NCBI GenBank assembly: GCA_014799845.1
Contig: JAAVHF010000047.1
Coordinates: 22,204 to 72,150, forward strand
DNA: 49,947 nucleotides
Source of the DNA: Oscillibacter sp.
GTDB lineage: Bacteria > Bacillota > Clostridia > Oscillospirales > Oscillospiraceae
Direction of reading: 5' to 3'
The notes below the pieces were generated by a model. That model ran no database searches and was not told the DNA's origin. It was given only the letters and a program-made list of their open reading frames with translations. This document shows, piece after piece, positions 1 through 49,947 of this stretch (position 1 is its first letter; each line of letters begins with the position of its first letter). The position numbers and the translations under genes are program-made.

Positions 1-575
1 GCCTCCACCAGCTCGGACCCTGTGCTGAGGACGGCAATGCGGGGCCTTTTCCAAGCGGGGAGCAAAGCATACCCCTGCCCCGCCAGAATACCCAGAATAC
101 CGCTGTTCATCACCGTTCCCTGTACTGCGGCAGCTGCCCCGGCAGAAATATCCTCCCCTGCCCGGACGATATTTCCCGGGAAAAAGGGGCTGGATAACGT
201 AACCGTACTGGCCGTAAACCGGGTCAGCTCGTATTTCACCACACAGTCTGCGCCCCGGGGAACCGGCGCACCGGTAAGAACCTTCGCAGCCTGACCAGGC
301 CCCACCTCCCTGGCGGGAATCACACCAGCGGCGATTTCCTCCGTAATCCGCAGGGTTACGGGGGTGCTGTCCGATGCCCCGGCAGTGTCCGAGCTGCGCA
401 GGGCATAGCCGTCGTAGGGACTGCGGTCAAAGGGCGGCGCGGGATAAACAGCCTTCATGTCTTCCGCCAGCACCCGGCCCCAGGCGTCCCAGAGCTGTAC
501 ATCTTCCCTCTGGAGACGGACGCTCTGAGCCAGCAATATTTCTACGGCCTCTGAGGGCGTGATCTGTTTCAGCAT
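1..575 (-). CDS. moeA: Molybdopterin molybdenumtransferase MoeA, N-terminal part (cut by window start)
   Basis: MoeA inserts molybdate into adenylylated molybdopterin in the last step of molybdenum-cofactor synthesis. Reading the minus strand from the ATG at 575-573 gives about 191 residues with features usual for MoeA: an N-terminal MLKQITPSEAVEILL start, the segment PPFDRSPYDGYALRSSD (the conserved S-x-x-D-G-Y-A motif), GAPVPRGADCVV (the conserved G-x-x-x-P-x-G-A-D motif), and RPRIAVLSTGSELV at the truncated end, which opens the MoeA/MogA-like domain. The start overlaps the stop of mobA by 7 bases, so the two are probably translationally coupled. The C-terminal half lies outside the window. 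Confidence 0.93.
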   Translation of the reverse strand, partial: MLKQITPSEAVEILLAQSVRLQREDVQLWDAWGRVLAEDMKAVYPAPPFDRSPYDGYALRSSDTAGASDSTPVTLRITEEIAAGVIPAREVGPGQAAKVLTGAPVPRGADCVVKYELTRFTASTVTLSSPFFPGNIVRAGEDISAGAAAAVQGTVMNSGILGILAGQGYALLPAWKRPRIAVLSTGSELVE

Positions 576-1150
576 GATAGCCGGCTCACCTCTCTGTATT
601 CTTCCGGTGTGTTGACGTTGCACAGGACGCGGCTTCCCAAAGGAAGCTCCTCCGCAGGGACATATACGGTGCGCAGACATCCCAACGCGTCCCGCATACG
701 GAAATTCCCGCTTTGCAGCTGCTCCAGCAACACAGGGGCAGCGTCCCCGCGGTACATGGCGCACAAAGGATGGACGCGTCCGTCCGCCTCCACAGGGACC
801 ACCGCGCCGGCATCCGGTTCCATGAAGCCCTGCAGCACTCGCCCAACCTCTCCGGTGACAAACGGCATGTCGCAGGAGACCACGAACAGCAGCGGCGTCC
901 CGCAAAACTGCAAAGCGGAGCAGACGCCGCCCAGGGGGCCGCGGTCCGGGTATCGGTCCTCAATTATGGGGTAAGGCTTGTCCGAGAAGCGGCTTTTGCT
1001 GTCCGCCGACAGATAGACCTCACCCAGGACGGACAATTTTCCGGCAATCTCATCCAGCAGTTCCCCTCCGTTCCATTGTAAACGGGCCTTGTCCTGCCCC
1101 ATGCGCCTGCCGCGTCCACCGCACAAAATAACACTGCTGATCTCATCCAT
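569..1150 (-). CDS. mobA: Molybdenum cofactor guanylyltransferase MobA
   Basis: MobA transfers GMP from GTP to molybdopterin to give the guanine dinucleotide cofactor. About 193 residues, the normal size. The N-terminus holds the nucleotidyltransferase signature ILCGGRGRRMGQDKARL (G-G-x-S/G-x-R-M-G-x-D-K), followed by PDRGPLGGVCSAL and VVSCDMPFV, the usual metal and nucleotide-binding segments. The frame is open further upstream to 1216, but I place the start at the ATG at 1150, which puts only about six residues before the Rossmann strand as in other family members; an AGGA lies about 11 bases upstream. Upstream ATG codons at 1189 and 1216 are possible but would add a tail not seen in the family. 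It forms an operon with moeA. Confidence 0.92.
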   Translation of the reverse strand: MDEISSVILCGGRGRRMGQDKARLQWNGGELLDEIAGKLSVLGEVYLSADSKSRFSDKPYPIIEDRYPDRGPLGGVCSALQFCGTPLLFVVSCDMPFVTGEVGRVLQGFMEPDAGAVVPVEADGRVHPLCAMYRGDAAPVLLEQLQSGNFRMRDALGCLRTVYVPAEELPLGSRVLCNVNTPEEYREVSRLSC

Positions 1151-1483
1151 TTGCTCAAAAATCCTATCACAATCATATGTTTCCTGCATTATAGCGCAAA
1201 TCGACAAACAAGTCAATGTAAGGGAAAATTGTGTCAGGGCAACAGCATTTAAAGTTTGGCAAAGAGGATGGCAAGAAAACGGTCAGGGGCAAGGGCGGCC
1301 GGCCAAAAAGCAGAATTACGCATAACGATAAAAAGACTACCTCACACTGCCCCTGCTGCTAATTCTTGCAGCAGGGTTCAATATTTGCATCCTCGTGCCG
1401 TTATACGTAATCAGGCTCTTAGATTTTTTCACTTGAGATTAGGCAGGGAGATAAACTTGATATTTGCGATAGCAAATCTGACA

Positions 1484-1512
1484 TTGACCATCGTGTATTA
1501 ATGTGATATGAT
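1484..1512 (+). promoter_or_regulatory. Sigma-A-like promoter of the BREX operon
   Basis: TTGACC at 1484-1489 and TATGAT at 1507-1512 are separated by exactly 17 bases. Transcription would start near 1519 and give a leader of about 125 bases before the first gene. Two palindromes flank or overlap it: ATTTGC-GATA-GCAAAT at 1462-1477, just upstream of the -35, and GATAT-GATGAA-ATATC at 1505-1520, covering the -10. Either could be an operator for the XRE protein encoded at 2629, but that is inference. Confidence 0.6.
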
Positions 1513-1600
1513 GAAATATCACTTAAGTTTACACTCGAAAATCTATCTGTCTCCTGCATTTTGAGTATATACTAATCTGGGCCTTTCACCGCCCCAGAGC

Positions 1601-1630
1601 GTACACGGCTGTACACGACCGTACATACCT
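1601..1630 (+). repeat. Three tandem 10-bp GTACA(C/T) repeats in the BREX leader
   Basis: The units are GTACACGGCT, GTACACGACC and GTACATACCT, end to end with a 10-base period, about one helical turn. GTAC is itself palindromic. The array ends 5 bases before the purine-rich ribosome binding site of the first BREX-island gene. It could be a cooperative operator or a leader RNA element; the sequence alone does not decide. Confidence 0.55.
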
Positions 1631-1652
1631 GCCAGAGAAGGAGATGGCTCTG

Positions 1653-2603
1653 TTGGCGGATACGGAATTCAAAGTTTTTGCGCAGCTTCTTGCCACAAAA
1701 TATCGCAAGGGCCGAAAAGTCGAAGCTTTTGCGCAGGAACTGTTCAAAGAAATCTATTTGCCTGAATCAGAGGACGATCCTGACGAGAACACTCTGCCTC
1801 GCACCTACCGCGGGTATTACTATGGTCAGAATGACATTACTGAGTTGGCATCGCAGATTGCGGGTTCGCTTGATACGTCAAACTTCGCATCGTATCTTCA
1901 AACCGCCTCTGATGGCACTATCGAATCACTATGTGAAGCTTTTTGTCCGTGGTACCCCGATATTGATGCTGATAACCATTGCCAGCGAATTGCCGCAAGG
2001 TTTAAGGACCTCATCGATTATGCTGCAGCGCCAAAAACAAAAATCGCCCCTCCTGCGATCGTAGCAGGGAGAGGCGTTCCTGGCTTGCTGATTGATTACA
2101 ATGCCCTGATGCGAAAGCATGGTGTTTCTTTTGTCCGCAAGGTGGAATCGGCGATTTATGGAGAGATGGTTCGGATTAATGACTTCATTTATGACAGCGA
2201 GCGTCCTGCACCGAGGATTGACTTGAAGAAAGACGGCAGCTATAAGTTCTTTACACCCGATGATGACGGCACTGGCACAAATTTTAGGGGAATGATTGTA
2301 TTTGACCTCAGTATCCTTCGCTTGACGCAGATACCGGCAATATCGCATGACTCTCTGATATTCAAGAATATCGCCGATTTGCCCATTGATAGGATTTTCC
2401 AGTTGTATCAGACAAGTCCGAAACAAATATTTGTGGTTTTCGATAAGAAGGATGCCTTCACGCAGACCACACAGGACATTATCGATGCTACGACGGTAAT
2501 TGAACTTCATGAAAACGGTGGAGAACTCTTCGGCTGGTCGTGGGCAAAGAAAACAAAAGAAATGCAGGAAGTAAAAGCAGCTGATGAACAGTCAGTGGAA
2601 TGA
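1653..2603 (+). CDS. Uncharacterised first gene of the BREX island, DUF2326-like C-terminus
   Basis: I do not recognise the full protein (316 residues). The N-terminal part (FAQLLATKYRKGRKVEAFAQELF, then TYRGYYYGQNDITELASQIAG) is helical and charged and lacks a Walker A motif. Residues around 210-300 read FRGMIVFDLSILRLTQIP, then HDSLIFKNI and KQIFVVFDKKDAF, an order like the Walker-B/H-loop end of DUF2326/SMC-like ATPases, so it may be a stand-alone partner subunit or a decayed relative; this is tentative. The ribosome binding site GAGAAGGAG (1635-1643) directly touches the ATG at 1644, leaving no spacer, so the TTG at 1653 (9-base spacing) is the better start. It is first in the island and its end lies 25 bases before the regulator gene. 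Confidence 0.6.
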   Translation: MADTEFKVFAQLLATKYRKGRKVEAFAQELFKEIYLPESEDDPDENTLPRTYRGYYYGQNDITELASQIAGSLDTSNFASYLQTASDGTIESLCEAFCPWYPDIDADNHCQRIAARFKDLIDYAAAPKTKIAPPAIVAGRGVPGLLIDYNALMRKHGVSFVRKVESAIYGEMVRINDFIYDSERPAPRIDLKKDGSYKFFTPDDDGTGTNFRGMIVFDLSILRLTQIPAISHDSLIFKNIADLPIDRIFQLYQTSPKQIFVVFDKKDAFTQTTQDIIDATTVIELHENGGELFGWSWAKKTKEMQEVKAADEQSVE

Positions 2604-2628
2604 CACAGATAAACCGATGGAGGTGCGT

Positions 2629-2865
2629 ATGCGTATCAGTTACAGACCATTGTGGGTGTTACTCGCACAGCGAGAAATGACAAAAAAAGAGCTTCGAGAA
2701 ATCAGCGGTATCAGTACCGCTTCTCTTGCGAAACTCGGAAAAGGTGAAAATCTGACCACGGATGTGCTTCTGAAAATCTGCGAAGCACTAAACTGTAATA
2801 TTAACGAGATAATAGAAACTGTGCCTGTTCCGGGCGAGGATGAAAAGGAGTCTGCCACGGAATAG
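2629..2865 (+). CDS. XRE/Cro-type helix-turn-helix regulator
   Basis: A 78-residue single-domain DNA-binding protein. Residues about 10-62 form the helix-turn-helix: LLAQREMTKKELREISGIS is the first pair of helices, TASLAKLGKGENLTT the recognition helix and turn, and VLLKICEALNCNINEIIE the closing helices. This matches the short YozG-like Cro/C1 group. The start at 2629 is chosen because GGAGGT precedes it by 4 bases; an in-frame ATG at 2617 would add four residues. It sits between the unknown gene and brxA, so it probably controls the BREX operon and could bind the palindromes around 1462-1520 or the GTACA repeats. BREX loci often carry a regulator, but usually a WYL-type one (BrxR/CapW), not this small type. 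Confidence 0.85.
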   Translation: MRISYRPLWVLLAQREMTKKELREISGISTASLAKLGKGENLTTDVLLKICEALNCNINEIIETVPVPGEDEKESATE

Positions 2866-2885
2866 ACACAGCTTGGAGGTAAGTA

Positions 2886-3515
2886 ATGCCACAAAAAAAT
2901 GACAAGGTATTGAAGGATGCCAGTCCATATAACGCCGCCATGACCAGAGAGCAGTTTCTGTTCTATGAAATGCGTACAGCGGCAAAGCTGATGAACGAAG
3001 GGTTGGATAAGGGCGCAGTGGTGGAACGGATTGTGTCGGAGAATTTGTTTCAGTACCCAACAGAAAAATCCCTCCGCAAAATGGCGCTTGCCTGTATCAG
3101 AAGACTCGAATCTATGGAGGATGACACGCTCATTGCCGCCATCGCCACACAGCCCAGCGATGTAGCGAAACAGGTCTGCTTGTATGCCATGATGCGCCAG
3201 TATCGCCTGGTATGGGATTTTATGCTGACGGTTGTCGGGGATAAGTACCGAAAATTGGACAGTTCATTTAGTAAAATGGATTTGAATGTATTTTTCATAC
3301 GCCTGCAGGAGCAAGATGATTGGGTAGCCACATGGAGTAACTCAACCATTACCAAGGTCAGGCAGGTGCTGACGAAAATGTTGATAGAAAATGAGTACCT
3401 TGACAGCACAGATGCGGATCATCTGAATCCCGTACTGATTAGTCCTCTGCTCGAAAACGCGATCCGCGAAGATGGGCAGGAAATCGTACTCCCGGCATTT
3501 AATTGTTTGACATGA
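2886..3515 (+). CDS. brxA: BREX protein BrxA (DUF1819)
   Basis: BrxA is a small DNA-binding protein of BREX phage-defence systems. This 209-residue protein has the family size and hallmarks: the N-terminal helix MTREQFLFYEMRTAAKL, a helix ending VERIVSENLFQYPTEKS (typical DUF1819 wording), then CIRRLES and a C-terminal part around WSNSTITKVRQVLTKMLIE and LISPLLENAI, the second winged-helix-like module. Its ATG at 2886 follows GGAGGTAAGTA, an excellent ribosome binding site. It stands directly before brxB and brxC in the canonical type 1 order. Confidence 0.92.
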   Translation: MPQKNDKVLKDASPYNAAMTREQFLFYEMRTAAKLMNEGLDKGAVVERIVSENLFQYPTEKSLRKMALACIRRLESMEDDTLIAAIATQPSDVAKQVCLYAMMRQYRLVWDFMLTVVGDKYRKLDSSFSKMDLNVFFIRLQEQDDWVATWSNSTITKVRQVLTKMLIENEYLDSTDADHLNPVLISPLLENAIREDGQEIVLPAFNCLT

Positions 3516-3528
3516 GGAGAATTTGAAA

Positions 3529-4086
3529 ATGAGTGATGTGAATGAGCGCCTTGATTCACTTCGGGGACTGATACAAAGCCGAGAGTTTCTTGAGGGAACA
3601 GGACTATCCAACGAGGTCAATATACGCATCTTCTGCTATGACCCGAAGGATGAGATGGCGGTTCGGCACTTTACGGAAAAACTGATGACCGACCAGAGCC
3701 TGACCTGTCATCTCGTTGAATACAACCTCTACAAGGTGTTCCTCTCCATCTGCGATGACAAACGCATCACAGAGAGGATTCCTTCACAGGAGGAGAAAAA
3801 AGGAAAGCAGTTCATTCTGGATCAGATGACGCGCATGGCTAACAATATGGCGTTCATCGGAAAGATGCAGTATGAACCGCATGAGCCGGGTGATGTGATA
3901 CTGGTTACAGGCATCGGAGAGGCCTTTCCGTTTATCCGCGTCCACTCCCTGCTGGATGCCATGCAGCCACACTTTTCGGATGTTCCGATACTGATCATGT
4001 ATCCTGGAACTTTCGATGGCCGCTATGTAAAACTGTTTGATAAACTGAAGCCTAACCCATACTACAGGGCATTCAATGTTGTATAA
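3529..4086 (+). CDS. brxB: BREX protein BrxB (DUF1788)
   Basis: BrxB is required in type 1 BREX but its biochemical role is not established. The product is 185 residues, the usual size. Recognisable DUF1788 segments are IRIFCYDPKDEMAVRHF near the N-terminus, LVEYNLYKVFLSIC, then PGDVILVTGIGEAFPFIRVH and VPILIMYPGTFDG, followed by YYRAFNVV at the end, where the family shows its Y-R-A-F motif. The ATG at 3529 has GAGGAG 10 bases upstream; a TTG at 3523 is in frame but too close to that site. Tail-to-head spacing to brxC is 14 bases, which supports co-transcription. Confidence 0.92.
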   Translation: MSDVNERLDSLRGLIQSREFLEGTGLSNEVNIRIFCYDPKDEMAVRHFTEKLMTDQSLTCHLVEYNLYKVFLSICDDKRITERIPSQEEKKGKQFILDQMTRMANNMAFIGKMQYEPHEPGDVILVTGIGEAFPFIRVHSLLDAMQPHFSDVPILIMYPGTFDGRYVKLFDKLKPNPYYRAFNVV

Positions 4087-4100
4087 CGAGGTACTGCACT

Positions 4101-7100
4101 ATGAAAATTGAGAAAATGTTCCAAGAGGACATTAACCGTAAGATCAACGGCGTTGTTAAAGTTGACCAAGACGCAAGCGATGTCCTCGTGCAGGAATTAA
4201 ATGAATATGTTATCACGAGGGAACTGAAGAAACACTTCATCACCTTTTTTAATAATTATGGCGGCTCCTTCCAAGAAAGGACGGCTGATATCGGCGTTTG
4301 GATTTCCGGTTTCTTTGGAAGCGGTAAATCTCACTTTCTGAAAATGCTGTCCTATCTTCTTGAGAATAAAGAAGTTCAGGGAGAGCGTACAGTCGAGCGT
4401 TTCCGCAAGAAATTCGCTGATGATCCCGCGACCTTCTTGCTGATCGATAACGCCACCAAGGGCAAGACCGATACCATCCTGTTTAATATTGATATCGAAG
4501 GCTCCATCAATAAGGACAAAACAGCTGTGCTTCGTGTATTTGCGAAGATGTTCTATAACTACCTTGGATTTTACGGAGAGAATCTGAAGGTCGCAAAGCT
4601 GGAGCAGTTCATCGCCAAGAGGGGCAAGACCGAAGAGTTCCGCCGTATTTTTGAAGAAAAGAATGGCGCATCCTGGCTTGAGTCCCGCGATGCCTTTGCG
4701 TTCTTCGAGGATGATGTCGTGGAGACGCTGCAGCAGGTACTCGGAATGAGTGAAAGCGCCGCCAGGAACTGGTTCAACGGAACGGAAACCGTGGAGATGT
4801 CCATTGCACAGCTTGTTTCCGAAATCAAAGAGTATGTCGATTCCCAACCCGCAGACTTCCGTCTTCTGTTTATGATTGATGAGGTCGGTCAGTATGTTGG
4901 CGGCGATACCGATCTTCTTATCAATCTTCAATCCCTTGTCGAGAAAATCGGCAGCGAATGTGAAGGCAAGGTGTGGGTAGTCTGCACCGGGCAGGAAGCC
5001 ATTGATGAGATCATCAAAGCACGCGAGAATGAGTTCTCCCGTATTCAGGCGCGTTTCAAGACGAGACTGTCCCTCTCCTCCGCCTCTGCGGATGAGGTTA
5101 TCCAAAAGCGTATCCTTCTGAAGACGCCGGAAGCCGGAAAGGATTTGGAACAGGTCTATACGGAGAACGATTCCGTGCTGCGTAATCTCTTCAGCTTTAC
5201 CGATGCCATCCTCGACATCAAGGGATACAGCGGCGCGGGTGAGTTTGCACGGAACTTCCCATTCGTGCCGTATCAGTTCATTTTAATGCAGAAGGTATTC
5301 GCCGAAATCCGTAAGCACGGCAATTCCGGCAAGCACCTCTCCGGCGGAGAGCGTTCCATGCTTTCAGGATTCCAGGAGGCGGCACAGAAAATTGAGGACA
5401 AGGACGAGTATGCGCTTGCTCCGTTCTACCTCTTCTATGATACTGTACATACTTTCCTTGATGGCTCTATCCGCCGCGTTATCGAGCGTTGCGAACGTGC
5501 GGCGGCTGACGGCAACGGAATCGAGTCGCAGGATGTGGATGTGCTGAAGCTCCTTTACCTCGTCCGCTATGTCGATGATGTGAAGGCAAACCTCGACAAT
5601 ATCGTGATCCTTATGGCGGATGATATCCGCCTCGACAAGATCACCATGCGTGAGCAGGTGCGCGGCAGCCTCGACCGACTGATGAGCCAGAACTACATCG
5701 GCCGCACGGGTGAGGTTTACAACTTCCTCACCGATGAGGAACAGGATATTCAGCGTGAGATTTACAGAAATACGACCGTGGATACCGCATCCATCGTGGA
5801 GCGCATCGGTCACATAATCTTCGGTGATATCTACACTACCAAGAAGTACCGATACGGCAAGTATGACTTTGCCTTTGACCAGATGGTAGATACCATGACG
5901 GTCGGAGCAGTGACAGGCGGTATGCGCCTGCGCATCCTTACCGTTGCCACGGACACCGTGGAAAAGTCGGAACTTCGTCTGATGGCGGAGTCTTCCGGGC
6001 AGGCAGTCGTTGTTCTTTCCGACACGCCTTATTACGAATCACTGGAAAATGCGATGAAGATTCGCAAATATGTGAAACAGCGTAATGTAGCGCAGTTACC
6101 AAAGTCCGTTCAGGACATTATTCGCGACCATCAGGACGAGGCAGGCAAGTTTGAGATTACAGCAACCGAGGAACTAAAGAAGGCTATCGAAACCGCCCGG
6201 TTCTATGTTGACGGAGAACATATTGAGATTAAAGGCGGCGATGCCAAGAGCAAATTCGACCAGGCTTTAGAATACCTCGTCACCCATGTATATAGCGACT
6301 TGAACCTTATTCGCAAGAATGTGGAAAACGATGCTGACATTATAGCCATTCTGACCGGCGGGGATCATATGATCCCCGGTACAGAGCCGAACTGTGACGC
6401 TGCCGCAAAGGTCGAAGAGTACCTTGAGATGCAGCATATACGCAATCTGCCGACTTCGATGGCGGACATACAAAGCCGTTACCAGGCCATCCCTTATGGT
6501 TGGAAGGAAATCGACATCGCCGCTGTTGTGGCACAGCTGATCCATGACCAGAAAGTCACCGTCAAATATGGCGGCAATACCATTCAGCCGGCTGATCCGA
6601 AACTCCCGGATATGCTCCGCAAAAAGAGTGAGATCGGCAGGACTTCCATCTCCAAGAGACAGGTCGTATCTATTCAGAAGATTCGGGAGGTCAGGGAGTT
6701 CCTTCGCGACTATTTTGATGAGATGGATGTGCCGGAGGACGAGGACGGTCTGATCGCTCATATCGTGGAGAAGTTCTCCAACGAGCAGAAGCATTACGAG
6801 AATCTGCTTGCCCGCTATGAAGGACATAAGTACCCGGACAAAGGGCTGGTATCCTCTGCGGTCGATGCGATGAAGGACATCCTCTCCCAGCGGCGGGACA
6901 ACACAGCGCTTATCGAACGTATTATCAAAAAAGAAGATGACCTCTATACTCTGAAGGACAAGATGCAGAATGTGGAAAGTTTCTTCAAAAATCAGGTATC
7001 GCTTTTTGACTCTGCTGTGACATATGAATCCGACCTGCGTGTCGATCTGGACTATATCGCAAAGAATGAGGAAGCAGATAAGGCGCTCAACACCATCCGG

Positions 7101-7652
7101 CTTATCACGATGATGCCGACCGGCGGTAGCTTCAACTATGCCCGCATTCCCGAACTGAACGGACTGATGGCTACTGTGCGTGAAAAGCATGGAGCAATGC
7201 TTGAGGCAAAGCGGGAAGAACTTCTCGAAATTGTGCGGCAGTGCATGGAAGAGATACATACCCTCTCTTCCGGCAATTCACAGGTCAAGACAATATCCGA
7301 TAAAGCAGATAACTTCTATACACAAAAGAAACAACAAATTGCAGATATAAAATGTCTTGCGCTTTTGGATGGCCTGATTCCTCCAATGTGGCAATATAAA
7401 GACAGTGCTGTCTCCAGAATAGATGCGCTCCTTGCTCCTCCAAAGTCACCGCCTTCCGTTGTTCGAGAAGATCATGGCGTATATGGAAGTGAATCGGGAA
7501 CAAAAAGAGAGATCATCAAGACCATACCGCGTCAGGCGATGTTTCCTGCAAAAACACTCCGAACAGAAGCGGAAATTGATGACTATATTGAAAAAGTTCG
7601 GAATAACATGAAAAAGCTGCTGGCCGGCAGTGACGGAATTAAAGTCAATTAA
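4101..7652 (+). CDS. brxC: BREX P-loop ATPase BrxC
   Basis: BrxC (PglY-like) is the large ATPase of BREX, needed for both methylation and phage exclusion. This is a full-length protein of 1183 residues. The Walker A motif GFFGSGKSHFLK lies at residues 70-81, preceded by the family segment YVITRELKKHFITFF. FRLLFMIDEVGQYVGG near residue 250-270 is the Walker B/sensor region, and WVVCTGQEAIDEI follows. The C-terminal half is helical with coiled-coil stretches (around 900-1080). Spacing to pglX is only 11 bases. The last 300-400 bases are visibly more AT-rich than the middle of the gene, so it may itself be a mosaic. Confidence 0.95.
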   Translation: MKIEKMFQEDINRKINGVVKVDQDASDVLVQELNEYVITRELKKHFITFFNNYGGSFQERTADIGVWISGFFGSGKSHFLKMLSYLLENKEVQGERTVERFRKKFADDPATFLLIDNATKGKTDTILFNIDIEGSINKDKTAVLRVFAKMFYNYLGFYGENLKVAKLEQFIAKRGKTEEFRRIFEEKNGASWLESRDAFAFFEDDVVETLQQVLGMSESAARNWFNGTETVEMSIAQLVSEIKEYVDSQPADFRLLFMIDEVGQYVGGDTDLLINLQSLVEKIGSECEGKVWVVCTGQEAIDEIIKARENEFSRIQARFKTRLSLSSASADEVIQKRILLKTPEAGKDLEQVYTENDSVLRNLFSFTDAILDIKGYSGAGEFARNFPFVPYQFILMQKVFAEIRKHGNSGKHLSGGERSMLSGFQEAAQKIEDKDEYALAPFYLFYDTVHTFLDGSIRRVIERCERAAADGNGIESQDVDVLKLLYLVRYVDDVKANLDNIVILMADDIRLDKITMREQVRGSLDRLMSQNYIGRTGEVYNFLTDEEQDIQREIYRNTTVDTASIVERIGHIIFGDIYTTKKYRYGKYDFAFDQMVDTMTVGAVTGGMRLRILTVATDTVEKSELRLMAESSGQAVVVLSDTPYYESLENAMKIRKYVKQRNVAQLPKSVQDIIRDHQDEAGKFEITATEELKKAIETARFYVDGEHIEIKGGDAKSKFDQALEYLVTHVYSDLNLIRKNVENDADIIAILTGGDHMIPGTEPNCDAAAKVEEYLEMQHIRNLPTSMADIQSRYQAIPYGWKEIDIAAVVAQLIHDQKVTVKYGGNTIQPADPKLPDMLRKKSEIGRTSISKRQVVSIQKIREVREFLRDYFDEMDVPEDEDGLIAHIVEKFSNEQKHYENLLARYEGHKYPDKGLVSSAVDAMKDILSQRRDNTALIERIIKKEDDLYTLKDKMQNVESFFKNQVSLFDSAVTYESDLRVDLDYIAKNEEADKALNTIRLITMMPTGGSFNYARIPELNGLMATVREKHGAMLEAKREELLEIVRQCMEEIHTLSSGNSQVKTISDKADNFYTQKKQQIADIKCLALLDGLIPPMWQYKDSAVSRIDALLAPPKSPPSVVREDHGVYGSESGTKREIIKTIPRQAMFPAKTLRTEAEIDDYIEKVRNNMKKLLAGSDGIKVN

Positions 7653-7663
7653 GAGGACATTGT

Positions 7664-10600
7664 ATGGATAAGAATGCGATAAAGAAATACGCGGTCTGGG
7701 CAAGATGCGAGCTCATCGAGCGCGTCTCGCAGAAAGCTTTACAATATGGAATCACAGCGGACGGAAAGGCTGACCCGAATGTGGACAGCGTGAACGGACG
7801 GCTTCTTTCCAACGCCGAAAAAAAACAGCGCAGGGAACTCATCCGCAAAGTGAATGCGCAAGGATATGAGCAGGTCATGGAGGAGGTCGCCTATACCTGG
7901 TTCAACCGTTTTGCCGCGCTGCGCTTCATGGAGGCCAACGGCTATCTGCCCTCCCATGTGCGGGTATTTACCAACGACACCGGGGACTTCAAGCCGCAGA
8001 TCCTGTCCGAAGCCATCCACCTCGATCTGGACGGCCTGGATATGGCACGGGTCTACGAATTGAAAAACGCCAACAAAGACGAGGAGCTGTTCAAATATCT
8101 CCTTGTTACCCAGTGCAATGCCCTGTCCCCTATCCTTCCAAAAATGTTCCAGCGTATTGCGGATGACACCGAATTGCTGCTGCCGGACTATCTGCTGCGG
8201 GAGGGCAGCGTCATCCACCGGATGATCACCATGATCCCCGAAGAGGATTGGCGGGATCAGGTGCAGATCATCGGCTGGCTGTACCAGTATTACAACACCG
8301 AACCGAAGGACAAGGTATTTGCCGACCTGAAAAAGAACATCAAAATAACTAAGGAAAACATCCCCGCCGCTACCCAGCTTTTTACCCCGGACTGGATCGT
8401 CCGCTACATGGTGGAAAACAGCCTGGGCCGCCTGTGGCTGGAGGGGCATCCCAATGACGCCTTGAGAGCCGAGTGGAAATACTATCTGGACGAGGCCGAG
8501 CAGGAAGCGTCCGTGCAGGCACAGCTTGCCGCCATCCGCAAAGAGTACGCCGCTCTCAAGCCGGAAGACATCAAGTGTATCGACCCCTGCATGGGTTCCG
8601 GGCATATCCTGTGCTATCTGTTCGATGTGCTGATGCAGATTTACGAGAGTCAGGGCTACGCCCCAAGGGATGCAGCGCAGAGCATCGTGCGGCACAACCT
8701 CTATGGGCTGGACATCGACAAACGCGCCGCTCAGCTGGCCTATTTTTCCGTGATGATGAAGGCCCGGCAGTATGACCGGAGGTTTTTCTCCCACAATCTC
8801 CAGCCGATGGTCTACAGCACCACGGGGGACGAGGACGGCGAGAACTTCGGTTCCCTGGTCATGGTGGATGATCCGGGAGAGATGCCGGAAGACCCGCAGA
8901 CGGTGTTTGAAGCGGCGGACTACAAACAGCGAATGAATGTCTGGAGTTATCAGTATCTGCTGGCGCAGAAATATCATGTGGTGGTGACCAATCCGCCGTA
9001 TATGGGCGCAAGCAATATGAATGGGCAATTGTCGGATTTTATTAAAAACAACTATGCTGATTACAAATCCGACTTCTTTTCCGCTTTTTTTGTTCGGTGT
9101 TGCCAACTTGCATTGCCAAACGGAATACTGGGCTTTTTCTCTCCTTATGTCTGGATGTTCATTCAGTCGTATGAAAAGTGGCGAAATTTACTTTGCCAAC
9201 AAAAAACAATCGAAACGCTCATTCAATTTGAATATTCGGCCTTTGAAGAAGCGACTGTTCCGGTTTGCACGTTTGTTTTCAGCAATTACCATGTTAATAA
9301 ACGAGGTTGTTATTTCCGTCTGACGGATTTCCGTGGAGGTATGGAAGTTCAGCGACAAAAGACGTTGGAAGCGATTGCAAACCATAACTGCGGCTACTAC
9401 TACGAACAAAGCGCGGACAACTTCTCTAAAATCCCTGGTGCGCCGGTGGCGTATTGGTGGGGAAATTTTGGCATTTTTGATTTTAGTACCATTTCTGATC
9501 ATTATGAATCGGCAGGGAGAAACAAAACTCATAATAATGAATTATATGTGCGAAACTGGTGGGAAATTGAAGATACTGCACGATGGCAATCGTATGCAAA
9601 TGGCGGTACATTCCGTCGTTGGGCTGGTAACGACTTTGATGTTGTAGATTGGTCAGATACAGCAAAAAACTTTTACGCCGCACATGGTGGCCTATATAAT
9701 CAGAAGTATAACGGAAAAAGAGGAATTTGTTGGAATCTGATTACCTCTTACAAAAATGGTTTTAGGTTAAAACATGAGCAGCATCATTACAGCTCAGGAG
9801 CCCCAACTATCATCTCTACAGATGAAAATCATGATTTCCTAGTGCTGGCATACTTAAACAGTATAGTAGCAACCGCTTTGCTGAATATATATAATCCAAC
9901 TCTAAACACGACGGTTGGAGATGTTTTGGGATTGCCAATTTCCTTTGAACGAGAGAGCGAAATTGTTGCAATAGCACAAAATAATGTTATGTTATCTCAG
10001 CGTGATTGGGACTCCTTCGAAACCTCCTGGGACTTCACCCGCCACCCGCTGGTGCGGTCATACACTACCGTCGCGGAAGCGTATTTCCGCTGGGAAGAGG
10101 AATGTATCGACCGGTTTACTCGGCTCAAGGCCAACGAGGAAGAGCTGAACCGTATTTTCATCGACATCTACGGCTTGCAGGACGAACTGACCCCGGAGGT
10201 GGAGGACAAGGACGTGACCGTCCGGCTGGCCAATGTTCAGCGGGACATCCGCAGTCTGATCTCCTACGCCGTGGGCTGTATGTTCGGGCGGTACTCGCTG
10301 GATGTGGAGGGCCTGGCCTATGCCGGCGGCGAGTGGGACGCCTCCCAATACACCACCTTCCAGCCGGACAAGGATGCCATCCTCCCCATTTGCGATGACG
10401 ACTACTTTGAGGATGACATCGTGGGGCGGTTCATACAGTGGGTAGAGACCGTCTATGGCAAGAACACCTTGGAGGAAAACCTGCGTTTTATCGCCGATGC
10501 CCTGGGCGGCAAAGGCTCCCCCCGTGAGGTCATCCGAAATTACTTCCTGAACGACTTTTACGCCGACCACTGCAAGGTTTACCAGAAGCGGCCCATCTAC

Positions 10601-10945
10601 TGGCTCTTTGACTCCGGCAAAAAGAACGGCTTCAAGGCGCTGATCTATATGCACCGCTATCAGCCGGACACCATCGCCCGTATCCGCACGGACTACGTCC
10701 ACGAGCAGCAGGCCCGTTACCGCACCGCCATCGCCGATCTGGAGCAGCGCATTAACGGCGTGTCTACCTCCGAGCGGGTGAAACTAAGCAAACGCCATGC
10801 CGCCCTCCAGGCTCAGGCCGCAGAGATCAGGGAGTACGAAGAAAAAGTCCATCATCTCGCTGACCAAATGATCAAAATCGACTTGGATGACGGTGTGAAA
10901 AAGAATTACGCAATATTCCAGGATATTCTGGCTAAAATAAAGTAA
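7664..10945 (+). CDS. pglX: BREX-1 adenine-specific DNA methyltransferase PglX
   Basis: PglX makes the N6-methyladenine mark that separates host from phage DNA and carries BREX sequence specificity. The product is 1093 residues, slightly shorter than many type 1 PglX proteins (about 1200). The N-terminal segment MDKNAIKKYAVWARCELIE is typical. Methyltransferase motif I is DPCMGSGHILCYLFD (from about residue 307), and the catalytic motif IV NPPY is at residues 443-446. Residues about 447-785 (9003-10018) correspond to the region expected to hold target recognition, and this stretch is much more AT-rich than both flanks. The C-terminus returns to GC-rich coding and ends in a coiled-coil-like helix. 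No frameshift was seen, so the gene looks intact. Confidence 0.95.
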   Translation: MDKNAIKKYAVWARCELIERVSQKALQYGITADGKADPNVDSVNGRLLSNAEKKQRRELIRKVNAQGYEQVMEEVAYTWFNRFAALRFMEANGYLPSHVRVFTNDTGDFKPQILSEAIHLDLDGLDMARVYELKNANKDEELFKYLLVTQCNALSPILPKMFQRIADDTELLLPDYLLREGSVIHRMITMIPEEDWRDQVQIIGWLYQYYNTEPKDKVFADLKKNIKITKENIPAATQLFTPDWIVRYMVENSLGRLWLEGHPNDALRAEWKYYLDEAEQEASVQAQLAAIRKEYAALKPEDIKCIDPCMGSGHILCYLFDVLMQIYESQGYAPRDAAQSIVRHNLYGLDIDKRAAQLAYFSVMMKARQYDRRFFSHNLQPMVYSTTGDEDGENFGSLVMVDDPGEMPEDPQTVFEAADYKQRMNVWSYQYLLAQKYHVVVTNPPYMGASNMNGQLSDFIKNNYADYKSDFFSAFFVRCCQLALPNGILGFFSPYVWMFIQSYEKWRNLLCQQKTIETLIQFEYSAFEEATVPVCTFVFSNYHVNKRGCYFRLTDFRGGMEVQRQKTLEAIANHNCGYYYEQSADNFSKIPGAPVAYWWGNFGIFDFSTISDHYESAGRNKTHNNELYVRNWWEIEDTARWQSYANGGTFRRWAGNDFDVVDWSDTAKNFYAAHGGLYNQKYNGKRGICWNLITSYKNGFRLKHEQHHYSSGAPTIISTDENHDFLVLAYLNSIVATALLNIYNPTLNTTVGDVLGLPISFERESEIVAIAQNNVMLSQRDWDSFETSWDFTRHPLVRSYTTVAEAYFRWEEECIDRFTRLKANEEELNRIFIDIYGLQDELTPEVEDKDVTVRLANVQRDIRSLISYAVGCMFGRYSLDVEGLAYAGGEWDASQYTTFQPDKDAILPICDDDYFEDDIVGRFIQWVETVYGKNTLEENLRFIADALGGKGSPREVIRNYFLNDFYADHCKVYQKRPIYWLFDSGKKNGFKALIYMHRYQPDTIARIRTDYVHEQQARYRTAIADLEQRINGVSTSERVKLSKRHAALQAQAAEIREYEEKVHHLADQMIKIDLDDGVKKNYAIFQDILAKIK

Positions 10946-10960
10946 GGAGGCGAGTCATCT

Positions 10961-11989
10961 ATGATTATTAAGAAAATCAAGCTGGAAAACTATACCGTTT
11001 TTGAGGATCAGCAGATCGAGTTCTGTCCAGGCATCAACATTTTTATCGGAGAAAACGGGACAGGCAAGACCCACATTTTGAAGGCCCTATATTCTGCCTG
11101 TCAGAGCGTCAGCAAAAAAACATCGTTTTCTCATAAGCTGGTGTCCACCATGCTGCCGGATGACTATAAAATCTCCCGCTTGATTACCAGAAAGCAGGGA
11201 AACCGCAGTAGCTTGATCCGCATCACTGCGGGAGAGAGGGAAGCCAGTCAAGATCGTATCTTGACTGCATCCTTTCACGGAAAAACCAAAAAATGGGATG
11301 CCGAAGTCAGCGGAGAAGACGGCTGGGAAGAATCTTTTGCGGGAATGAGCAGTATTTTCATCCCCGCAAAGGAAATCCTTTCTCACGGCTATAACCTCAA
11401 CGCTGCTGCCGAGATGGATAACGTCAGATTTGACGATACCTACCTGGATATCATCAACGCCGCCAAAGTTGACATTTCTGTTGGAAGAAACAGTTCAACC
11501 AAGGAGTCCATGCTGAAAGCCGTTGAGAAAATGACGCACGGAACCGTGGTTTACGACGCTGAACGCGATGAATTTTACCTGAAAAGCGGGAGATCCAAGC
11601 AGGAGTTTAATCTGATTGCTGAGGGCATCCGCAAAATGGCTCTGTTGTGGCAGCTGATAAAAAACGGTACGCTTGAAAATGGCTCTGTTCTTTTCTGGGA
11701 TGAGCCGGAGGCCAATATTAACCCCACCTATATTCCTATTATCGTAGAAATACTTCTGGAATTGCAGCGAAAGGGTGTGCAGATATTCATATCTACACAT
11801 GACTATATGATCGCCAATTACTTTGAGGTGAAGAAAACAGAAACGGATAGTATTTTGTTTCACTCTCTTTCTCATGCCGCCGATGCCGGCGAAGTCCAAT
11901 ATGGGAAGGCTTCCAGATTTGCAGATTTGAAGGAAAATGCTATCATCTCGGCCTTTAACAAACTTTTGGATGAAATATACGACTTGTGA
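10961..11989 (+). CDS. AAA/ABC-type ATPase embedded in the BREX locus
   Basis: A 342-residue ATPase of the OLD/AAA_15-AAA_21 kind. The order is SMC-like: N-terminal strand KIKLENYTVFEDQQIEF, Walker A GENGTGKT at residues 30-37, a signature-like helix EGIRKMALLWQLI near 220-232, Walker B VLFWDEPEANI near 245, and the H-loop IFISTHDYM near 275. The insert between Walker A and signature is short, without a long coiled coil. It lies between pglX and pglZ, where core type 1 BREX has no gene, and is followed after 9 bases by a nuclease-like gene. Such ATPase-nuclease pairs (Septu, PARIS and OLD/Gabija are known examples) are often phage-defence effectors. Assignment to a named system is not possible from the sequence alone. 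Confidence 0.8.
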   Translation: MIIKKIKLENYTVFEDQQIEFCPGINIFIGENGTGKTHILKALYSACQSVSKKTSFSHKLVSTMLPDDYKISRLITRKQGNRSSLIRITAGEREASQDRILTASFHGKTKKWDAEVSGEDGWEESFAGMSSIFIPAKEILSHGYNLNAAAEMDNVRFDDTYLDIINAAKVDISVGRNSSTKESMLKAVEKMTHGTVVYDAERDEFYLKSGRSKQEFNLIAEGIRKMALLWQLIKNGTLENGSVLFWDEPEANINPTYIPIIVEILLELQRKGVQIFISTHDYMIANYFEVKKTETDSILFHSLSHAADAGEVQYGKASRFADLKENAIISAFNKLLDEIYDL

Positions 11990-11998
11990 GGTAGAACT

Positions 11999-12535
11999 AT
12001 GCCTGATGTTTTGATAGAAGAAAAAAGAAACTATGGCATTGATTGCAGAAACGCGGTATGGGCAAGCGATGAGATCCACGCGGTTTATCATTCCTGCGGC
12101 TTGCCCGATATACTCTGCGATGCAGATTTTGTGGTAGAAACCGAGGATGCCATTTTTCTGATCGAGTATAAAAACGCTAATACGCCTGAGGCACGCGCAC
12201 ACGCAACGGCAGCGACCGAATATGACCCATTTCAATCAGAGAAATTCAACAAAATCGTAAGCAAGTATTACGATTCATTACATTACCTGCGATTGATGGG
12301 GAAAGAAAAACCGATACACTACATTTTTGTGCTGGGATATCCAAAAGGAGATTCTGTTTCACGAAAAATGCTGCGAAATCGTTTGAAAAAGCGGTTGCCA
12401 TTTAGGCTTCAAGAGCAGTTTGATACGGGGATAAGACTGATTGATTCTGTAAGCGTTCTGAATATTTCAGAATGGAATGCGGATGACAAATACGGGCAAT
12501 ATCCCATCCTGCCGGTATCCCAACTGGGTACATAA
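11999..12535 (+). CDS. PD-(D/E)XK nuclease-like partner of the embedded ATPase
   Basis: 178 residues. Near the N-terminus stands a plausible PD-(D/E)XK core: ILCDADFVVETEDAIFLIEYKN, with acidic residues D41/D43 on the first strand and E56-Y-K58 on the next, as in Holliday-resolvase- and restriction-type nucleases. Further on, IHYIFVLGYPKGDS forms another strand-turn and a basic helix (SRKMLRNRLKKRLPF) could contact nucleic acid. It is not an HNH or Toprim protein, so the pair is neither Septu nor PARIS in the strict sense. The nuclease assignment rests on a short motif and is moderately sure. GAGGT precedes the ATG. A 77-base gap with a strong ribosome binding site separates it from pglZ. Confidence 0.6.
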   Translation: MPDVLIEEKRNYGIDCRNAVWASDEIHAVYHSCGLPDILCDADFVVETEDAIFLIEYKNANTPEARAHATAATEYDPFQSEKFNKIVSKYYDSLHYLRLMGKEKPIHYIFVLGYPKGDSVSRKMLRNRLKKRLPFRLQEQFDTGIRLIDSVSVLNISEWNADDKYGQYPILPVSQLGT

Positions 12536-12612
12536 TTCGGGCCAAAAGCAGAACTGCAAGATATTTGATGCACTGAGGGCAAATAGATGGTGAACAAGGT
12601 GGAGGCACATTC

Positions 12613-15213
12613 ATGGATACCGATAAGATCATACAGGATTTGAATCGCAGGTTTGCAGCTCCATTACCGGAGTTTTACAAGCGCCGTATCATCGTTTGGC
12701 ATGACGAGGATGCGGAATTTGCGGACAAGCTTTCAGAAATTGCGCTGACAGACGCAAAAATCGTGGCACTAACAGGAACAAACTACTTTTCCACGAAAAA
12801 ACTGCTCGGTGTCGATGACACGTCCAGCAACTACCTTGTGTATTGCCCGATCTCCTACGAATCTCAGGAAGACAACTGGCTGCTTGATATTGAACTGTAC
12901 AGCGAGGAGTTTCGTGCCGACCTTGTTTCCATGTGGATGAATGAGATGGGTGTTCCGCAGACGCCCGGACTGCGTAAAGGGTTCAAGTCATACCGGAAAT
13001 TTTTTAACGCCAAGGAACGCCGCAGGTGGATCACAATGCAGACAAGCATCCCAACCACACCCGCACAGCTTCAGATGGCGGTCATGGCTGCGCTTGCCGG
13101 ATTGAAAGAGGCAAAGCCGAACCACATCATAAAGGCTGTTCTGAAAGACGGGCTGTCCACTGAAAGCAACAGCGTTTACCAGGACTTTGTGAACTATGAA
13201 ATTGACGAAGCGTTCTGGCGCATGGTGGCGCAAGGCACAGGTTACCACGAGGCGGAAGCAAACCTCGGCCGACTTGCCACACATATTCTGCTCACGGCAT
13301 CGACCCGAACCATGCGGCAGGAGTTCCTTGTCGGGCTGGAAGGCTTTATTTCTGCAGCGCACCAAGCGTATTGCTATGACCTCGTTTCGGACTGGCTGCA
13401 CGGCGGCGGCAACCAGGCATTTCATGAAATCGCAGAGTTCGTGGAATCTGAGGCAAGACTGCCTCAAAGGTTCATGAAGCTGACGGTGGATGATCTGGTA
13501 GATACTGAGGTGTTCCCATGCATCAACGAGGTCATTCTTGTAAAGCTGATGAAAGAAATCGGCGATCACATTATTGATGTGGACATTATCAACCGAACGG
13601 TCGAAAAGCGGCGCACCTGCGTGTGGTACGAGGACGTGGAGAACTTCTATGACGGCATTCTCCAGGTTTCCAATATGCAGGCATTTTACAAAACGCACTC
13701 AGCTGGATTTCACACGGTTGAGCCGAAAAAGGTATGGGCGGAGTACACGTCTACCTATTACATCATGGATACTTACTACCGGCAGTTCCACAGGAGCTAT
13801 TCGGAAAGCCTCAAGACCTATCATTCGGAACTGTCAGACCTATTTGCGTCGGTAATGGAAAAGGTCGAGGGTTTGTACTCAAATTGGTTCCTCGGTCAGC
13901 TTGGCAATAACTGGTCGGATGCCTGTGCAGATAATCTCCGTGAGTACGGACGGATTCTTGAAATTCCACAGCAAACGGACTTTTACCGCAGTAAGATCGT
14001 CTCCTCGGATTCAAGGGTATATGTCATCATCTCTGACGCCATGAGATACGAGGTCGCCGTTGCTCTTGCGGAGCAGCTCCGCCGCGAAACGCAGAGCAAG
14101 GTTGATGTGAGTTCCATGCAGGGTATTTTCCCGACCATTACTAAATTCGGCATGGCGGCGTTACTGCCGCATAAAGAACTGTCGGTCGAGTTAAAGTCCG
14201 GCAAAACGGAACGACTGGCGGTACTTGCAGATGGTCAGTCCACAGAGGCAAACAACAGAGATAAACTGCTCAAGAATGCGGATACAAAGAGTGTCGCATT
14301 GAAATATAAAGATATCATCGGAATGAAACGAGCCGACCGTCAATCTCTGGTAAAAGGAATGGGTGTCGTTTACATCTATCACGATACCATTGATGAGGCC
14401 GGTCACCTCGACAAATCTATCTTCGGAGCGTGTGACGAGGCGATCGATGAACTGAAGAATGTAGTTCGTATCATTACAAACGAGTTCGGAGGAGCAAATA
14501 TCCTCATCACCTCTGATCACGGATTTCTTTATACCTACAGTCCCTTGCATGAGGATGGCAAGGTAGACAAGACTACGGAGAACGAACAGGACATTGAAAT
14601 CGGCAGACGTTACGCCATTATGCAGAAAGGCGCACAGCCGAAGTATCTTCTGCCCGTGAAGTTTCTCGGCGGCAATTCAGACTATGATGGCTTTGCGCCG
14701 AGAGAAAGCATTCGTATCAAGACGAAGGGCGGCGGCCTGAATTTCGTGCATGGCGGAATCAGCCTGCAGGAAATGGTCGTGCCGGTTATCGATTACCACT
14801 TCCTGCGCAACGATTCAAAGGAGTACAGGCACAACAGGAGCAAGTACGATACCAAGCCTGTGACGGTCAGTCTGCTTTCGGCAAGCCATAAGATCAGCAA
14901 TATGATCTTCTCGTTGAGCTTCTATCAGAAAGAGGCTGTGGCGGCGAACCGCGAGGCAGCGACCTATCAGCTTTATTTTACGGACAGTTCCGGCAAGGTC
15001 ATCAGCGATATTTCCTGCATCATTGCAGACAAAATGAGCGATAACGTTCAGGAGCGTACATTCCGCTGCAGCTTTAGCCTGAAGCCGCTGAAGTACAATA
15101 ACATGGAAACCTACTACCTTGTCATCGCTGATGAGGATGGCTTACAGATAACCCGTGAAGAATTCCAAATCGACATCGCCTTTGCGGTGGATGAGTTTGA
15201 CTTCTTCAGTTGA
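12613..15213 (+). CDS. pglZ: BREX-1 phosphatase-like protein PglZ, type A
   Basis: PglZ belongs to the alkaline-phosphatase superfamily and is a core subunit of all BREX systems. This is a full-length 866-residue type A form. The N-terminus RIIVWHDEDAEFADKL and the segment IVALTGTNYFSTKKLL are typical of BREX-1 PglZ. Metal-site regions of the phosphatase fold are VIISDAMRYEVA at about residue 470 and ILITSDHGFLYTY at about 631, with a His-bearing IYHDTIDEAGH in between. The C-terminal about 120 residues form a beta-rich domain. GGTGGAGG lies 9 bases before the ATG. The gene ends 19 bases before the remains of brxL. Confidence 0.95.
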   Translation: MDTDKIIQDLNRRFAAPLPEFYKRRIIVWHDEDAEFADKLSEIALTDAKIVALTGTNYFSTKKLLGVDDTSSNYLVYCPISYESQEDNWLLDIELYSEEFRADLVSMWMNEMGVPQTPGLRKGFKSYRKFFNAKERRRWITMQTSIPTTPAQLQMAVMAALAGLKEAKPNHIIKAVLKDGLSTESNSVYQDFVNYEIDEAFWRMVAQGTGYHEAEANLGRLATHILLTASTRTMRQEFLVGLEGFISAAHQAYCYDLVSDWLHGGGNQAFHEIAEFVESEARLPQRFMKLTVDDLVDTEVFPCINEVILVKLMKEIGDHIIDVDIINRTVEKRRTCVWYEDVENFYDGILQVSNMQAFYKTHSAGFHTVEPKKVWAEYTSTYYIMDTYYRQFHRSYSESLKTYHSELSDLFASVMEKVEGLYSNWFLGQLGNNWSDACADNLREYGRILEIPQQTDFYRSKIVSSDSRVYVIISDAMRYEVAVALAEQLRRETQSKVDVSSMQGIFPTITKFGMAALLPHKELSVELKSGKTERLAVLADGQSTEANNRDKLLKNADTKSVALKYKDIIGMKRADRQSLVKGMGVVYIYHDTIDEAGHLDKSIFGACDEAIDELKNVVRIITNEFGGANILITSDHGFLYTYSPLHEDGKVDKTTENEQDIEIGRRYAIMQKGAQPKYLLPVKFLGGNSDYDGFAPRESIRIKTKGGGLNFVHGGISLQEMVVPVIDYHFLRNDSKEYRHNRSKYDTKPVTVSLLSASHKISNMIFSLSFYQKEAVAANREAATYQLYFTDSSGKVISDISCIIADKMSDNVQERTFRCSFSLKPLKYNNMETYYLVIADEDGLQITREEFQIDIAFAVDEFDFFS

Positions 15214-15231
15214 CAATGCGGAGGATAAAAT

Positions 15232-15360
15232 GTGGATCAGATTTTATAGGGTACTGAAAGCGCCCGTGAAATCATCAAAGAGAAACTCCGCCAGCACTTT
15301 GACGGCAAGATTGTCCGCAAAGACCTGACAAAGAAAATCAAGGAAGGCGGCTGTATCTGA
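15232..15360 (+). pseudogene. brxL: brxL remnant (5' end only, internal stop, cut by IS remnant)
   Basis: BrxL is the Lon-like AAA+ protein that normally closes a type 1 BREX operon. Here a ribosome binding site GGAGGA (15220-15225) leads to a GTG at 15232 and the reading VDQIL, then a TAG at 15247-15249, then in the same frame GTESAREIIKEKLRQHFDG and KIVRKDLTKKIKEG. The last 14 residues match the characteristic N-terminal wording of BrxL, in which KEG is normally followed by ANVPVYVLEYLLG. After KEG the sequence changes to a transposase in another frame and meets TGA at 15358. The remaining 600 or more residues are absent from the window. The gene is therefore both stop-interrupted and deleted. 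Confidence 0.85.
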
Positions 15361-15854
15361 GCGATCCAGAGTTAAAACAGGCGCTGCAAGCATCCGGACA
15401 GTATAAACGAACCGCTGAAAAGGCCAGGAGTCAGATTGAAATCAGGGAGTATTACCAGACGGAGACAATCTCCTGGCTGAACTGCAAAAAGGAATGGAAG
15501 GGGCTGAAAAGTATTGGTATGGAGGAAAAAACCATCCGAAAAGATGGTATGGTAAAGAAAGAATACCGCTATTTTATCAGCAGTCTGAAGGAAGATATCG
15601 AGTTGTTTTCCAGAGCGGTACGCGGCCATTGGAGTGTGGAAAGTATGCACTGGCATCTTGATGTGACCTTCCGGGAGGATGCCAACAAAACGCTGGACCG
15701 TCTGGCCGCACAGAATCTGAATATTATCCGTAAATGGTGCTTGAGCATTCTGAAAGCCCTGGAGTTATTCCATCCCAATCTATCCCTGAAAAAGAAACGC
15801 TTCATTATTAGCATGAATCCTCCCGAGTTCTTAGAGCAAGTCCTCGCTTTTTAA
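15351..15854 (+). pseudogene. ISAs1-family transposase, 3' half only
   Basis: The frame from 15351 reads LYLSDPELKQALQASGQYKR, and later WKGLKSIGMEEKTI, EYRYFISSLKEDIELF and RAVRGHWSVESMHWHLDVTF, ending in a helix with NLNIIRKWCLSILKALE. The G-H-W-S-V-E-S/N-x-H-W-x-L-D-V-x-F motif is the signature of ISAs1/H-repeat (DDE_Tnp_ISAs1) transposases, which are normally about 370 residues; about 167 remain. The 5' half and left terminal repeat are missing and the remnant is joined directly to brxL. TTTCATGCGTTTATCGTG at 15889-15906 may be a decayed right end of the element, but the mate needed to prove this is gone. Confidence 0.88.
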
Positions 15855-15934
15855 AAAGTCCTTCCTCGGACTCCGTGGTGCTCCCCTCTTTCATGCGTTT
15901 ATCGTGGATGATTTTGTAAAATTCTTCCTTCCGG

Positions 15935-15963
15935 TTGTATTTTCCAATTGCGTATGCTATACT
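15935..15963 (+). promoter_or_regulatory. Sigma-A-like promoter upstream of the ParB-like gene and murF
   Basis: TTGTAT at 15935-15940 and TATACT at 15958-15963 with a 17-base spacer. Transcription would begin near 15970, giving a short leader of about 30 bases before the GTG start at 16002. It drives the housekeeping run that begins here, on the right border of the defence island. Confidence 0.65.
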
Positions 15964-16001
15964 ATATTCCGTATGTATGTCCGCCGCAGGAGGTAAAGTC
16001 A

Positions 16002-16640
16002 GTGGAAATCCAACGAATTGACACGTATAACGATTCCCGGTTTCCCCAGGAGGTGCTGTATCAGCACGGCGCGTTTCTGGCAGACGGCGCTCCCTGGGCC
16101 TTCCGGGTGATTTCCGGTCATGAGGCCGTTGTCAGCGCGGCAGCGCTGGACACGGCGGCGTTGGAGGAAGTCGTAAAGGATTTTCGATTCTACGCCGGTC
16201 ATATCACCGCGTTCTATGACGAAACGGGAAAGTGTCTCCTGCGCCTGCCGCCTGTGGAGCGGCGGGAGGTGGAGATCGACAGCCTCCAGCCCTCCCAGTT
16301 CTCCGTGGACCGGGAAAAATGTGCGGCGGTGCGGCATTTCATTCATACCGCCGCCGACGTCGTGATCCCGGTAACGGCGTTGGAGGATGGTACGCTGTGC
16401 GTACTGGACGGACACACCCGGCTGTATGAGGCGTGGCGGCAGGGCCTTCGAACGGCAATGGTGGTCGATGCCCCCGGGTGGGACGGCATTGCCGGTTTTG
16501 TCCGGGAGGCCAGAAAGCGCAATATCTACCATGTCCGAGACATGGCCCTCTACAGCCCCCAGGAGCAGAAGGAGAAATGGCACGACTGGTGCGACGCCTA
16601 TTTTGCGGCCCAAGGCCCGACCGAGGAGGAACAACGATGA
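16002..16640 (+). CDS. Protein with ParB-like LDGHTRL motif, murF neighbour
   Basis: 212 residues, function unknown. The clearest feature is near residues 127-145: ALEDGTLCVLDGHTRLYEAW followed by RQGLRTAMVVDA, which resembles the core of the ParB/sulfiredoxin-like nucleotide-binding fold (D-G-x-H/T-R, then a strand). The N-terminal part is acidic and beta-rich, and the C-terminus has a helical WHDWCDAYF stretch. I chose the GTG at 16002 because AGGAGG (15988-15993) stands 8 bases upstream; an ATG at 15948 would lie inside the promoter. Its stop overlaps the murF start by 3 bases, so it is translationally coupled to cell-wall synthesis. It is not a full ParB (no HTH domain). Confidence 0.7.
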   Translation: MEIQRIDTYNDSRFPQEVLYQHGAFLADGAPWAFRVISGHEAVVSAAALDTAALEEVVKDFRFYAGHITAFYDETGKCLLRLPPVERREVEIDSLQPSQFSVDREKCAAVRHFIHTAADVVIPVTALEDGTLCVLDGHTRLYEAWRQGLRTAMVVDAPGWDGIAGFVREARKRNIYHVRDMALYSPQEQKEKWHDWCDAYFAAQGPTEEEQR

Positions 16641-18016
16641 TCCCCATAACAACCGCACAGATCTGCGAAGCCGTGCAGGGCGTTCTGTTCGGCGATGAAC
16701 ATACAGCGATTTCCAACCTCTCCACCGACAGCCGGACGATTCCCGATGGGGCATGGTTCGTCCCTCTGACCGGAGAGCGGTTTGACGGCCACGACTATAT
16801 CGATATGGCTCTGGAGCGGGGCGCGGCGGGCTGCTTCTGCGCCAGACTGCCCGGAAAAGTCCGGGACGACAGGGCGTACATCCTGGTAGAGGACACCAAG
16901 CGGGCCCTGCGGGACCTTTCCGCGTGGTACCGGAACCAGTTCGATATCCCCATTGTCCAGATCACCGGCAGCATGGGCAAAACTACCTTCAAGGAGCTGC
17001 TGGCCGGCATCCTGGCTCGGCGGTACAATACGCTGAAAACGCCCGGGAACCTCAACGGCGACATCGGCGCGCCCCTGACCCTGCTGTCCCTGACGAGCGA
17101 GCATCAGGCGGCGGTGATCGAGACGGGAATGGACGAATTCGGCCAGATCCGCTACCTGGGCCAGGCCATCCGTCCGGACGTGGCGGTCATTACCATCATT
17201 GATGACGTCCATCTCTCCCACTTCGGCAGCAGGGAGGACATTTTGCACGCCAAAGCGGAGATTTTTGAGAATCTCCGTCCCGGCGGTCTGGCGGTGCTCA
17301 ACGGAGACGACGCGCTTTTGAACACCCTTCATCCGGACTGTGAGACAGTCCGCTGCGGCCAGTCGCCGGACTGCGCTGTCAGAATTGCGGATTTAGAGGA
17401 CCTGGGCCTGGAAGGCGTCCGCTGCACCGTTGTCACGCAGCAGGACAGCTATCCGCTGACCATCCCCGCCCCCGGCGTTCATATGGCGGAACTGGCCGCG
17501 CTGGCAATCGCCGCCGCAGAGCGGCTGGGTCTGACAAAAGAAGAAATCATAAGCGGCGTGGCCTCCTACGCCCCGGCGGACAACCGTCTGCGCATAGAGC
17601 GTCTGCCCGGGAACCGGGTCATGATCAACGACAGCTATAACGCCAACCCCCGGTCTGTCCGCGCGGATGTAAAGATCCTCTCCCAGCACAGGGGAGGGAA
17701 GCGGATCGCCATGCTGGGCGACATGACGGAACTAGGGACCGCCGAAGCCCCTGGACACCGCTCTGTAGGCGAGCTGGTGGGCCGGCTGGGGATCGAGGTC
17801 CTGCTGGCCGTGGGTCCCCGCAGCAGGGAGCACATGGTTCCCGCCGCGCAGGCGGCGGGATGCCCGGACGTCCGCTGGTATCCTGACAGGGAATCGGCAA
17901 AGGAGGATCTGCTGGCCCTTTTTGCGCCCGGAGACGCGATCCTGCTGAAGGCGTCCCACTTTTTTGGACGGTTTGACCTGATGGCGGATTATCTCCGGGA
18001 ATATCCTTTCCAATAG
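16637..18016 (+). CDS. murF: UDP-MurNAc-tripeptide:D-Ala-D-Ala ligase MurF
   Basis: MurF adds D-Ala-D-Ala to the UDP-MurNAc tripeptide in the cytoplasm and completes the peptidoglycan stem. The product is 459 residues, normal length. Domain order: N-terminal substrate domain with STDSRTIPDGAWFVPL; ATP-binding GSMGKTT at residues 111-117; HLSHFGSREDILHAKAEIF (usual form N-x-G-x-A-H-L-E-x-F-G-S); the C-terminal domain opened by RVMINDSYNANPRSVRADV and ending with ILLKASHFFGRFD (usual form L-x-K-G-S). Two positions differ from the common wording: the NxGxAH segment reads TIIDDVH and the late G-S reads A-S. These look like lineage variants rather than damage. GAGGAGGA (16623-16630) sets the start. 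Confidence 0.93.
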   Translation: MIPITTAQICEAVQGVLFGDEHTAISNLSTDSRTIPDGAWFVPLTGERFDGHDYIDMALERGAAGCFCARLPGKVRDDRAYILVEDTKRALRDLSAWYRNQFDIPIVQITGSMGKTTFKELLAGILARRYNTLKTPGNLNGDIGAPLTLLSLTSEHQAAVIETGMDEFGQIRYLGQAIRPDVAVITIIDDVHLSHFGSREDILHAKAEIFENLRPGGLAVLNGDDALLNTLHPDCETVRCGQSPDCAVRIADLEDLGLEGVRCTVVTQQDSYPLTIPAPGVHMAELAALAIAAAERLGLTKEEIISGVASYAPADNRLRIERLPGNRVMINDSYNANPRSVRADVKILSQHRGGKRIAMLGDMTELGTAEAPGHRSVGELVGRLGIEVLLAVGPRSREHMVPAAQAAGCPDVRWYPDRESAKEDLLALFAPGDAILLKASHFFGRFDLMADYLREYPFQ

Positions 18017-18033
18017 AGGGCGGGAGCGCCCGC

Positions 18034-18050
18034 CCGCCGCAAAGCGGCGG
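18034..18050 (+). other. Short GC hairpin between murF and the ABC-F gene
   Basis: CCGCCGC-AAA-GCGGCGG forms a perfect 7-bp stem, preceded by another GC-rich inverted segment (GGGCG...CGCCC at 18019-18033). There is no T-run, so an intrinsic terminator is unlikely; it may attenuate or protect the transcript. Confidence 0.4.
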
Positions 18051-18069
18051 TAAGAAGACAGGTACAGAT

Positions 18070-19965
18070 ATGATAGAAATAAGCGTAAACAACTTAAAAA
18101 AATCATTTGAGATAGGAAACAACATTTTAGACGGCATCACCTTCCAGGTGGAGACCGGCGAGCGGGTTGGCCTTCTGGGCCGGAACGGCGCGGGAAAATC
18201 CACCCTGTTCAAGATCCTGACGGGGGAGTTGGAAGCCGACGAGGGCGACGTGGTCGTGGCGAAAAACAGCCGCATCGGCCTCATTTCCCAGATCCCCGTC
18301 TACCCCGAGGGCTACACTGTGGAAGATGTGCTCCACACCGCCTTCGCCCGGCACCGGAAGCTGGGGGCGGAAATGGAGAAATTAGCCGCCGCCATGGCGG
18401 CAGGGGACAGCAGCGAGCAGACCCTGCGCCGCTATGGCGAGTTGTCAGCGAAATTTGAGGGCATCGGCGGTTATGACACCGACACCGCCGTAGGCAAGGT
18501 AGCCAATGGGCTGTCCATCCCCCCGGAAATGCGCTCCCAGCTTTTCGACAGCCTCTCCGGCGGGGAGAAGACCCGGGTCAATCTGGGCCGCCTGATCCTG
18601 GAGGATACCGACATCCTCCTTCTGGACGAGCCCACCAACCACCTGGACCTCCACGCCGTGGAATGGCTGGAGGATTACGTCCGCCGGTTCAAGGGAACAG
18701 TGGTAGCCATCAGCCATGACCGCTATTTTCTGGACAGGACTATCAACCGTGTTGTGGAGGTCCTGGACGGCAAGGCCGAGTTTTACCCCGGCAACTACAC
18801 CTTCTACGCCATCGAAAAGGAGCGCCGCTACCAGGAAAAGCTGAAGCAGTACGAAAAGGAGCAGGCCAAGATCAAGCAGCTGCAGGAGGCGGCGGACAAG
18901 CTCCACCTCTGGGCCTTCATGGGCAACGACAAGCTCCACAAGCGGGCCTTCTCCATGGAGCGCCGCATCGAGCGCATCCGCCAGACGGAAAAGCCCACCA
19001 AGGCCAAAACCATGACCCAGCGTTTCGGGGAAAGGGAGTTCTCCGGCGATGAGGTTATGCACATCAAAAACCTGGAAAAATCATTCGGAGGCCGCCGCCT
19101 GTTCCACGACCTGGACCTGCTGGTGGAGGGCGGCGAGCGGATCGCCCTTATCGGCGACAACGGCACGGGAAAATCCACCCTGCTGAAAATCCTCATGGGC
19201 GAGGAACAGCCGGACAACGGCCGGGTCCGCTTCGGACCCACCGTCCGGGTGGCCTATCTGCCCCAGATTATTCACTTCGACAATCCCCACCGCAACTTGG
19301 TGGATACCATGCTCTACGCCAAGCACGGCATGACCACGCAGACCGCCCGGGACCGTCTGGGCGCGTTCAATTTCCGGGGCGAAGACGTCTTCAAAACAGT
19401 TTCCGTCCTCTCCGGCGGCGAGCAGAGCCGTCTGCGGCTGTGCATGCTGATGGACGAGGAGATCAATCTGCTGGTTCTGGACGAGCCCACCAACCACCTG
19501 GATATTGCCAGCCGGGAGTGGATCGAGGAGGCGGTGGAGGCCTACGAGGGCGCGCTGCTGTTCGTCAGCCATGACCGATACTTTATCAACCGTTTCGCCA
19601 CCCGTATCTGGGAGCTGGAGAACGGCGTCATTACGGACTATCCCGTATCCTTCGCCCGGTATAAGGAGATCAAGGAGAGGGAAAAGACACTTTCCCAGTC
19701 CCAGCCCAGGCAGGAGAAAAAAGAGGCCAAGCCCGCCCCCAAAGGAAACCGCGCCCAGCAGAACGCCCGTAAGCAGCTGACCATCTGCGAGCGGGACATG
19801 GAGAAGCTGGAGGCGGAGATCAGGGCGGCGGAGGCGGATATGGAGGCCAATGCCTGCGACTATGAGAAGTACAGCGAGGCATACGCCAGGAAGGAAGAAC
19901 TGGACGCCAGGCTTCTGGAGCTGATGGACCGCTGGGAAAAGCTGGCCGAGGAGGCCGAGTCCTAG
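18070..19965 (+). CDS. ABC-F family ATPase (Uup/YdiF-like)
   Basis: A soluble translation-associated ATPase with two ABC domains and no membrane part (631 residues). First Walker A GRNGAGKST at residues 37-45 with signature LSGGEKTRVNL and Walker B ILLLDEPTNHLD; second Walker A GDNGTGKST at about 362-370 with signature LSGGEQSRLRL and Walker B LLVLDEPTNHLD. Between them lies the helical, charged linker (KERRYQEKLKQYEKEQAKIK and KLHKRAFSMERRIER) expected to reach the ribosomal P-site tRNA. The last about 90 residues form a predicted coiled coil, the Uup-type C-terminal extension. ABC-F members range from housekeeping factors to antibiotic-protection proteins; the housekeeping context here favours the former. 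Confidence 0.93.
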   Translation: MIEISVNNLKKSFEIGNNILDGITFQVETGERVGLLGRNGAGKSTLFKILTGELEADEGDVVVAKNSRIGLISQIPVYPEGYTVEDVLHTAFARHRKLGAEMEKLAAAMAAGDSSEQTLRRYGELSAKFEGIGGYDTDTAVGKVANGLSIPPEMRSQLFDSLSGGEKTRVNLGRLILEDTDILLLDEPTNHLDLHAVEWLEDYVRRFKGTVVAISHDRYFLDRTINRVVEVLDGKAEFYPGNYTFYAIEKERRYQEKLKQYEKEQAKIKQLQEAADKLHLWAFMGNDKLHKRAFSMERRIERIRQTEKPTKAKTMTQRFGEREFSGDEVMHIKNLEKSFGGRRLFHDLDLLVEGGERIALIGDNGTGKSTLLKILMGEEQPDNGRVRFGPTVRVAYLPQIIHFDNPHRNLVDTMLYAKHGMTTQTARDRLGAFNFRGEDVFKTVSVLSGGEQSRLRLCMLMDEEINLLVLDEPTNHLDIASREWIEEAVEAYEGALLFVSHDRYFINRFATRIWELENGVITDYPVSFARYKEIKEREKTLSQSQPRQEKKEAKPAPKGNRAQQNARKQLTICERDMEKLEAEIRAAEADMEANACDYEKYSEAYARKEELDARLLELMDRWEKLAEEAES

Positions 19966-20050
19966 GCGGGCTCACGAATGCGCTATTTGCTGCCTCCGTT
20001 ATCCGGGCTCGCCGCACGATAACGGCCACGCTGTGCGCATAGGAACAGTT

Positions 20051-20803
20051 ATGAAGAAAACTGAGAAAATCTGCTATATTCTGGCAATCCTGAGCTTCCT
20101 GCTGGGCGCGCTGATGCGGTTTGCTTTTACGGCGGTGCGGTTTACCGGGATGCTGTTCTGGTGTGCCGGGGCGGCGCTGGTAATTTTCGCGCTGCTGGCC
20201 AGGTGGAAGGAGAAGTACCGCTGGGCGCTGTGGCTGAGGCGTGTGTTCTTGGGCCTGCTGGCTGCGGGGTTCGCGTTTTTCGCTGTGCTGGAGGTCCGGG
20301 TGATCTCCTGGGCGCGGACGGACAGCGATACGCCCGTAACGGCGATCATCGTTTTGGGCGCCGGGGTCAATGGGACGGAGCCGTCCCTGAGCCTGTGGAC
20401 ACGTCTGGACGCCGCCCTGACCTATGCCCAGGACAAGCCCGATATTCCCATTGTCGTTTCCGGTTCCCAGGGTCAGGGGGAGGACATTTCCGAAGCCCGC
20501 TGCATGGCGGACTGGCTGATGAACAGAGGCGTAGACCCCGGCAGGGTCTGGCTGGAGGAGCGGGCGGACAACACGCGGGAGAATATCCGATATTCTTTGG
20601 CTCTGCTGTCGGAGCGGGGAATGGATACCACGGACAATATCGCGGTCGTGACCAGCGGCTACCACCTGTGCCGGGCGTCCATGTACATGCCGGGTAATAT
20701 GGTTCCGGTGGCGGCGCATATGCCGGCGGGGTACTTCCCGCTGACGCTGAATTATTATATCCGCGAAGCTTTCGCCATAGCGGAGGCTATCGTTTTTCGG
20801 TAA
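20051..20803 (+). CDS. DUF218 / YdcF-SanA-ElyC family membrane protein
   Basis: 250 residues. Three hydrophobic helices lie in the first 85 residues (ICYILAILSFLLGALM, MLFWCAGAALVIFALLA, VFLGLLAAGFAFFAVLE), followed by a DUF218 domain: AIIVLGAGVNGTEPS, TRLDAALTYAQDKPDIPIVVSGSQG, SEARCMADWL, and RADNTRENIRYSLAL with VVTSGYHLCRA. The D/E-N-T-x-x-N and T-S-x-Y-H-x-x-R motifs are family hallmarks. Family members affect envelope integrity (SanA, ElyC), but no reaction is established. I chose the ATG at 20051 over the GTG at 20033 because AGGA sits about 8 bases upstream. It is 14 bases before the flavodoxin gene. Confidence 0.88.
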   Translation: MKKTEKICYILAILSFLLGALMRFAFTAVRFTGMLFWCAGAALVIFALLARWKEKYRWALWLRRVFLGLLAAGFAFFAVLEVRVISWARTDSDTPVTAIIVLGAGVNGTEPSLSLWTRLDAALTYAQDKPDIPIVVSGSQGQGEDISEARCMADWLMNRGVDPGRVWLEERADNTRENIRYSLALLSERGMDTTDNIAVVTSGYHLCRASMYMPGNMVPVAAHMPAGYFPLTLNYYIREAFAIAEAIVFR

Positions 20804-20817
20804 AAAGGAGAGACAAT

Positions 20818-21321
20818 ATGCCATATATTCTATGTGTATATTACAGCAGGACCGGAAACACGGAAAAACTGATGAAGGAGATATCCCAGGAGCTGAAATG
20901 CGAGCTGGTGAAACTGGACGACGGCGTGGACCGCGGCGGCCTGGGCGGCTGGCTTCGCAGCGGGATGCAGGCCATGGCCCGGCGGCTGCCGCCGGTGAAG
21001 CCCATCAGGACGGCCTTCCCCCTGGACGTCTACGACCTGGTGATCATCGGCACGCCGGTGTGGGCGGGGCGGTGCTCGGCCCCGGTGCGGAGTTTTCTGT
21101 CCCAGTACGGAGAGCAGCTGCGCCGGACGGCCTACGTGGTTACCCGCAGCAGCGAGGTCCGCTACGAGGAGGTCTTTGACCAGATGGATATGTACGTCCG
21201 CTCTCCCAGGGTGTCCGCCGTGACCATCCGGCCCAATACGGTGGGTTCCACCTTCTGGCGGGATGAGTTCCTGACCAGCGTCCGGGACGGGGGAAAGGAG
21301 AGGTCGAACAATGCTGGATAA
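20818..21321 (+). CDS. Flavodoxin family protein
   Basis: 167 residues. The N-terminus ILCVYYSRTGNTEKLMKE carries the FMN phosphate-binding loop S-R-T-G-N-T. The middle strand YDLVIIGTPVWAGRCSAPV has the G-T-P-V-W pattern of the WrbA/flavodoxin fold that packs on the flavin. The protein is shorter than usual in its last strand. It is probably a small cytoplasmic electron carrier or quinone-reductase-like protein. GGAGAG precedes the ATG. Its end overlaps the prfA start by 11 bases, which suggests coupled translation. Confidence 0.9.
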   Translation: MPYILCVYYSRTGNTEKLMKEISQELKCELVKLDDGVDRGGLGGWLRSGMQAMARRLPPVKPIRTAFPLDVYDLVIIGTPVWAGRCSAPVRSFLSQYGEQLRRTAYVVTRSSEVRYEEVFDQMDMYVRSPRVSAVTIRPNTVGSTFWRDEFLTSVRDGGKERSNNAG

Positions 21322-22378
21322 ATTGCAGGCCATCTCCGACCGTCTGGAGGCCATCGTCAGCCAGATGGAGGACCCCGCCACCTACGGCGACCCGGACCTG
21401 CTGCGCCGCCTGACCCGCGAGCAGAAGGAGATCGAGCCCGTCGTGGAGGCTTACCGGGCCTACCGGAAGGCGGAAGCCGCCCTGACCTCCGCCCAGGAGC
21501 TTCTGAGCGACCCGGAGATGAAGGAAATGGCCCAGGAGGAGATCCAGGAGGCCAAGGCGGACATGGAGCGGCTGCAGGAAGAACTGAAAATCCTTCTGCT
21601 GCCCCGGGACCCCAACGACGGGAAAAATGTGGTCATGGAGATCCGCGGCGGCGTAGGCGGCGAGGAGGCCATGCTGTTTGCCGCCGACCTGTTCCGGATG
21701 TACGTCATGTATGCGGAGAGCCGGGGCTGGAAGCTGGAGGTGACCAGCCGCAGCGAGACGGAACTGGGCGGCATCAAGACCATTGAGTGCATCATTGAGG
21801 GCGAAGGGGCCTGGTCCCGCCTCAAGTACGAGAGCGGGGCCCACCGGGTCCAGCGGGTGCCGGTAACGGAATCCTCTGGCCGCATCCAGACCTCCGCCGC
21901 CACGGTGGCGGTGCTGCCGGAGGCGGAGGAAGTGGACTTCCACATCGATCCCGGCGACCTGAAAATCGATACCTTCCGCTCCTCCGGCGCGGGCGGGCAG
22001 CATATCAACAAGACGGAATCCGCCATCCGCATCACCCATCTGCCCACCGGCGTGGTGGTGGAGTGCCAGGACGAGCGCAGCCAGTACAAGAATAAGGACC
22101 GCGCCATGCAGATCCTGCGCACCCGGCTCTACGAGGCGGAGCTGGAGAAGCAGAACGCCGCCATTGCCGCCCAGCGAAAGAGCCAGGTAGGTTCCGGCGA
22201 CCGCAGCGAGCGCATCCGGACGTACAACTTCCCCCAGGGCCGCGTAACGGACCACCGCCTGACCGGGGACGTAAAGAATTTCGCCATTGATTCAGTCATC
22301 AACGGCGGGCTTGACCCAATTATCGATGCTCTGACCACCGCCGACCAGGCGGCAAAGCTGGCGGAGGCGGGGGAGTAA
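21311..22378 (+). CDS. prfA: Peptide chain release factor 1
   Basis: RF1 reads UAA and UAG stop codons and triggers peptide release. 355 residues, normal length. The GGQ catalytic motif is at residues 228-230 within [18 protein letters not shown]. The codon-reading tripeptide of RF1 (P-x-T) is P184-V185-T186 in [20 protein letters not shown]. The N-terminal helical domain and the C-terminal [19 protein letters not shown] are standard. In this operon no prmC (RF methyltransferase) gene is adjacent. AGGAGAGG upstream supports the ATG at 21311. Confidence 0.97.
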
Positions 22379-22390
22379 TACAGAAGAGAA

Positions 22391-22846
22391 ATGAAGATCA
22401 CGCAAATGCGCCAGTTCGAGGCAATGGAGATTGCGGACTGCTGGAAGTATGACGGAGAATACGCGTTTTACGACATGACGGCAGATCCGGAGGACTATGA
22501 GGAAATTGTAACTCCGGAGCTGCGGAGAGACCGGTATTTTTCTGTTTTCGATAAGGGCGTTTTGATGGGCTTTTTCTGTGTGGAGCAGGGGGATGAAACG
22601 GTTGAAATCGGCTTGGGCCTGCGCCCGGATCTGACGGGGCAGGGGAGGGGCATAGCCTTTCTGAACGAGGTCCTCCGGTTCTTGAGGGAAAACTACACAT
22701 TTGAGAAAATTGGACTGAATGTTGCGTCCTTTAACCAGAGAGCCATAAAAGTGTATGAGCGGGTGGGTTTCGTAAAAACCGGGACCAGTCAGGTGCGTAC
22801 CAACGGCGGAATATATGATTTTACTTCAATGGAGATGAAGCTATAA
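22391..22846 (+). CDS. GNAT family N-acetyltransferase
   Basis: 151 residues. The acetyl-CoA loop (motif A) reads VEIGLGLRPDLTGQGRGIAF, with the Q-G-R-G form of Q/R-x-x-G-x-G/A, and is followed by the helix LNEVLRFLREN and the motif B segment IGLNVASFNQRAIKVYERVGF, a clear RimI/RimJ-like ending. The substrate cannot be told. It sits 12 bases after prfA and one base before the next gene, so it is part of the same transcript; a protein N-terminal or ribosome-related role would be possible but is not shown. Confidence 0.88.
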   Translation: MKITQMRQFEAMEIADCWKYDGEYAFYDMTADPEDYEEIVTPELRRDRYFSVFDKGVLMGFFCVEQGDETVEIGLGLRPDLTGQGRGIAFLNEVLRFLRENYTFEKIGLNVASFNQRAIKVYERVGFVKTGTSQVRTNGGIYDFTSMEMKL

Positions 22847-22847
22847 C

Positions 22848-23876
22848 ATGAAGACAAAGCTTCTGACAGAACAGGATATCCCCGCTGCCGCCGCCATCCT
22901 TCGGGATGGCGGTTTGCTGGGCATCCCCACGGAGACGGTCTACGGTCTGGGGGCCAACGGACTGGACCCGGAAGCGGTGCGCCATATCTTTGAGGCTAAG
23001 GGCCGCCCCCAGGACAACCCTCTGATCCTCCACATTCCGGAGGCGTCCTGGCTGGAACGCTGCTGCCATGACATCCCCGATGCCGCCTATGTCCTGGCGG
23101 AAAAATTCTGGCCCGGCCCCTTGACCATGATCCTGCCCCGGCGGGAGGTCGTGCCGGACGCGGTGACCTGCGGCCTGGACACCGTAGGGATGCGCTGCCC
23201 CAACCACCCGGTGACGCTGGAAATCATCCGCGCGGCGGGCATACCGGTAGCCGCCCCCAGCGGCAACCGATCCGGCCGTCCCAGCCCCACCTGCGCCGCC
23301 CACATGCTGGAAGATATGGACGGCCGGATCGACGCCATCGTGGACGGCGGCCCCTGCGGCGTGGGGGTGGAATCCACCATCATTGATTTGACCTCGCCCG
23401 TTCCCCGCCTGCTGCGGCCCGGCGGGCTGCCGCTGGAGGAGCTGCGGGAGGCTCTGGGGGAGGTAGCCGTCGATAAAGCGGTCCTCGCGCCCCTGTCCGC
23501 CGGAGAGAAGCCCAAAGCCCCCGGCATGAAGTACCGGCACTACGCGCCCAAGGCTCCCGTAACGGTAGTTGCCGGCGAGGGCGGAGAGACCGCCCGGTAT
23601 ATCCGGCAGCAGACAGGGGAACATACCGGCGTGATCTGCTTTGACGAATACGCGGACCAATTTCCCAACGGCGTAATAAGGACCATCGGTTCCAGCCATG
23701 ACATAAGCGAGCAGGCCCGGCGGGTATTCGACGCCCTGCGGGCCTTCGACGGGACGGATGTAACGGCCATTTTCGCCCAGTGTCCCGGCGACGCGGGCCT
23801 GGGGCTGGCGGTAGCCAACCGTCTGAAAAAAGCCGCCGGATTTCAGATCGTAGACGTGGAGGAGGCGGAACCGTGA
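22848..23876 (+). CDS. L-threonylcarbamoyladenylate synthase (TsaC/Sua5 type)
   Basis: Makes threonylcarbamoyl-AMP from threonine, bicarbonate and ATP for the t6A37 tRNA modification. 342 residues, so the long Sua5 form. YrdC domain at residues about 8-205: GGLLGIPTETVYGLGANG, AKGRPQDNPLILHI, GPLTMILPR and APSGNRSGRPSPT, the last carrying the ATP/threonine-binding S-x-N. The C-terminal Sua5 domain begins after the linker KAPGMKYRHYAPKAPV, another family signature. The stop overlaps the coaE start by 3 bases. Confidence 0.94.
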   Translation: MKTKLLTEQDIPAAAAILRDGGLLGIPTETVYGLGANGLDPEAVRHIFEAKGRPQDNPLILHIPEASWLERCCHDIPDAAYVLAEKFWPGPLTMILPRREVVPDAVTCGLDTVGMRCPNHPVTLEIIRAAGIPVAAPSGNRSGRPSPTCAAHMLEDMDGRIDAIVDGGPCGVGVESTIIDLTSPVPRLLRPGGLPLEELREALGEVAVDKAVLAPLSAGEKPKAPGMKYRHYAPKAPVTVVAGEGGETARYIRQQTGEHTGVICFDEYADQFPNGVIRTIGSSHDISEQARRVFDALRAFDGTDVTAIFAQCPGDAGLGLAVANRLKKAAGFQIVDVEEAEP

Positions 23877-24535
23877 CCGTCATCGGCATCACCGGCCCCA
23901 CCGGGGCGGGGAAGACCACCGCGCTGGACGTGCTGGCGGAAATGGACTTTGAGATCGTAGACTGCGACGCGCTGTACTATCGGTTGCTGCGCACTGACGA
24001 ACACTTGCGCCAGGCCCTGCGGGAGGCCTTTGGCGAGGTGTTTCTGCCGGACGGGACCCTGGACCGCCGGAGGGTGGCAAAGCGGGTATTCGGCAATCAA
24101 AAGGAACTGGCAAAGTTAAATAACCTTGTGTTTCCCGCTGTGTCCGCAGCAGTGGAACAAAAAATTCAGAAATGTTCACAAAAAGGACTTGCTATTGATG
24201 CCATCAATCTGGTAGAATCCGGTATGGGGCGGTTGTGCGATGTCACGGTAGCCGTGACGGCGCCGTCTGCCATCCGTTTGAAGCGCATCATGACCAGAGA
24301 TGCCCTGACCGGGGAGCAGGCCAGGGCCAGGATCGAGGCTCAGAAGCCGGCGGACTGGTATCGGGAAAACTGCGCCTTCCTTCTGGAGAATCAGGAGGCG
24401 GACAGGGGGGCTTTTGAGGTGATGGCGCGCACATTTTTCAAAAATCTGATGGAAACGATGAATGAAGGAGAGAAGTGCAATGGAAGCGAAGGAATGGAAA
24501 GAGAAGCTCCTCATGGAGAAAAAGAACGGCTATGA
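23873..24535 (+). CDS. coaE: Dephospho-CoA kinase
   Basis: Phosphorylates dephospho-CoA at the 3' ribose hydroxyl, the last step of coenzyme A synthesis. The P-loop GPTGAGKTT is at residues 8-16, followed by DFEIVDCDALYYRLL (usual V-I-D-A-D), DGTLDRRRVAKRVF, and RIMTRDALTGEQARARI with the R-x-x-x-R adenine lid. The GTG start at 23873 overlaps the previous stop and is supported by GGAGGAGGCGGA just upstream. The protein ends with an about 20-residue polar tail (EGEKCNGSEGMEREAPHGEK) read through the start of the aminopeptidase gene, so the two frames overlap by 56 bases. The kinase domain itself ends before the overlap. Confidence 0.93.
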   Translation: MTVIGITGPTGAGKTTALDVLAEMDFEIVDCDALYYRLLRTDEHLRQALREAFGEVFLPDGTLDRRRVAKRVFGNQKELAKLNNLVFPAVSAAVEQKIQKCSQKGLAIDAINLVESGMGRLCDVTVAVTAPSAIRLKRIMTRDALTGEQARARIEAQKPADWYRENCAFLLENQEADRGAFEVMARTFFKNLMETMNEGEKCNGSEGMEREAPHGEKERL

Positions 24536-25865
24536 CCGGATGCCCGCCGGTGAGCGGGAGGCTATGAACAGCTACTGCCAGGGCTACAAGGCGTTTCTGG
24601 ATGCCGGCAAGACCGAGCGTGAATGCGTCCGTGAGGGCATCCGTCTGGCTGAGGAGAAGGGCTTCCGGGCCTATGAGCGGGGCATGGAGCTGAAAAGCGG
24701 GGACAAGGTGTACCTGAATAACCGGGGCAAGATGCTGCTGCTGGCGGTCATTGGCCAGAAGAGTCTGGCCGAAGGCGCGCAGATCGCCGCCGCCCATATC
24801 GACAGCCCCCGTCTGGACCTCAAGCCCAGCCCCCTCTATGAGGACAGCGAGCTGGCTTACCTCAAGACCCATTATTACGGCGGCATCCGGAAGTACCAGT
24901 GGGTGACTATCCCTCTGGAGATCCACGGCGTGGTGGCGCTGAAGGACGGTAAGACCGTCAACGTCGTCATCGGCGAGGGAAGCGAGCCCAAGCTGGTCAT
25001 CAACGACCTGCTGCCCCATCTGGGCGCGGAGCAGAGCAAGAAGACCCTGGCCGAGGGCATTGCCGGTGAGCAGCTGAACATCATGGCGGGCAGCGAACCC
25101 ATGGAAGGCGAGGAAAAGGACCGGGTCAAGCTGGCGGTCATGAAGGTGCTGTATGAGAAGTACGGCTTCACGGAGGAGGATTTCATCTCCGCCGAACTGG
25201 AAGCGGTCCCGGCAGCTAAGGCCACCGACATCGGTCTGGATGCCAGTCTGATCGGCGCTTACGGCCACGATGACCGTGTGTGCGGCTACGCCGCCCTGAG
25301 GGCGCTGCTGGATTTGGAAGAGGTTCCCGGCAAGACCGCGGTCTGCGTGCTGGCGGACAAGGAGGAGATCGGTTCCGTGGGCGTGTCCGGCATGTTGACG
25401 CATGCCTTTGACACCTTCATGGAGGACCTGTGCGACAGCCAGAATGTGCCGGTGCGGGCATGCTTGGAGAAGAGCTTCTGCCTCTCCGCCGATGTGACGG
25501 CGGCCTATGATCCCAACTTTGGCGACGTATATGAGAAGCGGAATTCCTCCTTTGTGAATTACGGCATCGGTCTGTGCAAGTATACCGGCAGCCGGGGCAA
25601 GGGCGGCGCGTCCGACGCCTCCGCAGAGCTGGTGGCCTATGTCCGCCGGATCTTTGACGAGAACGGCGTCATCTGGCAGATGGCGGAGCTGGGCAAGGTG
25701 GACGCCGGCGGCGGCGGCACCGTGGCGGCTTATATGGCCAACCGGAACATCGACACCCTGGACGCCGGCGTGCCGGTGCTGGCCATGCACGCTCCCTTTG
25801 AGGTGGTTGCCAAGCTGGACTGCTACATGACCTATAAGGGCATGACGGCGGTATATATGAACTGA
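24480..25865 (+). CDS. apeB: M18 family aminopeptidase
   Basis: A cytoplasmic zinc aminopeptidase of the aspartyl-aminopeptidase family, 461 residues. Metal-ligand segments are AAHIDSPRLDLKP (His), GAYGHDDRVCGY (bridging Asp), ADKEEIGSVG (catalytic Glu pair), LSADVTAAYD (Asp) and AMHAPFEVVAK (His near the C-terminus). The start at 24480 has AAGGAGAG about 8 bases upstream and lies inside the end of coaE. The gene is followed at once by a strong terminator, so it closes the prfA-coaE transcript. The symbol apeB is used by family analogy. Confidence 0.93.
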   Translation: MEAKEWKEKLLMEKKNGYDRMPAGEREAMNSYCQGYKAFLDAGKTERECVREGIRLAEEKGFRAYERGMELKSGDKVYLNNRGKMLLLAVIGQKSLAEGAQIAAAHIDSPRLDLKPSPLYEDSELAYLKTHYYGGIRKYQWVTIPLEIHGVVALKDGKTVNVVIGEGSEPKLVINDLLPHLGAEQSKKTLAEGIAGEQLNIMAGSEPMEGEEKDRVKLAVMKVLYEKYGFTEEDFISAELEAVPAAKATDIGLDASLIGAYGHDDRVCGYAALRALLDLEEVPGKTAVCVLADKEEIGSVGVSGMLTHAFDTFMEDLCDSQNVPVRACLEKSFCLSADVTAAYDPNFGDVYEKRNSSFVNYGIGLCKYTGSRGKGGASDASAELVAYVRRIFDENGVIWQMAELGKVDAGGGGTVAAYMANRNIDTLDAGVPVLAMHAPFEVVAKLDCYMTYKGMTAVYMN

Positions 25866-25877
25866 TAGACAGGATAA

Positions 25878-25915
25878 CCGCCCCTTCCTTTTGCGGGAAG
25901 GGGCGGCTTTTTGTG
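25878..25915 (+). terminator. Intrinsic terminator after the aminopeptidase gene
   Basis: Perfect 11-bp stem CCGCCCCTTCC (25878-25888) and GGAAGGGGCGG (25896-25906) with a 7-base loop, followed by CTTTTTG. It begins 13 bases after the stop codon. Confidence 0.92.
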
Positions 25916-25971
25916 TATAGGGGGCGTACCGTGAATAAACTGTAAATATATAGAAAAATTTGCATAATCCC

Positions 25972-26000
25972 TTGAATATTCAGCCGGAATATGGTATACT
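25972..26000 (+). promoter_or_regulatory. Sigma-A-like promoter of the OLE-type RNA
   Basis: TTGAAT at 25972-25977 and TATACT at 25995-26000 with an exact 17-base spacer, directly after an AT-rich stretch (25931-25970) that could act as an UP element. The start would be near 26007, where the structured RNA begins. No gene start is within 700 bases, which shows the promoter serves a noncoding transcript first. Confidence 0.75.
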
Positions 26001-26006
26001 GGCCCT

Positions 26007-26660
26007 GCTAAACGACGGTGCAGTATCCTAGTCAGATCTGCCGCTTCCGAAGAAGGGCCTAAAAATCCTTTAAAGGGCATAGCTGTGAAACCCCTGGTGC
26101 CTGCTGCAAACGCCCAGTTTGGGGTGGGTGCTGGGCGGAAAGCGCGGACTCCTCGCGCTTGCGGATTCAGGGCGTTCCCCAATGGCATGGGGAAGCCGAC
26201 CCTGCTTTCGTGGAGACCTGAACTTGTGCATGGGCGTACTCCCTTTGCGGTACTTCGACCCATGTACGACTCAGGGTAGAAACCTGTATTGCGGTGCTAC
26301 CCGGCCTTGAGCCGTGAACGCTGTGTGCAGATGTAGCCTGCCTTGCGTGGGCTTGGCGGATTGGAGACCAACCCAGCTTTCTCCCCGGCCAGGGAGGGGC
26401 TGCTATTGCTCCATGAAACCCCGCCTGCAAAAGAGGCTAAGAAGCGGTTTGACTGTGGTGGAAAACACCTAGGCTGTCGTCACTGGGCAGATGGGGGATT
26501 GCAGTGCGGACTAAGTGGCAGTCGGGCAGCGCGGTGGGCAACGCCGCGCCGGGGCGCTGAAAGGGAAACCGCCCGATCGGCAACGAGGGGTGAGCCCCGG
26601 GGAAATCCAGCCCGTACCTAAGCCGTAAGATTTACTTCATCTGCTGCCGGCGTTTAGCTT
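26007..26660 (+). ncRNA. ole: OLE-type large structured noncoding RNA
   Basis: About 650 bases without a gene, between a good promoter and a terminator. The region is full of compact helices: CGCCCAG/CTGGGCG (26113-26139 area), AGCGCG/CGCGCT (26140-26160 area), TTCCCCA-ATGGCA-TGGGGAA at 26175-26194, a long hairpin with CATGGG/CCCATG and an inner GTAC/GTAC (about 26228-26264), GGTAG/CTACC (26275-26302 area) and GCGCGG/CCGCGC (26529-26552 area). Size and context fit OLE RNA, a roughly 600-nt RNA of Bacilli and Clostridia that binds the membrane protein OapA and sits before oapA, dxs, tlyA, argR and recN, the same genes found downstream here. OLE complexes have been linked to cold, ethanol and magnesium stress. 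The assignment uses context, length and structure; I could not run a covariance search. Confidence 0.78.
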
Positions 26661-26680
26661 TTTGCGACAGCGGAATGTGC

Positions 26681-26715
26681 GCCGTCCCGCCCGCAGGGCG
26701 GGGCGGCGGTTTTAT
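26681..26715 (+). terminator. Intrinsic terminator after the OLE-type RNA
   Basis: A 12-bp stem, GCCGTCCCGCCC (26681-26692) with GGGCGGGGCGGC (26696-26707), one G-T pair and a 3-base loop, followed by GGTTTTATC. It separates the RNA from the lipoprotein gene, although read-through is likely since the T-run is short. Confidence 0.75.
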
Positions 26716-26744
26716 CTGTATATGCGGGCAGGAGTGATCACGCT

Positions 26745-29084
26745 GTGGAACAGATGAAGAAAATACGGTCTTTACTGCTGGCGGTGGTCTTGCTGTTGGG
26801 GCTCTCGGCCTGCGGACAGAAGGAGGAGACCGGACAGGAACTGGTTTATCTGCCGGAAGATATTGCCTTTACCACGGCCCTGAACCGTGTGTCCAGCGCC
26901 TGCATTTCCGGCGACTCCCTGTATCTGCTGGGGGCTGCCAGAGAGCCTATGGGCGAGGCGGGCCACAGGGACCGCTGGGCCCTTTTCCGGGTGCCGCTGG
27001 AGGGCGGCGCAGGGGAGGAAATCCCATTTGAGGCGCCCTTTCCCAAAGGAAATGATGACGAGATGTACCACGCTTCTATCCGCGCCGGAGCGGACGGCGC
27101 GGTCTGGGTACTGGACGACACGGTTTTCGGCGGAAGAGATTGCGTTTATATCCTCCGAAAACTGAACCGGGACGGGGAGGAGTTGTACCGCTTCGACTCC
27201 CGGTCCGGCGAGGGGGACCTGTTGTCCCGGATGGGCTGGTCGGTCTGGAGTCTGAGCGACATCGCGACGGATGCCAGCGGCGATCTGTTCGCGCGGTCCG
27301 AAGGCGTTGTGGCGGCGCTGGATGGGGAGGGCAATATCCTCTATACCCTGAAGGTTGACATCAGGGATGAACTGTATCTGAACGCTATGTACCGTTTTGT
27401 CGCTCTGGGAGACGGCAGATTGGGACTTCTGGCTTCCCGGAAGAATGAGGATGGCGCTGAGGAGATTCTGCTGCAAACCATCGACAAGGAGGCCCGGGAT
27501 TGGGGCGAGGCATATCATCTCCCGGCCAACGTGCAGAGAGTGTGGCCGGGAGATGAAAACGCCCTGTTTTACTATCAGGATAAGAAATCCCTGTATGCCT
27601 GGCACGGGGAAGAAGCAGAGGCCCGGTGGGTGCTGGACTGGATGGACGCCCGGCTGGACAGAGATGACGTGGGGTCTCTGGCCTTTCTGGCCGACGGCCG
27701 GATCGGCGTGGTGTGCTGTTCTTACAACACATTGGCGGCGGAGGTCCGTTATGTGCTGCTGTCGGAGACGGACGCCTCCCAGGCCCCGCCCAGGAAGGAA
27801 CTGCTCCTGGGATGCATTTCCCTTGATTCCGATGACCGGGCGCTGATCAACCAGTTCAACAGTACCAGTCCCGACTGCTATGTCACAGTAGAGGACTATG
27901 CCGTCTATCAGGATGATACAGGATACCTTGACTGGAATGCCAGCCGGACCAAAATGGCGACGAAGATCGCTGCCGGAGAGATCCCGGATCTTCTGGACAT
28001 GGACGGCCTTCCCCTCCGGCAGTTCGGGAGCAAAGGAATATTGGAGGACCTGTGGCCCTATATCGACAACGACCCGGAGTTAAGCCGGGAGGATCTGATG
28101 CTGCGGCCCCTGGAGGCCGCCTCCCAGGACGGGAAATTGTATCTGCTCAGCGACACCTTCTGGATCGAGACGCTGGTAGGCCGGAAGAGCATCGTAGGGG
28201 ACCGGATGGGCTGGACCTATGGGGATTTTCTGGAGGCATGGGCAGCCATGCCTCCGGACAGCGTGCTGGAAGATACCAGAACGGGAATGCTGCAAACGCT
28301 GCTTCAAGTGAACGCGGACGCTTTTCTGGACTGGGATGCCGGAATATGTCATTTTGACGGCGCGGAATTTCGCGCCATGCTGGAATTTTGCGGCCGTCTC
28401 CCCGCGGAGAGGTCGGATCGGGACATATGGACGGCGATGTTTGACGGGGAAGCCCTGGAAATGAATACCTGGCTGGGGTCCTTCGACGGGATCATGTTTG
28501 ACAGCGTTTCTTTCCATAAAGGCTTATGCGGCGGCGAGATGACATATATTGGCTATCCGACGGAATCAGGACAGGTGGGGAGCGCCTTTGGGCTGGGCCG
28601 TGAGCTGGCTATGACGGCCGCCTGCGCGGATAAGGACGGTGCATGGTCCTTTCTGCGGACCCTGCTGCTGCCCAAGGGGAGGGAAGTCGATTATGAGAAT
28701 TTCCTTGACAAGGCTGATTTTGCCATCAATAAAGAGGACTTCCGAAGGATGCTGGAGCAGGCCATGACGCCGGCTTATGCGGTGGATGGAGATGGGAATT
28801 ATCGTCTGGACGCGGAAGGAAACCGGATCGAGGAACCAAAGAACGGCATCAGTTTCGGTGGGTTTCACTATTACCGGTGCGACATTTACGCCACCACCCA
28901 GGCGGACTATGAACAGTTCATGGCGCTGTACGAAGCCACAGAGGTGCTGAACGACTATAACAGCGCCCTGACGGATATCATTACGGAGATTGCCGGGGCT
29001 TACTTCGCCGGAGACAGGTCGCTGGACGAAACGGCTTCGCTGATCCAGAACCGGGCAAATTTGTATATCACTGAACAGAAATAA
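26745..29084 (+). CDS. Large lipoprotein: propeller-like N-terminus plus extracellular solute-binding domain
   Basis: 779 residues. The N-terminus is a lipoprotein signal: IRSLLLAVVLLLGLSACGQ, with lipobox L-S-A-C. Residues about 30-340 have repeated short strands with W/L-x-x-x-D-G-x-x-G-V wording (AGADGAVWVLDD, DASGDLFARSEG, ALGDGRLGLLAS, FLADGRIGVVCC), like a beta-propeller. From about residue 345 a family 1 solute-binding domain begins: LINQFNSTSPDCYVTVEDY, then TKMATKIAAGEIPDLLDMDG and YGDFLEAWAAMP. Family members feed ABC importers, but no permease is adjacent, so it may be an orphan sensor or binding protein. GTG at 26745 is preferred (GGCAGGAG 10 bases upstream); an ATG lies at 26754. 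It stands between OLE and oapA, an unusual place. Confidence 0.85.
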   Translation: MEQMKKIRSLLLAVVLLLGLSACGQKEETGQELVYLPEDIAFTTALNRVSSACISGDSLYLLGAAREPMGEAGHRDRWALFRVPLEGGAGEEIPFEAPFPKGNDDEMYHASIRAGADGAVWVLDDTVFGGRDCVYILRKLNRDGEELYRFDSRSGEGDLLSRMGWSVWSLSDIATDASGDLFARSEGVVAALDGEGNILYTLKVDIRDELYLNAMYRFVALGDGRLGLLASRKNEDGAEEILLQTIDKEARDWGEAYHLPANVQRVWPGDENALFYYQDKKSLYAWHGEEAEARWVLDWMDARLDRDDVGSLAFLADGRIGVVCCSYNTLAAEVRYVLLSETDASQAPPRKELLLGCISLDSDDRALINQFNSTSPDCYVTVEDYAVYQDDTGYLDWNASRTKMATKIAAGEIPDLLDMDGLPLRQFGSKGILEDLWPYIDNDPELSREDLMLRPLEAASQDGKLYLLSDTFWIETLVGRKSIVGDRMGWTYGDFLEAWAAMPPDSVLEDTRTGMLQTLLQVNADAFLDWDAGICHFDGAEFRAMLEFCGRLPAERSDRDIWTAMFDGEALEMNTWLGSFDGIMFDSVSFHKGLCGGEMTYIGYPTESGQVGSAFGLGRELAMTAACADKDGAWSFLRTLLLPKGREVDYENFLDKADFAINKEDFRRMLEQAMTPAYAVDGDGNYRLDAEGNRIEEPKNGISFGGFHYYRCDIYATTQADYEQFMALYEATEVLNDYNSALTDIITEIAGAYFAGDRSLDETASLIQNRANLYITEQK

Positions 29085-29118
29085 TAAAATAGAAAAGTGA
29101 AAGCGAGGAGAGCATTTC

Positions 29119-29706
29119 TTGGGCGCAGGCGACAATAAGGACACAAAAAAGAAACCGAAAAAGAAGGGAAAGCAGGAGAAATCCCCGGGCGTGTGGGCGG
29201 TGCAGGTGTTTTTCATCGCGATGGCGCTGTCCGCCCTGCTGAGCCTGGCCTCCGACCGGGCGCTGAACGGGGCGGGACTGGCGGTGGCCTTTGGGGTGCT
29301 GCTGGCGTTTATCCTGCTGGGCATTTTCTTCGACGTCATAGGCACGGCGGTGACGGCGGCGGATGAAAAGCCCTTTCACTCCATGGCCGCCCGCAAGACG
29401 CCGGGCGCGAAGGAGGCTATCTCCCTGATCCGGAGGGCCGATAAGGTATCCAGCTTCTGCAACGACGTAGTGGGAGACATCTGCGGCATTATCGCCGGTT
29501 CCACGGTGGCGGTGATCGTGGTGCAGTTCCAGGCGGCCTTCGGCGTGCCGGGGACGGTGATCGCTCTGCTGGTGACGGCGCTGACCTCCGGTCTGACCAT
29601 CGGAGGCAAGGCCCTGGGCAAAAGCTTTGCCATCGCCAGGAGTACGGCGGTGCTCCAGCTGGTGGGACGGTTCTTGCATCTGTTCAGCCGCAAAAAGAAG
29701 AGGTGA
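29119..29706 (+). CDS. oapA: OLE-associated membrane protein OapA-like
   Basis: 195 residues. The first about 25 are very lysine-rich (DTKKKPKKKGKQEK), suited to RNA contact. Hydrophobic helices follow: VWAVQVFFIAMALSALLSLA, GLAVAFGVLLAFILLGIFFD, CGIIAGSTVAVIVVQFQAAF and VIALLVTALTSGLTIGG. Between helices 2 and 3 are conserved-looking polar stretches (TAADEKPFHSMAARKTPGAKEA and ADKVSSFCNDVVGDICGI). In OLE-bearing bacteria OapA binds OLE RNA at the membrane and its gene precedes dxs; here dxs overlaps its stop by 4 bases. The start is a TTG at 29119 with GAGGAG 8 bases upstream. The assignment uses topology, N-terminal charge and gene order. Confidence 0.82.
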   Translation: MGAGDNKDTKKKPKKKGKQEKSPGVWAVQVFFIAMALSALLSLASDRALNGAGLAVAFGVLLAFILLGIFFDVIGTAVTAADEKPFHSMAARKTPGAKEAISLIRRADKVSSFCNDVVGDICGIIAGSTVAVIVVQFQAAFGVPGTVIALLVTALTSGLTIGGKALGKSFAIARSTAVLQLVGRFLHLFSRKKKR

Positions 29707-31553
29707 ACCCTGTTTTGATTTTAGAGCATATTTCCTCCCCGGCGGACGTGAAACAGCTGGACGGCGGATCGCTGAAACAGCTGTGTGCAGAGCTGCGGGA
29801 ATTTCTGGTGGAGAGCGTTTCCCGCACGGGGGGGCATCTGGCCTCCAATCTGGGAGCCGTTGAACTGACGGTGGCCCTCCACCGGGTCTACGATACGGAA
29901 AAGGACCGGCTGGTGTTCGACGTGGGCCACCAGTGCTATGTCCACAAGGCCCTCACCGGACGGCGGGAGCTGTTCGGCACCCTGCGGCAGCTGGACGGGC
30001 TGGCGGGATTCCCCAAGCCGGAGGAGAGCGTCCACGACGCCTTTGTGGCGGGCCACGCCTCCAACTCGGTTTCCGTGGCGCTGGGCATGGCCCGGGCCCG
30101 AACCCTGCGGGGCGAGGACCGCGCCATAGCGGCCCTCATCGGAGACGGGGCGCTGACCGGCGGTCTGGCCTACGAGGGCCTCAACGACGCGGGGGCATCC
30201 GGGGAGCCGATGGTGGTGATCCTCAATGACAACGGCATGTCCATTGATCCCAACGTGGGCGGCGTAGCCACCCATCTCAGCCACCTGCGCCTGCGGCCGG
30301 GGTACTACCGGTTCAAGAAGGGCTACCGGGCCGTCATGGAGCATGTGCCCGGCGGGCGGAAGCTGTACCAATTCAACCACCGCGTAAAGAGCGGCATCAA
30401 GCGGGCCATTTATCCCTGTTCCATGTTTGAGGACATGGGCTTTACCTACCTGGGGCCTGTGGACGGCCACAATGTGGAGCAGCTCTGCACCACTTTGGCC
30501 TGGGCGAAGGAGATGAACTGTCCCGTATTGCTCCATGTGCGCACGGTAAAGGGCAAGGGCTACGAGCCTGCCGAGCTCCGGCCGGAGCGTAGCCACGGGG
30601 TATCGCCTTTTGACCCGGCGAAAGGGCCGGAGCAGGAGCGGAAGGTGGACTTTTCCTATGTCCTGGGCCACGAGCTGGTGGAGCTGGCGGGGCAGGACAA
30701 GAGAATCTGCGCCGTCACCGCCGCCATGGCGGAGGGGACGGGGCTCCAGGAATTTGCCTCTGCCTGGCCCAAGCGCTTTTTTGACGTAGGCATTGCCGAG
30801 GGCCACGCGGTGGCCATGGCGGCGGGGATGGCGAAACAGGGGATGGTCCCGGTGTTTGCGGTGTACTCCACCTTTTTGCAGCGGGGCTTCGATATGCTGC
30901 TCCATGATGTGGCGCTCCAGCAGCTTCACGTGGTGCTTGCCGTGGACCGGGCGGGGCTGGTAGGCTCCGACGGTCCCACCCATCACGGCTGTCAGGACGT
31001 GGGCTATCTGACCCAGATTCCCGGCATGACGGTGTTGTGCCCCGCCTGTTTCGGAGAGTTGAGGGCTATGCTGCGTTCCGCCATAGATATGGAGGGGCCG
31101 GTTGCCGTCCGGTACCCCCGGGGCGGCGAGGGGCGGCAGTACCCGGAGTGGAACGGGGAGAGTGCGTCGGTCCTCCGACAGGGGACGGACGTGACGCTGG
31201 TTTCCTACGGGACGCTGACAGATGAGAGCCTTGCCGCGGCGGAGCTGCTGGCGGAGAAGAGCGTCAGCGCGGAAGTAATCAAACTCAACCGCATCGCCCC
31301 TCTGGATGCCGGCGCGGTGGTGGAATCTGTCAAACGAACCGGACGGCTGCTGGTGCTGGAGGACTGCAACGAAAACGGCTCTGTCGGGCAGCAGCTGGCA
31401 GCGTCCCTGGCCCAATCGGGAATTGCGCCCAGAGCGCTGATTTTGCGGAATTTGAAGAACGTGTTCGCCCCCCAGGGGACCGTCTCCCAGCTGCGGCAGC
31501 TGCTGGGGCTGGACGCCCGCGGAGTGGTGGAACAGGTACAGGAAATATTATGA
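29703..31553 (+). CDS. dxs: 1-deoxy-D-xylulose-5-phosphate synthase
   Basis: First enzyme of the methylerythritol phosphate route to isoprenoids; condenses pyruvate and glyceraldehyde-3-phosphate using thiamine diphosphate. 616 residues from the GTG at 29703. Thiamine-binding segment GDGALTGGLAYEGLNDAG with VVILNDNGMSID; substrate and dimer segments FDVGHQCYVHKALTGR, HASNSVSVALGMARA, and in the transketolase-like part VLAVDRAGLVGSDGPTHHG. The GTG overlaps the oapA stop, but the TTG at 29715 gives a start (ILEHISSPADVKQL) closer to the family and has AGAGGTGA 8 bases upstream, so it may be the real one. The gene order oapA-dxs is typical of OLE loci. Confidence 0.95.
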   Translation: MNPVLILEHISSPADVKQLDGGSLKQLCAELREFLVESVSRTGGHLASNLGAVELTVALHRVYDTEKDRLVFDVGHQCYVHKALTGRRELFGTLRQLDGLAGFPKPEESVHDAFVAGHASNSVSVALGMARARTLRGEDRAIAALIGDGALTGGLAYEGLNDAGASGEPMVVILNDNGMSIDPNVGGVATHLSHLRLRPGYYRFKKGYRAVMEHVPGGRKLYQFNHRVKSGIKRAIYPCSMFEDMGFTYLGPVDGHNVEQLCTTLAWAKEMNCPVLLHVRTVKGKGYEPAELRPERSHGVSPFDPAKGPEQERKVDFSYVLGHELVELAGQDKRICAVTAAMAEGTGLQEFASAWPKRFFDVGIAEGHAVAMAAGMAKQGMVPVFAVYSTFLQRGFDMLLHDVALQQLHVVLAVDRAGLVGSDGPTHHGCQDVGYLTQIPGMTVLCPACFGELRAMLRSAIDMEGPVAVRYPRGGEGRQYPEWNGESASVLRQGTDVTLVSYGTLTDESLAAAELLAEKSVSAEVIKLNRIAPLDAGAVVESVKRTGRLLVLEDCNENGSVGQQLAASLAQSGIAPRALILRNLKNVFAPQGTVSQLRQLLGLDARGVVEQVQEIL

Positions 31554-32074
31554 TCTATTATACAGTCGGTCCTCTTGTGATCCGCACCATGACGGAAGCG
31601 GATGCTCACACCATCGCGGAGGGCGAGCGCGCCCAGGGCTACGGCACCACGCCTGACCGGTTTCTCTCCCGCCTGCGGGAGCAGGAGGAGGGCAAATGTA
31701 TTGCCATTGCGGCGGAATGGTCCGGACAGGCGGCGGGCTATATCCATGTGTATCCCGATTCCCAGTGGGGGCCTCTTGGAGGCCGGGGGTATCCGGAGAT
31801 CGTAGATTTTGGCGTGCTGGAGAAGTTCCGGCGGCAGGGCGTCGGCAGCAGACTGATGGATGCCGCGGAGGCCGTGGCGGCGGAGTGTGCTCCGGAGGTC
31901 TATCTGGCGGTTGGACTTCACAAGTACTACGGCCATGCCCAGCGGATGTACATCAAGAGGGGGTATCTTCCCGATGGCAGCGGCGTGTGGTACGGCGACA
32001 AACCCTGTGAGCCTTACGGCACATACCGGAATGATGATGAATTGAATCTGTATCTGGTAAAAAAACTGAGATGA
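31550..32074 (+). CDS. GNAT family N-acetyltransferase
   Basis: 174 residues. It begins with the LVIRTMTEADAHTIAEGE opening common to GNATs, and the acetyl-CoA loop EKFRRQGVGSRLMDAAEAVA has the R-R-x-G-V-G-S pattern. The later helix RMYIKRGYLPDGSGVWYGD resembles aminoglycoside acetyltransferase-like or phosphinothricin-like GNATs, but the acceptor is unknown. Overlaps the dxs stop by 4 bases (ATGA), so it is coupled to dxs, although it has no evident isoprenoid role. Confidence 0.88.
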   Translation: MIYYTVGPLVIRTMTEADAHTIAEGERAQGYGTTPDRFLSRLREQEEGKCIAIAAEWSGQAAGYIHVYPDSQWGPLGGRGYPEIVDFGVLEKFRRQGVGSRLMDAAEAVAAECAPEVYLAVGLHKYYGHAQRMYIKRGYLPDGSGVWYGDKPCEPYGTYRNDDELNLYLVKKLR

Positions 32075-32088
32075 CAGGGGGAGCGAAG

Positions 32089-32634
32089 ATGAACAAAAAA
32101 GACATGCGCCGCAGCGACTGGTGCCGTATCCTCCGGCGGGAGTATGTCAGCCGTGACTGCCAGATGTACGGGATCAGAGGGAAGGAGAGCCTGCTGGTGA
32201 TCCGGGAGGTGACCGGACCGCTGGTTGTCCATGATCCGGAGGCTGTGCTGATTGCGGAGAAGGACTATGCCTGGGTGCAGATCGCGTTGGAGGGATTGCC
32301 CTTCTGGCTGACCGCCATGTACGATGCACAGGGGCAGCTGATCCAGATCTATTTCGATATTACCGGAGGAAACCGGTTCAATGATCCGGAAAATCCATGG
32401 TTTGCGGATATGTACCTGGACATTGTGGTGAACAGCCGGGGAGAGCTGTACGTTCTGGACCGGGACGAGCTGGACGCGGCCTTGACAGAGGGTGCGATCA
32501 CGAAAGACGAATGGGACAAGGCAAACGCGGCCTGCGCGCGCTTATACGCCTATTTGCAGGAAAACCGGGAATCTGTGACAGAGCTGTGCGGACGGGTATA
32601 CCGGGAGCTGGGAGAGCAGCTTATTTCCACATAA
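32089..32634 (+). CDS. DUF402 family protein
   Basis: 181 residues. The family core is the acidic pair of strands IYFDITGGNRFNDPENPWF and ADMYLDIVVNSRGELYVLD, ended by RDELDAALTEGAITKDEWDK. DUF402 members include nucleoside tri-/diphosphatases with metal ligands in the F-D-I-x and D-x-Y-L-D-I-V segments, both kept here. A role in hydrolysing nucleoside di- or triphosphates is plausible by family. I chose the ATG at 32089 because GGGGAGCGAAG stands directly before it; an ATG at 32071 would leave little spacing from the previous gene. Confidence 0.82.
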   Translation: MNKKDMRRSDWCRILRREYVSRDCQMYGIRGKESLLVIREVTGPLVVHDPEAVLIAEKDYAWVQIALEGLPFWLTAMYDAQGQLIQIYFDITGGNRFNDPENPWFADMYLDIVVNSRGELYVLDRDELDAALTEGAITKDEWDKANAACARLYAYLQENRESVTELCGRVYRELGEQLIST

Positions 32635-32655
32635 ACGGCGAGGAGGAGGAAAGAA

Positions 32656-33186
32656 ATGATAGAGATTCGAGAGATTGACGCGGCCCATAAGGCGGATATC
32701 AACATTCCCAACGAGCCGTTCCCCCTGTTCGGGAGAATGGTCCCGTCCTATGTGGATGAAAAGTGGGGACATACGGAGGCGCTTTTCGATGAGAAGGATG
32801 TGTCGGAAATGTGCTTTCCGGATGAAAATTACGACTATGAGGCCATGAAGCAGGACCATGTATTTCTGGGGGCCTACGACGGGGAGCAATGCGTCGGACT
32901 GGCGATTTTTCGGGATGCGGTCTTCTATTACATGTACCTCTACGATTTGAAGGTAGCAAGAGCCTACCGGGATCAGGGGGTGGGGCACATGCTGATTGAG
33001 AAGGCGAAGGAGATTGCCGGGACCCGGGGCTACAATGGCATCTACACCCAGGGGCAGGACAATAATCTGGCGGCCTGCCGGTTTTATCTCAAGGCGGGCT
33101 TCCACATCGGCGGGTTGGACACCAACGTCTACAAGGGTACCAGTCAGGAGGGTAAATCGGATATCCTGTTTTACATGGATTTTTAG
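32656..33186 (+). CDS. GNAT family N-acetyltransferase
   Basis: 176 residues. The acetyl-CoA motif reads DLKVARAYRDQGVGHMLIEKA (R-x-x-G-V-G) and the C-terminal part YTQGQDNNLAACRFYLKAGF is the usual N-x-x-A-x-x-F-Y-x-K-x-G-F ending. The middle has MYLYDL, matching streptothricin-acetyltransferase-like GNATs (Sat family wording E/D-x-x-G-I-Y-T-Q-G-Q-D-N-N). A streptothricin-type detoxifying role is possible but not shown. AGGAGGA precedes the start. Confidence 0.88.
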   Translation: MIEIREIDAAHKADINIPNEPFPLFGRMVPSYVDEKWGHTEALFDEKDVSEMCFPDENYDYEAMKQDHVFLGAYDGEQCVGLAIFRDAVFYYMYLYDLKVARAYRDQGVGHMLIEKAKEIAGTRGYNGIYTQGQDNNLAACRFYLKAGFHIGGLDTNVYKGTSQEGKSDILFYMDF

Positions 33187-33197
33187 GAGAAAGAGAA

Positions 33198-33962
33198 ATG
33201 TTATTGCATGAATTTGACCCGAACCCGGTGGCGGTCATCAATCCAAGTGACATCCATGCGCCTGTTGCGGACTGTCCCAAGGTGGCGGTGTCCTGCTTCG
33301 AGCGGAAGACTTTCGGGCGGATGGTGGAACGGCTGGGGGCGGAACCTTTTGCACTGACCAAGTGTGCCAACATGGAGATCCCTGTCTTCCGGGCGGAGTA
33401 CAAAGGCATAGAGATCGCTCTGTACGAAGCGTATGTAGGCGCGGCGGGATGCGTGGGAATGCTGGAGGATCTGTTTGCGATTGGTGTGGAGAAGCTGGTG
33501 CTGTTTGGCACCTGCGGGGTGTTGGACCGGTCCATTAAGCATTGTGGTATCATTATTCCTACAGCTGCCTTGCGGGACGAGGGAACCAGTTTCCACTATG
33601 CCCCGCCCTCGGACGAGATTGAGGTCAACCCGAAATACCGGGAAGATTTTATTGAGATATTGGACCGCCATAAATGCGGCTATACCATGGGTAAGGTATG
33701 GACAACGGATGCTTTCTACCGGGAAACAGCGGAGAAAACTGCCCGGCGGAAGGCATCAGGATGTGTGTGCGTGGACATGGAGTGCTCAGCGGTAGCCGCG
33801 CTGGCGCAGTTCCGAGGGAAAGAGGTGTTCCACTTCTTCCACGCGGCGGATAACCTGGACGGAGAAGCATGGGATTCCAGGGGGCTCAGCCAGGACAGTA
33901 ACATCACTGGAAGGGATAAGGCCGCGCTGCTGGCGTTGGAGCTGGCGGCAAGAATTGCGTAA
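33198..33962 (+). CDS. Nucleoside phosphorylase (uridine/purine phosphorylase family)
   Basis: 254 residues of the PNP_UDP_1 family, which split nucleosides with phosphate. Phosphate and ribose regions: EAYVGAAGCVGMLEDLFAIG, KLVLFGTCGVLDRSI and IIIPTAALRDEGTSFHY (the R-D-E-G-T/S-S motif). Nucleoside-binding signature CVDMECSAVAALAQF (usual D-M-E-x-A-A) and FFHAADNLDGEAW near the end. Specificity between uridine and purine nucleosides is unclear; the wording is closest to uridine-phosphorylase-like proteins. It is 11 bases after the GNAT gene. Confidence 0.87.
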   Translation: MLLHEFDPNPVAVINPSDIHAPVADCPKVAVSCFERKTFGRMVERLGAEPFALTKCANMEIPVFRAEYKGIEIALYEAYVGAAGCVGMLEDLFAIGVEKLVLFGTCGVLDRSIKHCGIIIPTAALRDEGTSFHYAPPSDEIEVNPKYREDFIEILDRHKCGYTMGKVWTTDAFYRETAEKTARRKASGCVCVDMECSAVAALAQFRGKEVFHFFHAADNLDGEAWDSRGLSQDSNITGRDKAALLALELAARIA

Positions 33963-33975
33963 GAGGGAAATTGTT

Positions 33976-34611
33976 ATGGGATACAGGATTATTGATCTGG
34001 CGTCATACAAGAGAAAAAGCCATTTCGCATATTTCAGTAGTTTTGCCTACCCCTACGTGGGGACCACGGCAAACGTGGACATCACGGCACTGCTGAAAAA
34101 AGTAAAGGACGAGAAGCTGCCGTTTTTCCTTGCGGCCTGCTATTGCGCCTCGCGGGCGGCCAACAGCGTGCCGGAACTCCGGCAGAGGATCCGGGAGGGC
34201 GGGATCGTTGAATTTGAACGGTGCCGTGTTTCCCATACCGTGGCGCTGGAGGACGGAACCTACTGCTACTGTACGCTGGAGGATATCCCTGACTTTCATG
34301 ACTATCTGGCAGAGGGCAGGCAGGCGCAGGAGATGGCGAAGCGGCAGGCGAGCATTGAGGAGGACCCGGAAGAGACGCTGGAAAAGCTCTTTGTTTCCTC
34401 GATCCCCTGGCTGAGCTATACATCGCTGGTCCAGCCCGTTCCCAGTCCGGCGGACAGCAATCCACGGATCACCTTTGGGAAATATTTCTCCCAGGAGGGG
34501 AAGGTCCTGCTGCCTGTGTCCCTGCTGTGCAATCACGCGCTGGTGGACGGCATCCATATCGCGGCATTTTATCAGGCCATGGACCGGGAGATAGCGGAGG
34601 CGGTGCGATGA
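33976..34611 (+). CDS. Chloramphenicol acetyltransferase-like (CatA-type fold) protein
   Basis: 211 residues, the size of a type A CAT monomer. The catalytic motif H-x-x-x-D-G is present as CNHALVDGIHIAAFY near the C-terminus, and the N-terminal segment SHFAYFSSFAYPYVGTTANVD resembles the start of CATs (usual form R-x-x-x-F/Y-x-x-F). Typical CATs have more extended N-terminal loops, and this protein could act on another amine or alcohol acceptor. Resistance is not implied. The ATG at 33976 is chosen because AGAGGGAAA precedes it; the upstream in-frame start at 33955 would overlap the phosphorylase gene. Its stop overlaps the tlyA start by 4 bases. Confidence 0.8.
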   Translation: MGYRIIDLASYKRKSHFAYFSSFAYPYVGTTANVDITALLKKVKDEKLPFFLAACYCASRAANSVPELRQRIREGGIVEFERCRVSHTVALEDGTYCYCTLEDIPDFHDYLAEGRQAQEMAKRQASIEEDPEETLEKLFVSSIPWLSYTSLVQPVPSPADSNPRITFGKYFSQEGKVLLPVSLLCNHALVDGIHIAAFYQAMDREIAEAVR

Positions 34612-35417
34612 GTAAGAAAATCAGGCTGGACGTCCTCCTGACAGAAAAGAACCTCCTGGAGAGCCGTCAGAAAGCCCAGGCCACGATCATGAGCGGTCTG
34701 GTATACGTGGGCGGCCAGCGTGTGGACAAGCCCGGGACGGCAGTGGACCCGGAAGCGGAAATTGAGATCCGGGGAAGCACCCTGCGCTACGTCAGCCGGG
34801 GCGGCCTGAAGCTGGAGAAGGCCATGGCCGTGTGGCCCATCGAATTAGCGGGCAAAGTCTGTATGGATATCGGCGCGTCCACCGGCGGCTTCACCGACTG
34901 CATGCTCCAAAACGGCGCAGGCAAGGTCTACGCGGTGGACGTAGGCTACGGCCAGCTGGCCTGGAGCCTGCGCAGCGATGAGCGGGTCGTGTGTCTGGAG
35001 CGGACCAACGCCCGGTATCTGGACCATGAGATCATCCCGGAGGAGCCGGACTTTTCCAGCGTGGACGTCAGCTTTATTTCCTTAAAGCTGATTCTCCCCG
35101 CCATTGCCAACGTACTGAAGGACGGGGGCGAGGTGGTCTGTCTGGTGAAGCCCCAGTTCGAGGCGGGCAAGGAGAAGGTAGGCAAAAAGGGCGTAGTCCG
35201 TGACCCCGCCGTCCACCGGGAGGTGCTGGAGTGTTTTCTGGAACACGCCGGAGAGAGCGGCTTCACCGTGCTGGACCTGAACTATTCCCCCGTCCGGGGG
35301 CCGGAAGGGAATATTGAGTACCTGGGCTGGCTGCGGAAGGCGGCGTGGGAGGAGAAGTCGTTTGACCTGGCCGCGCTGGTGGAGGCGTCCCATGAGGAGC
35401 TGGAGCGTAAAAGCTGA
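34608..35417 (+). CDS. tlyA: TlyA family rRNA 2'-O-methyltransferase
   Basis: TlyA methylates ribose hydroxyls in rRNA and its name (hemolysin) is historical. 269 residues. The N-terminal S4 RNA-binding domain spans about 1-60 (LDVLLTEKNLLESRQKAQAT). The FtsJ-like fold starts with the SAM-binding motif DIGASTGGFTDCML at 87-100, then KVYAVDVGYGQLAWSLR and the catalytic-type Lys in LVKPQFEAGKEKVGKKG (K-D-K-E tetrad region). The gene is a fixed member of the dxs-tlyA-nadK-argR-recN series. AGCGGAGGCGG stands before the ATG at 34608. Confidence 0.94.
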   Translation: MSKKIRLDVLLTEKNLLESRQKAQATIMSGLVYVGGQRVDKPGTAVDPEAEIEIRGSTLRYVSRGGLKLEKAMAVWPIELAGKVCMDIGASTGGFTDCMLQNGAGKVYAVDVGYGQLAWSLRSDERVVCLERTNARYLDHEIIPEEPDFSSVDVSFISLKLILPAIANVLKDGGEVVCLVKPQFEAGKEKVGKKGVVRDPAVHREVLECFLEHAGESGFTVLDLNYSPVRGPEGNIEYLGWLRKAAWEEKSFDLAALVEASHEELERKS

Positions 35418-35435
35418 ACATGGGAGAGATATGTG

Positions 35436-35876
35436 ATGCGGTATATGACAAAAGAGTGGTATATGCTCTGGCAAACATATCCCATGCCGGATAGATTAAG
35501 AACGGAATTGGAAGGGGTAGCGGCCTTATACCGGGAGGCGCAGGCCCGGGAAACACTGCCGGAGAAGCTCCGTCGGAATTTCATGTTTCATGATGGGGAA
35601 GTGCTTGAAGCCGCGGCTGGCACAGATTTTGTGATTCGATTGAAAAGTCCATATTCGGACTATCAGAAAATCACATTTCAGGACGCCGTTGTAAAACAGG
35701 AGACGCCGCCTGTGGGAGCATGGTGGCTCTATGAGGAATTGTACTGCCATAAAAGCGGCGTTGGATATGAGGCGCATATCTTGTTCCATAAGGCATCCGG
35801 GCCGAGACATAAGCAAACCCTGTTATCGGATCTTTTTGAGACAAAAATCATATGCGGCGATATTTTGTTTGAATAG
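35436..35876 (+). CDS. DUF4085-like protein
   Basis: 146 residues, soluble, mixed alpha/beta. The opening MRYMTKEWYMLWQ is like the M-[K/R]-Y-x-T-K-E-W-Y start of the DUF4085 family of Clostridia, and the second half has IRLKSPYSDYQKITFQDAVV, WWLYEELYCHKSGVGYEAH and ILFHKASG in the order seen there. Function unknown. GGGAGAGA lies 7 bases before the ATG at 35436. The segment is more AT-rich than its neighbours and interrupts the conserved order between tlyA and nadK. Confidence 0.65.
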   Translation: MRYMTKEWYMLWQTYPMPDRLRTELEGVAALYREAQARETLPEKLRRNFMFHDGEVLEAAAGTDFVIRLKSPYSDYQKITFQDAVVKQETPPVGAWWLYEELYCHKSGVGYEAHILFHKASGPRHKQTLLSDLFETKIICGDILFE

Positions 35877-35905
35877 GGCAGTGGACCCGAACTTGGAGGG
35901 AAAAT

Positions 35906-36235
35906 ATGACGGTGGATTTCAGTGTGAACGAGATGCTGGAGATGCAGAGGACGCTACAAGAAAAGTATAAAGATAAATGGGAGCCTATTTCTCCGGAGAC
36001 AGGGAGAAGCCACCTCCTCTGGATGATCGGTGAGGCAGGGGAAGTGATTGATATTATCAAAAAAAACGGGGACACAGAGCCATTAGTCGATGCTGTCCTG
36101 AGGAAAAATCTTGTTGAAGAACTGTCGGATGTTCTCATGCACTACAGCGATATCCTGCTGTGCTACGGGATATCTGCCGGTGAGTTGAAGCAGGCATATA
36201 CGGAAAAATTTGAAAAGAACATGAAGCGCTGGTAG
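35906..36235 (+). CDS. MazG-like nucleotide pyrophosphohydrolase
   Basis: 109 residues of the all-alpha NTP-PPase fold. The metal-binding pattern E-x-x-E-x-x-E...E-x-x-D is present as HLLWMIGEAGEVIDIIKK and LVEELSDVLMHYSDILL (E...E-x-x-D-V). Such proteins hydrolyse noncanonical nucleoside triphosphates to monophosphate and pyrophosphate. The short length fits a single-domain tetramer or dimer like iMazG. It stands 29 bases after the preceding gene, with GGAGGGAAA before the ATG. Confidence 0.86.
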   Translation: MTVDFSVNEMLEMQRTLQEKYKDKWEPISPETGRSHLLWMIGEAGEVIDIIKKNGDTEPLVDAVLRKNLVEELSDVLMHYSDILLCYGISAGELKQAYTEKFEKNMKRW

Positions 36236-36274
36236 ATTTTTATTGGTTATAGGAACGACACGGAGGTGCGCATG

Positions 36275-37150
36275 ATGAAGCGCGTAATATTATGCCCCAA
36301 CCCCTACCGGGACAAGGGACTTGCTGCGGCCAGGGAGGCGGACGCCATCCTGCGCAGCGCGGGACTGACGACGGTCTACTGCCTTCCTTTCAAACCGGAG
36401 GGCGGCGACGGACAGTTTGGCGTACCCCTGCGTCCCCTCCAGCAGGAGCTGCGCAGCAGCGAACTGGTGGTAGCCTTCGGCGGGGACGGTACAATCCTGC
36501 ACCTGGCACGTGCGGCCTCTATGCGGGGTGTGCCGGTGCTTGGGGTGAATCTGGGCAGTTTGGGGTTCATGTCCGACCTGGAGCTGAGCGAGCTTGGACT
36601 GCTGAAAAATCTGGCGAATGGACGTTACCGCCGGGAAAAGCGGATGATGCTGGACGTATCCGTCCTGCGGGACGGACGGACAGTGTATACCGGCAGCGCC
36701 CTGAATGACGCGGTGGTCACCAAAGGCGCGATGGCGCGGGTGGTGCGGTTGCAGATCAATACAGGGGAGGACCAGCTGGGGATTTTCTCCGGGGATGGGG
36801 TGGTGGTGGCCACGCCCACCGGTTCCACGGGCTACTCTCTGTCGGCGGGGGGACCCATTGTGGAACCTACGGCGCAGAACTTCGTCATCAGTCCCATCTG
36901 CGCCCACTCGGTCTTTTCCAAGTCCTTCGTGCTTTCCGCCGCGGGGACGGTGACCATCACGCCGGCGGAGCAGAACCGGAAACAGGTCTATCTGTCGGTG
37001 GACGGCGGCAAAGCGTTTGCCCTGCGGCAGGGGGATAAGGTACGCATCTGCCGGTCCCGGTATGAGACAGAGCTGCTGCGATTAACAGATAAGAGCATTT
37101 ACGAAATTTTACGGACGAAAATGACAGGAGGCATTGGACATGAAAAATGA
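36275..37150 (+). CDS. nadK: NAD kinase
   Basis: Phosphorylates NAD to NADP using ATP or polyphosphate. 291 residues. Catalytic G-G-D-G-T at residues 69-73 in LVVAFGGDGTILHLARAA; NLGSLGFMSDLE follows (usual N-x-G-x-L-G-F-L). The segment LNDAVVTKGAMARVV has the N-D/E-x-x-x-x-x-G motif, and TPTGSTGYSLSAGGPIV is the conserved substrate loop. Three nearby codons could start the gene; GGAGG at 36262-36266 favours the ATG at 36275 (8-base spacing) over 36272. Its stop overlaps the argR start. Confidence 0.95.
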   Translation: MKRVILCPNPYRDKGLAAAREADAILRSAGLTTVYCLPFKPEGGDGQFGVPLRPLQQELRSSELVVAFGGDGTILHLARAASMRGVPVLGVNLGSLGFMSDLELSELGLLKNLANGRYRREKRMMLDVSVLRDGRTVYTGSALNDAVVTKGAMARVVRLQINTGEDQLGIFSGDGVVVATPTGSTGYSLSAGGPIVEPTAQNFVISPICAHSVFSKSFVLSAAGTVTITPAEQNRKQVYLSVDGGKAFALRQGDKVRICRSRYETELLRLTDKSIYEILRTKMTGGIGHEK

Positions 37151-37592
37151 TCGTCAGAGGAGAATTTTAGAGATCGTGGAGCGTGAGCCCATCGACACAC
37201 AGGAACTGCTCCAGCAGCGTCTGCTGGAGCAGGGGATCAGCTGCACACAGGCGACCATTTCCCGGGATATCAAGCAGCTGCACCTGATTAAGGAGCCGGT
37301 GGGGCAGGGGCGGTACCGGTATACGGTGTCCAGCCAGCGCAATCGTTTGAATGTAGCGGATAAGCTGCGCAACATCTTCCGGGAAAGTATTGTCAGCATT
37401 GATTATGCGCAGAACATAGTGGTCATCAAAACCATGGCGGGGTTGGCCAACGCGGCCGCCGCCGCGCTGGATGGGATGAATGTTCCCTATATGGTAGGAA
37501 CTTTGGCTGGTGATGATACGGCGTTTCTTGTGATGAGGGATACGGAATCCGCCCGCGGATTCTGCGAAGAGATACATGAGATGATAAAATGA
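37140..37592 (+). CDS. argR: Arginine repressor ArgR/AhrC
   Basis: Hexameric arginine-responsive transcription regulator. 150 residues. N-terminal winged helix about 1-66: RRILEIVEREPIDTQELLQQ and CTQATISRDIKQLHLIK (S-R-D recognition helix). C-terminal arginine-binding and oligomerisation domain: NIVVIKTMAGLANAAAAALD and VGTLAGDDTAFLVMRD (the G-D-D motif). AGGAGG lies 9 bases before the ATG at 37140. In this lineage the regulator commonly stands before recN, as here; arginine genes themselves are not in the window. Confidence 0.95.
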   Translation: MKNDRQRRILEIVEREPIDTQELLQQRLLEQGISCTQATISRDIKQLHLIKEPVGQGRYRYTVSSQRNRLNVADKLRNIFRESIVSIDYAQNIVVIKTMAGLANAAAAALDGMNVPYMVGTLAGDDTAFLVMRDTESARGFCEEIHEMIK

Positions 37593-37749
37593 ATCTCTGC
37601 CGCCCGGGCGCTTGACCGCAGGTCAAGTGCCGGGACGGTCGTTTAAACGCCGAAGGCGGCTAAATGACGTCCTGACCGGCGGCAAACGGGAGTGGTTTTG
37701 ATTCGCGACCCCGGGGCCTGCGGCGGCAGAGAAGAAAGAGGCATCGACT
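37593..37749. other. argR-recN gap with two small inverted repeats
   Basis: 157 bases without a gene. They contain CTTGACC-GCA-GGTCAAG at 37611-37627 and the small hairpin CGCCGAAGGCG near 37649. There is no T-run, and I saw no good -35/-10 pair, so recN is probably read through from upstream. The recN ribosome binding site is AAGAAAGAGG just before 37750. Confidence 0.4.
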
Positions 37750-39426
37750 ATGCTACAATTGCTGCATATTGAAAACATCGCGGTCATAGAAGAGGCGGAT
37801 ATCACCTTTGATGAGGGCTTCAACGCTCTTACCGGCGAGACCGGCGCTGGTAAGAGCATCGTCATCGACGCCATGGGCGCCGTGCTGGGCCAGCGGACCA
37901 GCAGGGATCTGATCCGTACCGGAGCGGCCAAGGCGTTCGTCAGCGCCGTATTCACCGGTGTGCCGCACTTGTCGGCACTGGACGAGTGCGGCGCTGAGGC
38001 TGAGGATGGCGAGCTCCTGCTGCAAAGGGAAATCTACGCCGATGGCAAGAACGCCTGCCGCGTGGGCGGCAGGCCGGTAACCGTGGCCCAGCTGCGGAAG
38101 ATCGGCGCGGCTCTGCTGAACATCCACGGCCAACACGATGGCCAGCAGCTTCTGGACGAGGAGCAGCACGGGGCCTATCTGGACAGCTTCGGCCGTGTGG
38201 AGAAGGAGCTGGAGGGCTATACCGCCTGCTACGAGGCCATGGAGGGGACCCGAAAAAAGCTGAAAGCCCTGCAAATGGACGAGGCCGAAAAGGAACGGCG
38301 GATGGACAGCCTCAAGTTCCAGATCGATGAACTGGAGCGGGCGCAGCTGAAGCCCGGGGAGGAGGAGGCCCTTCTCCAGAGGCGGAATCTGCTGCGCAAC
38401 AGCGAAAAATTCATGTCCGCCATTCAGGGAGCCGTGTGGAGCCTCACCGGCGGAGACGACGGCGGCGGCGCGGTGTCTGAGCTGCGGGAAGCCGCCGGCG
38501 CTGTCTCCGGTGCAAAAAATCTGGACGAGCAGTTCGCCCAGCTTCATGAGCGGCTTGAAAATCTCTATTCCGAGGCCTACGATGTGGCAGAGACCCTGCG
38601 GGATTTGCAGGATTCCTTTGATTTCAGTCCCCATGAGCTGGACGAACTGGAGAGCCGGGCGGACCAGCTGTACCGTCTGAAAAAGAAGTACGGTCCCACC
38701 GTGGAGGACATGATCGAGTATCTGGAGCAGCGCAAAGAAGAGCTGGATCAGATTGCCTTTGCCTCCGACACCGCCGCCAGACTGGAAAAGCAGCTGGAAA
38801 AGGAACGCAAACAGGTGATGAAAGCCGCCGGCGTATTGTCCGATGCCCGGAAGTCGGCGGCAAAGCAGCTGGAAGCCCGGATTCAGGACGAGCTCCGCCA
38901 GTTGGATATGCCCAAGGTGCGTTTTGCCATCTGCTTTGAGGAGAAGGAACCGGATGCCTCCGGCATTGATGTGGTGCGCTTCCTCATGTCCGCAAATGTA
39001 GGGGAGGAACTGCGGCCCATCAACAAGGTAGCCTCCGGCGGCGAGCTGGCGAGGATCATGCTGGCGCTGAAAAACGTGCTGGCAGAAAATGAGCTGATTG
39101 GGACCCTGGTTTTCGATGAGGTGGACACCGGCGTCAGCGGCCGCGCGGCGCAGAAGGTCGCGGCCAAGCTGGCCCAGGTCAGCCGCCGGAAGCAGGTGCT
39201 GTGCGTCACTCATCTGCCTCAGCTGGCGGCCATGGCGGACACCCACTTCTCCGTGGAGAAAGGGGAGAGCAAAGGGCGGACCTATACGAAGGTCCTGCGT
39301 CTGGACCGGGAGCGGCGGAAGCAGGAACTGGCCCGCCTCACCGGCGGCGAACATCTGACGGAAGCCATGCTGGCGGGAGCCGGGGAACTGCTGGACGCGG
39401 CGGAAGCGTACAAAAAGAGTATTTAA
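37750..39426 (+). CDS. recN: DNA repair ATPase RecN
   Basis: SMC-like protein acting early at double-strand breaks. 558 residues, full length. Walker A GETGAGKS at residues 29-36; the segment LLNIHGQHDGQQLLDEEQH is the RecN-specific Q-H-D motif. A long coiled coil (about 155-345) with charged heptads follows. The C-terminal head has signature VASGGELARIMLALK, Walker B TLVFDEVDTGVSGRAA and H-loop VLCVTHLPQLAAMAD. It is the last conserved member of the dxs-recN series; the next gene is 18 bases downstream. Confidence 0.96.
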   Translation: MLQLLHIENIAVIEEADITFDEGFNALTGETGAGKSIVIDAMGAVLGQRTSRDLIRTGAAKAFVSAVFTGVPHLSALDECGAEAEDGELLLQREIYADGKNACRVGGRPVTVAQLRKIGAALLNIHGQHDGQQLLDEEQHGAYLDSFGRVEKELEGYTACYEAMEGTRKKLKALQMDEAEKERRMDSLKFQIDELERAQLKPGEEEALLQRRNLLRNSEKFMSAIQGAVWSLTGGDDGGGAVSELREAAGAVSGAKNLDEQFAQLHERLENLYSEAYDVAETLRDLQDSFDFSPHELDELESRADQLYRLKKKYGPTVEDMIEYLEQRKEELDQIAFASDTAARLEKQLEKERKQVMKAAGVLSDARKSAAKQLEARIQDELRQLDMPKVRFAICFEEKEPDASGIDVVRFLMSANVGEELRPINKVASGGELARIMLALKNVLAENELIGTLVFDEVDTGVSGRAAQKVAAKLAQVSRRKQVLCVTHLPQLAAMADTHFSVEKGESKGRTYTKVLRLDRERRKQELARLTGGEHLTEAMLAGAGELLDAAEAYKKSI

Positions 39427-39444
39427 CGGGGAAGGAAGGCGTCC

Positions 39445-40398
39445 ATGGAAGGTATTGAGCATCTGAAAAAATATCTCTTGACGGTCCACCCGGTGCGGAA
39501 GACCGCGGCGCAGAAGGCGGAGTTCCGCCAGTGGCTGCTGCGTGAACTGAAGCGGGCGGGCTGGAAAGCGGGGGAGGAGACCTACGGAAAATTCAATGGC
39601 AGCGTCAACGTAACAGCCGGGGACCCGGAGAGGGCGGAGGTCTTTCTCTGCGCCCACTATGACACCGGGTCCAGGATGCTGGCGCCCAATTTTGTATCGC
39701 CCACCAATGTGCCGGCCCATGTGTGCTATCATCTGGCGGCGGCGCTGGTGCTTGTGGCGGCGGCGTTTCTGCTGTCCTTTGCGGTCAGTTTCCCGCTGAA
39801 CCAGCCCAAATTGATGCTGCCTCTGTTTCTGGTGCTGGCAGTGGCGGCGCTGTGGATCGCGGCCTATGGGCCCGCAAATCAGAATAACGCCAACGGCAAC
39901 TCCTCCGGCGTGCTGGCCCTGCTGGCCGCCGCCAAAGAAATAAACTTTGACAAACGGGTGTGCCTGGTGTTTCTGGACAACAGCGAGCGGACGCTCCTGG
40001 GCGCATCCGCTTTCAAGAAGAAGCACGCCGAGCAGGCGTCGAAGCGGCTGTTTCTCAATCTGGACTGCGTAGGGGACGGCGCGGACCTGCTGCTGATTCC
40101 TTCCAAGTACAGCCGCTGGGATGGAGGATTGGTTGAGGCGCTGGAAGAAGCTTTCCCGGAAGGGGAGGAGATGCGTCCCCATGTGCTGACCAAGGGCCTG
40201 CAATATTATCCCTCCGATGGGCGGAAGTTCAAGTTCCATGTGGACCTCTGCGCCTGCCGGTATCTGGCGGGACTGGGGTACTATATTCCTCATCTGAGGA
40301 CGAAAAAGGACACCATGCTGGAGGAGGGAAACGTGGCCTACATCGCCCACAGTCTGGCGCGGTTTTTGCCGAAATATTTGGATGAAGAGAGGCAATAA
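39445..40398 (+). CDS. M28-like zinc peptidase with membrane segment
   Basis: 317 residues. A split M28-like fold: first metal segment VFLCAHYDTGSRM (H-x-D), then two adjacent hydrophobic helices (residues about 90-150: LAAALVLVAAAFLLSFAVSF and LMLPLFLVLAVAALWIAAYG) inserted before NNANGNSSGVLALLAAAK (D/N-x-A-N-G) and VFLDNSERTLLGASAF, LFLNLDCVGDGADLLL and HLRTKKDTMLEE (late H/D region). In standard M28 enzymes the second segment is D-N-A-S-G; here it reads N-A-N-G, so one ligand may differ. It is probably a membrane-anchored aminopeptidase-like protein with uncertain activity. No signal peptide is seen. Confidence 0.72.
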   Translation: MEGIEHLKKYLLTVHPVRKTAAQKAEFRQWLLRELKRAGWKAGEETYGKFNGSVNVTAGDPERAEVFLCAHYDTGSRMLAPNFVSPTNVPAHVCYHLAAALVLVAAAFLLSFAVSFPLNQPKLMLPLFLVLAVAALWIAAYGPANQNNANGNSSGVLALLAAAKEINFDKRVCLVFLDNSERTLLGASAFKKKHAEQASKRLFLNLDCVGDGADLLLIPSKYSRWDGGLVEALEEAFPEGEEMRPHVLTKGLQYYPSDGRKFKFHVDLCACRYLAGLGYYIPHLRTKKDTMLEEGNVAYIAHSLARFLPKYLDEERQ

Positions 40399-40444
40399 AT
40401 ATTCCGTTTTCCGAGCGGCATGTCTTTAGGCATTGGAGGTGAAT

Positions 40445-40981
40445 ATGAAACTGTATTTGGTCAAGCCTGATCTGATCTATTATGAAAAATACAACGACAT
40501 GATGTCCGAATGGTATGCAAGCAAAACCCAGATAGCCCCATGGTTCCTGGATCATACAATCCAGTCCATTGATGAGTTTGCTCAGTTCGTCAGGATGTTA
40601 GACGATTGTGAACATGGGATCGTTGATAAAAGATTCAGTGCCACATCATCATTTTTTGTAGTGGATGAAAACGACGGATTGATAGGCGCTGCCAGTCTGC
40701 GTCATTATCTTACAGTTGAAGGATTTCATTCCTGGGGGCATATTGGATATGGCGTCCGTCCCGCTGAACGCAAAAAGGGCTATGCTGTTCAGACGTTAAA
40801 AATGATGCTGGAGCAGGCAAAGAAAAAGGGGATATATAAGGTGTTGGTCGGTGTTCATGACGGTAATATTGGTTCATGGAAAACCGTTGAGAAATGCGGA
40901 GGAGTTATGGAAAATGTTGTACATATAGAAAATGATGATGAACCAATTCGCAGGTATTGGATCGACATAGAGCGGGACTGA
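40445..40981 (+). CDS. GNAT family N-acetyltransferase
   Basis: 178 residues. The acetyl-CoA loop GYGVRPAERKKGYAVQTLKMM has the R-K-K-G-Y/A form, and the final segment VHDGNIGSWKTVEKCGGVMEN is the usual N-x-x-S-x-x-x-x-E-x-x-G ending of the YedL/RimJ group. GGAGGTGA stands before the ATG at 40445. This gene uses AT-rich codons compared with recN and the M28-like gene, so it may be a later arrival. The acceptor is unknown. Confidence 0.88.
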   Translation: MKLYLVKPDLIYYEKYNDMMSEWYASKTQIAPWFLDHTIQSIDEFAQFVRMLDDCEHGIVDKRFSATSSFFVVDENDGLIGAASLRHYLTVEGFHSWGHIGYGVRPAERKKGYAVQTLKMMLEQAKKKGIYKVLVGVHDGNIGSWKTVEKCGGVMENVVHIENDDEPIRRYWIDIERD

Positions 40982-41035
40982 CGATTGCATTTGCGGAGTA
41001 GATCTAATAAATATCCTGGTGACAAGGATATATAT

Positions 41036-41065
41036 AGTAAACGGCAAAAGTATTTGCCGTTTACT
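41036..41065. repeat. 30-bp palindrome, copy 1
   Basis: Perfect 13-bp arms AGTAAACGGCAAA/TTTGCCGTTTACT around a 4-base loop. Identical to the copy at 41269-41298. Confidence 0.85.
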
Positions 41066-41268
41066 CTGCGTGTCAAAAAAGATGCTGCGCATCTTTTTTG
41101 AGGGGGTCTCGCTACGCTCTGCGCCTCGGTTGTCCGCTTACAGCGGACAATTCGACGCTCGCTCTGCGCAAAGTGTTTTTCCCACGTACACGCCGCGGGA
41201 AAAACAATTAAATTTTATTTGCCGCCTGCGGGCGGCAAACTCCTGCGGAGGGCTTTTTTGACAGTCTG

Positions 41269-41298
41269 AGTAAACGGCAAAAGTATTTGCCGTTTACT
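41269..41298. repeat. 30-bp palindrome, copy 2
   Basis: Identical to the copy at 41036-41065, 233 bases away start to start. Confidence 0.85.
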
Positions 41299-41470
41299 AT
41301 AATATCAAAATGCCGTTTCGCTCGCCCCTGCGGGGCAACCGCGAAACATGGCAAACTATAGTAAGCGCAATTTTTAATTTCGCTTACTATAAATATTCAC
41401 CGGTCTTGAATTTGGAGATATCGGGGACACGGAAGCAAACTGGGAGATAAACGGGTCACTTCCGTCTATA

Positions 41471-41506
41471 TGTGGGGGCGCACGCGGTGCGTCCCCACAT
41501 TATTTT
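41471..41506 (+). terminator. Intrinsic terminator upstream of the spoIIE-like gene
   Basis: A 13-bp stem, TGTGGGGGCGCAC (41471-41483) with GTGCGTCCCCACA (41487-41499), one G-T pair, a 3-base loop, then TTATTTTG. It closes transcription from the repeat region. The stretch 41400-41470 holds nothing recognisable. From 41507 to 41600 a TACAAT at 41559-41564 could be the -10 of the next gene, but no convincing -35 goes with it. Confidence 0.8.
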
Positions 41507-41600
41507 GTTCCGCTATTCCCTCCCGCATTTCCCGACAGGATTTTCCCTCTCCGCCTGCTACAATGGGTAAAACAATGAACAACGGAGAAGGGGACAAGCT

Positions 41601-43205
41601 ATGAAGATCGCCAATATCACCCTGGACAAGCCCGCGACCGGGGAACTTCTGCGGCTGTCGGGCTATATAGTGGCAGGCTTTTTTGCCGCTGGGTGCTGCC
41701 TGGAGGGCCGCGCGCCGTTGGCGGCGGGGCTGATCGCGGCCTGTAAGCCGGGGAGGAACGCCATGGCCGCGCTGCTGGGAGGCGTGGCAGGGAGCTTCGC
41801 CTTCCTGTCCTTCGGTCCGGCCCTGCGCTGCTGCGGGATTTTGATTCTGATCTACGCGGTGCTGTCCGCCTTCCGGGATACCAAATGGTTCAGGCAGGGA
41901 TGGTTCCGGCCATTCACAGCCGCCGGGGCCGCGCTGTCGGTGGAATTGGCCTACGCCCTGCAAATGGGGCTGGACAGCGCCAGCCTTCTGCGGATGGGGG
42001 CCAGCACGGCGCTGTCTGGCGTACTGTGCCACTACTGTGCTCTGGTACTGCGGGAGACGTCCATCCCCCGCCGGAAAGCCGCCAGAGAAGCTGACGGCCT
42101 GCGCCAGCGCCTGAAGCTGAGTGCAGAGGCCCTGAAGTCTCTGGGAGAAGCATTTGCTCCGCCCCAGCCTAAGAAGGAGGAGAACCCCGCCGTCATTTTC
42201 GACCGGGCGGCGGAGGTGGTCTGCCGGGGCTGCGCCCTGCGGGAACTGTGCTGGAATAAAGAGTACGTATCCACCTTCAATACCTTCAACGACGCCACGC
42301 CCATCATGCTGGAGCGGGGCCGCGCGGAGGCGTCGGATTTTGCCTCCCACTTCTCCGCCCGCTGCATCCACTTCCCCCAGCTGCTCTCCGCCATCAACAC
42401 AGAGGTGACGGCTCTGCTGCTGCGGCGGCAGTACCGCCGGCAGCTGGCAAAGGAGAGGGAGCGCAGCCGCGGGCAGTACGCCCAGCTGGGAGAACTGGTG
42501 GCCCAGGCCATGGCGGCCCCGGAGGCCCCCGCGGCCACGGGGCGGGAACTCTGCCACGAGGTTGCCCTGGGTTCCGCGCCCAAGGACGGCCAGCGGGTCT
42601 GTGGAGACAGCATGAACTGGTTCCGGGTAGGGGGGATGCTGTACCTGATCCTCAGCGACGGCATGGGCAGCGGCCGGGAGGCCCGGCGGGAGAGCCAGAT
42701 GACCCTGCGGCTGCTGGAGCAGTTTTTGCAGGCGGGAATCGCCCCGGAGCCAGCTCTGCGGACCCTCAACGCCGCCCTGAACCTCCGCAGCGACGAGCAG
42801 GGCAGCTTCACCACCATTGATCTGCTGGCGGCGGACCTCACCACGAAGCAGGCGTCCCTGTATAAGTACGGCGCGGCCCCCACCTACATCAAGCGTAAGG
42901 GGACGGTCCGCCGTCTGGCGGGAACATCCCTGCCCGCCGGACTTCAGGAGGCCAATGCCGAACCCCAGGCCATCCAATTTCCTCTGGAGGAGAATACCTT
43001 CCTGCTGATGATCAGCGACGGCGTAGCCGACGCGGGAGACGACCGGTGGGTCCAGGACCTGCTGGCGGGCTGGCAGGGGGAGGACCCTAATGTGTTGACC
43101 AGCCTGGTCCTCCAGGAGGCATACCAGCGGCGTCAGGGTGATGACGACCGCAGCGCCCTGTGTCTGTATCTTCCCACCGACAGACGCGGGAAAAGGGAGG
43201 TGTAG
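41601..43205 (+). CDS. spoIIE: SpoIIE-family PPM phosphatase, stage II sporulation type
   Basis: SpoIIE dephosphorylates the anti-sigma antagonist SpoIIAA and so activates sigma-F in the forespore. The product has 534 residues, against about 830 in Bacillus. The first about 150 hold roughly five hydrophobic helices (GYIVAGFFAAGCCLEG, AALLGGVAGSFAFLSFG, CGILILIYAVLSAF). A middle regulatory part contains CRGCALRELCWNKEYV, a cysteine cluster seen in SpoIIE. The phosphatase domain has VCGDSMNWF and YLILSDGMGSGREARRES (metal-binding Asp residues at about 336 and 353), then LYKYGAAPTYIKR and LLMISDGVADAGDD. The shorter membrane part is common in Clostridia. The next genes run the opposite way. Confidence 0.9.
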   Translation: MKIANITLDKPATGELLRLSGYIVAGFFAAGCCLEGRAPLAAGLIAACKPGRNAMAALLGGVAGSFAFLSFGPALRCCGILILIYAVLSAFRDTKWFRQGWFRPFTAAGAALSVELAYALQMGLDSASLLRMGASTALSGVLCHYCALVLRETSIPRRKAAREADGLRQRLKLSAEALKSLGEAFAPPQPKKEENPAVIFDRAAEVVCRGCALRELCWNKEYVSTFNTFNDATPIMLERGRAEASDFASHFSARCIHFPQLLSAINTEVTALLLRRQYRRQLAKERERSRGQYAQLGELVAQAMAAPEAPAATGRELCHEVALGSAPKDGQRVCGDSMNWFRVGGMLYLILSDGMGSGREARRESQMTLRLLEQFLQAGIAPEPALRTLNAALNLRSDEQGSFTTIDLLAADLTTKQASLYKYGAAPTYIKRKGTVRRLAGTSLPAGLQEANAEPQAIQFPLEENTFLLMISDGVADAGDDRWVQDLLAGWQGEDPNVLTSLVLQEAYQRRQGDDDRSALCLYLPTDRRGKREV

Positions 43206-43226
43206 CGCGCGAAACAGGAAATACAG

Positions 43227-43270
43227 AAAAGTCCCGGAATTTCCGATTCTTCGGAAATTCCGGGACTTTT
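43227..43270. terminator. Bidirectional terminator between spoIIE and the serpin gene
   Basis: Perfect 20-bp stem with a 4-base loop (TTCT). The left arm begins AAAAGTCCCGGAATTTCC and the right arm ends GGAAATTCCGGGACTTTT, so the A/T-runs serve both strands. It sits between convergent genes that stop at 43205 (plus) and 43286 (minus). Confidence 0.95.
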
Positions 43271-43285
43271 CCCGCAATAGGGAAC

Positions 43286-44620
43286 CTATCCCACCTGATT
43301 TACCACGCCCACAAACAGCGGCACGCCGCTCATGCGGACGATAAACAGGAAGGGCCGGTCCAGGTCCATGACGCAGACATCCTCCGGAAGGAGAGGCATC
43401 ACGCAGCCGTCCACCGCAATCATCGTAACCGCCGCGGCTTCCACGCCCTCCTCGTCCACCTTGACCCTGGCTATCTGTCTGGCGCGGGTCAGGCAGGCGT
43501 TCAATGAGGTGAGACTGGAAAAATCGGCCTTACGCGGGTCCTGGGCATCCTTGATGCCCAAGGCGTCCAAAGCGTCCATCAGGTCCAGATCGGAATTCAC
43601 ATCAAACTTGGGTACTGACCACTGGATGGTTCCATAGACCGTGTCGCTGCCGGAAAAGTCCAGGCTGGACAGCAAATCCCCATTTTGCAGCAGCGTTTCC
43701 GGGGTTACCCCCTCGTCCGGAAGGACGAAAACCATTTCGCCCAGCCGCGTGGGCAGGGCCGCCGCCTGATATCCCTCCCGCCGCAGGAAATTGCCGCTGT
43801 CCTCCCGGTGCATGAAGTCGATTTCGGCTTCCGTACCGGAAGCGTTTGTAAAAACATCCGTCTCCGTCAGCCGGGACCAGAATTCCGTATCCCACCCCGC
43901 CCGGTAATACAGGGAGGAAACCAGCAGCATGACCGTATCCGCAAAGGTCTGGATGACCGGCCCGTTCCCGCCGATCAGGCCGTTGGTCCGCTCGCTGACC
44001 CAATCGGACACAGCCTTGTCAGCCTTGAAGGATCCCATGGGGACGGAGAAAGCCCCGGTGTAGTATTGATCCGCAAGTACATCCAGCGTCTCCTGAACAT
44101 ACCCGCCATCCATCCTGTTGTTAAGCCAGATAGAATTAGCCAGCAGCAGTGAATCCATCCCATTGTCCGTATAGAGCCCCTTCCATACCCGGGACGCCTG
44201 GGCGGGGAGGTCATCAATCCCGTCCGTCTCCATAGCTTCCAGAATTTGCGTCCTGCTGTCTCCCGCCGCACACTGGGCCAGCAGGGCCAGAGCGGACCAC
44301 AGGGACAGCGGAGAGTAGACAATGTTTTCCCCTTTATAGCTATTGAGCACTAATGGAATACTGGCCTCCGCAAAGCGGCTCAGGGCGGTAACATCCGCCT
44401 CGGTGAGCCCATCCTTCCGCAGGGTGTTGAGAGCGGAGAAGTCCGGATAGACTGGCTGTGCCAGCGCATAAACAGAGGAAGTGTCGGGGACCGTCGGTTC
44501 TTCCGGAGCCGACACGAGGTCTGTTGCCGCAGGAGCCATCTCCTCCGGAACAGCGGCGGGCATACGGCATCCGCTGAGGGCTAGCAGCGCGGCTAAAAGA
44601 ACGGATATCCAGCGTTTCAT
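43286..44620 (-). CDS. Serpin-family lipoprotein (serine protease inhibitor)
   Basis: 444 residues. An N-terminal lipoprotein signal WISVLLAALLALSGC (lipobox L-S-G-C) is followed by a proline-rich spacer to about residue 60, then a serpin fold: NIVYSPLSLWSALALLAQCA (N-I-x-x-S-P-x-S), LANSIWLNNRM, DTVMLLVSSLYYRAGWDTEF (usual N-A-x-x-F-x-x-x-W), and the hinge and reactive-loop VDEEGVEAAAVTMIAVDG, then FLFIVRMSGVPLFVGVV. Counting the hinge E-E-G-x-x-A-A-A as P17-P10 puts P1 near the Cys of D-G-C-V, a rare residue for a serine-protease target. The ATG at 44620 has AGGAGA 7 bases upstream. Confidence 0.92.
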   Translation of the reverse strand: MKRWISVLLAALLALSGCRMPAAVPEEMAPAATDLVSAPEEPTVPDTSSVYALAQPVYPDFSALNTLRKDGLTEADVTALSRFAEASIPLVLNSYKGENIVYSPLSLWSALALLAQCAAGDSRTQILEAMETDGIDDLPAQASRVWKGLYTDNGMDSLLLANSIWLNNRMDGGYVQETLDVLADQYYTGAFSVPMGSFKADKAVSDWVSERTNGLIGGNGPVIQTFADTVMLLVSSLYYRAGWDTEFWSRLTETDVFTNASGTEAEIDFMHREDSGNFLRREGYQAAALPTRLGEMVFVLPDEGVTPETLLQNGDLLSSLDFSGSDTVYGTIQWSVPKFDVNSDLDLMDALDALGIKDAQDPRKADFSSLTSLNACLTRARQIARVKVDEEGVEAAAVTMIAVDGCVMPLLPEDVCVMDLDRPFLFIVRMSGVPLFVGVVNQVG

Positions 44621-44842
44621 GGTCACGTCTCCTTTCATGGGTGCAACTGAACAAATAGACGCAGATTGGGAAGAAAATGTTCCTCAAAAAGAAAACTGCG
44701 TCAGCCATCCGGTTAAAATCTGTACTGGGCGTGAATATTGTTACAAGTTTATTAATTTCCCGCCTCAGGTCTTCCTTTTAAAAGACGAATATGATAAAAT
44801 TTTGGCGAATTTATCATTTCCTGCGAGAAAGGGAGACTGCCC

Positions 44843-46957
44843 ATGAGAAAGAAACCTTCCCTGAAAAAGCTTCTGGCTTTAACCATGTGCGTGGTGCTGA
44901 CGCTGACGCTGCTGACGGGGGCCGCCTTTGCGGTGGAGACCTTTACTACCAGCGAGGAATGCATTGCCATGATCAAGGAATTTGAGGGCTTCCGCTCTGT
45001 TCCCTACACGGACGAAAGCGGAGCGTGGTATATTGGCTATGGTACGGAATGTGAGCCCGGAAACTACCCCATGGGAGTCTCCGAGGCGGAGGCGGACCAG
45101 CTGCTGCGGCAGCATCTGGCCCAGCGGGACGAGTTGCTGGTCAACAACTTCCTGCTCCAGTACGGCGTATCCGTCAATCAGGCTCAGTTTGACGCCATGG
45201 TCAGCCTGACCTACAACCTGGGGGCCCAGTGGATCAATCCGGAATACCGGTTCTGCTCCTACCTCATCAACGGAATCCACCTCTACAGCGAGGAGCAGAT
45301 TGTCAACTCCATCGCCACCTGGTGCCACTCCGGGACCGCGGTGCTGGAAAATCTGGTGACCCGGCGGCTCAGGGAGGCGTTTCTGTTCCTCTATGGAGAC
45401 TATGAATTCAGGGACGTTGCCTCCCGCTACTGTTACATAGACTTCGAGCCAAACGGCGGGCAGAAGGACCCCGGCCAGGACAGCCGGACAGTGTTCTATC
45501 CCACCGGCAGCATCTACGGCCAGCTTCCGGTGCCTACACTGGCGGGGCAGGAGTTCCAGGGCTGGTTCACTACCGACGGGGTGCAGCTGACGGGGCAGGA
45601 GACCGTGGTGAGCTCCCTCCATGTCTACGCCCGCTGGTCCAACGGCGGTACGGTGATCTCCGCGCCGACCACTACCCAGCCCAAGGTCGACTACTCCTCC
45701 TGGGTCAACCCGTACAGGGATGTGAAGGAGAGCGACTGGCACTATGAATACGTCCGGGAACTGAGCTATCACAGCATCATCAGGGGCTATGACGACAGCA
45801 CTTTCCGTCCTGACAACACCCTCACCGCCGGGGAGGCGTTGAAGCTGCTGCTGGTGACCGCTTTGCAGATCGACCCGGGCAATGCCATTGACGGCCACTG
45901 GGCGTCCAATTACCTGGCTTTGGCGGAGAGCATGGGCTGTCTGACGCCGGGAGAGATCGCCAGCCTGGACGAGCCGATCGGACGGCTTGCTATTGCGCGG
46001 ATTGCCGTGATTGCCATGGGACTGGAGCTGAAAACCGGGCCTTCGCCGTTCAGCGACATTGACGATCCCTACGCCCTGACCCTCTACGAGGCGAGGATCG
46101 TCACCGGGGAGATCGAGGGGAGCCAGCGGTACTACAAGCCCTATGACGGCATCACCCGGGCGGAAATGAGCGCCATCGTGTCCCGTCTGCGCGGCTACTC
46201 CGCGCCAAATGATCCCGCCCGGTCCGGGTATATCAGCTACAGCAACAAGCTGATCCCCGTGGATTGGAGCGTACCCGCCGCGCCCTATAACAAGGACCTC
46301 TTTGTCCGGGACGGCAGCCGACTGTATTATAATGATCCCGCCTATACCACCGAGTGGGGCATTGATGTGGCCCGGTACCAGGGGAATATCGACTGGCGGA
46401 AGGTAGCGGGAGCCGGCGTGCAGTTCGCTCTCATCCGCGTGGGAGGGCGTTTTGCCGAATCCGGGGATATCTATGACGACGCCAAATTTGAGGAGTATCT
46501 GACGGGAGCCCAGGCGGCGGGACTGAAAACCGGCGTATATTTCTTCTCTCAGGCTATTAATACCACCGAGGCGGTGGAGGAGGCCCTCTATACCATCGGA
46601 AAGCTGGGCGGCAGGGCGCTGGAGTATCCCATTATCTTTGACTGGGAGATTTACTCCAAGACGGCGCGAAGCTACGGCGTAAGCAAGGAAACTTTGACGG
46701 AGTGCGCCATTGCTTTCTGCGATACCGTGGCCCAGGCGGGCTATACGCCCATGATCTATATGGGCCTGGAGGTAGGCTACACCCGGCTTGATCTGAGCAG
46801 GCTGACCCAGTATGATTTCTGGTTTGCCCAGTACAACAGCAGGAATCAGCCGGACATGTACTACAATTACCGGATCTGGCAGTACACCGACAGCGGCAGT
46901 GTTCCCGGCATTGATGGAAAGGTGGACATGGATCTGGCCTTTATCCCGTATTATTGA
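44843..46957 (+). CDS. Secreted two-muramidase protein: GH24 lysozyme, Flg_new, SLH repeats, GH25 lysozyme
   Basis: 704 residues with a signal peptide (LLALTMCVVLTLTLLTGAAFA). Domain order: GH24/T4-like lysozyme at about 35-190 (MIKEFEGFRSVPYTDESGAW with catalytic Glu48, then YIGYGTE); a Flg_new-type repeat at about 195-268 (FEPNGGQ ... YGQLPVPTLAGQEFQGWF ... VYARW); S-layer homology repeats at about 285-450 (NPYRDVKESDWHYEYVREL, IIRGYDDSTFRPDNTLT, FSDIDDPYALTLYEA, YDGITRAEMSAIVSRL); and a GH25 lysozyme at about 503-704 (WGIDVARYQGNIDWRKV, IIFDWEIY with D600-W-E602, IWQYTDSGSVPGIDG and the final MDLAF). The SLH part probably anchors it to secondary cell-wall polymers. It likely trims peptidoglycan, perhaps in sporulation or growth. 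Confidence 0.9.
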   Translation: MRKKPSLKKLLALTMCVVLTLTLLTGAAFAVETFTTSEECIAMIKEFEGFRSVPYTDESGAWYIGYGTECEPGNYPMGVSEAEADQLLRQHLAQRDELLVNNFLLQYGVSVNQAQFDAMVSLTYNLGAQWINPEYRFCSYLINGIHLYSEEQIVNSIATWCHSGTAVLENLVTRRLREAFLFLYGDYEFRDVASRYCYIDFEPNGGQKDPGQDSRTVFYPTGSIYGQLPVPTLAGQEFQGWFTTDGVQLTGQETVVSSLHVYARWSNGGTVISAPTTTQPKVDYSSWVNPYRDVKESDWHYEYVRELSYHSIIRGYDDSTFRPDNTLTAGEALKLLLVTALQIDPGNAIDGHWASNYLALAESMGCLTPGEIASLDEPIGRLAIARIAVIAMGLELKTGPSPFSDIDDPYALTLYEARIVTGEIEGSQRYYKPYDGITRAEMSAIVSRLRGYSAPNDPARSGYISYSNKLIPVDWSVPAAPYNKDLFVRDGSRLYYNDPAYTTEWGIDVARYQGNIDWRKVAGAGVQFALIRVGGRFAESGDIYDDAKFEEYLTGAQAAGLKTGVYFFSQAINTTEAVEEALYTIGKLGGRALEYPIIFDWEIYSKTARSYGVSKETLTECAIAFCDTVAQAGYTPMIYMGLEVGYTRLDLSRLTQYDFWFAQYNSRNQPDMYYNYRIWQYTDSGSVPGIDGKVDMDLAFIPYY

Positions 46958-46969
46958 TATGATTGCCAA

Positions 46970-47005
46970 AGGCGCGGACCGGAAACCGGTCCGCGCCTGA
47001 TTTTT
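46970..47005 (+). terminator. Intrinsic terminator after the two-muramidase gene
   Basis: Perfect 13-bp stem, AGGCGCGGACCGG (46970-46982) and CCGGTCCGCGCCT (46986-46998), AAA loop, followed by GATTTTTG. It starts 13 bases after the stop. Confidence 0.94.
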
Positions 47006-47029
47006 GGGGAGAGGGGACTTGCATAAGAG

Positions 47030-47066
47030 CCCCCGGCGATCCCGCCGAAGCGGGGCTCGCCGGGGG
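47030..47066 (-). terminator. GC-rich hairpin after the citrate transporter gene
   Basis: CCCCCGGCGA (47030-47039) pairs with TCGCCGGGGG (47057-47066), with an inner CCCGC/GCGGG stem and a GAA-type tip. It lies 30 bases after the minus-strand stop at 47097. The T-run on the minus strand is weak, so termination is likely but not certain. Confidence 0.6.
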
Positions 47067-47096
47067 TGGAAAAGGGAGAAGAGAACAGCGAATGAA

Positions 47097-48464
47097 TTAC
47101 AGCGGCATGATCCCGAAGATAATGGCCACGATCATGCACAGAATGGAGAATCCCCAGACATACATGAAGCTGCACTTGATGTGGTCCTTGATGTCCACGT
47201 CCGCGAGACCCACGCCCAGCAGGGTGGCGGGGACCATGGGGCTGATGAAGGTGGCGCAGTTGCGGCAGACCACCATGGCCACCGCGATAGGCAGCGCCGC
47301 GATGCCGAAGCCCTCGCCGATGCCGATCATGACGGGCAGCATGCCGTAGAAGTAGCTGTCGGTATCGAAGGCCAGCGCCAGAGGCACGGACAGGATGCCG
47401 ATCACGATGGGCAGGTGACGGCCCAGGAAAGCGGGCAGCACCATCTTGATGAGGTTGGACATGCAGGTGACCACGCTGGCGACTTCCACATCGCCCACGG
47501 TAACGCTCTTGACCAGTACGCCCATCAGCACCGCCGCGCCCATCAGGGTGGAGCACATCATGAGGGCGGGACCGGCGTGAAGGTTGATGATCTTCTTGTG
47601 CATCTTGGAATCAAGGCCGTAGTTGACCAGGATGGCGGCAGCCACGCCCAGCATGAAGGGCACGTAGCTGGGGAACTCGTCCCAGATCAGCAGGGCGATG
47701 ACGCCGATGGTCAGGATCACGTTGAAGAGGAACAGCTTGGGACGGGCCAGATCGTTATGCTCGGCCTGGGCGGCATCATCCAGAACCACGTCGCCCTCCA
47801 GCTTGGCCAGCTTGCCGTTGAGGCCCGCGCCCCGTCTCTGCTCCTGCCAGCCGGCCAGTACGGCGTGGGCCAGACAGAGGATGACGCCGAAAGCCTGGAT
47901 GGGCAGCAGAGTGCTCCACAGATCGCTGGCTTCGATGCCCAGCACGGTGGCCGCCCGGGCGGTGGGGCCGGACCAGGGCATCAGGTTCAGTACGCCCATA
48001 GCCAGCACGCTCACCCGCAGCAGGGTGGTGGGCCGCATGTGCATTTTCTTATACACCGGCAGCATGGCGGGGATCACGATACAGAAGGTAGACGCGCCGC
48101 CGCCGTCCAGATGGCCGATCAGGGCGATAACGGTGGACATGACCGTCACGCCGATGACGCTATTGCCAACCAGTTTCATCAGCTTGCCGATGATGACGTC
48201 GAACATACCGGCGTCGGTCATGATGCCGAAGAACAGCACCGAGAACACGAACAGCGCGGCGGTGGGTGCGGTTGAGTTAAAGCCCGACTTGATGAGGGAG
48301 CCTACGTTGCCGATGGAGTAGTACCCGCCTGCCACCAGGACCAGCGCCAGGATGAAAGGGAATACGATGAACGCGATGCTGGGGAGGGTCTTGCTCTGGA
48401 ACAGGGTGATCACGATGGCGATGATACATACAAAGCCAAGGATGCCAACAACTATTTCAGACAT
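47097..48464 (-). CDS. CitMHS-family citrate-metal transporter
   Basis: 455 residues, about 12 membrane segments, the size of Mg/Ca-citrate:proton symporters. Characteristic segments: GGYYSIGNVGSLIKSGFNST, FSVLFFGIMTDAGMFD, TVIALIGHLDGGGASTFCIV (the G-H-x-D-G-x-G-A-S/T-T motif of CitMHS), LMPWSGPTARAATVLGI, and late TDSYFYGMLPVMIGIGEGFG. A hydrophilic loop of about 35 residues (QEQRRGAGLNGKLAK) divides the two halves. GAGGAAA precedes the ATG at 48464. It follows citF by 75 bases on the same strand, so together they import and cleave citrate. Confidence 0.94.
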   Translation of the reverse strand: MSEIVVGILGFVCIIAIVITLFQSKTLPSIAFIVFPFILALVLVAGGYYSIGNVGSLIKSGFNSTAPTAALFVFSVLFFGIMTDAGMFDVIIGKLMKLVGNSVIGVTVMSTVIALIGHLDGGGASTFCIVIPAMLPVYKKMHMRPTTLLRVSVLAMGVLNLMPWSGPTARAATVLGIEASDLWSTLLPIQAFGVILCLAHAVLAGWQEQRRGAGLNGKLAKLEGDVVLDDAAQAEHNDLARPKLFLFNVILTIGVIALLIWDEFPSYVPFMLGVAAAILVNYGLDSKMHKKIINLHAGPALMMCSTLMGAAVLMGVLVKSVTVGDVEVASVVTCMSNLIKMVLPAFLGRHLPIVIGILSVPLALAFDTDSYFYGMLPVMIGIGEGFGIAALPIAVAMVVCRNCATFISPMVPATLLGVGLADVDIKDHIKCSFMYVWGFSILCMIVAIIFGIMPL

Positions 48465-48539
48465 GAATGATTTCCTCGCTCTTTCTTTTATTTGTTGTTT
48501 GGTTTATCTGCGCATGGAACGGGGATGGCGCGTCTGTCT

Positions 48540-49871
48540 TTACTCTTCCGGGTTATAGGGCTTGATCTTCCGGACGACGTCCAGGATGGTGCCGTCCCGG
48601 GCCTCCAGCACGGCCACCACCTTGTCCTCCCACTCCAGGTCATCGGGGCGGCCAACCAGGGAGTAGGCCTTTTCCTTCAGCTCCTCGATGGTCACATGGG
48701 GGATGCCTGCGTTGTCCAGGCACTCGATCAGGTCCGGACGCAGGGGGTTCACGGCGATGCCATAGTCGGTGACCAGCACGTCCACGCAGTCGCCGGGGGT
48801 GGTGACGGTCACCACGTGCTCGCACACGGTAGCCATGCGGCCGCGGGTCAGGGGCGTGACGATGATGCAGACCTTGCTGCCCGCCGCAGTGTCGGGGTGT
48901 CCGCCGGGAGCGCCGCGCAGCACACCGTCAGAGCCGGTGAGGACGTTGACGTTGAACCCGGTGTCGATCTCCAGCGCGGCCAGCACCACGAAGTCCAGCT
49001 TGTTGACGAACGCGCCCTTGTTGGCGGGGTTGGCGTACTGGCTGGCGGACATCTCGTAGTGTCCGGGCGTGGTGTGGATGGACTGTACCGCGTCCAGATC
49101 GAAGTCCTGCACGTCGATGACCTTGCCCACCTTGCCCTTCTTGAGAAGCTCCACCATGGGGCCGCAGATGCCGCCAATGGCCCAGCCCATCTTGATGCCC
49201 CGCTGGTCCATGTACTGCTCCAGGAACAGGTTAGCGGCCAGGGACGGCCCGCCTACGCCGGTCTGGAAGGAGAAGCCCTCCTTGAAGTAGGGAGTGGAGG
49301 CGATGACCTTCGCCACGTTTTCCGCCATCATCAGGTCACGGGGATTCTGGGAGATTCGCGCGGCGGCGGAGGCGATCTTCTTGGGGTTGCCGATGCTGTC
49401 CACCACGACCACCGCGTCCACGTCGATGGCCTCCACGCTGGCGGGCATGTTGGGGAAGTCCACCAGGCAGTCGGTGACCACCACCACGTGGTCGGCGTAC
49501 TTGGCGTCGCTCATGGCGTAGCCCATGGAGCCGCAGTCGCTTTTTCCGCCCACGCCCCGGCAGTTGCCCACGCAGTCGCTGGTGGGCGCGGCGATAAAGG
49601 CGATGTCAATATGTACCTCGCCGCCCTCGATGGCCCGGGGACGTCCGCCGTGGGAACGGATAATGGCGGGGGTCTTCAGCTTTCCGGCGGAGACCACCTC
49701 GCCCATGCGGCCGCGGATGCCGCTGGTCTGGATGCCCACTACCTTGCCCTGCTCGATGTAGGCGGCAATGGGGTCGTGGGCGTTGCCCAGGCTGCTGGCG
49801 GCGATGGTCAGGTCCTCCAGACCCAGCTCCTCGATGCGATGGAGTATATTCAGGAGAATCATGTGGTGCAC
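48540..49871 (-). CDS. citF: Citrate lyase alpha subunit (citrate CoA-transferase), N-terminus missing or altered
   Basis: CitF moves the acyl carrier thioester onto citrate in citrate fermentation. About 443 residues are seen, where CitF usually has about 510. From ILHRIEELGLEDLTIAASSL onward the family match is good: IQTSGIRGRMGEVVSAGKL, HGGRPRAIEGGEVHIDIAF, DCVGNCRGVGGKSDCGSMG (usual N-x-x-G), ALEIDTGFNVNVLTGSDG and LRGAPGGHPDTAAGSKVC, DYGIAVNPLRPDLI. The expected N-terminal about 65 residues, with the I-S-F-H-H-H segment, do not appear: beyond 49862 the frame stays open to the window end but has no CitF likeness. The start given (GTG at 49871) is therefore only a marker, not a real start. 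See the junction note at 49839. Confidence 0.88.
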   Translation of the reverse strand: MHHMILLNILHRIEELGLEDLTIAASSLGNAHDPIAAYIEQGKVVGIQTSGIRGRMGEVVSAGKLKTPAIIRSHGGRPRAIEGGEVHIDIAFIAAPTSDCVGNCRGVGGKSDCGSMGYAMSDAKYADHVVVVTDCLVDFPNMPASVEAIDVDAVVVVDSIGNPKKIASAAARISQNPRDLMMAENVAKVIASTPYFKEGFSFQTGVGGPSLAANLFLEQYMDQRGIKMGWAIGGICGPMVELLKKGKVGKVIDVQDFDLDAVQSIHTTPGHYEMSASQYANPANKGAFVNKLDFVVLAALEIDTGFNVNVLTGSDGVLRGAPGGHPDTAAGSKVCIIVTPLTRGRMATVCEHVVTVTTPGDCVDVLVTDYGIAVNPLRPDLIECLDNAGIPHVTIEELKEKAYSLVGRPDDLEWEDKVVAVLEARDGTILDVVRKIKPYNPEE

Positions 49872-49947
49872 TATCCTATCACTCCCGACACCATCATCTT
49901 CACCGAATACAACGAGAATCTGAAGCTCATCAATGTGGGCTACGACC
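49839..49947 (+). other. Possible unrelated coding end on the plus strand at the window edge
   Basis: From about 49863 the plus strand reads VVHYPITPDTIIFTEYNEN and continues LKLINVGYD to the window edge, with the C-ending codons typical of real genes in this genome. An in-frame ATG is at 49839, but the first part lies over citF. I do not recognise the protein. It may be part of a gene that continues beyond the window, placed next to citF by a rearrangement or an assembly join. Confidence 0.35.

Follow-up and report, generated by a model that had tools for sequence, protein, structure and literature searches.

A lipoprotein gene between the OLE RNA and oapA is probably a passenger of the OLE operon within one clade of a gut Oscillospiraceae genus

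In the window (the whole 49,947-nucleotide stretch of Oscillibacter sp. DNA analysed here), a 2.3-kb lipoprotein gene lies between a full-length OLE RNA and oapA. The OLE operon is probably intact here and has acquired passenger genes, the lipoprotein gene before oapA among them, within one clade of a single genus of gut Oscillospiraceae. Because the lipoprotein differs widely or is lost in related species, we regard it as a likely passenger of the operon and not as a new part of the OLE machinery. The features of the locus are as follows.

24462-25865: M18 aminopeptidase gene, upstream of OLE (PF02127, 263.6 bits)
25878..25906, + strand: terminator-like hairpin of the M18 aminopeptidase gene, 12-bp stem and T run
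25972..26000, + strand: promoter-like site for OLE (TTGAAT-17-TATACT, the -10 element preceded by TG)
25999..26666, + strand: OLE RNA, full length (RF01071, 401.7 bits, model positions 1-616)
26680..26708, + strand: strong hairpin with T-rich tail directly 3' of OLE, terminator or processing hairpin, 13-bp stem
26745..29084, + strand: lipoprotein gene, 779 aa (open reading frame; PF13416; profile match to solved sugar-binding proteins)
29119..29706, + strand: oapA, an OapA-like open reading frame (PF01595, 28.0 bits, marginal; co-occurrence with OLE)
29703..31553, + strand: dxs (TIGR00204, 676.4 bits)
31550..34611, + strand: five genes between dxs and tlyA, encoding GNAT, DUF402, GNAT, PNP_UDP_1 and CAT-family acetyltransferase proteins (Pfam)
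34605..35417, + strand: tlyA (TIGR00478, 274.5 bits)
36266-37150, + strand: nadK (matched by several NAD kinase models below their cut-offs, at best with 198.9 bits)
37134-37592, + strand: argR (TIGR01529, 136.8 bits)
37750-39426, + strand: recN (TIGR00634, 550.4 bits)

The OLE match (E 1.2e-114; gathering cut-off 50 bits) is the sole Rfam match in the window at gathering cut-offs, and the sequence-only reading that preceded this analysis, which had placed the RNA at 26007-26660, was off by no more than about ten bases. The same reading had recognised an OLE locus in this RNA and the OapA-like gene followed by dxs, tlyA, nadK, argR and recN, and both gene order and profile matches agree with it. 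The window shares with the OLE/oapA locus of Bacillota (RF01071; Halalkalibacterium halodurans model) the full-length OLE, the downstream oapA and the dxs, tlyA, nadK, argR and recN genes behind it, the usual neighbours being described in PMC12265935 and PMC11332333. Unlike known OLE loci, it also has the lipoprotein gene between OLE and oapA, the strong hairpin behind OLE and the five genes between dxs and tlyA. The dxs-tlyA interval is enlarged to 1.9-3.2 kb in the six measurable species with the lipoprotein gene or its scar and is 5-196 bp in nine other loci of the genus; these further inserted genes in the same clade are in line with the passenger explanation.

The OapA-like reading frame scores just below the PF01595 (CNNM-type membrane domain) cut-off of 28.4 bits and reached 28.6 bits in the genome search, in which it was joined with in-frame neighbours. 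A profile built from the window's protein (A1) matches the OLE-adjacent gene in every one of the family sample's 41 OLE genomes, and we call the frame OapA because of its place and this match. Strong OapA matches occur in the same 41 of 150 family genomes as OLE; in the class sample, each of the 114 OLE genomes has an OapA match, and in seven more genomes a strong OapA match comes with no match to OLE. The usual spacing between OLE and oapA is short (median 50 bp across 41 loci of the family and 71 bp across 111 of the class, both sets including the window's own locus), compared with 2,458 bp between the two matches in the window, where oapA is the second gene after OLE; the earlier remark that OLE normally stands close to oapA and that the spacing here is unusual is therefore borne out.

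The lipoprotein gene has an intact reading frame with a coding-like base composition, its third-codon-position G+C being 0.71 compared with 0.81-0.83 in neighbouring genes. Its N-terminus has a signal peptide with LSAC↓G, which we take to be lipobox-like, and Cys23 is invariant in 17 aligned members of the family; the protein would be exported and lipid-anchored. The C-terminal half is a solute-binding domain (PF13416, 28.7 bits against a cut-off of 27, aa 394-644) and in a PDB profile search matches CbpC (7x0o, E 1.3e-21, profile positions 410-781); by profile it resembles carbohydrate-type solute-binding proteins of ABC importers, among them Lmo0181 (5f7v) and YesO (5z6b). This domain may bind a carbohydrate-like ligand, as may those of paralogues elsewhere in the genome. 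In contrast to those importer proteins, the lipoprotein has an extra N-terminal half of ~350 aa, and the neighbouring genes that were inspected, with M18 aminopeptidase and OLE upstream and oapA and dxs downstream, include no ABC transporter genes. The N-terminal half belongs to no recognised family and has no match, by sequence, among solved structures; across the 17 family members there is one sub-threshold match to PQQ_2 and one to Kelch_6. Of the 'propeller/solute-binding lipoprotein' proposed earlier, the solute-binding half thus stands, whereas the propeller, with two sub-threshold matches in 17 members, is unproven.

The promoter-like site before OLE is conserved in an alignment of 15 OLE loci of the genus and also in an OLE-less species, G014. 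Where the OLE match is complete, the species that carry the lipoprotein gene have OLE scores of 400-407 bits, inside the range of the other loci. A dyad before the promoter was considered as the mark of a wider regulon, an idea dropped when its exact pattern was found in 2 of 25 genomes, at one place each and both times before OLE. Directly behind OLE, a 106-nt stretch with the hairpin folds at -50.9 kcal/mol (z -4.55); about 30 nt separate the hairpin from the lipoprotein start codon, and a search for a plus-strand promoter-like site between OLE and that start codon found none. Counting as hairpins those with a score of at least 13 that no more than 4 out of 200 single-base shuffles equalled, and excluding G024 (48 nt behind OLE), we found one in all nine carriers or scars, in 5 of 12 other loci of the genus and in 3 of 15 outside it. 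An earlier detector, which missed stems that had swallowed the T run, gave 8/9, 3/12 and 3/15, respectively. Transcription would start at the promoter before OLE, and the hairpin would end or protect most transcripts as OLE RNA, with a minority of read-through presumably carrying the lipoprotein gene, oapA and dxs as one message. Two points run against the passenger explanation here: the hairpin is not special to the carriers, as the other loci of the genus show, and OLE may itself contain a weak promoter.

The lipoprotein gene was seen between OLE and oapA only in the window's genus. Among 19 complete OLE-oapA intervals of the genus it is intact in five, reduced to scars in two (G008 and G018, at the same place, with OLE and oapA retained) and absent in 12 species that have both OLE and oapA; in two further genomes the insert is partly seen. 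Conservation at this site in several genera, which had been raised as a sign of a functional link, was not found, as the insert occurs in 2 of 80 named OapA loci, both from the window's genus. Neither is the gene missing here from all close relatives: besides the window's, six species of the genus carry such a gene, or its start, behind OLE. Most copies, however, are only distantly related members of the family, and the gene has been lost from another two species. In a clade with full support (100/100), each of the seven members has the gene or its scar at this place, an observation that counts against the passenger explanation, since the gene may be kept for a reason; the intact, coding-like reading frame counts against it too.

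The copies at the site are 35-47% identical, except for two cross-species pairs at 53% and 71%, compared with 67-90% for OapA and Dxs. With most pairs at 35-47%, a single conserved orthologue at the site was rejected. The family is large: of 25 genomes of the genus, 23 have matches to it. Seven of the eight site copies fall in one subfamily of nine rows; a single clade of seven site copies was mildly rejected (AU p 0.0134; the group was chosen once the first tree had been seen).

How far, then, could the lipoprotein be tied to OLE function? In this clade it could be a functional accessory to the OLE-OapA complex: a sensor or partner on the outside of the cell that signals via OapA or an outer OLE domain. 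Such a role would suit the fixed position between OLE and oapA within the clade, as well as the argument from cryo-EM in PMC12265935 that a domain of OLE may sit across the membrane from the rest. However, the copies are deeply diverged beside conserved OapA and Dxs, OLE and oapA remain where G008 and G018 have lost the gene and are present without it in the other 12 species, and related copies stand elsewhere in the genomes, two of them behind genes read by eye as a putative sigma/anti-sigma factor pair. We therefore find the accessory role unlikely. The surface sensor joined to OLE-OapA biology that the sequence-only reading had suggested is not supported, and its other suggestion, a neutral insertion, fits better. 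Alternatively, the locus could serve as an expression site, where surface lipoproteins are swapped behind the OLE promoter and vary surface or substrate between species independently of OLE function. Different family members do occur at the one place, with tandem copies in G010 and G020 and a second G010 copy from another subfamily, and OLE is very abundant, the fifth most abundant RNA apart from rRNA and tRNA in Table 1 of PMC12265935. However, most site copies share one subfamily, the two cross-species pairs can be explained equally well by an ancient tandem pair that was lost differentially, and exchange was not seen at one genome per species, so that we hold swapping to be rather unlikely.

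A composite of the two, in which the promoter and a leaky hairpin of the clade's OLE operon feed changing binding proteins together with OapA, one of them now acting as the outside partner of an OLE particle that spans the membrane, strikes us as very unlikely. As these are draft assemblies, whose contigs break in or beside OLE in G006, G008, G013, G020 and G024, contigs misjoined at the conserved OLE sequence could in principle have produced the arrangement. However, OLE, lipoprotein gene and oapA lie on a single contig in each of G000, G010, G011 and G017, the scars of G008 and G018 occupy the same place, and the insert is flanked by the closest OapA and Dxs proteins of the genus; on the four contigs and two scars we rejected an artefact as extremely improbable. 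The passenger explanation, by which the lipoprotein would not be part of the OLE particle, remains the one we favour.

In the papers listed for OLE RNA together with lipoproteins, neither title nor abstract opening reports a lipoprotein insert in an OLE locus. The locus shows that 2 to 5 kb can be inserted between OLE and oapA, which otherwise stand close together. G014, which has neither OLE nor oapA and keeps the OLE promoter directly before dxs, offers natural evidence that the two are lost as a pair and that the operon is served by this promoter. For research on OLE, these results advise caution: not every neighbour of ole is a partner.

A search against Rfam at gathering cut-offs returned the OLE RNA (RF01071) as the sole match of the window, and this match, together with the open reading frames, confirmed the arrangement proposed in the sequence-only reading: an OLE RNA and an OapA-like gene with a lipoprotein gene between them, followed by dxs, tlyA, nadK, argR and recN. 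The features of the locus are as follows.

25972-26000, plus strand: promoter-like site TTGAAT-17-TATACT upstream of OLE (promoter scan)
25999-26666, plus strand: OLE RNA (Rfam, 401.7 bits, whole model covered)
26680-26708, plus strand: hairpin behind OLE, 13-bp GC stem with T-rich tail
26745-29084, plus strand: lipoprotein ORF, 779 aa
29119-29706, plus strand: oapA
29703-31553, plus strand: dxs
33955-34611: CAT-family acetyltransferase gene, one of the five genes between dxs and tlyA (PF00302, 105.7 bits)
After tlyA: nadK, argR, recN

The N-terminus of the protein resembles a lipoprotein signal peptide with the motif LSAC|G, and Cys23 is invariant among 17 aligned family members. Residues 394-644 match SBP_bac_8 just above the cut-off, and a profile of the 17 members relates the C-terminal half to solved carbohydrate-type solute-binding proteins (CbpC, 7x0o, E 1.3e-21); with the same profile, no solved structure matched the N-terminal 350 residues. 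A propeller in this half, as the sequence-only reading had it, is possible: sub-threshold matches to PQQ_2 were obtained in one of the 17 members and to Kelch_6 in one.

OLE was found in 22 of 25 same-genus genomes, and in 19 of these it shares a single contig with oapA. Intact lipoprotein genes occupy the interval in five of the 19 (the window's own genome, G006, G010 with two, G011 and G017), remnants in two (G008 and G018), and neither gene nor remnant in 12; the gene is therefore not missing from this site in all close relatives, the outcome that would have counted against the sequence-only reading. G018 still shows the final 24 residues (79% identical to the window), and G008 retains a 24-nt tail agreeing with G018 at 21 of 24 positions and with the window at 19 of 24. 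By eye, the G018 interval also holds an inserted acetyltransferase-like ORF. The OLE contig of G020 shares an overlap of exactly 55 nt with a contig that carries two lipoprotein genes in tandem, a link that covers the OLE side only, the oapA side not being joined; in G023 a similar ORF follows OLE and the hairpin until the contig ends after 48 codons, and G024 was left out of the call. The OapA, Dxs and TlyA proteins of 22 genomes gave a tree in which the window's genome, G006, G008, G011, G017, G018 and G020 form a clade (support 100/100), with G001, G023 and G024 outside it and the placement of G010 not settled.

In wider samples, OLE usually lies close to oapA. In the family sample, OLE occurred in 41 of 150 genomes and a strong OapA match in the same 41, leaving aside two weak matches of ~19 bits (G031 and G035); all 41 pairs share contig and strand (median gap 50 bp), and only the window's genome and G011 exceed 1 kb. 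In the class sample, where the Rfam search, as in all searches covering more than 40 genomes, ran with stricter filters that lose weak matches, 114 of 291 genomes have OLE, all 114 with an OapA match: 111 pairs lie on the same contig and strand (median 71 bp; above 1 kb only in the window's genome) and three have oapA on a different contig. Seven genomes of this sample have a strong OapA match and no OLE match, and two more only weak OapA matches. Among the best 80 of 208 named OapA loci, OLE stands upstream in 77, the other three having less than 340 bp of upstream sequence; a gap above 1 kb with a lipoprotein gene occurs in two (L138, from G006, and L141, from G010), both of the window's genus, so that retention of the gene in several genera, as the sequence-only reading had envisaged, was not found in these loci. 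One further locus of this set, L165, has a 741-bp gap, and L143 belongs to G004, Candidatus Pelethomonas intestinigallinarum (Oscillospiraceae), of the window's genus, which is therefore probably Pelethomonas or a close neighbour of it. Longer gaps of 858, 551 and 433 bp were seen in three class-sample genomes of one genus (G352, G254 and G414). In L048 (G037:C53, same order as the window), a 1150-aa ORF comes next after OLE, and searches of the 10.7-kb contig by tblastn and with the OapA profile gave no oapA.

The window protein has matches in at least 23 of 25 same-genus genomes, with at least 23 in one genome among the matches listed, pieces of one gene being counted separately. Two trees, one with 71 and one with 32 long ORFs, place the site copies, including both from G020, in one subfamily of nine rows, and the second G010 copy in another; the remaining two of the nine rows sit elsewhere in the genome (G000:C12 and G023:C499). 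Grouping the seven site copies together was mildly rejected (AU p 0.0134). Identity among site copies is 35-47%, except for G011/G020b (71%) and G017/G020a (53%); in the site-copy genomes plus G008 and G018 it is 67-88% for OapA and 76-90% for Dxs, and five family members grouping together elsewhere are 57-72% identical. Judged by sequence, the site lipoproteins are not one orthologue; an ancestral tandem pair whose members were lost differentially, plus one or more further arrivals, in G010, would explain them best. The two dispersed relatives (L125 and L234) lie, by eye, downstream of a putative sigma and anti-sigma ORF pair.

The scan found five promoter-like sites in 11.7 kb versus 4.0 in shuffles, so a lone match carries little weight and conservation is needed. 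Downstream of the OLE promoter and as far as the lipoprotein start it gave no further plus-strand site; one lies within the lipoprotein gene at 27928. The hairpin ends ~30 nt before the lipoprotein start codon, and the surrounding 106 nt have a folding energy of -50.9 kcal/mol versus a shuffle mean of -36.4 (z -4.55). A hairpin is present behind OLE in 9 of 9 loci with the gene, its start or a remnant; among the other loci of the genus 5 of 12 have one, and outside the genus 3 of 15 (8/9, 3/12 and 3/15 with an alternative first detector). PMC11332333 describes processing of the OLE 3' end in H. halodurans. Several same-genus loci carry, upstream of the OLE -35, an AT-rich dyad resembling AATATGCAAAA-n-TTTTGCATATT, of which the window has a degenerate form (25935-25971); the exact pattern occurs in two of 25 same-genus genomes, each time upstream of OLE, and is a candidate operator.

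In G014 (98% complete), no match to OLE or OapA was found, and the promoter region common to 15 same-genus OLE loci stands immediately 5' of dxs (L224, G014:C11:2000-20000); the sequence upstream of dxs, searched with profiles and by tblastn, gave no remnant of OLE or oapA. In G014 the RNA and its partner gene have been lost together, with retention of the OLE promoter region. The simplest reading is that a single promoter upstream of OLE would drive the locus, with OLE RNA as the main product and the genes behind it expressed through read-through; G014, where that region directly precedes dxs, supports it. G014 also has two adjacent CNNM-domain ORFs of 491 and 469 aa (G014:C67:14371-16187), and six same-genus OLE genomes have one such strong match; the pair may bear on the opposite occurrence of OLE and MpfA reported in PMC11332333.

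The sequence-only reading had suggested a surface sensor joined to OLE-OapA. A dedicated OLE role would agree with the fixed position of the gene across the entire clade and with a model, published in PMC12265935, that has one OLE domain beyond the membrane. However, the copies have diverged, the gene was lost where oapA and OLE were retained, genera other than this one lack it at the site, and the carriers do not differ from non-carriers in the span of their OLE scores (377-416 bits for complete matches in the genus). We consider such a role improbable, and the lipoprotein gene is probably an operon passenger. The distance from dxs to tlyA, compared without G010, G019 and G020, is 3.05 kb in the window and 1.9-3.2 kb in G006, G008, G011, G017 and G018. 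By comparison, nine other loci of the genus have 5-196 bp here, and G013 and G015 have ~680 bp. The whole operon has been loosened in this clade, the lipoprotein gene being one of several uptakes.
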